Part shown: in pieces, positions 1 through 32,884 of the stretch
How positions within the stretch are numbered: position 1 is the first letter of the stretch
How the letters are laid out: each line of letters begins with the position of its first letter
DNA from: Fischerella sp. PCC 9431
Lineage (GTDB): Bacteria > Cyanobacteriota > Cyanobacteriia > Cyanobacteriales > Nostocaceae
Direction: 5' to 3'
Assembly (NCBI RefSeq): GCF_000447295.1
Contig: NZ_ALVX01000008.1
Location: forward strand, 1 to 32,884
DNA: 32,884 bases
Made by a program: the position numbers and the translations under genes
Notes under the pieces: generated by a model
What the model saw: only the letters and a program-made list of their open reading frames with translations
What the model was told of the DNA's origin: nothing
Databases searched by the model: none

Positions 1-122
1 ATAAATGATTTTCCGTATTTAAGTTTGATTTCTGAGTAGATGATATAAAGCTATACACAACACAAGTCTAGCTGTGCCACAGTTGAGTCCAGTTTCTGTA
101 AATTATGGAGTCTTAAAAACTT

Positions 123-2162
123 ATGTCTGTGAAGACAGTGACTTACGGTGAGGACTTTCTTGACAAGCTCAAATACTTGCGAAACCAAGAGGTTTCGACA
201 AGCCAGGAAACTACCCTGTCTAATATAGAGGAGCGTGACCGCAGAGCAGACCCCGTAACGATTTTGGCTAGGCGAATTGAGAACATTGCCGCGAGTGGCT
301 CTGGAGTGTCCTCCTTCGATCTCGAACGTGTCCTTGGGCGTAATGACCTACTGCCCATTAACTTCCTCCAAAGGGGGACGCTGGCTTCCCGTGCAGTTTG
401 CCGGATTTGGGTTGGAGATTTGTTTGGCTCAAATGGCAGCTGGGGGACTGGCTTTCTCGTATCTCCCCGCCTGCTACTCACGAATCATCATGTGATTGAA
501 TCACATGACGCGGCAACGCGGGCATCAATCCAGTTTGGCTACGAGATGGACACTAGCGGTAGAATTCGAGAAGGAAAAGCTTTTGCTCTGGCTCCTACTG
601 AAGCATTCATCACGGACTCTGAGCTTGATTTTACTCTGGTTGCTGTCGCATTAAAGTCGGACGATGGAGAAGCTAGCCTGGCAGATTACGGGTTTTTGCG
701 TCTTGACCCCACCCTTCACAAAGTAGAACCATTAGAATTCGTCACGATCATCCAACACCCTGATGGTCAACCCAAGCAAATTGCCATTCGGGAAAACAAA
801 GTCCTCAAGATTGGTGATCAGCAGGATGCTCTTAAGGACAATTTTCTCTGGTATGCCAGCGATACAGCCCCTGGCTCTTCTGGGTCTCCGGCTCTCAACG
901 ATAACTGGCAGGTGGTTGCCATTCACCACAAGAGTGTAGTAGAAACCCGCATCCATAACTCAGTTGAAGAAATTCAACTGACCAACGGCGAATGGGTTCC
1001 CAAATCAGAGGCAGAAAAGCTGAGTGAAAGTAAAATTAAATGGATCGCCAACGAGGGTGTACGGACAAGTAAAATTCTTGAGCAAGTAAATAAAATTCAA
1101 ACTCAACAGGACGGTTCTGCTTCTAGCTTGGTTCAAGCCTTCCTTGAAGATGCCAAGGGTATCCGGGTATTTCCAGGTACGACTCCCCGCGAAAGCGTCG
1201 TCACCTCGACAACCAGCACTCTTACTACTGCGCCAACAGAAGATGGTAAGAGCCGTCAGGAGAAAAAGCGCCCCCGACCAAGCTCTGATGGAAGTGTTCG
1301 TCCGTTAAGTTACTATCAGGGTCGCAAAGGTTATGATCCTGATTTTTTTGGGACTACCATTCCCCTACCAGAATTGACATCGACAGCCCTTGCTTTTGGT
1401 CCGGTCGCGCAAGTAGAGGGAACGCAGGACAATATCCTTCGCTATACGCACTTCTCGGTCGTCATGTGTTCTACCCGCCGCTTGGCGTTTTATACTGCTG
1501 TTAATATTGACGGGCGGCAGTGGATTGGACTGGAACGCAAGAACGACGAATGGTTCTTTGATCCTCGTATTCCTTTTAATTTGCAATTGGGAAACGATTT
1601 TTACGGCAATGAACCTGGAGGAAACTTTTTTGACCGGGGTCATCTGGTTCGCAGACAAGACCCTGTTTGGGGAGAAGAAACCACAGCAAGGATAGCCAAT
1701 AGCGACACGTTCCACTTCACAAATTGCTCTCCCCAGTACTTTCGGTTCAACCAATCGCAGCAGCTGTGGCAGGGGCTGGAAAATTTCATTTTGACCAACA
1801 CAGATCAAGATGATTTGTTGGCAAGTGTTTTCACTGGCCCCATCTTCCAAGAAACTGATATATTTCACCGAGGTATTCAAGTTCCCCAACTTTTTTGGAA
1901 AGTTGTTTTGGTTGTGGACGGACAGAGCCAGCTCTATTCCAGTGCCTATGTTGTTAGCCAGGAAAAATTCGTTAATGATATTCCCTTTGAGCGCAAGCCT
2001 GTTGGTGAATTCAATAACTTCCAAGTGTCTATTGCTAACCTGGAGACCAGAATCGGTTTGAAGTTCTGTGATCAAGTCCGTAAAGCTGATGTCTATACTG
2101 GTCCCTCTAGAGGCAAGCAATTGCGCGGTTTTAGTGACATTGAGCATCCTCGCCGCAAATAG
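123..2162 (+). CDS. Trypsin-like serine protease fused to DNA/RNA non-specific endonuclease
   Basis: This is a two-domain effector of 679 aa. Residues about 90-275 form a chymotrypsin/V8-fold protease: His123 in TNHHVI, Asp169 in SELDFTLVAV and Ser253 in PGSSGSPAL make a complete triad. A low-complexity Ser/Thr/Pro/Lys linker covers about 350-395. Residues about 395-670 form a NucA/Serratia-type nuclease with the DRGH motif at 504-507 (His507 is the general base) and the metal-site region NCSPQ...N543...W549...E553. No signal peptide or membrane segment is visible, so both activities should be cytosolic, unlike the usual secreted members of either family. The start ATG has only a weak GGAG about 14 nt upstream. 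The gene is alone and convergent with the SNF2 gene. The domain calls are firm; a role in biological conflict (protease-triggered nuclease) is inference. Confidence 0.88.
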   Translation: MSVKTVTYGEDFLDKLKYLRNQEVSTSQETTLSNIEERDRRADPVTILARRIENIAASGSGVSSFDLERVLGRNDLLPINFLQRGTLASRAVCRIWVGDLFGSNGSWGTGFLVSPRLLLTNHHVIESHDAATRASIQFGYEMDTSGRIREGKAFALAPTEAFITDSELDFTLVAVALKSDDGEASLADYGFLRLDPTLHKVEPLEFVTIIQHPDGQPKQIAIRENKVLKIGDQQDALKDNFLWYASDTAPGSSGSPALNDNWQVVAIHHKSVVETRIHNSVEEIQLTNGEWVPKSEAEKLSESKIKWIANEGVRTSKILEQVNKIQTQQDGSASSLVQAFLEDAKGIRVFPGTTPRESVVTSTTSTLTTAPTEDGKSRQEKKRPRPSSDGSVRPLSYYQGRKGYDPDFFGTTIPLPELTSTALAFGPVAQVEGTQDNILRYTHFSVVMCSTRRLAFYTAVNIDGRQWIGLERKNDEWFFDPRIPFNLQLGNDFYGNEPGGNFFDRGHLVRRQDPVWGEETTARIANSDTFHFTNCSPQYFRFNQSQQLWQGLENFILTNTDQDDLLASVFTGPIFQETDIFHRGIQVPQLFWKVVLVVDGQSQLYSSAYVVSQEKFVNDIPFERKPVGEFNNFQVSIANLETRIGLKFCDQVRKADVYTGPSRGKQLRGFSDIEHPRRK

Positions 2163-2182
2163 CCCCCGGTACTAGCTCCCGA

Positions 2183-2232
2183 TTTGATTAAACTCAGCAA
2201 GGCTGTCACCAGCCCTGCTGAATTTAATCAAA
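2183..2232. terminator. Long hairpin between convergent genes, likely bidirectional terminator
   Basis: The arms 2183-2205 and 2210-2232 are 23 nt each and complementary except at two positions, around a TCAC loop. The outer part of the stem is A/T-rich and so supplies U-rich 3' ends on both strands. It lies 21 bp after the protease-nuclease stop and overlaps the SNF2 stop codon (2228-2230), as expected for a shared terminator of two convergent genes. There is no long separate T tract. Confidence 0.6.
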
Positions 2233-5200
2233 CCCCTATCAACTCTAATAACGCCTCTGTCGATATTTTGCCACTAATATCAGTACCTTCGAGCAGGCTG
2301 TCTGCTAAATCTCGTTTGTGGTGATGCAAGTCCACAATCTTATCTTCAATAGTATCTTTTGCTACTAAACGATAAATAGTTACCGGGCGTTGTTGACCGA
2401 TGCGATGGGCGCGGTCTGAGGCTTGGTCTTCTACGGCGGGATTCCACCACGGGTCCATGTGGATGACGTAATCGGCAGCGGTAAGATTGAGTCCTGTACC
2501 CCCCGCTTTCAGGCTGATTAAAAATACATCACCTGACCCAGCCTGGAAAGCATCCACCCGTTTTTTCCTCTCTGGAGCGGGGGTACTGCCATCTAAGTAT
2601 TGATAATTAATACCTTGTTTATCCAGATAATCGCGGATAATGTGCAAATGGTCAACAAACTGACTAAACACCAAAGCCTTATGACGATTCTCCAATAAAT
2701 CCCCCAGCACCTCAGCAAAAAGTTGCAGTTTCGAGCTGGACAGTTCGGTGTCAGGCATCACCAGACTAGGATTACAACAAGCGCGGCGTAGTCTCATAAT
2801 TTCTGCCAGCACTTGCAGGTGTTTCTGACCAGCAGTTGCCTCACTTTCGGTTAGTTTGGATATTGCCTCACGGCGCAACGCTTCATAGAACGCCATTTCC
2901 TCCCGACTCAACTCCACGTGTAACAGAATTTCGGTACGAGAAGGCAATTCTTCCAACACCTGATTTTTCGTGCGCCGCAACAGGAATGGTTGAATGAGTT
3001 TTTTGAGTTTGTTGCGTACCTGTTTGTCCTGAAATTTCTCAATGGGGATAGCAAAGCGTTGATTGAAGCTTTCAAAGGAACCCAAAAGCCCAGGATTGAT
3101 AAAGCGGAACAAATTCCACAATTCGCCAAGGTGGTTTTCAATGGGAGTGCCGGTAGTAATCAGCTTGAAACCACCTTTGAGGTTCATCGCTGCTTGGGAA
3201 CGTTTGGTGGTCATATTTTTGATTGCTTGGGCTTCGTCCAGCACAATCGTTTGCCACTGCACCTGGGAGAGCATTTGGGATACTTCTTCCTGCTGCAACA
3301 GACCGTAGCTGCACACCAGCATATCAAATGGTTGTAAGCTATCGAGTAGTTGTTGGCGACTCGCCGTAGGCGACGCTTCTCTACGAGAGTTTTCTCTACG
3401 AGAGGTTTCTCTACGAGAGGTTTCACCAACGCCAACGCGATCTGATTCACTCCCTAAAGTTTCTCTACGAGAGTTTTCACCCACGCTAACGCGATCGCCA
3501 AATTGCACGATATTCAGAGTAGGCGCAAACCTAGAAGCCTCACTCACCCAATTCATGCACACCGAAGTGGGGGCAACAATCAGGGTTGGCCCCTCATGGG
3601 CGCGCATCAGGATGACAGCCAACGCCTGCACGGTCTTGCCCAGTCCCATTTGATCTGCCAAGCAGGCTCCCACACCCCAATGTGCCAGCCGCGCCAGCCA
3701 ACTGAATCCTTCCATCTGGTAGTCGCGTAGTTCTGCTTGAAACGTAGAAGGGAGTTCCGGTTGCAGGCTTTGCACCTCCTTCAAACGCTGAATATGTGCC
3801 TTCCAGTGTTTGTCTGCTTTCACCTTGCCCACTTCATCCACAAAATCCTCTAAGCCTAATGTTGCCAAGGGGTGAAAGCGTATACCTTTACTATGTTTTT
3901 CTGAAAACGCCCGCAATTCATCGAGGCGTTTACGAAACGCTTGGGTTAAAGCCAGGAATTGACCATCACCAAGGGGGATAAAACGGCTGGGGGTTTTATC
4001 CAAGAGTTCTAGTAGTTGCTGCATATCCAGCACTAGGTCATGATCCAGTTTCAACTCGCCAGTGGCAGCAAACCAATCTTGCTGGCGTTGAATGGACATT
4101 TGGAAATCTTTCAGGTCTGCTTGGTGCTTGACACGTAGTTTTTCTCCTTCCGGCCATGCCAGTACCACAGTATCCCCTAAAGCTTGCAATTCCAGCAGCA
4201 GTTCTAAACAGTCTTCTGGATCTTCGATTAGCCATTCCCTATCTTGTTCTTCTGCACGAATTAGGGTAGGACAGGCTGCTATAACAGCATTGGCAAGTTG
4301 CTTTTCTTCATGCAGATTACGTCTGGTTTGCAGACGCTTGCCGTCAATCTCTGCAATCACAGTCTCACCTCCCGTACCAGGACGATAGTAGGGGCCACCT
4401 TGGGCAAAGGGGCGAGATAGCACGGATACTTTCAATCCGGCATTGGCAGGTAACAGGTGAATATGGGGTATAGTCTGGGCTGGTACTTCTTCTGCTCCCT
4501 CTAGTCCACCACCGATGTCAGAATGTACGGTGACGATGCCAGAGACAGCATTGATGGCAGCCAAAACTTGTTTCTCGGCAGTTGCGGGTACGTTGAGTCG
4601 ATTTTCCTTGCCGATAATTTCGGCGATACGTCGGTGTTCGGCAGTAATTTCAATTACCTTGATGCGGGTTGGGGTTTCCTTAACAGCGAGGATATTCTGT
4701 GATGCCTCTAGTTTGGGAGAAAATTCTAAAGTTAAGCGTTCGCCCTTGGCGGGGCTTCGCCCATCGCGTTTACCTTTTTTTACAATTAGTTCCGGTTCTC
4801 CCTTGACGATTTCTACGCGGGTATTGGGGGAATCTTCCCAAAATACCAACGGGTGTCCAATTAATGCAGATAATGCTTTGGTATTAAATGTATACTCGGT
4901 TTTACCGTGATATCCATAATTATAGGAAGTAAATGTTTCAATACAGGCACATACGCGGATATCCTGGGGCGTAAGGTAATCAAACTCACCCAAATTCCCA
5001 CTGAGGCGCTTGATGGCTATCGGGCGACCTTTGCTCCACTCGCCTTTGGCATTAACCTTTTGTTCGCGTGGTTGCAAGACACATTTGCTGGGATAGAAGG
5101 TGATGAACCATGCCAAGCGCAGTTCTGCCTGAGCTTTTACAGGTGCTTGCGGTTCTTTTTGCAGATTTGCCAGTGCTTTTAAGCACATCTCCCAAGGTTC

Positions 5201-6607
5201 TTGTGGTTGCATCAGGTCAACGATGCTGTCGATGCCGATATCTTCGCCCAGGATTTCTGCCTGGGTAGCATAACTGCTGTGCGGTTTGAGTCGGGATAAG
5301 AGTTCTGCGGTTTCCATCGCCAACCAGTGATAACCAGATGCTACGGCTTGCTGGTAAAATTCCTCTAATACCCTGGGCAGGTGCTTTTTAGCTCTGTCGG
5401 CATCTACCCAGTAATGGCACAGGGCGAAAAACAGGGTTTCTAGGCTGTTGTGTTCTTCAGGAAACAGGATGCGGTTGCTGATGATAAATTCTTTTTGAGC
5501 GATGTCGCCTAATTGAACTTGCAGCAAGATTTTCAACTGTGCATAAATCGACCTCAGCCAATGGTCTGACTGACGTGCAAGCAGACTGGTGTAATCGAGT
5601 GCTGTTTGGAGACTGTCGCGTGAACCATCTTTGATCAGTGCTAAGATACAAAACAAGCCGCCCATTGTGCTGAAATACACCTGACGCTTGCCTGTGGCTT
5701 TTTTGAGGAATTTGAGACCAGCAGTGTAATCAGTTATGGCTTGCTGATTATCGCCGCGTAAAAAATTCAACCAACCTTTGTATACTGCGGCTTCCGCTTG
5801 ATAATCCTCGGATATGCACTCCAAACTTTGTTGTGCTTCTTGGATACAACCCCGCAGCAACAGTTGTTCTGTTAAAATTAGGTGCAAGTAATCTGAGGAA
5901 TGTCCACCTCCTGTAGCGCATTCTTCTTGAAGTAGGGCAAAAGCTTCATCAGCAGGAGAACATTTGAGCGCGGCGTTGATCAGGATAATAGATATGCAGC
6001 TGTCATACAATTCTGGTGGCAGGGTGCGAAACCAATCTGCATCGAATGGGTTAGTGCATACTTGCTCGAAGATATTTTCTATAGATATCTTGTCTTTGCT
6101 GTTATTGTATTTGTTGTAATCTTCAATCTGTTTATTAATGAAATTGAGGTTTTGGCGGTAAAGACCAATACGGACTTCTCTGATAAATTGGCGATCGTTC
6201 TGGAAGTACCGAGGTCCATTTTGCCAATGACTACGTATGGGTAGCTTTTCCTCTACTGCTGCGGCTAGTATTTCAAACCGTCCGGTTCGTACCGCATCAC
6301 GAGTAGCAATCTCTGTTAGTAACGGATGGCATTGAGGCCCTTGCCCGCTTTCTTGAATCAGCAAGCCTGCTGCTAGCAATCCATCAATATGACGACTTAA
6401 AGTTTTGTTAACAAAAGGTTTATTGTTTTCATCTAACGCGCCGATTTGATTGAGACAACCCATGAACGAATTTCTATTTATCGGTTCATAAATCACCGAA
6501 AATAATTGCACAATCTTTTGGTCTAGGGGTGCTAGCTGACGGTATGCTTGGGCGAGTTGCGTTTGTAGTTTTTGGTTATCAGCCTCAGAATCGGTCATGG
6601 TAATCAT
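2228..6607 (-). CDS. SNF2/Rad54-family DEAD-box helicase-like ATPase
   Basis: This 1459-aa protein has a complete C-terminal SNF2 motor. Walker A is DQMGLGKT at about 985-992 and the DEAQ box at about 1124-1127. The second lobe carries SLKAGGTGLNLTAADYVI, DPWWNPAVEDQASDRAHRIGQ and TIEDKI, matching motifs V, VI and the C-terminal brace. The N-terminal half (about 1-450) is helical and repeat-like, including a stretch like TPR repeats. The middle (about 450-950) resembles the SNF2-associated region of bacterial HepA/RapA-like proteins. About 50 residues between motif Ia and the DEAQ box are low-complexity Arg/Glu/Ser encoded by interspersed DNA repeats (separate entry). The start is uncertain: ATG at 6607 or at 6598, neither with a clear Shine-Dalgarno. 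Function is remodelling of protein-DNA complexes by family membership; the target is unknown. Confidence 0.9.
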   Translation of the reverse strand: MITMTDSEADNQKLQTQLAQAYRQLAPLDQKIVQLFSVIYEPINRNSFMGCLNQIGALDENNKPFVNKTLSRHIDGLLAAGLLIQESGQGPQCHPLLTEIATRDAVRTGRFEILAAAVEEKLPIRSHWQNGPRYFQNDRQFIREVRIGLYRQNLNFINKQIEDYNKYNNSKDKISIENIFEQVCTNPFDADWFRTLPPELYDSCISIILINAALKCSPADEAFALLQEECATGGGHSSDYLHLILTEQLLLRGCIQEAQQSLECISEDYQAEAAVYKGWLNFLRGDNQQAITDYTAGLKFLKKATGKRQVYFSTMGGLFCILALIKDGSRDSLQTALDYTSLLARQSDHWLRSIYAQLKILLQVQLGDIAQKEFIISNRILFPEEHNSLETLFFALCHYWVDADRAKKHLPRVLEEFYQQAVASGYHWLAMETAELLSRLKPHSSYATQAEILGEDIGIDSIVDLMQPQEPWEMCLKALANLQKEPQAPVKAQAELRLAWFITFYPSKCVLQPREQKVNAKGEWSKGRPIAIKRLSGNLGEFDYLTPQDIRVCACIETFTSYNYGYHGKTEYTFNTKALSALIGHPLVFWEDSPNTRVEIVKGEPELIVKKGKRDGRSPAKGERLTLEFSPKLEASQNILAVKETPTRIKVIEITAEHRRIAEIIGKENRLNVPATAEKQVLAAINAVSGIVTVHSDIGGGLEGAEEVPAQTIPHIHLLPANAGLKVSVLSRPFAQGGPYYRPGTGGETVIAEIDGKRLQTRRNLHEEKQLANAVIAACPTLIRAEEQDREWLIEDPEDCLELLLELQALGDTVVLAWPEGEKLRVKHQADLKDFQMSIQRQQDWFAATGELKLDHDLVLDMQQLLELLDKTPSRFIPLGDGQFLALTQAFRKRLDELRAFSEKHSKGIRFHPLATLGLEDFVDEVGKVKADKHWKAHIQRLKEVQSLQPELPSTFQAELRDYQMEGFSWLARLAHWGVGACLADQMGLGKTVQALAVILMRAHEGPTLIVAPTSVCMNWVSEASRFAPTLNIVQFGDRVSVGENSRRETLGSESDRVGVGETSRRETSRRENSRREASPTASRQQLLDSLQPFDMLVCSYGLLQQEEVSQMLSQVQWQTIVLDEAQAIKNMTTKRSQAAMNLKGGFKLITTGTPIENHLGELWNLFRFINPGLLGSFESFNQRFAIPIEKFQDKQVRNKLKKLIQPFLLRRTKNQVLEELPSRTEILLHVELSREEMAFYEALRREAISKLTESEATAGQKHLQVLAEIMRLRRACCNPSLVMPDTELSSSKLQLFAEVLGDLLENRHKALVFSQFVDHLHIIRDYLDKQGINYQYLDGSTPAPERKKRVDAFQAGSGDVFLISLKAGGTGLNLTAADYVIHMDPWWNPAVEDQASDRAHRIGQQRPVTIYRLVAKDTIEDKIVDLHHHKRDLADSLLEGTDISGKISTEALLELIGV
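3361..3503. repeat. Interspersed short repeats inserted in frame in the SNF2 gene
   Basis: Four copies of TTCTCTACGAGAG lie at 3377-3389, 3392-3404, 3407-3419 and 3461-3473; the first three have a 15-bp period, so they stay in frame. The core CTCT-ACG-AGAG is a small hairpin. They are flanked by a CGCCGTAGGCG hairpin-like segment and a HIP1 octamer near 3496, which is the composition of cyanobacterial interspersed repeats. On the coding strand they yield RRE(T/N)S-type tandem residues that other SNF2 proteins would not be expected to have. Confidence 0.75.
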
Positions 6608-6721
6608 CGGGCGTTACATACACGAATGATAAATTTTCGCACCGTTGTGGGATTTTACGTTCAGAACATACCAGTTGTTCTTAAGCGATCGCGCTTCACG
6701 CTGCGAGTATACAGGAAAATG

Positions 6722-7019
6722 TCAATCCTGGATAGTCCGAGTAACAGAAACAACAATAAATATGACACCAACAATTGCACCGATGGCACCAGCATAGTAC
6801 TGTATCGCCAATATTTTACGATTGCAAGTTCCGCTAATTCGAGGTCAATTGTCTGCCAAATCTAGCAATCAATTCCTCCCGTGACAACTGCATGAGTAGT
6901 TTAATTCCTGAATCTGCTCCAAAGCTGCTGGAAATTGCGCTCGTTTTGGTGTCAGTACTATTTTGGACAAAATCTGGCAGAGAAGTTTCCCAAATTAATG
7001 ATAATGAATTAAGACTCAA
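6722..7019 (-). other. Possible frameshifted remnant of a small membrane protein gene
   Basis: The 668-bp gap between the SNF2 gene and the nucleotidyltransferase is mostly non-coding. On the minus strand an open frame from TTG 7019 runs to 6834 and includes LSREELIARFGRQL. The adjacent frame then continues as DLELAELAIVKYW, and a third frame gives a hydrophobic segment AGAIGAIVGVIFIVVSV followed by TRTIQD and a stop at 6722. Together they look like one small protein with a C-terminal membrane helix broken by frameshifts. There is no ATG and I recognise no family, so this is tentative. Confidence 0.2.
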
Positions 7020-7048
7020 ATTTAATTAAAGAGTGAATTGACGTAAAG

Positions 7049-7183
7049 ATGTCTATCGACAAGAAGGAACTGGTACGCCGTGTGTCCCAACGAGTGTGCA
7101 AAGAAGTTGCTCTATGGCTTGTTAATTATTTTTTAATTCACAGTCATCTTTGTATAATTACTACAAAAATTGTATATAAATGA
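7049..7183 (+). CDS. Small hypothetical protein (44 aa)
   Basis: An ATG-initiated frame encodes a 44-residue peptide starting MSIDKKELVRRVSQRVCKEV. Its first 30 residues read like the amphipathic N-terminus of a real protein, and the tail (HSHLCIITTKIVYK) looks random, so it may be a 3'-truncated gene. It lies 92 bp upstream of and codirectional with the nucleotidyltransferase. No Shine-Dalgarno is visible and I recognise no family. Confidence 0.22.
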   Translation: MSIDKKELVRRVSQRVCKEVALWLVNYFLIHSHLCIITTKIVYK

Positions 7184-7275
7184 GTAGAATTTGAACTTAA
7201 TTTAAATTAGGTAATAAATAAAAACATCTAGTTCAATTAGATGCTTGGGTTTATTATTTTCTATGAGTTGTCGCT

Positions 7276-8154
7276 ATGAAAAACGCTTACGGTGCATCCT
7301 TGCGGACGAACGCAAAACCGAACTACCGCCCCCAAGCATCCGACACCAGCATCGAAGCTGATATCTACCTGTTTGGTCGATTGCGCCAACTATCGCTCAA
7401 ACAAAGGGTAGAGATGTTCGCCACCCACGACCGGGGGGTAAAGAAACTCTGCCTTGCAGGGGTAAAAATGCGGCATCGAGGTGCGACTTTTGAAGAAATC
7501 CGCCTGCACTTTGCCCGTGCGGTGCTGGGGGAGAAATACGATCCCAGCTTCCAACCCAAAGGAGGTGATGAAACAATTTGGATTCAAGACTCTATTGCGC
7601 TTGCTGGCGAACTCCACTCCTTCTTGGAGTCGGTTAATATCCCCTACTACGTCAGTGGCGGTGTTGCTAGTTCGATTCATGGGGAAGCCCGTTCAACACG
7701 GGATTTAGACTTGGTAATACAGGCGCAAGTTAGTCAAATTGACCTATTGGTGACGACTTTAGAAGCAGCAGGTTACTACTGTCCCGGCGGGGCGGTTGAG
7801 GATTTGAAGCTGGGGCGAGAAAGAATGCTCAATATCACACACACGGAAACGATCGCCAACGCTGACCTATACGTGACGGACAATTCACCGTTTGCTACAT
7901 CGCAAATGGCGCGGCGGCAGTTACTTGATGTTGAGGGAATGCCTGCCTTTTGGGTAATCTCACCTGAAGACTTGGTGCTGCAAAAACTGCATTGGGGAAG
8001 GGGCAGTCAATCGGAAAAACAGTGGCGTGACGTACTGGGGATAATTAAACTCCAAGCCGAAAATCTCGACTACGACTATCTTACCGAGTGGGCGGAACGG
8101 TTGAAACTGGTTGATGCGTTGATAATGGCATTCACTGAGGCTGGAGTTTTGTAG
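7276..8154 (+). CDS. Nucleotidyltransferase, AbiEii/AbiGii-like, with extra N-terminal domain
   Basis: The protein has 292 aa. Residues about 105-245 carry the minimal nucleotidyltransferase signature: YYVSGGVASSIHGEARSTRD with Gly128-Gly129, then D143-L144-D145 as the metal-binding DxD, and a later SPEDLVLQKLHW segment typical of AbiEii/DUF6036-type proteins. Residues about 25-90 form a separate small domain (YLFGRLRQLSLKQRVEM...LHFARAVLGEKYDP) that I associate with cyanobacterial hypothetical proteins of about 100 aa. The gene therefore looks like a fusion of two normally separate proteins. AbiEii-type enzymes act as toxins that nucleotidylate RNA or protein targets, but no AbiEi-like antitoxin is adjacent. 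The start is the first ATG; a CATCTA/TAGATG hairpin lies at 7225-7243 in the leader. Confidence 0.75.
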   Translation: MKNAYGASLRTNAKPNYRPQASDTSIEADIYLFGRLRQLSLKQRVEMFATHDRGVKKLCLAGVKMRHRGATFEEIRLHFARAVLGEKYDPSFQPKGGDETIWIQDSIALAGELHSFLESVNIPYYVSGGVASSIHGEARSTRDLDLVIQAQVSQIDLLVTTLEAAGYYCPGGAVEDLKLGRERMLNITHTETIANADLYVTDNSPFATSQMARRQLLDVEGMPAFWVISPEDLVLQKLHWGRGSQSEKQWRDVLGIIKLQAENLDYDYLTEWAERLKLVDALIMAFTEAGVL

Positions 8155-8266
8155 TGATGTGATGGCAGGAAGTGCCTAACTTTTTGCGATCGTACTGTTG
8201 TAGGAAGTACAGCAAAGTATTTTCGTTTCAACTATTTTTGACTATTTTTTTGTAATTAATAATCCT

Positions 8267-8338
8267 ATGAATCAAAATAACTTTAAATCCATTAATTCTA
8301 ATGATAAAGATGAACTAACTCCCTCTATTTTGCTTTAA
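8267..8338 (+). pseudogene. Upstream in-frame leader of the Rep-like gene ended by TAA
   Basis: ATG 8267 opens 23 codons (MNQNNFKSINSNDKDELTPS...) in the same frame as the Rep-like gene and ends at TAA 8336-8338. Seven codons later comes GTG 8360. The residues after the stop (IQDNVRQVI) continue the style of the sequence, so this is best read as the original N-terminus separated by a CAA-to-TAA type change. A genuine short leader peptide is the alternative. Confidence 0.45.
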
Positions 8339-8359
8339 ATCCAAGATAATGTTAGACAA

Positions 8360-9874
8360 GTGATCCGCGATAAATTACCCCAATATTTACAATCTGAAAA
8401 AGCATTATCTGTATCAGAAACGTCAGATAATATAGATAATTCAGACTTGTTTGAAGCTATTTTTAATGAAGTCTTGTATAGGACGATTGATTCGATAGTT
8501 TCAGGAAAACATAAAATTGATGAAAATAACCTGCCAAATTCCTATAATATAATAAATAACAATCTTCAAGGCTATAGAGATAGCCAACAAAACTCATTAT
8601 TTAAATCACAACCATTTGAGGCGATTCCTACAGCAGCGCTTATGCTTTCAAGCATTAACTCTCAAATCAAAAAAGAAGAGTCGTGGCAAAAAAATGAAGA
8701 AGGGGTAGCAGTTTCACAGCACAGAGCTAAAGGCAATCCCCAAAATTATATTGAGCATTATATTAGTACTCCTGGTGATATAACATTACTCCCTTGGAAT
8801 GAAGCCCAACAGATTATCGATAAATTTGGGTTTACTAGTGCCAAACTGCATTTAATATTGGCTGCCTATACAATGGAGCAGGAAAAACCTTGGGAGAGTT
8901 TATTTACTGTAAAAGGCAGTGATTTGATAGAAAAAATTGGTTGGGATAAGCGAACTGATTTACCCAAATATCAAAAGCTTTTAGAAATAGCAAAAACCGC
9001 GTTTGCATTGGATTGTTTGTTAGTTAAAACAGTATGGATAGAAGGTAGAAATAGAAAAGGTGGTATAAATGCTAGTACCCCTGTTGGTCGCATGTGGAAC
9101 ATTACGATTGTGCCATATGGTCAGGTAAATACATCTGGAAAAATAGAAGAGCCATCGGAAGTTCAGATAATTGTTCAACCAGGTACTTGGACTAAATACT
9201 TTTTAAACAAAGCGGGAGCCGAATCGCGGGAAGCTTTATATCAGTTTGGCTACTTAGCCCAGAATGTCTTAAAAATTGACCCCTATCATGAAGAATTCAC
9301 GCTAAGGTTGGCTATATATTTGACATTGGATAGTCGGGTTCGCCTTGATGGAAAATATAAAGTAGAAGAGCTTTTAGAAATTGTATTGCCCAAAACAGAA
9401 ATAGATAAAGCTTTATCAAACTTTCGTAGAGCCTACGACCTAAAGCAGCGTTGGGATAACGCTTTGAAGTATCTGCATAATCTGGGCTGGCAAATTGCGT
9501 TTGACCCAGAAACATACCCTGAATGGCTAAGACCAGAATATACGCAAAAACAGCCTAGAGGCTACTTTAAAAAACTACTGGATGCCAAGCTTACCATCAA
9601 ACCCCCACATCCTATTCCTGAACTAATAGCATCCAAAGTTAAGCCAAAGGTACAACAATTACAGCCTAAAGCAAAGGATACAACGCCAGAAGACATTAGA
9701 TTGACTGGCAGCCAAGTGAGGGAAGCGCGTATTGCCAAGGGGTGGCCACAGACTAAATTAGCTGGTTTTTTGGGTGTATCCCAAAAGTTCATCTCACTAG
9801 TTGAACAAGGTAAACGCCCCCTCAGTCTACAACAAGCTGCCTATGTCCGCATCCTCTTAGATATAAAAATGTAA
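8360..9874 (+). CDS. Replication-initiator-like protein with C-terminal XRE helix-turn-helix
   Basis: The first usable start is GTG 8360 (504 aa). Residues about 135-360 look like winged-helix-type domains (FTSAKLHLILAAYTMEQ, SDLIEKIGWDKRTDLPKYQKLLEIAKTA). Residues about 448-504 are a classic XRE helix-turn-helix (GSQVREARIAKGWPQTKLAGFLGVSQKFISLVEQGKRPLS; shown in pieces: REARIAKGW, KLAGFLGVSQKFI, LVEQGKRPLS). A frame from ATG 8267 reads 23 codons in phase into this gene but is cut by TAA at 8336-8338, exactly where ILL-[stop]-IQDNVRQV would read smoothly with Gln, so the N-terminus is probably shortened by a nonsense change. It is followed directly by a terminator and long direct repeats. 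The plasmid Rep role is inferred from this context and the general fold pattern. Confidence 0.7.
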   Translation: MIRDKLPQYLQSEKALSVSETSDNIDNSDLFEAIFNEVLYRTIDSIVSGKHKIDENNLPNSYNIINNNLQGYRDSQQNSLFKSQPFEAIPTAALMLSSINSQIKKEESWQKNEEGVAVSQHRAKGNPQNYIEHYISTPGDITLLPWNEAQQIIDKFGFTSAKLHLILAAYTMEQEKPWESLFTVKGSDLIEKIGWDKRTDLPKYQKLLEIAKTAFALDCLLVKTVWIEGRNRKGGINASTPVGRMWNITIVPYGQVNTSGKIEEPSEVQIIVQPGTWTKYFLNKAGAESREALYQFGYLAQNVLKIDPYHEEFTLRLAIYLTLDSRVRLDGKYKVEELLEIVLPKTEIDKALSNFRRAYDLKQRWDNALKYLHNLGWQIAFDPETYPEWLRPEYTQKQPRGYFKKLLDAKLTIKPPHPIPELIASKVKPKVQQLQPKAKDTTPEDIRLTGSQVREARIAKGWPQTKLAGFLGVSQKFISLVEQGKRPLSLQQAAYVRILLDIKM

Positions 9875-9900
9875 GTATTAATACTTAATAAGTCTTGACC

Positions 9901-9936
9901 ACCAGTCGGCTATCAACTTCAGGCGGCTGGTTTTTG
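9901..9936 (+). terminator. Rho-independent terminator after the Rep-like gene
   Basis: ACCAGTCG (9901-9908) pairs with CGGCTGGT (9924-9931), with one G-U pair and a 15-nt loop, and a run of five T starts at 9931. It begins 26 bp after the stop codon. A 14-bp perfect palindrome AAGTATTAATACTT (9873-9886) overlaps the stop. Confidence 0.65.
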
Positions 9937-10156
9937 TTCTAGTTTAGTTCTAGGGAAAATTTAGTTCTAGGGAAAAAAGTTGAAAAAATTGGCTTTAAAG
10001 CTTTGTCCAGTATAGCTTTGAGCGTTAGAACAAAGTCTCTAATGGTTTTTGTTCTAGTTTAGTTCTAGGAAAAATTTAGTTCTAAAGAAAAAAGTTGAAA
10101 AAATTGGCTTTAAAGCTTTGTCCAGTATAGCTTTGAGCGTTAGAACAAAGTCTCTA
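9929..10156. repeat. Two 113-bp direct repeats, candidate origin region
   Basis: Copies at 9929-10041 and 10044-10156 differ at only three positions. Each unit is A/T-rich, starts with TTTGTTCTA and ends with its complement TAGAACAAA. In the first copy, a 17-bp tandem pair TTTAGTTCTAGGGAAAA occupies 9943-9959 and 9960-9976. The position right after a Rep-like gene and the A/T content fit a replication origin or copy-control region; that function is inference. Confidence 0.85.
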
Positions 10157-10192
10157 GAATCCCCGGATAAAAACTCTAGTATCCCCGGATAA
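10152..10192. repeat. Iteron-like pair, 22-bp spacing
   Basis: CTCTAGWATCCCCGGATAA occurs at 10152-10170 and 10174-10192, in direct orientation at a 22-bp period, which is two helical turns and the usual iteron spacing. It directly abuts the 113-bp repeats and overlaps their last bases. Two copies are few for a classical iteron array. Binding by the upstream XRE-tailed protein is a reasonable guess. Confidence 0.6.
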
Positions 10193-10766
10193 TCTGTCGC
10201 TATAACCCTTGCTAAATAAGGATTTTTTTCTTCGGAGAAGATAGATCAGTTTTCAAACACCGTTCTTGCGGATATGGCATGATATTGCAATATTACTTAT
10301 GCGACTGTCTGCCGAGGGGGCAAATCACGTTTCTGAGTGCTTTTTTGTACACTTGCCAAATACTTCGTATTTGGTAACGTCGGTGGCAGCGTCAGATAGT
10401 CAAAAACAAAGGACTGCATTTACCAAAGAATTTGTGTGTGGCGTACTCCACGCCTAACGCAACGCGAAAAGACGTGGCTTATTGAGAGTGTCTGTCTCTT
10501 GATTGGTCAACTTTAGTTGATTGGTCAGACTCAGCAATATAAACAAACCCGCTATAACAACTCAGTTATTGCGAAAAATTGCCAGTCTTCACCCTACCTT
10601 TCCAGGTTGAAACAGGAAATAAACGCCAAAGTCCAGATTTGTATAGTCATGGGTAGCTTTGGGTAAGTTTTATGTAACGGTTCAGCCTGCTGCTCAAGTT
10701 CCCCCATACGACTAACCGCTACGCGGTATGGTCGCAGTACCTCGGAGATTCGTAATGGATATAAAG

Positions 10767-10968
10767 ATGAAACTGCCGGATAAATTCAATCAACAGTTAT
10801 GTCAATTGCAAAAAAAAAAGCTGGGTAGCTCGCTAGGTGCTTGGTCTAAATAATTAAAGACTACAAAAGCCTGGAATGAGACCGCGAAGCGATTATCAGT
10901 CGCCTCAGCACATAGTTGGGAGCTAACCAACCCAACAATAACAATGTTAAATTCTATGTTTCTATTCT
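10767..10968 (+). pseudogene. Decayed small reading frame
   Basis: ATG 10767 opens a 28-codon frame (MKLPDKFNQQLCQLQKKK...) with a run of ten A, which ends at TAA 10851. The same frame continues after the stop for about 38 further codons (LKTTKAWNETAKRLSVASAH...) to a TAG at 10966-10968. The first 18-20 bases recur with two changes at about 30484-30503 (ATGAAACTGCTGGATAAA), again leading nowhere. I recognise no family. Confidence 0.25.
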
Positions 10969-11044
10969 AGGCTATGAGTCTCTTATGACCAACAATTAGG
11001 CATTAAACCAAAAGATAGCTGTAAAATTCTGCAATTAGGCTCTG

Positions 11045-11067
11045 AAACCCTTGTGCAACAAGGTTTT
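11045..11067. terminator. Terminator-like hairpin
   Basis: AAACCCTTGT (11045-11054) pairs with ACAAGGTTTT (11058-11067) at nine of ten positions around a GCA loop, with A-rich and T-rich outer arms on the two strands. No intact gene precedes it. Confidence 0.3.
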
Positions 11068-11216
11068 GATCAAAAAGCTAGTTCTTACTAAAGAACCGCG
11101 AACAACGAAAAATCAGGGTTTTTAAGCCCAACAGCAGTTTTTTACATACACAGAGGCTTGATGCCAACTAGCGGCTACCCGATGACCTTTCAAAGAGTCC
11201 ATCGAGGTAGTCAGTT

Positions 11217-13532
11217 ATGTTTTTACCTGAAAATTCAAACAATTTCGCTCCTTCAAACTTTCCGCACTTTCCTTCAAAAAAACTCAAACCCCACCTGCCA
11301 GCCGACAGTGTGGGCAAACGCTACGTAGAATACTTCTGGCATCCTTGGAGTGCGATAGTCGCCCCCGTACCCGCTTGCATCTCCAAACCAGCGTGGCGCA
11401 CCATCGACTACTACCTCCAGCCATCCCAGTTGTGGAAATTGCATCAAAATAGCAAACAGCTAGTTGGCATCCGCTTTGGTTCCACTACCCGTTACGCCAT
11501 AATCGACCTCGACAAGGGTGGCGACTACCACAACAATGAATCCGTAAATCGCATACTAGCCGCTCTAGAAGACATCGGCATAGTCGATATTATCCCCATA
11601 CAATCCAGCTATAGCGGTGGTTATCACCTGATCATCACCTTTGAAAAACAATTACCCACCTTCAACCTAGCCTGCGCCCTAGAATACGCCCTAACAGACG
11701 CAGGATTTATCCCAAGAAAAGGACACCTAGAAATATTCCCCAACGTCAAACCTTGGAGTGAAAATTGCATAATTAACTACAATGCCATCCGCTGCCCCAT
11801 GCAACCAGGAAGCGGTGCATTAATCCTCGACTCGGATCTCCAACCCATCAGCGACTCGATAAGCACCTTCCTCGACCATTGCGACCATATTGCCCGTCGC
11901 CAAAACTTAACAAAACTTAAATACGCCTGCCAAAAAGCCAGAAAGCGCCATAAACGAGAAAGAAATCGCAAGCAAATATCCCCCGATGTCGAAGAATGGC
12001 GTGCCGACTGGGAAGAAATCATCGCTGCCGGGTGGACGGGACGAGGACAAACAAACACCCTCCTACAAATCCTTGTAGGCTACGGAATCGTCTTTAAGGA
12101 CTTAGAAGGCGAAGCATTAGTTAAATACGCCGTAGAGACCGCGATAAACGCCCCTGGTTACACGCAATATTGCCGCCACCAACACGAAATCGAAAAGCGG
12201 GTAAGAGATTGGGTCAACTGCACAATACGGCATCAATGGTACACCCCATATGCCAGTTATCCAGCCCGTCCATTGGGGACATTTGGCAACACCTTCGCCG
12301 AAGTCATAGCAGTCATTAGGAAGAAAATAAAAACCAAAGACAACGTAATTCCATTTGACCAACGCAAACACCAGAGCGAACAGCGCAGCCTACAAGCCCA
12401 AAGACGCATTAAGTGGGCAGTACAAACCATCGAATGGGAAACAGGCTTACCAGAGGGAGCTAAAGCCAGAGCCAAACAAATATGTGACGAGTGCAAACGT
12501 CAGTTTGGTAAATCTCTGAGCCTACAGACCCTACATAAATACAAACATTTGTGGCATCCCCAATGGTACATCACTGACCCCTGGGCAGAAAATAGCTCAA
12601 ACACTTGCCAAATGGATAGATACAGGTGTTTAGTCGAAAAAGAAGCCACTGAAAAAAAACAAAACGCCCAGAACCCTTGTCAAATCGAAGGATACACCTT
12701 TCCCCCCTATATGAAGGTTTTGTGTTTACCTCCTGCTGCTACAGCCCCCCAAGGGCTGGAGTCAGCAGAGGTTATTGAACAAACCTCGGTTTGTCATGAG
12801 GACTCAGGTGTAACCCAGCCTGTTGAAAATGTTGAATTAATAAATTTTTCTAATAATGCTGAAATTAATTCAAATAAACTCAGCAATCAATTAGATAATT
12901 CAGTTCATACAGATATTTTACAATCAAATGAACTCAATTCTCATCAGGATTTTATATACCCTTGTAGCTCCGGCGCGTCGCCAAAAAGCGATAATCAAAA
13001 CTTATCAATAGCAGGGTATAACGGGCTAGGTGTAGTTTCGACACCAGCTAAAGTGACAGCAGAATCATCACTCCAAAGTGCCAACAATGGCTTGCAGGGT
13101 GCATCGCAGGGTGATTTGACACCAGCTAGAGTGGCACCAGAACCACAACAGGAAATTGCCAATAATGGGCGGCAGAATGCATCGGAGGGTGATTTGACAC
13201 CTGATGTGGTTCCACCAGAGCGACCACTCCAAAGTGCCAACAACGAGTTGCAGGGCGCATCTCTAGGAGATTCGACTGCTGATAGTTCTTCAAGCATCGA
13301 GGAACTCAAGCGAATGACAAAACTGCGGCTAATGGCAACAACCCATGCTAGGAGTAAGGTGCGACAATACTGCGTGATTGTAGGGCGAATCATCAGTGCT
13401 TCTGAGCGATCGCGCCTGGAGATGATTGCCAAAATGCAATTTTACCTCGATTCGGGATGCTCTGTGCTGGTTGCAGAGGCACAGGCGTGGGCAGCTGCCA
13501 ATCCAGGGTGCTTGCCATTCAGTTCCGAGTAA
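11217..13532 (+). CDS. Primase-polymerase (AEP superfamily)-like plasmid replication protein
   Basis: The protein has 771 aa. Residues about 35-220 match archaeo-eukaryotic primase motifs in order: YAIIDLDKGG with Asp97 and Asp99 as the metal ligands, SSYSGGYHLIITF with His137 (sGGxH motif), and IRCPMQPGSG at 191-200 (R-x-P motif). Residues about 260-345 resemble the PriCT-like helical region that follows such primases (WTGRGQTNTLLQILVGYGI). Residues about 395-460 may be another DNA-binding module. The C-terminal third is low complexity with three 26-aa repeats (separate entry), then a charged helical tail. A good Shine-Dalgarno (GAGGT, 11204-11208) sits 8 nt before ATG 11217 and fixes the start. 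With the upstream Rep-like gene and downstream parAB it likely primes plasmid replication. The catalytic motifs are visible; the plasmid role is inferred. Confidence 0.75.
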   Translation: MFLPENSNNFAPSNFPHFPSKKLKPHLPADSVGKRYVEYFWHPWSAIVAPVPACISKPAWRTIDYYLQPSQLWKLHQNSKQLVGIRFGSTTRYAIIDLDKGGDYHNNESVNRILAALEDIGIVDIIPIQSSYSGGYHLIITFEKQLPTFNLACALEYALTDAGFIPRKGHLEIFPNVKPWSENCIINYNAIRCPMQPGSGALILDSDLQPISDSISTFLDHCDHIARRQNLTKLKYACQKARKRHKRERNRKQISPDVEEWRADWEEIIAAGWTGRGQTNTLLQILVGYGIVFKDLEGEALVKYAVETAINAPGYTQYCRHQHEIEKRVRDWVNCTIRHQWYTPYASYPARPLGTFGNTFAEVIAVIRKKIKTKDNVIPFDQRKHQSEQRSLQAQRRIKWAVQTIEWETGLPEGAKARAKQICDECKRQFGKSLSLQTLHKYKHLWHPQWYITDPWAENSSNTCQMDRYRCLVEKEATEKKQNAQNPCQIEGYTFPPYMKVLCLPPAATAPQGLESAEVIEQTSVCHEDSGVTQPVENVELINFSNNAEINSNKLSNQLDNSVHTDILQSNELNSHQDFIYPCSSGASPKSDNQNLSIAGYNGLGVVSTPAKVTAESSLQSANNGLQGASQGDLTPARVAPEPQQEIANNGRQNASEGDLTPDVVPPERPLQSANNELQGASLGDSTADSSSSIEELKRMTKLRLMATTHARSKVRQYCVIVGRIISASERSRLEMIAKMQFYLDSGCSVLVAEAQAWAAANPGCLPFSSE
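13041..13274 (+). repeat. Three 78-bp in-frame tandem repeats in the primase-like gene
   Basis: Units at 13041-13118, 13119-13196 and 13197-13274 encode 26-residue repeats (residues 609-634, 635-660, 661-686) of the pattern TPAxV...SANNGLQGASxGDL. They are diverged from each other at DNA level, so the amplification is not recent. They form part of a disordered linker between the primase part and the C-terminal tail. Confidence 0.8.
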
Positions 13533-13583
13533 GCGGTTCGACCACGGGTTGCCAAACTTCAACTCCAAACTGAATTTAAAAAC

Positions 13584-13637
13584 AAATAGGTACTAAACGG
13601 CTTTCCAGTACCTATTTAATAGGTACTGTACCTATTT
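13584..13637. promoter_or_regulatory. Four alternating copies of AAATAGGTAC, hairpin-forming
   Basis: AAATAGGTAC lies at 13584-13593, its complement GTACCTATTT at 13608-13617, a nine-base copy AATAGGTAC at 13618-13626 and the complement again at 13628-13637. The central pair forms a perfect hairpin CAGTACCTAT-TTA-ATAGGTACTG (13606-13628). It sits 50-105 bp after the primase-like gene, between it and the recombinase gene. It could be a terminator, an operator array or a recombination site. The motif AGTACCTATT recurs at 27871-27880 in the promoter region of the WYL gene. Confidence 0.5.
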
Positions 13638-13747
13638 CTTCCGCCAGCGCGCATCCGGGCCTCGCCCCAAACATTCCAGTCGCCCCAAAGTACGAGAGCG
13701 AAAAATTTCAGGGGAGATGGGCAAAAATTGAACAAGGGTTCTCAAGA

Positions 13748-14251
13748 TTAATCATCCCAAAGTCCCTGAAACTTGGTAGATGCAAGTTCAGTGTAACGAA
13801 TAGTATGCTGTATATTTTTATGCCCCAAGTAACTCTGAATTGTCCGAGTGTCAGTACCTCGATTAGCCAAATAATAACCCGTTCCATGTCGTAGCATATG
13901 AGCATGAACAGGGAAAGATAGACCAGCTAACTCACCAGCCCGTTCAACAATTCCACTGACAGTATCAAATGCTAATGGCCCATGTCGAGAAGACTGGAAA
14001 ACGTAGAGACTAGCAGGATAATCTCTTTGAAGCTTGCAGAGAGAACGAATTTCCTCAGAGTAAAGAGGATGAGTAGATGGAGTACCTTTTTTAACCCGTT
14101 TCACGTAAATTGTGCCACCATTCCAATCTATTTGTTCCCAGCGCAGAGATGCCACCTCTGCCACTCGCAATCCGTGGCGATAGATTAACAAAATTAGGGT
14201 TGAGTCTCGATGAGCATGGCGACCCTTGGATTTTTTGATAGCTGACCGCAT
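13748..14251 (-). CDS. Small tyrosine recombinase (FimB-like), N-terminus eroded
   Basis: This is about 167 aa from ATG 14251 (one residue longer from TTG 14254). All catalytic residues are present: Arg in YRHGLRVAEVASL (R30, counted from the TTG), H119-x-x-R122 in AHMLRHG, H145 in YLGH and Tyr154 in TIRYTEL. It consists of the catalytic domain only, as in FimB/FimE-type inverting recombinases. Directly upstream in frame the sequence reads PEEVEL, the usual family start region, but is preceded by a TGA where a Leu-Thr pair is expected. A strong AGGAGG (complement of 14279-14284) lies in front of that TGA, 28 nt from ATG 14251, so the original start has been lost. The gene may be weakly expressed or a pseudogene. 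Confidence 0.75.
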   Translation of the reverse strand: MRSAIKKSKGRHAHRDSTLILLIYRHGLRVAEVASLRWEQIDWNGGTIYVKRVKKGTPSTHPLYSEEIRSLCKLQRDYPASLYVFQSSRHGPLAFDTVSGIVERAGELAGLSFPVHAHMLRHGTGYYLANRGTDTRTIQSYLGHKNIQHTIRYTELASTKFQGLWDD

Positions 14252-14305
14252 CAACTCAACTTCTTCTGGTCACAGTCTCCTCCTATTTAAAAATGGCGGA
14301 GCCTA

Positions 14306-14330
14306 GCACAGCACCCTTAAGGTGCTGTGC
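14306..14330. repeat. Perfect 10-bp hairpin
   Basis: GCACAGCACC (14306-14315), loop CTTAA, GGTGCTGTGC (14321-14330). It replaces the continuation of the pRiA4b ORF-3 remnant, which breaks off at this point, and lies upstream of the recombinase gene. It may be the end of an inserted repeat element or a terminator. Confidence 0.5.
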
Positions 14331-14432
14331 CACCACAGTTCTCTGGGGGACAAACACCTTTACCGCCAGTGCAGATTGGGTAAGTTTGCTTGGGATCTGG
14401 AGTAAGTATTGCTTCTACTCTGATTTGATGCC
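14321..14432 (-). pseudogene. Remnant of plasmid pRiA4b ORF-3-family protein
   Basis: The minus strand reads HQIRVEAILTPDPKQ then TYPICTGGKGVCPPENCGG, which matches the family core Y-P-x-C-x-x-G-x-x-x-C-P-P-E-D-x-G-G preceded by an ILxPDP segment. The match stops abruptly at the 14306-14330 hairpin on one side and about 20 bp before the 14451-14564 inverted-repeat element on the other. Only about 35 residues of a protein usually several hundred residues long survive, so it is a fragment. Identification rests on my memory of the motif. Confidence 0.5.
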
Positions 14433-14450
14433 TAGAATTTTTATCACCAA

Positions 14451-14564
14451 GAGCCGGACATGACAGAGGCGTAGGGGCGGGCTGCGGCGAAATTTTTTCT
14501 GGGTGATGGTTGTTTGAAGAAGCAGCCCGCAACTGCCTCTGGCAAGCGTAGCGGTGTCCGGCTC
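14451..14564. mobile_element. MITE-like 114-bp inverted-repeat element
   Basis: The ends GAGCCGGACA (14451-14460) and TGTCCGGCTC (14555-14564) are perfect 10-bp inverted repeats. Inside, AGAGGC pairs with GCCTCT and GCGGGCTGC (14477-14485) pairs exactly with GCAGCCCGC (14522-14530), leaving an A/T-rich 36-nt loop. There is no coding capacity. This is the structure of a non-autonomous miniature element or a long cyanobacterial hairpin repeat. I see no clear target duplication. Confidence 0.55.
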
Positions 14565-14777
14565 GTCTAGATATCAGGCAGCTATTCTCTATAAAAAGGG
14601 TAATATCTATCAAAACACCATTCTCCTTGATGCCAGCGTCCGAACTGATTGAATCGGCTATAACCTATATCATCATAATTTTAAATAAAACAGCAGTCCC
14701 GAACAAAAATAAACAGCGCCAATTGACGTATCACCAGTTATCTTTATTTGTAATGGGGCAGGTCTTTAAATTAACTT
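14565..14777. promoter_or_regulatory. Upstream region of parA
   Basis: No gene is seen here. A TTGACG (14723-14728) followed after 16 nt by TATTTG (14745-14750) is a weak candidate promoter for parAB. The minus strand has an AAGGAG followed by ATG and only two further codons before a stop. Confidence 0.25.
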
Positions 14778-15533
14778 ATGAGCCGAATCATCGCAGTCTT
14801 TAACCAGGCGGGGGGAGTCGCCAAAACCACCCTTACCCAGAACCTGGGCTACCACCTAGCACAGCTGGGTCATCGTGTCCTGCTCATCGACATGGACCCC
14901 CAAGCCAGTTTAACTATTTTTATGGGCTTGGTTCCAAGAGAATTAGAGCAAACTGTCCACAGTGCCATAGTGGAGGAACAACCCCTGCCAATTCATGAGG
15001 GAATTTATGGCATGGATTTAGCTCCTGCCAATATCTCTCTCAGTACAGCAGAAATGCAATTGGTTAGTGCTTCCATGCGTGATTTCCGCCTTAAAGAAGC
15101 TATCGAACCAATTGAAGACGATTACGATTTTATATTAATAGATTGTCCTCCCAGCTTAGGGCTGTTAAGTTACATCTCACTTGTAGCCGCCACTCACGTT
15201 CTCGTCCCTCTGGAAACCCATTTCAAAGCCTTTGAGGGAACAGGCGAACTATTAAAAACGGTGGCGACAGTCCGCAACAAACCCAACCGTAAACTGCAAA
15301 TAGCTGGGTTTGTCCCGACAAAATACGATGCCCGCAACTCCCAGGACACTCGTACCTTAGCAGCCATCACCGAACAACTAGCTCTAGCCGGAATGGTCTT
15401 TGCCCCGATTCCTCGCTCTACCGCTTTTGTTGATGCATCAGAAGAGCGAATGCCACTTGCGGTTTACGAACCAAAACACCCATCTGTTGAAGTCTTGAAA
15501 AAAATAGCTGTTAGCTTAGAATCCTTAACATGA
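14778..15533 (+). CDS. parA: ParA partition ATPase
   Basis: This is a 251-aa P-loop ATPase for plasmid segregation. Walker A is NQAGGVAKTT (9-18), Walker A' LLIDMDPQ has Asp38 and Asp40, and Walker B is FILIDCPPS with Asp122. The residue normally filled by the signature Lys of deviant Walker A motifs (KGGxGKT) is Ala11 here; the NQAGGVAKTT form is one I associate with cyanobacterial ParA proteins. There is no N-terminal helix-turn-helix, so it is the small type Ib-like form in size but is paired with a full ParB. It overlaps parB by 4 nt (ATGA), indicating translational coupling. Shine-Dalgarno is weak (AGG about 15 nt upstream). Confidence 0.92.
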   Translation: MSRIIAVFNQAGGVAKTTLTQNLGYHLAQLGHRVLLIDMDPQASLTIFMGLVPRELEQTVHSAIVEEQPLPIHEGIYGMDLAPANISLSTAEMQLVSASMRDFRLKEAIEPIEDDYDFILIDCPPSLGLLSYISLVAATHVLVPLETHFKAFEGTGELLKTVATVRNKPNRKLQIAGFVPTKYDARNSQDTRTLAAITEQLALAGMVFAPIPRSTAFVDASEERMPLAVYEPKHPSVEVLKKIAVSLESLT

Positions 15534-16687
15534 GACGCACTAAAACCAACCAACCTCTTAAAAGTAAAATTGAAGTACCTTGGGACACCACAGGTAAATT
15601 AAATGCTGATTCACCAGTGTCTATTCCATTAGATCAGATTTCTCTTCCACCGAATCAACCACGCCGTTACTTTGACTCTGAGGCATTAAAGCAGTTAACT
15701 GAATCTATAAAACAACATGGCATTTTGCAACCTCTGTTAGTACGTCCCCTTGATGGAGAAAAACACGAATTAGTAGCAGGAGAGCGACGCTATCGTGCTG
15801 CTTTAAGTATTGGACTAAAGGTTGTCCCCGTCGTCATCAGAGAATTAGATGACAACGCAGCTTTTCAACTGGCACTTATAGAGAACTTACTTCGAGAAGA
15901 CCTTAACCCAGTCGAAGAAACCGAAGGCATCCTCCAATTGCTGGCTCTCAAACTAGGTCGAAGTCTTGAGGAGATACCGCCATTACTGCGCCGCTTGCAA
16001 CACGAACGTAAAGAGGCTGCTAAGTCTGACAATAACGTTATTGTCAAACAAGAATTGGACTCCGAAAAAACTTCCAATAACGTTATTGGAAAAGATGGAG
16101 ATGAGGATTTAGATGCTTCCAATAACGTTATTGGAAAAGATGGAGATGAGGATTTAGATGCTTCCAATAACGTTATTGGAAAAGATGGAGACGAGGATTT
16201 AGATGCTTCCAATAACGTTATTGGAAAGGATGGAGACAATAGGCAGTCAGACTCAAACCCAGTAAATCCAGAGCTAAAAATTGTTGAAGAAGTGTTTGAA
16301 GGCTTGGGTTTAATGACCTGGGAATCATTTGCTAACAACCGCCTGCCCTTGTTAAACTTGCCATCAGACATCCTTGAAGCACTGCGGAAAGGCTCCCTTG
16401 AATACACCAAAGCAAGAGCTATTGCTGCTATTCAGGATAGAGACGAACGAGTTGCCTTTTTAGAGCAAGCCATTAATCAAAACTGGTCTTTAAGCGAAAT
16501 CAAGCAATATATCAGTGAGAATAAAACCCCAAGTTCCACCCAAAAAACCGAGTCAAACAATTACAAAGAGCGCTTTACTGCTGCGACTACCAAGCTAAGA
16601 AAGTCGCGTATTTGGTCAGATCCGAAGAAGCGCAAACAGATAGAAAAATTGCTATTACAACTGGAGACGCTAACAAAGGAAGTGTGA
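15530..16687 (+). CDS. parB: ParB/Spo0J-like partition protein with internal repeat insert
   Basis: The protein has 385 aa. The N-terminal ParB/Srx nucleotide-binding domain is intact: IPLDQISLPPNQPRRYFD (about 32-49), LVAGERRYRAA with GERR at 84-87, and LIENLLREDLNPVEE at about 116-130, the CTP-binding boxes. A helical DNA-binding part follows, split by an insert at about 165-240 made of NNVI segments and 15-aa repeats ((S)NNVIGKDGDEDLDA). Family-like sequence resumes with MTWESFANNRLPLLNLPSDI and KARAIAAI. A Lys-rich coiled C-terminus ends the protein. The gene follows parA with an ATGA overlap. The insert DNA is an array of perfect palindromes (separate entry). ParB should load at parS and be moved by ParA. 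Confidence 0.9.
   Translation: MRRTKTNQPLKSKIEVPWDTTGKLNADSPVSIPLDQISLPPNQPRRYFDSEALKQLTESIKQHGILQPLLVRPLDGEKHELVAGERRYRAALSIGLKVVPVVIRELDDNAAFQLALIENLLREDLNPVEETEGILQLLALKLGRSLEEIPPLLRRLQHERKEAAKSDNNVIVKQELDSEKTSNNVIGKDGDEDLDASNNVIGKDGDEDLDASNNVIGKDGDEDLDASNNVIGKDGDNRQSDSNPVNPELKIVEEVFEGLGLMTWESFANNRLPLLNLPSDILEALRKGSLEYTKARAIAAIQDRDERVAFLEQAINQNWSLSEIKQYISENKTPSSTQKTESNNYKERFTAATTKLRKSRIWSDPKKRKQIEKLLLQLETLTKEV
16027..16226. repeat. Five perfect 20-bp palindromes inside parB, candidate parS array
   Basis: Site 1 (16027-16046) is TGACAATAACGTTATTGTCA. Sites 2-5 (16072-16091, 16117-16136, 16162-16181, 16207-16226) are TTCCAATAACGTTATTGGAA at an exact 45-bp period. All five are perfect palindromes sharing the core CAATAACGTTATTG. 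The outer arms differ between site 1 (TGA/TCA) and the others (TTC/GAA) but remain complementary. The 45-bp unit keeps the parB frame. Position inside a partition gene and palindrome length fit a centromere (parS) array; this role is inference. Confidence 0.9.
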
Positions 16688-16834
16688 GCGGATCTGCCAC
16701 TGCTCCCAGTCGTGTTCATAAGACCGCTCATAACGTTCTGGGCAACTATATATAATTGTTAAAAATTTTGTGGAAAACTGTCCGAGACTCCGGGATGTTG
16801 GCCAGTACCGAGAAAAAAGATTAAGTTGGATTGA

Positions 16835-17767
16835 ATGCCAGTAAGTACAGTAGCTCCCACGAATATTCTCATGCTAGAGTCGGAAAAACTTATCCAGATA
16901 GTACAAGCCTGGTTAGCTTATATCAAGTTAGAAGAACTGACTCAAGCTGAGGTTGAGCGCTCTTCGGATATCTACCCAAAAGTAATAGACAAGGGAGTGC
17001 AGCTTATTGGCAACAAGCTACTGTTAGATAGCGAAGTATTTAAGCAATTAATGCAACAGCAACAAGCAGCAGCCAAGAGAGGAAAGCCCAATGATTTTCA
17101 AATGGCTGTCGCCTTCCCGCAAATCTATCTAATTCAGGGAAAGGGAAAAGAGCAAAAGCTGAAATATCTGCCTTTGTTCACAGTTGATATTTCACTCATC
17201 TTTAAAGGTAATTACCGCAAAACTGGCTGGGACTTGACCGAATACGAGTTTCAGCCAGTGGTCGTTAATTTAATGCGGCTGTACGGGCTAGAGGAAGAGC
17301 AAGCCGAATCACTGATTGTTGCGTCAGGAATTTTGAAATTTTTAGAAGACACATTTAAAGGAAGATTTCCCTCCTTACGAGATTTTCTTGAAGGAGTGGA
17401 CTTACCAGGAGGAAAATACAAAACTTTTCGGCAACCTTATTTACTGCGCTGCGACTTTACGCCCTATAACGCCCTGCTCAAGCTTGACCTACAAGGAATC
17501 TTACAGCAACTTCAAGAAACACCAGCCCATAACAGCGAGTGGCTAACTGAAACTCACCCACTGATGCAGTACCTCTGTGGGGAGCCACAATCACCCAGAC
17601 ATGAAGTGATGTTCTGGGGAGCCTTCCCCTCTCACGCACCTGATGAATATCAAGCATCAGTTATTAAACACACTCAAGAGAACTTGCTAACTGCTGTTTG
17701 TGGTCCTCCGGGAACTGGAAAAACAGAAGTATTTCTGCACCTGGTAGCACAGCAGATAGCGTTATGA
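16835..17767 (+). CDS. SF1 (UPF1/DNA2-like) helicase, N-terminal part with Walker A
   Basis: The 310-aa product has an unrecognised N-terminal domain (about 1-270) and then, at 290-297, GPPGTGKT, the Walker A of AAA_11/UPF1-like helicases, followed by EVFLHLVAQQIAL and a stop at 17767. Helicases of this family continue for several hundred residues before Walker B, and the next open frame resumes the same protein. The stop overlaps an ATG (17764) as ATGA, so the two halves could be translated in sequence, but the region between motifs I and II, including motif Ia, is missing. Most likely this is a gene with an internal deletion. It starts 147 bp after parB; the leader holds no other gene. Confidence 0.7.
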   Translation: MPVSTVAPTNILMLESEKLIQIVQAWLAYIKLEELTQAEVERSSDIYPKVIDKGVQLIGNKLLLDSEVFKQLMQQQQAAAKRGKPNDFQMAVAFPQIYLIQGKGKEQKLKYLPLFTVDISLIFKGNYRKTGWDLTEYEFQPVVVNLMRLYGLEEEQAESLIVASGILKFLEDTFKGRFPSLRDFLEGVDLPGGKYKTFRQPYLLRCDFTPYNALLKLDLQGILQQLQETPAHNSEWLTETHPLMQYLCGEPQSPRHEVMFWGAFPSHAPDEYQASVIKHTQENLLTAVCGPPGTGKTEVFLHLVAQQIAL

Positions 17768-18807
17768 GGGCATTGTCAACTTATGGCAGCGTATTGATGG
17801 GCGACGGAGATGCATTGCTCAAACTGGAAACAGACGGTGATGCCATCTTAAGTGACTTGAGTTTGATTTTCCCCGTCATTAGCTCCAGTCTGCAATCAAT
17901 ACGTAATATGCTGCCAATCCTCCATCCCAATAGCGTTAAGCTGGCACTGGTGGATGAAGCGGGTACAACACTTATACATCAATTATTTCCCTTGCTAGTG
18001 CGATCGCAACGGGCAGTAGTGGCTGGCGACCCCCAACAAATTGAGCCAATCATTAACCTTTGCGACGATACTATCAAACAATATCTGAAAACCGCCTTTC
18101 TGGATATGGGCATGGGGAATGAAGACTACTATCGCTATGCCCCCACCGCCAAATATACAGCCACCGCTTACCATCGTGCTGCTGGTGCTAGTGGTACAGA
18201 AGGAGACTTAGGCAGCGGCATTATCCTCAGAAATCATTACCGTTGCACCCCACCCATTATCCAGTTTTGCAGTCCCAATTATCCCGGTGGTCTGCAAATC
18301 CTTTCCAATTATGATGAAACTGCAACAGAACTGCATCTGCTGGCTTACCACGTTGAGGGGAGTCACTCCCATAACACCAATCCAGAAGAAATTGATGCTG
18401 TAGAAGCTGCGATCGCATCCTTGCTGAAGCAGGGCTACTCTATTGGCTTCTCTGACAACTCAAAGACAATTGGGGTGATGTCGCCATTTTCGCAGCAAGC
18501 CAACGCGCTAAGGTATCGACTCTCTAATCGTTGGCGAAACTTTTCTTGGGATGATATTGGCACGGTTCACACCTTCCAGGGGGGAGAAAAAGCAGCCATT
18601 ATCTTCTCTCCTTACCAGTGCCAAAAAGAGCATAGTTTTTGGTTCCTTAATCGTAAACCTAATTTACTAAATACCGCCGTTAGTAGGGCAAGGGAATTGT
18701 TTGTTTTGGTGGGTAATCTTAAGGAACTAGAAATAGCTGGTGGTGAAACCAAGCGGTTAGTTGAACATATTCGGTTACATGGAGAAATTCGCTCGCAAAA
18801 AGCTTGA
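17764..18807 (+). CDS. SF1 (UPF1/DNA2-like) helicase, C-terminal part
   Basis: From ATG 17764 (347 aa) the product carries the remaining SF1 motifs: Walker B LALVDEAGTT (D64, E65), motif III VVAGDPQQIEP, the LRNHYRCTPPIIQFCS arginine motif, motif V GTVHTFQGGEKAAIIF and motif VI LNTAVSRARELFVLVGN. The sequence upstream of ATG 17764 in this frame is only a shifted reading of the Walker A region. Without Walker A this half cannot hydrolyse ATP alone. It would have to pair with the preceding ORF, but about 200-300 residues are absent between them, so a pseudogene is the likelier status. Confidence 0.7.
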   Translation: MRALSTYGSVLMGDGDALLKLETDGDAILSDLSLIFPVISSSLQSIRNMLPILHPNSVKLALVDEAGTTLIHQLFPLLVRSQRAVVAGDPQQIEPIINLCDDTIKQYLKTAFLDMGMGNEDYYRYAPTAKYTATAYHRAAGASGTEGDLGSGIILRNHYRCTPPIIQFCSPNYPGGLQILSNYDETATELHLLAYHVEGSHSHNTNPEEIDAVEAAIASLLKQGYSIGFSDNSKTIGVMSPFSQQANALRYRLSNRWRNFSWDDIGTVHTFQGGEKAAIIFSPYQCQKEHSFWFLNRKPNLLNTAVSRARELFVLVGNLKELEIAGGETKRLVEHIRLHGEIRSQKA

Positions 18808-18882
18808 ATGCATAGTTAGTCCCTGTGTTAATAATCCCCTCTGGCTTGGGAATACTACATGATAGATAGCCACTAGGGAGCA

Positions 18883-19056
18883 ATTACCGTAACCAAAAGC
18901 AATAAGGTTAAGGTCAGAGTTGCTGATGTCGGTCGATCTGGTCGTCCAGAGTATACTTACTTCGATTACCAAGAACTCAGCAGATTGAGATCAACAGTTT
19001 TTCAGGTTCTTATATCAAATCTTATGCCAACTGCTAATTTCGGCACATCGAACTAG
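18883..19056 (+). pseudogene. Open frame without start codon, unknown remnant
   Basis: A 57-codon frame reads ITVTKSNKVKVRVADVGRSG, then RPEYTYFDYQELSRL, and ends at TAG 19054. An AGGGAG precedes ATT 18883 but there is no ATG, GTG or TTG near it. The composition looks protein-like. Family not recognised. Confidence 0.25.
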
Positions 19057-19201
19057 CCAAGAAATGGCTCAGTCCCTACTTCCTGAAGTAGATTGGCGCG
19101 GTGGTCACGAATATGAATGTGAGCCTTACAAAGCTCTTATTAACACCCAACTTGCTAAACAAGTCCTTCAATGGTTTCCGCGTCACAGATGGCGACCATG
19201 A
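19043..19201 (+). pseudogene. Gene tail, possibly C-terminus of an NAD-dependent epimerase
   Basis: The frame reads HRTSQEMAQSLLPEVDWRGG and ends KALINTQLAKQVLQWFPRHRWRP-stop. The ending A-K-x-x-L-x-W-x-P-R-H-x-W-R resembles the C-terminal end of SDR-type epimerases/dehydratases. It has no upstream domain in the window, so it is a fragment. The family assignment is tentative. Confidence 0.3.
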
Positions 19202-19260
19202 AACAACTAACTTTAGTTTCCTGCAAAATCAGCAACAATGCTTCGTTCTCTTTACTATCA

Positions 19261-19375
19261 GTTGCAATTAATTCTGGTTCAAGTAGATGATTGCAGGTTG
19301 GTTGCAAATAATCCTGGTTTAGTTGTAATTAATCCTAGTTCAAATGAAATTATAGTTGCATTTAATCCTGGTTTG
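19261..19375. repeat. Degenerate 21-bp repeats (GTTGCAATTAATCCTGGTTYA)
   Basis: Four copies lie at 19261-19281, 19301-19321, 19322-19342 and 19355-19375, with consensus GTTGCAATTAATCCTGGTTYA. The second and third are directly tandem. No reading frame uses them. They look like a cyanobacterial intergenic repeat family. Confidence 0.6.
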
Positions 19376-19720
19376 AAAAAGTCTTGATTGCAGGTTTTAG
19401 CGATTAGCATTGCAGGTCACTACATGTACTCCTGAAGGAGAATGGGTTCCTTTTGAAGAAATGGTTGCTAAATATCCTTTAGAAAGATTGCGGGAAATGG
19501 CATAGTCATCAAAAATATTTATTTACTTTTGTTTCCCTTGCCTTTGGCTTTGGACAACGATCGCTCATTTGACTGGTGTGCTACAAACACCCCAGATCTG
19601 CAAAAACTACTCCGCTAGGCAATTGTTGAGAGTATGATAGGGAGTATAAAATATGAGTAACGCTGTAGAAAAGGTGCAGGACAGATTGGTTTTGCCATTT
19701 TACTGAAATATTTTCAAATA

Positions 19721-20965
19721 ATGGCCCGTTTTCCTGAGTCAAGCGCAGAAATACCAGAAACTGTGATTACATACATAGCATCACAACTAAAAGCAGATCC
19801 ATCATTATATTCTCAATACAATTGGCAAGGGCGTTCCATCAAAAATCATCGTGCTGAAATTCGAGAGTTGTTTGGATTTCGGACAGCTACAATGTCTGAT
19901 TCCGAGGAGATATCAGATTGGTTAATTGCTTTTATTTTACCCAACGAACAAAGATTTGAACCACTGGAAGAACAAACATATCAAAGGTTTCGCTTATTAC
20001 AAATTGAACCACCAACATCCAAACAAGTTGAACGTTTGATTCGTAGTGCCATAAATCAATATGAAAGCAACTTCTGTCATCACACTTTTTCTAAGCTATC
20101 AAAAGAAACCATTTCTCAAATTGAGATTCTATTAAGCACAGAAGAATCAGACAATGAAGCTGATAAACAAGATTCTCTCAAGCTAAAAACTTCCGAGTTT
20201 GCATTTCTCAAAACAGACGCAGGGCCAGTTGGATTAGGAAGTTTCTTAACTGAAATCGAAAAACTCAAACGTATTCGTACAGTTGGTTTGCCACCTGATT
20301 TATTTGCAGGAATATCACCAAAACTGATTAAAACATACCGTCATCGGGCTGCAACAGAAACTCCTTATCACTTACGACAACATCCACCTGCCATCCGCTA
20401 CACCCTGATGGCAGCTTTTTGTCTCCAACGCTCTCAAGAGATTACCGATAATCTAATCGATTTACTAATGTCAATCATTCAACGTATTGGTACAAGGGCT
20501 GAAAGACGCATTAACAAAGAATTAGTTTCAGACTTTAAAGAAGTAACCGGAAAAACCAATATCTTATTTCGGATTGCTGAAGTAGCAGTAGCTGAACCTG
20601 CGGGAGTAATTGAAAAGGTAATATATCCTGTAGTATCTCAAAAAACTCTCAAAGATTTGGTGGCTGAGTATAAAGCAACTGGTATAGCTTATCGCCAAAG
20701 AGTCCACACTATAATGCGTTCATCCTTTGCCAGTCACTACCGCCGGATGATTCCTCAACTTTTAGAAGTCCTGGAATTTTGCTCAAACAATGATATTCAT
20801 CGTCCAGTAATTCAAGCATTAGAGTTGCTTAAAAAATATACCTCAAGTAAAGCCCGATATTATGATGCAGGGGAAGTGATACCAATTGATGGAGTCCTCA
20901 AAAGTGGTTGGAAAGAAATTCTCTTAGAAACTGACTCTGATGGAAAAGAACGTATCAACCGTTAA
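19721..20965 (+). CDS. Truncated Tn3-family transposase (DUF4158 part)
   Basis: The 414-aa product matches the N-terminal half of Tn3-type TnpA: GRSIKNHRAEIRELFGFR, HPPAIRYTLMAAFCLQRSQE, VTGKTNILFRIAEVAV, YRQRVHTIMRSSFASHYRRM and NDIHRPVIQALELLKKY. Full proteins are about 950-1000 aa; the DDE catalytic half is absent. Homology also extends upstream of the ATG in the same frame (GAGQIGFAILLKYFQ from about 19674) as far as a TAA at 19653-19655, so the 5' end is lost too. I see no 38-bp Tn3 inverted repeats or resolvase. It is a dead fragment that may still produce a DNA-binding product. Confidence 0.8.
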   Translation: MARFPESSAEIPETVITYIASQLKADPSLYSQYNWQGRSIKNHRAEIRELFGFRTATMSDSEEISDWLIAFILPNEQRFEPLEEQTYQRFRLLQIEPPTSKQVERLIRSAINQYESNFCHHTFSKLSKETISQIEILLSTEESDNEADKQDSLKLKTSEFAFLKTDAGPVGLGSFLTEIEKLKRIRTVGLPPDLFAGISPKLIKTYRHRAATETPYHLRQHPPAIRYTLMAAFCLQRSQEITDNLIDLLMSIIQRIGTRAERRINKELVSDFKEVTGKTNILFRIAEVAVAEPAGVIEKVIYPVVSQKTLKDLVAEYKATGIAYRQRVHTIMRSSFASHYRRMIPQLLEVLEFCSNNDIHRPVIQALELLKKYTSSKARYYDAGEVIPIDGVLKSGWKEILLETDSDGKERINR

Positions 20966-21167
20966 TTAATTTTGCTTTCTCGTGGCATTTATTTTAATTT
21001 ATTAAAACAGAGATAAAAGACCAATTCAATTATTTTTAATAAGAGCATAAACTCAAAATAATGTCAAAATCAGTATTTCTCAACTCTGTAGAAATTTATC
21101 ATGCAGTCTCTCTACAAAGTCAACTAGGTAATTCTGTTTAATTGTCGCCCAGCTCCCTCGAAAAAAA
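20966..21167. other. A/T-rich spacer between convergent genes
   Basis: No gene is supported. A 26-codon frame (ATG 21061 to TAA 21139) is too short to call. No clear terminator is visible. Confidence 0.35.
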
Positions 21168-24146
21168 TCACTCTCCAATTACCACATAAGTAGGAAATTT
21201 AACGCGATACTGACCGCACTCTCTTGCTAAAAAGGTCATCCCGATGTCAAAAATCACTTTATAATACAGTCCGTCTTTTCGGTAGATTTTCAGAACACGA
21301 CCATGAGGGATGTCATAAATTTGTTTCGATGATTTAATCTCCACACTCAAATATTTTTGATTAGGTTGGAGTTTAGTAAACAACTGTGTCAGTTTCTTTT
21401 TTAGGTAGGAAGCATTTTTAGTCTCCTTATCCTCAGCACTGACAATCTCTACCTGGCATTGAGAGTTTAAGCAGCCCTGCAATAAGTCAACAAGAATTTC
21501 AGATCCTTGCTCTCTCAAGTAGCGATCACAATACACAACCTTCGTCACCTGGCTCCCTAACAAAGCATTTTCTATTCCCAGTTTCTTTCTCAGTTCTGAT
21601 AGGGTAAAGTAGCCATTCCATTCTTTTTCAGAGGGGTTTAAGAAAATTACGGTGGTATTTGGATCTTCTAACTCAGAAGCTTGCACAAGTCTTGCTTCTT
21701 GACGTAATTTTTCTAACCGACTAAAAACTTTTTTAACACCTTCTGGACTTCGGGTTTGAAACCATATTGCTGATTTATTGTTTGAAAAATGCTGCAATGA
21801 CAAGGCAATACGATTATTTTGGTTGCTATTGAAACATAGAGTAGGAACATCCTTCTGTAAATGTTCAGGAAAATGTTCGGCAGAAGCTTGGTAAAGTTTT
21901 ACTAAGCTTTGGTCTATCAATTGTTGTAAGCGTTTTCGCCAAACTTTGAGGTGATTTCGTTGGTCTAAAGAAGCATCTGAAACTTCATTGGGATCTGGCA
22001 AATTACTTACTATTAATTCAAGTGGCTGATTAGTCAGTCTCATGGAGTAAACTGCATCTGTAAGCAGATTTAACCAAGGCAAATTTGAACCTTTATTTAA
22101 ACCAAACTCATCGGTTAGTCTGGGTAAATAAATTAAAGTATCTGGTGCAGCCTTTCGGCAAATTGCTGGTAGGTTGTCTGCGATGAAAGACAAATTTATT
22201 CGGTTGGAGTTGGGAGCAAATTTTTGTAATTCTTCATCCGGACTGACTTGCTCAACTATCGGTCTCAGAAAACCTGCCACTAAATGACGGTCTAATTGGT
22301 TGTGAAAAAGCTGGTTCGAGTAAGTTTGCAAACAATCATAACAACTGGTTGCACAATTGCATGATGAAACTATTTTTAATGCTGTCTTTAGAACTTCATC
22401 AAAGCGTTCGGCAATGCGACGGCTGTATCCTGCCCCTCCAGGCACATTGTCATAAATAATGATGTTAGCGCGTTTGTCCGAACGAGGCGTAAACAGCCCA
22501 TCTAACTCTGTACGCGGTACGTCAATTACTTGGGCTGCTGCTGCTAACAATGCATAGGTGAGAGAACGCCAAAATTCTAAACCTCGGTTGCGATTTTTTG
22601 TATTGGTAAAAACTTCGCCATCGTCTTCGCGTTCTCCATCTTCGCCGAACAGGGGTGTAGGTTCGGTTTTGGAATCAAAGACAATTTTTAGCAAATCGCT
22701 ACAAAATTCATGTCCCAAATGCATCAATGTATAGCGGCCAGAACATGGTTTTCCCGTTCTGGGATGAGTATGAGGAATTTGCGATGATTGTTGGCTAGTT
22801 GCAGAGTTTTTATTGGCTCCTTTTTTACCTCGGCTTTTTTTCGTTTCTCCTTTGGGTAATAAATCGCTCAAATCGCGTCCACAGGTAGTACAAATTGCAA
22901 ATCCTTTTCTATCAAACCCTTTGTCTTTACCATAGGAACCTTGATTAGCTAAAAAGAAATTTCCACCTTTGCTAACAGTAAGAGTATACAAACCCAATTG
23001 TGGTGGTAAGGTTTCTGACAAATCCCCATCATTGATTAAAAAAATCTGAGATACTGGTTGACGCTGCGGTTTGATATAGGGAGTGACTTCTGGAAGTTTT
23101 TCCCAATCAGTTGTAAATGCTTTGGGAACTTTGTAAAGTTTCTTTCTTTTAGCCGCAGATGAGGATGGCTCATCACCGCAAACGGGACAAGATTCTACTG
23201 GTTCATCTCCCGTATTAGCATCTAAAAAATGATTACAATTTTGGCAAACCCAATAGAACTTTTGTTCTAATTCTGTTGGTTTGAGAATGCCAACACTTTT
23301 GTACATTCGGTCATCTACTATTATTTCTTGGTCTGGAGCATATTCACCAAGAGCAAGTCGGCGATCGCGTTCTAGTCGATGTTTACCTTGTGCTGAATTA
23401 TACTCATTGCTTTCCCCGGTCAAAAGACGAACTACGTCAATAGGAAAACCATAAATTGGTAGGATACTGGCTTGCGCTAGTTCGTCATGTAAGCGACGAG
23501 AGCCAACTTTATCAAGTTCGCGCTTTGTCCCAGCAATAAATCTAGCTATTTTCTCTAAATTTTTTGTTTCAGATGGGTCGATCATGCGGTTTCGTAGTTC
23601 AAGCATATCTTCCGCTAAACTATTCCAATCTTGAAGTTGCTGCTGTTGAAAATCTTCAATCCCATCTTTAAAGCCTTTCAGCACTATAGCTGCTTGACTT
23701 TCAGAGCTACCTAACCGAGTTAGCCATTGTGTGGCTAGGTCTGCTGCTTCATTGCTATTTAACCATTGTTGTAACTTACAAATCTTGGCTTCAGCAGGAG
23801 GAGTGAAATTTTCAGAGGAAGCAGGATTTTCTAGTGGTAAATCCAAAAACTCTGCTATTTTTATTTCTTCTGCACTGAGATTCCAGTTTTTTCGTAAAAA
23901 TGCAGCTAGTAACTCAGCATGAATGTGACGCTGCTGTATTTGGAAGTTACCAGAATCAAGCTTGGGGATTTGATTGCTACCAGCAATTAACTCTTTTGGT
24001 TGCTCAAAATAAAAGCGGTCGTGGGGACGACGTTGCCCATACATTAAAGTAATAGCTACACCATCTGTGCGTCGTCCAGCGCGTCCGGCTCGTTGCTGGT
24101 AGTTGCTTGGTAGCAATACAGCGAATTTTACCTTTTTCTTCCACAC
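21168..24146 (-). CDS. DEAD/H helicase C-terminal part with DUF1998 domain
   Basis: Genuine homology begins at about residue 13: SNYQQRAGRAGRRTDGVAI is helicase motif VI. Zinc-binding pairs follow, CQNC...CPVC (about 290-320) and CTTC, and then a DUF1998 (MZB) domain with LGHEFCSDLL, FWRSLTYALLAAAA, IIIYDNVPGGAGYSRR and the Cys cluster SSCNCATSCYDCL near 600. The last 350 residues end with VVYCDRYLR...IPHGRVLKIYRKDG..., reminiscent of a degenerate phospholipase-D-like tail. The first dozen residues are a shifted reading of the upstream half, so the annotated ATG 24146 is not a natural start. DUF1998 helicases occur in DISARM, Druantia and related phage-defence systems. This half lacks motifs I-V. 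Confidence 0.75.
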   Translation of the reverse strand: MWKKKVKFAVLLPSNYQQRAGRAGRRTDGVAITLMYGQRRPHDRFYFEQPKELIAGSNQIPKLDSGNFQIQQRHIHAELLAAFLRKNWNLSAEEIKIAEFLDLPLENPASSENFTPPAEAKICKLQQWLNSNEAADLATQWLTRLGSSESQAAIVLKGFKDGIEDFQQQQLQDWNSLAEDMLELRNRMIDPSETKNLEKIARFIAGTKRELDKVGSRRLHDELAQASILPIYGFPIDVVRLLTGESNEYNSAQGKHRLERDRRLALGEYAPDQEIIVDDRMYKSVGILKPTELEQKFYWVCQNCNHFLDANTGDEPVESCPVCGDEPSSSAAKRKKLYKVPKAFTTDWEKLPEVTPYIKPQRQPVSQIFLINDGDLSETLPPQLGLYTLTVSKGGNFFLANQGSYGKDKGFDRKGFAICTTCGRDLSDLLPKGETKKSRGKKGANKNSATSQQSSQIPHTHPRTGKPCSGRYTLMHLGHEFCSDLLKIVFDSKTEPTPLFGEDGEREDDGEVFTNTKNRNRGLEFWRSLTYALLAAAAQVIDVPRTELDGLFTPRSDKRANIIIYDNVPGGAGYSRRIAERFDEVLKTALKIVSSCNCATSCYDCLQTYSNQLFHNQLDRHLVAGFLRPIVEQVSPDEELQKFAPNSNRINLSFIADNLPAICRKAAPDTLIYLPRLTDEFGLNKGSNLPWLNLLTDAVYSMRLTNQPLELIVSNLPDPNEVSDASLDQRNHLKVWRKRLQQLIDQSLVKLYQASAEHFPEHLQKDVPTLCFNSNQNNRIALSLQHFSNNKSAIWFQTRSPEGVKKVFSRLEKLRQEARLVQASELEDPNTTVIFLNPSEKEWNGYFTLSELRKKLGIENALLGSQVTKVVYCDRYLREQGSEILVDLLQGCLNSQCQVEIVSAEDKETKNASYLKKKLTQLFTKLQPNQKYLSVEIKSSKQIYDIPHGRVLKIYRKDGLYYKVIFDIGMTFLARECGQYRVKFPTYVVIGE

Positions 24147-25068
24147 CTATAGAAGCTTTAAAACGCTCCAACAGCATGGAAACTTCGCTACCCTTAGCAC
24201 CATCATAGGTGTGAGCTTCATCTACTACTAACATTTTGAAAGTATTTACTGAAGCCTCAAAAATTTTTTCTCGCTCCTTGGGTCGAATCAACATATGCTC
24301 CAGCATGGAGTAGTTGGTAATTAAAATATGGGGTGGTGCTTCCCACATTTCTTCTCTTGAGAGTAATTGCACTCGGCTAGTTTTCTCAATAGCTTTATCA
24401 ATTAATTCCTCATCTTTTATAAATTCTATTTCAGCCGGGGTAAATAATTGCCACAGTTCCTCTGGATCGTAAGCCGCGAATTCTTCTCTTAATGACTCTA
24501 TTGCTTTACCTCTGTCTTTTTCGGTGCGACTAGTGTAGAATCCGAATTTAATTTTGGTTGTCGTCTTTTGGCGACATAATAATTGCCGCAGACGTTTAAC
24601 TTGGTCATTTACCAGAGCGTTCATCGGGTATAAAATTAGTACCCGCACTCCAGCAAGCGATAAATTATCTCCTTCTTTCAGCAGGATATCGAGCATGGGT
24701 GTCAGAAAACACTCAGTTTTTCCCGAACCCGTACCAGTTGCAACGACTATATTTTGCTGTTGTTCCACAACTGCGCGGATCGCTTTTTCTTGATGCTCGT
24801 ACAAACGACGATTACTAGGTATAAATAGTGTTGCCATATCAGGGTGTAAAACCCCTTGTTCGACCAAATCATTGATACTAAGACTTGATTTATATGGCTG
24901 GGAACCTTCGAGGTAAGGATGTTGCCAAAGGTTTCCAGGTTGCTCTAATAATTGCTTAAAACCGTAGCGGAGATGGGGGTCGCGTAGGGGATAAGCTGTA
25001 AGTAAATAGCGAATAAAGTCTGCACGGGGTTGTTCAACTGCTGCAATTGGATCTAGATATTTAGTCAT
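24004..25068 (-). CDS. DEAD/H helicase N-terminal part (ATPase lobe)
   Basis: The first 320 residues are lobe 1 of the same helicase: EHQEKAIRAV (Q-motif region, about 91-100), Walker A ATGTGSGKT (110-118), LILYPMNALVNDQVKRL (motif Ia), ILITNYSMLEHML and DEAH at 283-286. After KGKIRCIAT (ending at 24109) the frame runs into random residues read across the next half. The expected SATL motif and the rest of lobe 2 up to QRAGRAGRR (about 350 aa) are gone, with a frameshift at 24108-24111. ATG 25068 overlaps the stop of the upstream gene as ATGA, showing an operon. The helicase is most likely inactive. Confidence 0.75.
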   Translation of the reverse strand: MTKYLDPIAAVEQPRADFIRYLLTAYPLRDPHLRYGFKQLLEQPGNLWQHPYLEGSQPYKSSLSINDLVEQGVLHPDMATLFIPSNRRLYEHQEKAIRAVVEQQQNIVVATGTGSGKTECFLTPMLDILLKEGDNLSLAGVRVLILYPMNALVNDQVKRLRQLLCRQKTTTKIKFGFYTSRTEKDRGKAIESLREEFAAYDPEELWQLFTPAEIEFIKDEELIDKAIEKTSRVQLLSREEMWEAPPHILITNYSMLEHMLIRPKEREKIFEASVNTFKMLVVDEAHTYDGAKGSEVSMLLERFKASIGVEEKGKIRCIATKQLPATSRTRWTTHRWCSYYFNVWATSSPRPLLF

Positions 25069-25988
25069 ACTAATTTAGCTCCTAAACGTTTAAATGCTTC
25101 TTTGACAAGTGGCCAGTTTTTTGATTGAAAATTTCGAGTTCTGTATTTTTCTCCAGGCTCAGAAATATGCCATAACCACCGTGCATAGGTACTGGGAAGA
25201 TAGACACCTTGCAAATTTAACTTTCCTGGAGGTTCATCCCAAATAATTTTTAAAGGACATCCCATTTGTTTGTCCTGGTAAAACATAGCTAAAATAGCTA
25301 AATCTGGCTCTAATTCATAAGAATTTTGGTCTTCAAACCAGAGATATTCACCTGTGGGCAAGCGCAATATATCTTCGTTTTTGATGCTCTCGCGGCTCGG
25401 ATTACGCCAACGTTCTTTCTGCGCTTCATTACAGGGTACGTATCGCTGAATGTAGCTTTCATTTTGCCAATTTTTAATAGAAAAAGGGTCTTTCGTCCAA
25501 GTTGAGCGCAACTCCGATTTCAAGGGTCTTCTTGGTATTGGTAAATTTTCAATACTATCTGAAATAGTCAGCAACCGAATACCAGCTTGACTTAGACGGT
25601 CTTTAATTCTATAAAATTGATTACTTTTAGGGCGCAATAGTAAAGAATTTTGAGGGTTTTTTTGACTTTCTAGGACTTGATGAGCCAGAGTCAAATAAGC
25701 GCGATCGCCCCGAAATAACAAATTTCTCAAATCTTCTTTATTTTGAGCCAAAACCATCGGAGGAGCCATACAGTAATGGTTGCGTCTTCCTGCTAGCACT
25801 TCCCCTTCTGCTTGCAATTCATTTAGGGTATCTTGAATTGTATCTGTTAGGTTTTCTTGAGATTCGTTAGGAGAAAAACTTGAAACTAACAGCGAAATAA
25901 TCTGATGCTTTGTTAAAGGCTGTGGGATTGTTCGATTACCGGAATGACGATGATTACTGAGTAGTCGAGTAATTTTTTCATTTAACAT
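25065..25988 (-). CDS. Operon protein with winged-helix-like N-terminus, unknown
   Basis: This 307-aa protein is not recognised. Residues about 20-75 look like a winged-helix domain (LTKHQIISLLVSSFS, LTDTIQDTLNELQAEGEVLAGRRNHY: read as LTDTIQDTLNEL and EGEVLAGRRNHY). The rest is rich in Trp, Arg and Asn, with an acidic patch EYLWFEDQNSYELEPDLAIL and the conserved-looking KIIWDEPPGKLNLQGVYLP. It sits between the 411-aa gene (4-bp gap) and the helicase (4-nt overlap), so it is co-translated with the helicase and probably a partner or DNA-recognition subunit. That role is inference from context. Confidence 0.6.
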   Translation of the reverse strand: MLNEKITRLLSNHRHSGNRTIPQPLTKHQIISLLVSSFSPNESQENLTDTIQDTLNELQAEGEVLAGRRNHYCMAPPMVLAQNKEDLRNLLFRGDRAYLTLAHQVLESQKNPQNSLLLRPKSNQFYRIKDRLSQAGIRLLTISDSIENLPIPRRPLKSELRSTWTKDPFSIKNWQNESYIQRYVPCNEAQKERWRNPSRESIKNEDILRLPTGEYLWFEDQNSYELEPDLAILAMFYQDKQMGCPLKIIWDEPPGKLNLQGVYLPSTYARWLWHISEPGEKYRTRNFQSKNWPLVKEAFKRLGAKLV

Positions 25989-25992
25989 AATT

Positions 25993-27228
25993 TTAATTCT
26001 TTAAGATTTTTTGAGCATCATTGTAGGTTACATATTCCATTTCTTTAATATATTCTTGAGGTAGATAAATCTTAATATCTTTTATATTTTTATATTCCAG
26101 TAACAAAATGTCGCTGAAAATAAATAGTTGAGGAATATAAATAATTAAATTTGCTTTTAGTTGATGATTCTTGGTCATCATTATTTCTACTTGTTTATAA
26201 ACAAAATTACGTTTTTTAGGATTTCTTAACCTGATTAATAACCAATTTTCTTGAGTTGCTGCTACATTGCCAGTATTCGCTAATTTTGATATTGTTACTT
26301 CTTGCGTACTTGCCTGACTTTTTAACTCGATTTTTAGATTTTCAACAAGAGCTTGGAGTTTCTCTCTAAGAGAATTAATCTGTAACCATTCTGGAAGATA
26401 AAATGGTAAACTTTTTAGGCTATCAATAGCTGTTTGCAATAAATAGGGGTCATAATCATATTTATTGGCAGATTTTATAAAATCATTAACAGATTCATTA
26501 TCCAGAATGGTGTAGCAGTAATCTGCCAAATCTTCATTTTCTAAAGTTTCATCAGGTAAATCATTTTGATTGCTACGACACCACCAACCAAGGTTGTGTC
26601 GTAGTTTACGTGAACCTATTAGCTGAATGTGATAAATTCCAGGTGGCAATGCTAATAGAACAGTAATTTTATCTTCATTTAACGAAACTGGTGAAATTTT
26701 AATTTCTACTGGTTTTTTTTCAGGTAAAAGTAAATTCCAGCATGATAGGGAATAAACTTCGCCAGATAATAAACCAGATAGGTGAACTGATTGATTCGCC
26801 CAAGTACAGCTAATTACAAGGGGAGAAATTTCCGTTTTTATTAAACGTTGCGGTTCCTCACCTAACCTCTGGAAATCTAAAGCATACCAATTAGAGCTAG
26901 GAGATAATAAATTATAGAAAGATGCTAGGTTTATGCATAAAAAACCTAGTGAATCTGCTTGACATTGAGAAGATATAGTTTCTTGTTTATCGTATAAATA
27001 TAAACTGATAGTTTCTAGAGGTAAAAGCCCTTCTAGTTGAATTTCTTTTGCCCAGAACTTATCAGCCGAATCACATAAAATTGGTAATTGAGCTATTGGA
27101 GATTGATTTACCAAACTAATCTTTAAATTCTTAATCTCTGGTTTGCCAGTTATTTGATAGTTTGATTGAATTTCAAATTTATATGACCAGCGATGAGATT
27201 GATTCCAAAAGCGGGCTTCATAATTCAT
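25993..27228 (-). CDS. Operon protein, unknown (about 411 aa)
   Basis: I chose ATG 27228 (MNYEARFWNQSHRW), which has AGGA eight nt upstream and overlaps the preceding gene by 11 nt; the longer frame from 27336 overlaps that gene by 119 bp and is probably a shadow. The protein seems to consist of several beta-rich segments (EIQLEGLLPLETISLYLYD, GIYHIQLIGSRKLRHNLGWW) and a helical region (about 255-330 from this start). The pattern of Ig-like or recognition domains is only a guess. It has no transmembrane segment or enzyme motif that I can see. Base composition is more A/T-rich than in the plasmid backbone genes. Confidence 0.55.
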   Translation of the reverse strand: MNYEARFWNQSHRWSYKFEIQSNYQITGKPEIKNLKISLVNQSPIAQLPILCDSADKFWAKEIQLEGLLPLETISLYLYDKQETISSQCQADSLGFLCINLASFYNLLSPSSNWYALDFQRLGEEPQRLIKTEISPLVISCTWANQSVHLSGLLSGEVYSLSCWNLLLPEKKPVEIKISPVSLNEDKITVLLALPPGIYHIQLIGSRKLRHNLGWWCRSNQNDLPDETLENEDLADYCYTILDNESVNDFIKSANKYDYDPYLLQTAIDSLKSLPFYLPEWLQINSLREKLQALVENLKIELKSQASTQEVTISKLANTGNVAATQENWLLIRLRNPKKRNFVYKQVEIMMTKNHQLKANLIIYIPQLFIFSDILLLEYKNIKDIKIYLPQEYIKEMEYVTYNDAQKILKN

Positions 27229-27733
27229 TTGAGAATTCCTGAACCAACTGGGAGAAATGAGTGAGATTTTGTTGGGGAATACCACTTTGCAACCATAAGG
27301 TTGATACATAACGATATCCTCCTTTAGCTTGGACAATACCTAGTAGATCGAACCCTTCACCAACAATTTTACGAAATGTATTTTCTTTGCCTTGGCTGTA
27401 GGGAAGTTTTAACTTTTCGCATAAGCCATGCCAAAACCTTTCTGTAACGCTGGAATAATAGTATGCATACTCAGATAGAGCAAAAGTTAGAATTTTTAGC
27501 CAGTTTTGCTCAGGTTCATCGAATCTTTCGTATAACTTATTATGGGTAACTGTATCTAGATTTCTCAAGTTATAGCCTACAACATCTAGAACTTGCTCTG
27601 TGGCTTTTCGGCTAATCTGAATACTACCCAAAAATCGCTGCCCTTCTGGACGATTGTGATGAGACCAACATGATGAAATTTTCTGCCAAATATGTTTTGT
27701 ATGTCTTGGTTGAGAGAAGTTAAAAGTAGTCAT
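27218..27733 (-). CDS. First gene of the helicase operon, unknown (171 aa)
   Basis: A 171-aa soluble, mostly helical protein. Its C-terminal half has ERFWHGLCEKL, TFRKIVGEGFDLLG, GGYRYVSTLWLQSGIPQQNL and LTHFSQLVQEF. This pattern (W..LC..L, then G..YV..L..Q.GIP...L..F) reminds me of a short domain found at the start of several uncharacterised bacterial conflict proteins, but I cannot name it. It is the promoter-proximal gene of the operon, 406 bp from the divergent WYL regulator, and the next gene starts inside its last codons. Confidence 0.6.
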   Translation of the reverse strand: MTTFNFSQPRHTKHIWQKISSCWSHHNRPEGQRFLGSIQISRKATEQVLDVVGYNLRNLDTVTHNKLYERFDEPEQNWLKILTFALSEYAYYYSSVTERFWHGLCEKLKLPYSQGKENTFRKIVGEGFDLLGIVQAKGGYRYVSTLWLQSGIPQQNLTHFSQLVQEFSNEL

Positions 27734-28139
27734 TATTTGGTAGATAACCAGTATAGTAAAAATACTTATTCAAAGATTTAAATTTTTACTTAGCAGACAA
27801 CAAACAAAGTTCGGTTGCTGCCCTGACAAAAAAGTATCTTTATATTTAAGATTCCCTAAAAAGGTTTTTTAGTACCTATTTTTTACACTAAAACTACAAT
27901 TTACACGGAAAGCTATTTTAGATATCGATCTAGTGCTTCTGTCGTTTTAGTGCTATGTAACCTGAATCCCTTGACTTACCGTATCTAAACTGCATAGTAG
28001 CAAAAGGGATTTCCTGAAATCTAATAAATCCGAGTATTTATTGGATTAGTTAAAATTACCCTAAAAAACAACACTAGTAAGGCTTTGAGAGGTTAATCTA
28101 AGTACTGTTTGAATATTTTCTTTTACTTGACAAGTCAAA
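27734..28139. promoter_or_regulatory. Divergent promoter region with inverted repeats
   Basis: This 406-bp A/T-rich region separates the helicase operon (-) from the WYL regulator (+). It contains GAATCCCTT (27964-27972) with an inverted partner AAGGGATTTC (28004-28013), the repeat AATAAAT-CCGAGT-ATTTATT around 28022-28045, a palindrome ACTTGACAAGT touching the WYL start (28125-28135), and AGTACCTATT (27871-27880), which matches the array at 13584-13637. These are candidate operators for the WYL protein; none is proven. Confidence 0.4.
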
Positions 28140-29315
28140 ATGCCCAAGAAGCCTGTTACTCATCCATACACTGACCTCCAGGCGTTTGAACGGTTGATGC
28201 TACTGATTGCGACTTTTGTGCGTTATCCCGGAGTGGGCAACAGTGATTTAAATAATTCAATTGAACCAAAATCTGGAGGTGATCACGATGCGCTTACTGA
28301 GGTGTCAGTCCGCTTGCAGGAAATTGCTCGTGATTGCGGTATTGATTTGCCGACTTACTCACCACACACGCTGCGGAAAGATTTGCGGACATTGCGTCGC
28401 TACAATATCCTAGACAACCGCATGTATCGTTGGGGTTATTACCTGGGGACTGGTGCAATGAATCTGGGGGAACTACAGGTTGCGTTCAATGCCTTAAGTT
28501 CGCAAGCAAAGTATCAACAAGATCCGCAAGTTAACAAGATTTACCAAATATTGATGCAACGATTGCGGGGACTGAACTTAGCAGATGAAATTGCCTATCC
28601 AGTGCGATCGCAAATCAATCGAGCAATTATTTACACCGACCCGCAAGAGATGATGGCTGATAGCAAGTATCGCGGTACCCTCTTTGAAAGACTAGAGCAG
28701 TTAGAAACAGCTATTATCAGAGGACAAGCAATTGAAATTTACCGCAGTCGCAATCCTTATCAAAAAGGAGCTACTGAGTATCTAAATATCTATCCTTTAC
28801 AACTTGTCTACTCAGATATAGCTTGGTATCTCTTGCATGAAGATTATCAGAATGGACATTTGGCTGTGTCAAGGCTGGATCGCTTCACCGAACACTTCAA
28901 ACAATTTGACGCTCAAGAGCGTGGTTTAACGTTACAGTGGCAAAGTCTCCAGGTGGCACACCAACTTTTGGAAGCAGGCTGGGGGCTTTATTTAGGTGGA
29001 ACAGAAGAGCAAAGACTAGAACGACTGGGACAATTAGATTTTGTTAACGTTACAGTGCGTTTCTTTCCAGAAGTAATAGGATTTATTCAAGAAGGCGAAA
29101 AACGCCATAAGAACCAGAAAATTTCTCTTGGACAAAAAACTCCTGATGGTAAACCCAGCTACTTAGACTATAGTCTCAAACTCCCACCGCGATCACTGCT
29201 AGAATTTAGCCGTTGGGTTTATCGCTTTATGGGTAGCGCTCAATTCCTTACACCGAAGGAATTGGTGGAAAAACATAAGCAAGTTGCTCAGGAATTGCTT
29301 GCTCGTTATCTTTAG
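28140..29315 (+). CDS. WYL-domain transcriptional regulator
   Basis: The protein has 391 aa. Residues about 12-100 hold a helix-turn-helix-type region (FERLMLLIATFVRYPGVG, YSPHTLRKDLRTLRRYNIL). A WYL domain spans about 180-250: YPLQLVYSDIAWYLLHED with W229-Y230, and LAVSRLDRFTEHF, the conserved ligand-binding core. A WCX-like C-terminal region follows (QLDFVNVTVRFFPEV) and ends with PRSLLEFSRWVYRFMG. WYL regulators (BrxR, CapW, DriD types) often repress or activate phage-defence operons by sensing nucleic-acid ligands. The divergent position next to the DUF1998 helicase operon fits that pattern. There is no Shine-Dalgarno before ATG 28140; a palindrome overlaps the presumed leader. Confidence 0.82.
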   Translation: MPKKPVTHPYTDLQAFERLMLLIATFVRYPGVGNSDLNNSIEPKSGGDHDALTEVSVRLQEIARDCGIDLPTYSPHTLRKDLRTLRRYNILDNRMYRWGYYLGTGAMNLGELQVAFNALSSQAKYQQDPQVNKIYQILMQRLRGLNLADEIAYPVRSQINRAIIYTDPQEMMADSKYRGTLFERLEQLETAIIRGQAIEIYRSRNPYQKGATEYLNIYPLQLVYSDIAWYLLHEDYQNGHLAVSRLDRFTEHFKQFDAQERGLTLQWQSLQVAHQLLEAGWGLYLGGTEEQRLERLGQLDFVNVTVRFFPEVIGFIQEGEKRHKNQKISLGQKTPDGKPSYLDYSLKLPPRSLLEFSRWVYRFMGSAQFLTPKELVEKHKQVAQELLARYL

Positions 29316-29424
29316 ACTTGTCCGATTGGTCGGAAGATCGATATATTGGCTGCTCCAGGCTATCTACTAATAACTTAAAATTCGTTAACAATCCGTTGAT
29401 TTTATCTTTAGAAATTAGAGAGTA

Positions 29425-30393
29425 TCAAACCAAATCCGCCAGCACACTACTTACCTTCAACTGATGCTGCTGGCGATTGTCATCGTAAATCATCAGCGTC
29501 TCCAACTTACTGTGCCGACTAAGTTTCTGCACCTCCCGCACACTCTGCCCTGCATCCAACGCAGCTGTAATCGAACTATGCCTGATTCTGTGGGGACTTA
29601 ACGGCTTAGTAATATTCGCCTTTTTTGCCCTAGTTCTCACCATCTTGGCAATCCCAGCATCAGTCAAAGGATGCCCCGGCGTATTCAAATCCAACGCCAC
29701 AAACAACGCATCGGATGTTGACGCTAACCCCCTAAACGCCAACCAATAACAAATCGCATCCCTGGTTTTAGGAGTCAAATCAATTTTTTCCTTTTGGCTA
29801 CCTCGTCCCTTCCCCAACACCAAAAGTTTGCTATTTTGACGGTCAAAATCCCCCATCGTCAACGCCGCAATCTCCCCCCGCCGCAATGCATTATCCCACA
29901 GCAAGCGCAAAATTGCATAATCCCTTACCCCCTTCGCTGTCGTGCGGTCGCAAGTCAAAAGTATCTGTTTAAACTCCTGGGGAGTAATACCACTGGTATC
30001 CCGGTACTTAATCACCGTCTCCCCCTTAATATCCTCCAAGGTATAACTACACACCCCCAACACCCTACCCTTATGCACCAGCGCCCTCAGCGCCGATAAC
30101 CGCCGATTAAGCGTTGCCTCAGATAAACCCTGCCCAATCATCGCTGCTTTATACTGCACCACCCACGACAACGCAGTAGCCTGGGGTAGCGCCAAAAACC
30201 GCACAACATACTCCGCGCTCGATTCCACCCCAAACATAGTTAAGAAAAAATGCTTAACATCCCGGTCATAAGCCTTACGTGTAGACTCGCTCCGCTTCTC
30301 CGCCAATAACATCGCCAAAACATCAGGCTCTTTCCACCAAGAAACCACTGGGGGTAAAGTCTCATTGCTTACTTTGATGATGCGACCGGACAT
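29425..30393 (-). CDS. Tyrosine recombinase / integrase, full length
   Basis: The 322-aa protein has both domains. The N-terminal SAM-like domain covers about 25-115 (STRKAYDRDVKHFFLTMFG, LSEATLNRRLSALRAL). The catalytic domain covers about 135-310, with Arg171 in NALRRGEIAAL, Lys195 in LVLGKGRG, H268-R-I-R271 in SPHRIRHSS, His294 in LSRHS and nucleophile Tyr303 in MIYDD. It resembles XerC/XerD and phage/plasmid integrases and could resolve plasmid multimers or move an integrated element. It is convergent with the WYL gene, and no att site is evident in the flanks. Start ATG 30393 lacks a Shine-Dalgarno. Confidence 0.88.
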   Translation of the reverse strand: MSGRIIKVSNETLPPVVSWWKEPDVLAMLLAEKRSESTRKAYDRDVKHFFLTMFGVESSAEYVVRFLALPQATALSWVVQYKAAMIGQGLSEATLNRRLSALRALVHKGRVLGVCSYTLEDIKGETVIKYRDTSGITPQEFKQILLTCDRTTAKGVRDYAILRLLWDNALRRGEIAALTMGDFDRQNSKLLVLGKGRGSQKEKIDLTPKTRDAICYWLAFRGLASTSDALFVALDLNTPGHPLTDAGIAKMVRTRAKKANITKPLSPHRIRHSSITAALDAGQSVREVQKLSRHSKLETLMIYDDNRQQHQLKVSSVLADLV

Positions 30394-30996
30394 AAGGAGT
30401 AGGTGACGATAATAGCCCTTTACGTAACCTTATACCGCATTCAGGGTGTATTGCACCAGATGTTTGAAGCCAGTTGCTGGTTTAAAATGAAACTGCTGGA
30501 TAAAAAGTTAGTCTGATTGGATTAAGAGGCTATCCCCAAGATTCATCTAAGAGGGAGCAACCAGCATGACGGGTCTGGTTGCGTTCGTCGTAGGAATTGA
30601 AATGAGATATCAGCTCTTACGAGGTACTCCGGATATTCTTAAATACAAATAACGCTACGTAAAAACCCATACCATATGGTAATCGCTATTCAAGCGCGAT
30701 TCGCATTTTTCGGGGAGCATTTTGTAGAACGAGCGCGGTCAGGGCAACAATAAAAAAGCGCTCTATCTGGCGCTCCTAATCATCTTTACACTCTTGTTGC
30801 TCCGATTGTATCTGTTGTTACTCGTGGGCGCAGGCGATATCCAGTATGTTCTTTCCCAGTACCCAAGGACGCGATCGCCAAGAGTGAAAAATGTTTTCGC
30901 ACCTGCTTCGTTTATTGCGCTCATTTTGAATAATAATTATCATAGGTTTAGGAGTAAGGCGCTTTTTTGTATCAAATCTCCGACAGGCTAGCATTT
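30394..30996. other. 600-bp region without a clear gene
   Basis: No intact gene is supported. It includes a partial copy of the 10767 reading frame start (about 30484-30503), the 12-bp palindrome TACCATATGGTA (30670-30681) and a HIP1 octamer near 30870. The promoter of the antitoxin-toxin pair should lie at its right end. Confidence 0.35.
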
Positions 30997-31470
30997 ATGG
31001 CACTTAATACTTACAAAACAATTGGATCTGTTGCACCTACAGAAGAAGACGCGACTATAGCAAAAGCTAGTAGTCGGGCTTTGGCATCCTATGTACAGGA
31101 TAAGACGACTGACCCTACTATCAAGATTGTTTTGGATGAGGGGGCAACTGAGACAGTAACGATACCAGCGTCTGCATTTCGTCTGCTCGTTGATATTTTG
31201 GCGCAGATGGCTCTTGGGAATGCCGTGACACTTATCCCTGTACACGCCGAACTCACTACCCAAGAAGCTGCTGATATTCTAAATGTCTCTCGCCCCTATT
31301 TAGTGGATTTATTGGAGTCTGGAGAAATTCCCTTCCGTAAAGTAGGGACACGTCGGCGAGTGCGTTATCAAGATTTAATGGACTACAAAAATCGAATTGA
31401 CGCTCAACGAATGCAGACTCTTTCAGAGCTTGCTGCTCAAGCAATTGAACTTAATATGGGATATGAATGA
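30997..31470 (+). CDS. Excisionase/MerR-type helix-turn-helix antitoxin
   Basis: This 157-aa protein starts at ATG 30997; a TTG 30 nt upstream is less likely. The N-terminal half (about 40-80) is a small domain (IKIVLDEGATETVTIPASAF) and residues 86-130 are an excisionase-type DNA-binding domain: LTTQEAADILNVSRPYLVDL, then SGEIPFRKVGTRRRVRYQDL. This arrangement is the usual antitoxin partner of PIN-domain toxins, and a PIN gene follows 128 bp downstream. It probably binds the promoter of the pair and neutralises the toxin. Confidence 0.82.
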   Translation: MALNTYKTIGSVAPTEEDATIAKASSRALASYVQDKTTDPTIKIVLDEGATETVTIPASAFRLLVDILAQMALGNAVTLIPVHAELTTQEAADILNVSRPYLVDLLESGEIPFRKVGTRRRVRYQDLMDYKNRIDAQRMQTLSELAAQAIELNMGYE

Positions 31471-31586
31471 ATGGTACACTTGGTTTCGGGTTTGGGCAAA
31501 CACGGATTTTCTCCACACAAGCGCGTCTTCTGGGTCAACTTCACCCGGATGAAAGTTTCCTTGGTGGACTACTAGCCTGCTGTTAG
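31467..31586 (+). CDS. Possible 39-aa peptide between antitoxin and toxin
   Basis: ATG 31467 overlaps the antitoxin stop (ATGA arrangement) and opens a 39-codon frame (MNGTLGFGFGQTRIFSTQAR... ending LLACC) that stops at TAG 31584, 12 bp before the PIN gene. Translational coupling in the TA operon is possible. I do not recognise it; it may also be the remains of an older gene. Confidence 0.25.
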   Translation: MNGTLGFGFGQTRIFSTQARLLGQLHPDESFLGGLLACC

Positions 31587-31598
31587 TAGAGTGAAATC

Positions 31599-32168
31599 AT
31601 GTCTAACTTTACCGCTATTTATGATGCCTGCGTTTTATATCCAGCACCGCTAAGGGATTTTCTAATGTGGCTGGCGCTCACTGACTTATTTAGAGCGCGA
31701 TGGACCCAAGAGATTCATTCAGAGTGGATACGAAATGTTCTCAAAGAACGTCCTGATTTAACAATTGAACAACTCACCAGAACCAAAAATTTGATGAATG
31801 CCCATGTCCGAGATTGTCTCGTGACAGGTTATGAAGCATTAATCCCAGGTCTTATCCTTCCAGATCCAGATGACCGCCATGTCCTTGCTGCTGCGATTCG
31901 ATGTAATGCCAATGTTATAGTCACTTTCAACCTCAAGGATTTCCCTACTCAAGCTCTTGCACCATATGGCATTGAATCCCAGCATCCAGATGATTTCATC
32001 CTACATTTGATTGACTTAAACCCAGCAGAGGTTTGTCAAGCAGCTAAAAGGCACAGAAGCACTCTCAAAAATCCACCATCAACTCGTGATGATTATTTAG
32101 AAAGACTTTTCAGGCTGGGGCTAACGCAATCAGTTACTACGCTGCGGGAATTTTGTTATGACATTTAG
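31599..32168 (+). CDS. PIN-domain toxin (putative RNase)
   Basis: This 189-aa VapC-like PIN protein has acidic active-site residues at Asp9 (IYDACVLYP), Glu38 or Glu42 (TQEIHSEWIRNV), Asp92 (PDPDDRHVLAAAI) and Asp114 (VIVTFNLKDFP). The C-terminal extension (about 130-189) is typical of the larger cyanobacterial/actinobacterial PIN toxins paired with excisionase-type antitoxins. The predicted activity is metal-dependent endoribonuclease. It forms a toxin-antitoxin operon with the gene at 30997-31470. Confidence 0.85.
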   Translation: MSNFTAIYDACVLYPAPLRDFLMWLALTDLFRARWTQEIHSEWIRNVLKERPDLTIEQLTRTKNLMNAHVRDCLVTGYEALIPGLILPDPDDRHVLAAAIRCNANVIVTFNLKDFPTQALAPYGIESQHPDDFILHLIDLNPAEVCQAAKRHRSTLKNPPSTRDDYLERLFRLGLTQSVTTLREFCYDI

Positions 32169-32261
32169 GCAGCGAAATCTAGACAGCGAAGTGTTCGCAA
32201 TTTTTTGCGCTCACCCACAAGTACTCCCTCTCAATGTACAATTTCTACACTTGGTACATAC

Positions 32262-32874
32262 ATGAGTGTAGACATGACTAAATTTGAGCGCGAATCAATC
32301 AACTTTAAACTACCCAAACCCTTAGCCGCAGCACTACGCAAAGCTGCCCGTGAACGTAAGACCACTGCAACAGATTTAGTTATTCAAGGACTGCATCGTT
32401 ATTCAAGGACTGCATCACATTTTAGGGGATGTACCAGGTACAGAAGTCAGTGTAGAAATTCGCTTGTATCAGCTTGAAGAAGAGTTTTTTCGCCTCCAAG
32501 AAAGTATTGGTTCAAGCAACAATGCCCACCAAGAAACCAGGTTGACTCTCGTTGAATCAAAACTCGAAGAATTATCTAACAAACTCGCACGGTTTGAAGG
32601 GGCATTAATGCAAATGCAACCCTTGGTCAATGCATCAAGGTCACGCTATAAATCAGGTGGCTACCCCTATCAGTACAACTCAGCGCCGCCCCAACTGCAA
32701 CCTTTTAGCGAGGATAATTTGGCCCTTAGACTCAATACCAGCACCTCAACGCTCCAGGAGAAACACGCAACTTTGAGTCAGAAAGATTTTGAAATGTGGT
32801 GTAAAGACCGTGACCCCAGTAAATATGCATGGCAGTTTAACTCTCTAGATAAGCTCTATCATCCGGTTAAATAG
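32262..32874 (+). pseudogene. Ribbon-helix-helix-like plasmid protein frameshifted by a 19-bp duplication
   Basis: The frame from ATG 32262 (MSVDMTKFERESINFKLPKP) reads a ribbon-helix-helix-like DNA-binding start through TATDLVIQGLH, then hits an exact tandem duplication of GTTATTCAAGGACTGCATC (32379-32397 and 32398-32416). Removing one copy joins it to HILGDVPGTEVSVEIRLYQL and the downstream frame, which ends at 32874 with a coiled-coil part (VESKLEELSNKLARFEGAL). The reconstructed protein is about 197 aa. As it stands, translation goes out of frame and stops at 32477, so the gene is broken. It is probably a plasmid-borne regulator; function not established. Confidence 0.7.
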
Positions 32875-32884
32875 TGCGTACGCA

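Follow-up and report, generated by a model that had tools for sequence, protein, structure and literature searches.

The parB gene of the window, which here means the whole 32,884-bp stretch of DNA analysed (contig C6), contains five perfect palindromes, one TGACAATAACGTTATTGTCA and four TTCCAATAACGTTATTGGAA (Table 1). These palindromes are candidate sites for binding by the gene's own ParB product, and would represent an in-frame parS array located in the codons of a disordered linker; judged from sequence comparisons, the probability of this reading is about 0.88. A parS or ParB site within its own parB, as the original prediction had proposed, is favoured because sites found outside parB usually carry the half-site of their own parB, and because the sites within parB genes covary with the recognition helix of the encoded proteins. 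The window is taken to be a plasmid from a heterocystous cyanobacterium, since the closest named relatives of its ParB are encoded by Calothrix and Nostoc plasmids.

The arrangement of the array was confirmed as originally described: the four copies of TTCCAATAACGTTATTGGAA recur with a period of exactly 45 bp, and TGACAATAACGTTATTGTCA differs from them in its outer bases, in both arms at once, with pairing retained. No match to TTCCAATAACGTTATTGGAA was found in 100 dinucleotide shuffles, with up to three mismatches permitted. The window contains 13 AACGTT hexamers, of which the five in the array are flanked by 10 symmetric pairs out of 10 and the other eight by 3–7 out of 10; only the coding copies are perfect, and the window holds no perfect copy outside parB. 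The role of the imperfect site that follows the parB stop codon is uncertain; in some relatives perfect sites are located just 3' of parB. In the whole genome (7.17 Mb, eight contigs) the 14-bp core occurs six times, five of them in the window array, while the sixth belongs to another parB gene, on contig C3, where it is present as TGCCAATAACGTTATTGGCA. At the matching place, the parB of contig C1 carries a shorter palindrome, GACAACGTTGTC; the more distant parB of contig C2 has none. A parB remnant with stop codons, resembling the C3 gene, was also found (L051, G000:C1:6562135-6562500).

Table 1. Positions of the partition genes, the proposed parS sites and other features of the window
Feature	Position	Strand	Evidence or remark
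ORF with a trypsin-like peptidase domain and a DNA/RNA non-specific endonuclease domain	123-2162	+	
115-bp direct repeat	9928-10156		two copies, 97%
parA, 251 aa ParA-type ATPase	14778-15533	+	Pfam AAA_31, E 7e-51
parB, 385 aa, ParB/Spo0J type	15530-16687	+	ParB_N and HTH_ParB
Proposed parS site 1, TGACAATAACGTTATTGTCA, variant arms	16027-16046	.	45 bp 5' of site 2
Codons of the disordered linker, residues 168-244, holding most of the site array	16031-16261	+	AlphaFold2 pLDDT
45-bp tandem repeat, 3.7 copies, in frame	16071-16236	+	encodes ASNNVIGKDGDEDLD
Proposed parS site 2, TTCCAATAACGTTATTGGAA	16072-16091	.	
Proposed parS site 3, TTCCAATAACGTTATTGGAA	16117-16136	.	
Proposed parS site 4, TTCCAATAACGTTATTGGAA	16162-16181	.	
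Proposed parS site 5, TTCCAATAACGTTATTGGAA	16207-16226	.	
Codons of the recognition helix, residues 264-276, WESFANNRLPLLN	16319-16357	+	AlphaFold2 helix; Asn270 at 16337-16339
Imperfect AACGTT-centred site, 7/10 symmetric, role uncertain	16725-16744	.	37 bp past the parB stop codon
Helicase region, ORF of 310 aa	16835-17767	+	overlaps the next ORF
Helicase region, ORF of 369 aa	17698-18807	+	

The parA and parB genes overlap by 4 bp and form a predicted operon, in which ParB has the ParA partner of a type I ParABS system. Its assignment to the ParB/Spo0J family follows from the Pfam domains ParB_N (PF02195, residues 31-120, E 8e-32) and HTH_ParB (PF17762, residues 267-332, E 9e-12), both scoring above the cut-off, and its fold matches the Spo0J/ParB/Noc structures. 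The protein contains the motif-like stretches GERRYRA and ENLLREDLNP, which we take to be linked with CTP binding. In an AlphaFold2 model, a helix (residues 146-167) is followed by a linker (168-244) with a pLDDT of about 25, everywhere below 50, which is thus modelled as disordered, and then by the helices 247-259 and 264-276 of the helix-turn-helix. The model was built from 34 sequences with 70–85% identity to the first, and contains no DNA. Its mean pLDDT is 59 and only the helix-turn-helix and the C-terminal part are reliable, so it backs the disorder of the linker and the positions of the helices but not the detailed structure. Being disordered, the linker would tolerate codons dictated by a binding site, such as AAT AAC GTT ATT for Asn-Asn-Val-Ile.

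The region 3' of parB encodes an AAA-domain helicase, of about 960 aa in several relatives; in the window it is split over two overlapping ORFs and may therefore be interrupted or shortened. The direct repeat upstream of parA contains 17-bp TTTAGTTCTAGGGAAAA-like sub-repeats and stands after an ORF with a helix-turn-helix; it is possibly a replication origin with iterons.

ParB genes were collected by protein similarity from plasmid records, from 145 genomes of the family and from genome contigs, 60 loci from the 145-genome listing being the author's choice from its upper part, while some other loci came from a palindrome search. The resulting set comprises 132 distinct ParB ORFs in which both the N-terminal and the helix-turn-helix halves were matched; identical proteins were dropped and close relatives kept. 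Nine of the 132 rows bear the names of palindrome-fetched loci, some of which were also found by protein similarity, and the patterns used in the genome-contig scan included two linker peptides. Because of this palindrome-based fetching, the main statistics were redone on the 98 genes fetched by whole-protein similarity. In the null model codons were resampled with the protein sequence kept, and the linker was defined as the region between the N-terminal domain and the helix-turn-helix. Perfect linker palindromes of at least 12, 14 and 16 bp are present in 93, 89 and 87 of these 98 genes, against 15.2, 4.5 and 3.0 expected, so that symmetry is kept beyond what the protein sequence entails, as originally proposed; in the set of 132 the figures are 127, 123 and 121, against 24.6, 7.8 and 5.6. 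The density of palindromes in the 98 genes is 7.28 per kb in the linkers and 0.085 per kb in the rest of the genes. Five of the 98 (L054, L156, L160, L163 and L164) have no linker palindrome of at least 12 bp, and in a sixth exception, L165, the linker palindrome has another centre.

A perfect AACGTT palindrome in parB was found in 23 of 45 further distinct ParB-like ORFs, a set which includes genomes of the same family. Eight others have a near-perfect palindrome at the corresponding place, with 7 of the inner 8 pairs (centred AATGTT in L232), three (L264, L261 and L258) have a palindrome with another centre in the linker region, and the remaining 11, among them GC-rich ParBs of other classes, have no countable palindrome. 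Some of these GC-rich genes contain GC-rich palindromes at other places. In deeper cyanobacterial ParBs the linker palindromes are centred on AGCGCT (GTCCCGTAGCGCTACGGGAC and GGGGGAAGCGCTTCCCCC; at residue 182 in L264 and residue 181 in L261), and the recognition helix of L264, SFVRNRL, is the same as in two ParBs of the CCCGTAAC class. A palindrome inside parB is the rule, not a local oddity, in the cyanobacterial ParBs surveyed; the original prediction had regarded this arrangement as unusual, and precedents have been published in other bacteria. Relatives of ParB were absent from a first viral scan, no phage collection entry covered 80% of ParB, and a second viral scan gave three distant relatives (L271-L273), which leaves a viral origin unsupported.

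Nearly all linker palindromes (250/251) are centred on AACGTT, and each of these 250 is read as AAC GTT, encoding Asn-Val. The arms around this centre form 15 perfect 8-bp half-sites, which differ between lineages (for example, CCAATAAC, CCCATAAC, GGAGAAAC, CCCAAAAC, GGCATAAC, ATCAAAAC, CGAACAAC and CGGATAAC); natural site classes other than those of the window include CCCATAACGTTATGGG, TAGGAGAAACGTTTCTCCTA and TACGAACAACGTTGTTCGTA. Conservation of the NNVIG amino acids alone had been named as a finding that would speak against a DNA site; instead, the peptide varies with the arms (SNNVIG, THNVMG, RRNVSP, TQNVLG, ADNVIR) and the palindrome persists. Symmetry was also counted around all in-linker AACGTT hexamers, with no symmetry required for inclusion. 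In the 147 distinct 26-mers obtained, 95, 93, 88, 88, 81, 59 and 67% of the pairs from ±4 to ±10 are symmetric, against 62, 79, 44, 53, 46, 31 and 55% of the shuffled pairs, and symmetry at ±11 to ±13 is at or below chance, which defines a unit of 20 bp. Spacings between sites are multiples of three, the commonest being 45 (41 times), 81 (38), 90 (11) and 135 bp (10), and linker length correlates with the number of sites (r 0.69).

Copies are also present outside parB. The sequence CAATAACGTTATTG was found in 41 of the 145 genomes of the family and a reversed control pattern in three. A 102-kb contig of a relative contains eight full 20-bp copies, one in parB and seven outside it. On seven contigs, 12 of 25 outside core copies lie beyond every ORF of at least 60 aa in a mechanical ORF list, in which a listed ORF does not make a copy within it coding. 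Contig G096:C32 has a parB with TGCC/GGCA arms, and matching symmetric arms are present in two of its four outside copies. Seven annotated plasmids were scanned whole. Outside parB, perfect AACGTT-centred palindromes of at least 14 bp are absent from NZ_CP117767, NZ_CP054693 and NZ_CP040303, while AP018241, NC_011730, AP025022 and NC_014504 have in total seven extra perfect AACGTT-centred sites, of which, according to gene tables that are incomplete, six lie wholly between annotated genes and one spans a gene end. In AP018241 the outside site has its centre 88 bp 5' of parA. Since neither the window nor three of the seven annotated plasmids has a perfect outside copy, the evidence from such copies comes from other relatives.

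Distinct outside sites that are 16 bp or longer and lie near a parB number 56, sites of one plasmid not being independent; 48 of them share a half-site with the nearest parB, against a permutation mean of 10.2 and a maximum of 20 in 2000 permutations. Two of the eight mismatches (L205 and L254) are clear conflicts, with sites of a different class which would break the residue-270 rule described below if read by the ParB of that locus. Two others (L118 and L232) involve genes without a perfect 8-bp half-site, and four (L005, L035, L143 and L248) are symmetric variants. In several of the 23 further ParB genes with a perfect AACGTT palindrome, another with the same half-site precedes parB by some 650–850 bp, about where parA is expected to begin. 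One TGCCTATAACGTTATAGGCA palindrome is present downstream of parB in each of two plasmids of the CCAATAAC class (L189 at +1829 and L182 at +1245 from the start of the parB frame), with an arm that differs from that of the class, yet is symmetric. A site may also be located centrally in a longer perfect palindrome, of 62 bp in L255 (-818) and 48 bp in L079 (+934, both from the start of the parB frame); these might be terminators, cruciforms or assembly artefacts. G101:C44 has three full 20-bp sites, at 47518, 49718 and 54961, and what the G101 genome has by way of a ParB relative is remote (best E 3.8e-5).

The site thus has properties expected of parS: it is a palindrome of about 16–20 bp, occurs in one or several copies near parAB, and is conserved as DNA apart from coding, as indicated by the codon-resampling excess and by the copies between annotated genes on sibling plasmids. 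Both its arms and its centre differ from the consensus of the canonical chromosomal parS, TGTTTCACGTGAAACA; the window site is different from canonical parS, with the same kind of protein as reader.

The recognition helix of these ParBs has the form SF-x1-x2-x3-RL, in which x3 corresponds to Asn270 of the window ParB. In 126 genes with a site, x3 follows the base at ±4 without exception: T occurs with Asn (82/82), C with His (4/4), and A with Ser, Thr, Ala or Lys (40/40). Of 271 alignment columns, residue 270 has the highest normalised mutual information with this base, and the sole other column that explains all of the variation, column 171, is itself encoded by the palindrome. On a tree built from the N-terminal domain only, the base class changes 9 times, the residue class 9 times and the combined class 9 times; when the changes are placed on branches in one possible way, base and residue change together eight times, and the ninth change of each lies on a different branch. 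The rule also holds in 22 of 22 further ParBs, in 21 by the site in parB and in one (L232) by an outside site. The pooled count is 145/145 for genes in which the helix was parsed and parB itself contains a site, four of the 149 genes with a site being left out because their helices were unparsed. A weaker trend concerns x2, where Arg occurs with G at base 5 and C at base 6 (4/4) and is absent in 20 genes with G5 and A6. The rule extends to another phylum: among six controls from outside the cyanobacteria, the parB of a Thermus thermophilus plasmid (L274) contains the palindrome TCCCCGCAACGTTGCGGGGA in frame, read as RNVAG, with His accompanying C, and Arg accompanying G at base 5. The other five controls have no AACGTT palindrome in parB, and the Acetobacter control has two AACGTT palindromes just 3' of parB.

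The original prediction offered as its alternative a series of RNA hairpins in the mRNA; in the parB transcript these would control translation or decay. The transcript does fold far better than its shuffles (z -9.8), as that of any palindrome array must, but the central AACGTT, part of which would form the loop, is almost invariant, non-complementary pairs from ±4 to ±8 show no enrichment in G-U (9/80, with 2/12 expected by chance), and copies exist outside parB, nearly half of those checked lying beyond any ORF. This explanation was therefore rejected as very improbable. Rickettsia palindromic elements are mobile palindromes inserted in genes, and the occurrence of repeats both within a coding region and scattered on plasmids would be in keeping with such an element here. 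However, the linker and frame occupied in parB are always identical, and the arms covary with ParB; a mobile element is hardly conceivable and was rejected, given that outside copies have only about 20 bp in common, with mostly different flanks. Selection for the NNVIG peptide, the DNA symmetry merely following codon use, agrees with the invariable in-frame Asn-Val centre, but has a practically negligible chance as the whole explanation in view of the excess over codon resampling and of flanking residues that differ by class while symmetry persists. The peptide motif alone was rejected on these two grounds, and with copies also lying between genes it cannot be the only cause.

The site class follows the plasmid, and any co-inherited gene could thus in principle encode the reader. 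Another plasmid-encoded dimeric DNA-binding protein is nevertheless an improbable candidate, because residue 270 is the best of the 271 ParB columns and stays in step with base ±4 while each changes 9 times in the tree. It is also possible, although unlikely, that ParB binds the sites chiefly for regulation, by autorepression or silencing around parAB or as a transcription brake, and that the partition site is elsewhere. The own-half-site palindromes 650–850 bp upstream of parB (L114, L252, L257, L227, L229, L245 and L249) would suit this role, the upstream place having been matched to an annotated parA in AP018241 (L114) only. On the other hand, no other perfect site is present on the window plasmid, many sites are dispersed at distances of kilobases from parAB, and a tandem array of five copies is closer to a centromere such as sopC than to an operator. 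Regulatory and centromere roles are compatible, and this explanation overlaps with the preferred one, in which the palindromes form a parS array read by ParB. A point against the preferred explanation is that one strain may have several contigs, each with its own parB, which share a site class, as do three contigs of G102 and several each of the Scytonematopsis MAG and of Nostoc paludosum FACHB-159; sharing within a strain would predict cross-talk and raises the question of incompatibility.

If the array is parS, a ParB dimer would read each 20-bp palindrome through its two helix-turn-helix domains, with Asn270 facing ±4. ParB would load on the array as a CTP-dependent clamp and spread from there by sliding along the plasmid, with ParA setting its position as in other ParABS systems. 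Sites may be gained and lost through in-frame tandem duplication in the linker. We infer ParB binding, clamp loading and array-dependent partition for the window plasmid. With parB carrying its own parS in frame, each gene would display its own DNA-binding specificity. On balance we lean towards the view that in cyanobacterial plasmids the partition protein and the centromere form one heritable unit, in which sites track the recognition helix by compensatory changes and multiply by in-frame duplication, and that new plasmid partition specificities can in this way originate and spread, each as an allele of a single gene. It has long been asked how DNA-binding proteins and their sites can evolve jointly and still recognise each other. 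To this question these genes bring about 145 natural pairs of protein and site, often from close relatives, with the site within the gene of the presumed reader and with a simple, testable code relating residue 270 to base ±4. The arrangement would also yield centromere sites for plasmids of cyanobacteria and indicate which of these plasmids have a partition specificity in common.

The Bacillus subtilis site parS-359 is of the common parS type, and the sopC array of the F plasmid stands outside the sopB coding sequence. The megaplasmid parABSm system of Thermus thermophilus HB27 resembles the one described here in having a palindrome, parSm, within the parBm coding sequence; according to the available parts of the reports, ParBm binds the palindrome of its own gene in gel shifts, and this was taken as parS (PMC4409726, PMC10085754). 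In the same parts parSm is a single 14-bp site with another sequence, AAGGACGCGTCCTT, and neither a tandem array nor covariation with the recognition helix is described. In B. subtilis, parS-359 is likewise located within the parB gene (spo0J) (PMC4442127); unlike the sites in the window, it is one of ten chromosomal sites (PMC4409726) and not an in-frame array. The F plasmid sopC consists of twelve 43-bp tandem repeats holding ParB-binding inverted repeats (PMC6238139); the repeat length is close to the 45 bp found here, whereas sopC is a separate array. The canonical ParB-parS and Noc-NBS pairs share with the window system a helix-turn-helix dimer and a palindromic site. Residue 270 aligns with an Asn of Spo0J and Noc. 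In Caulobacter ParB this Asn is N178, which makes contact with parS; it is conserved across ParB and Noc, whose consensus sites both have T at the position matching ±4 (PMC7383237). In contrast to these canonical pairs, residue 270 and base ±4 change together here, the centre is AACGTT, the arms are diverse, and a long linker precedes the helix-turn-helix. A search of open-access literature, as far as its texts were available and with subscription journals mostly outside its scope, brought up neither parS arrays in the parB genes of cyanobacteria nor this recognition code. Within that literature, parS inside parB is already known, whereas the in-frame array, its near-universality in the surveyed cyanobacterial ParBs and the readable code are apparently new.
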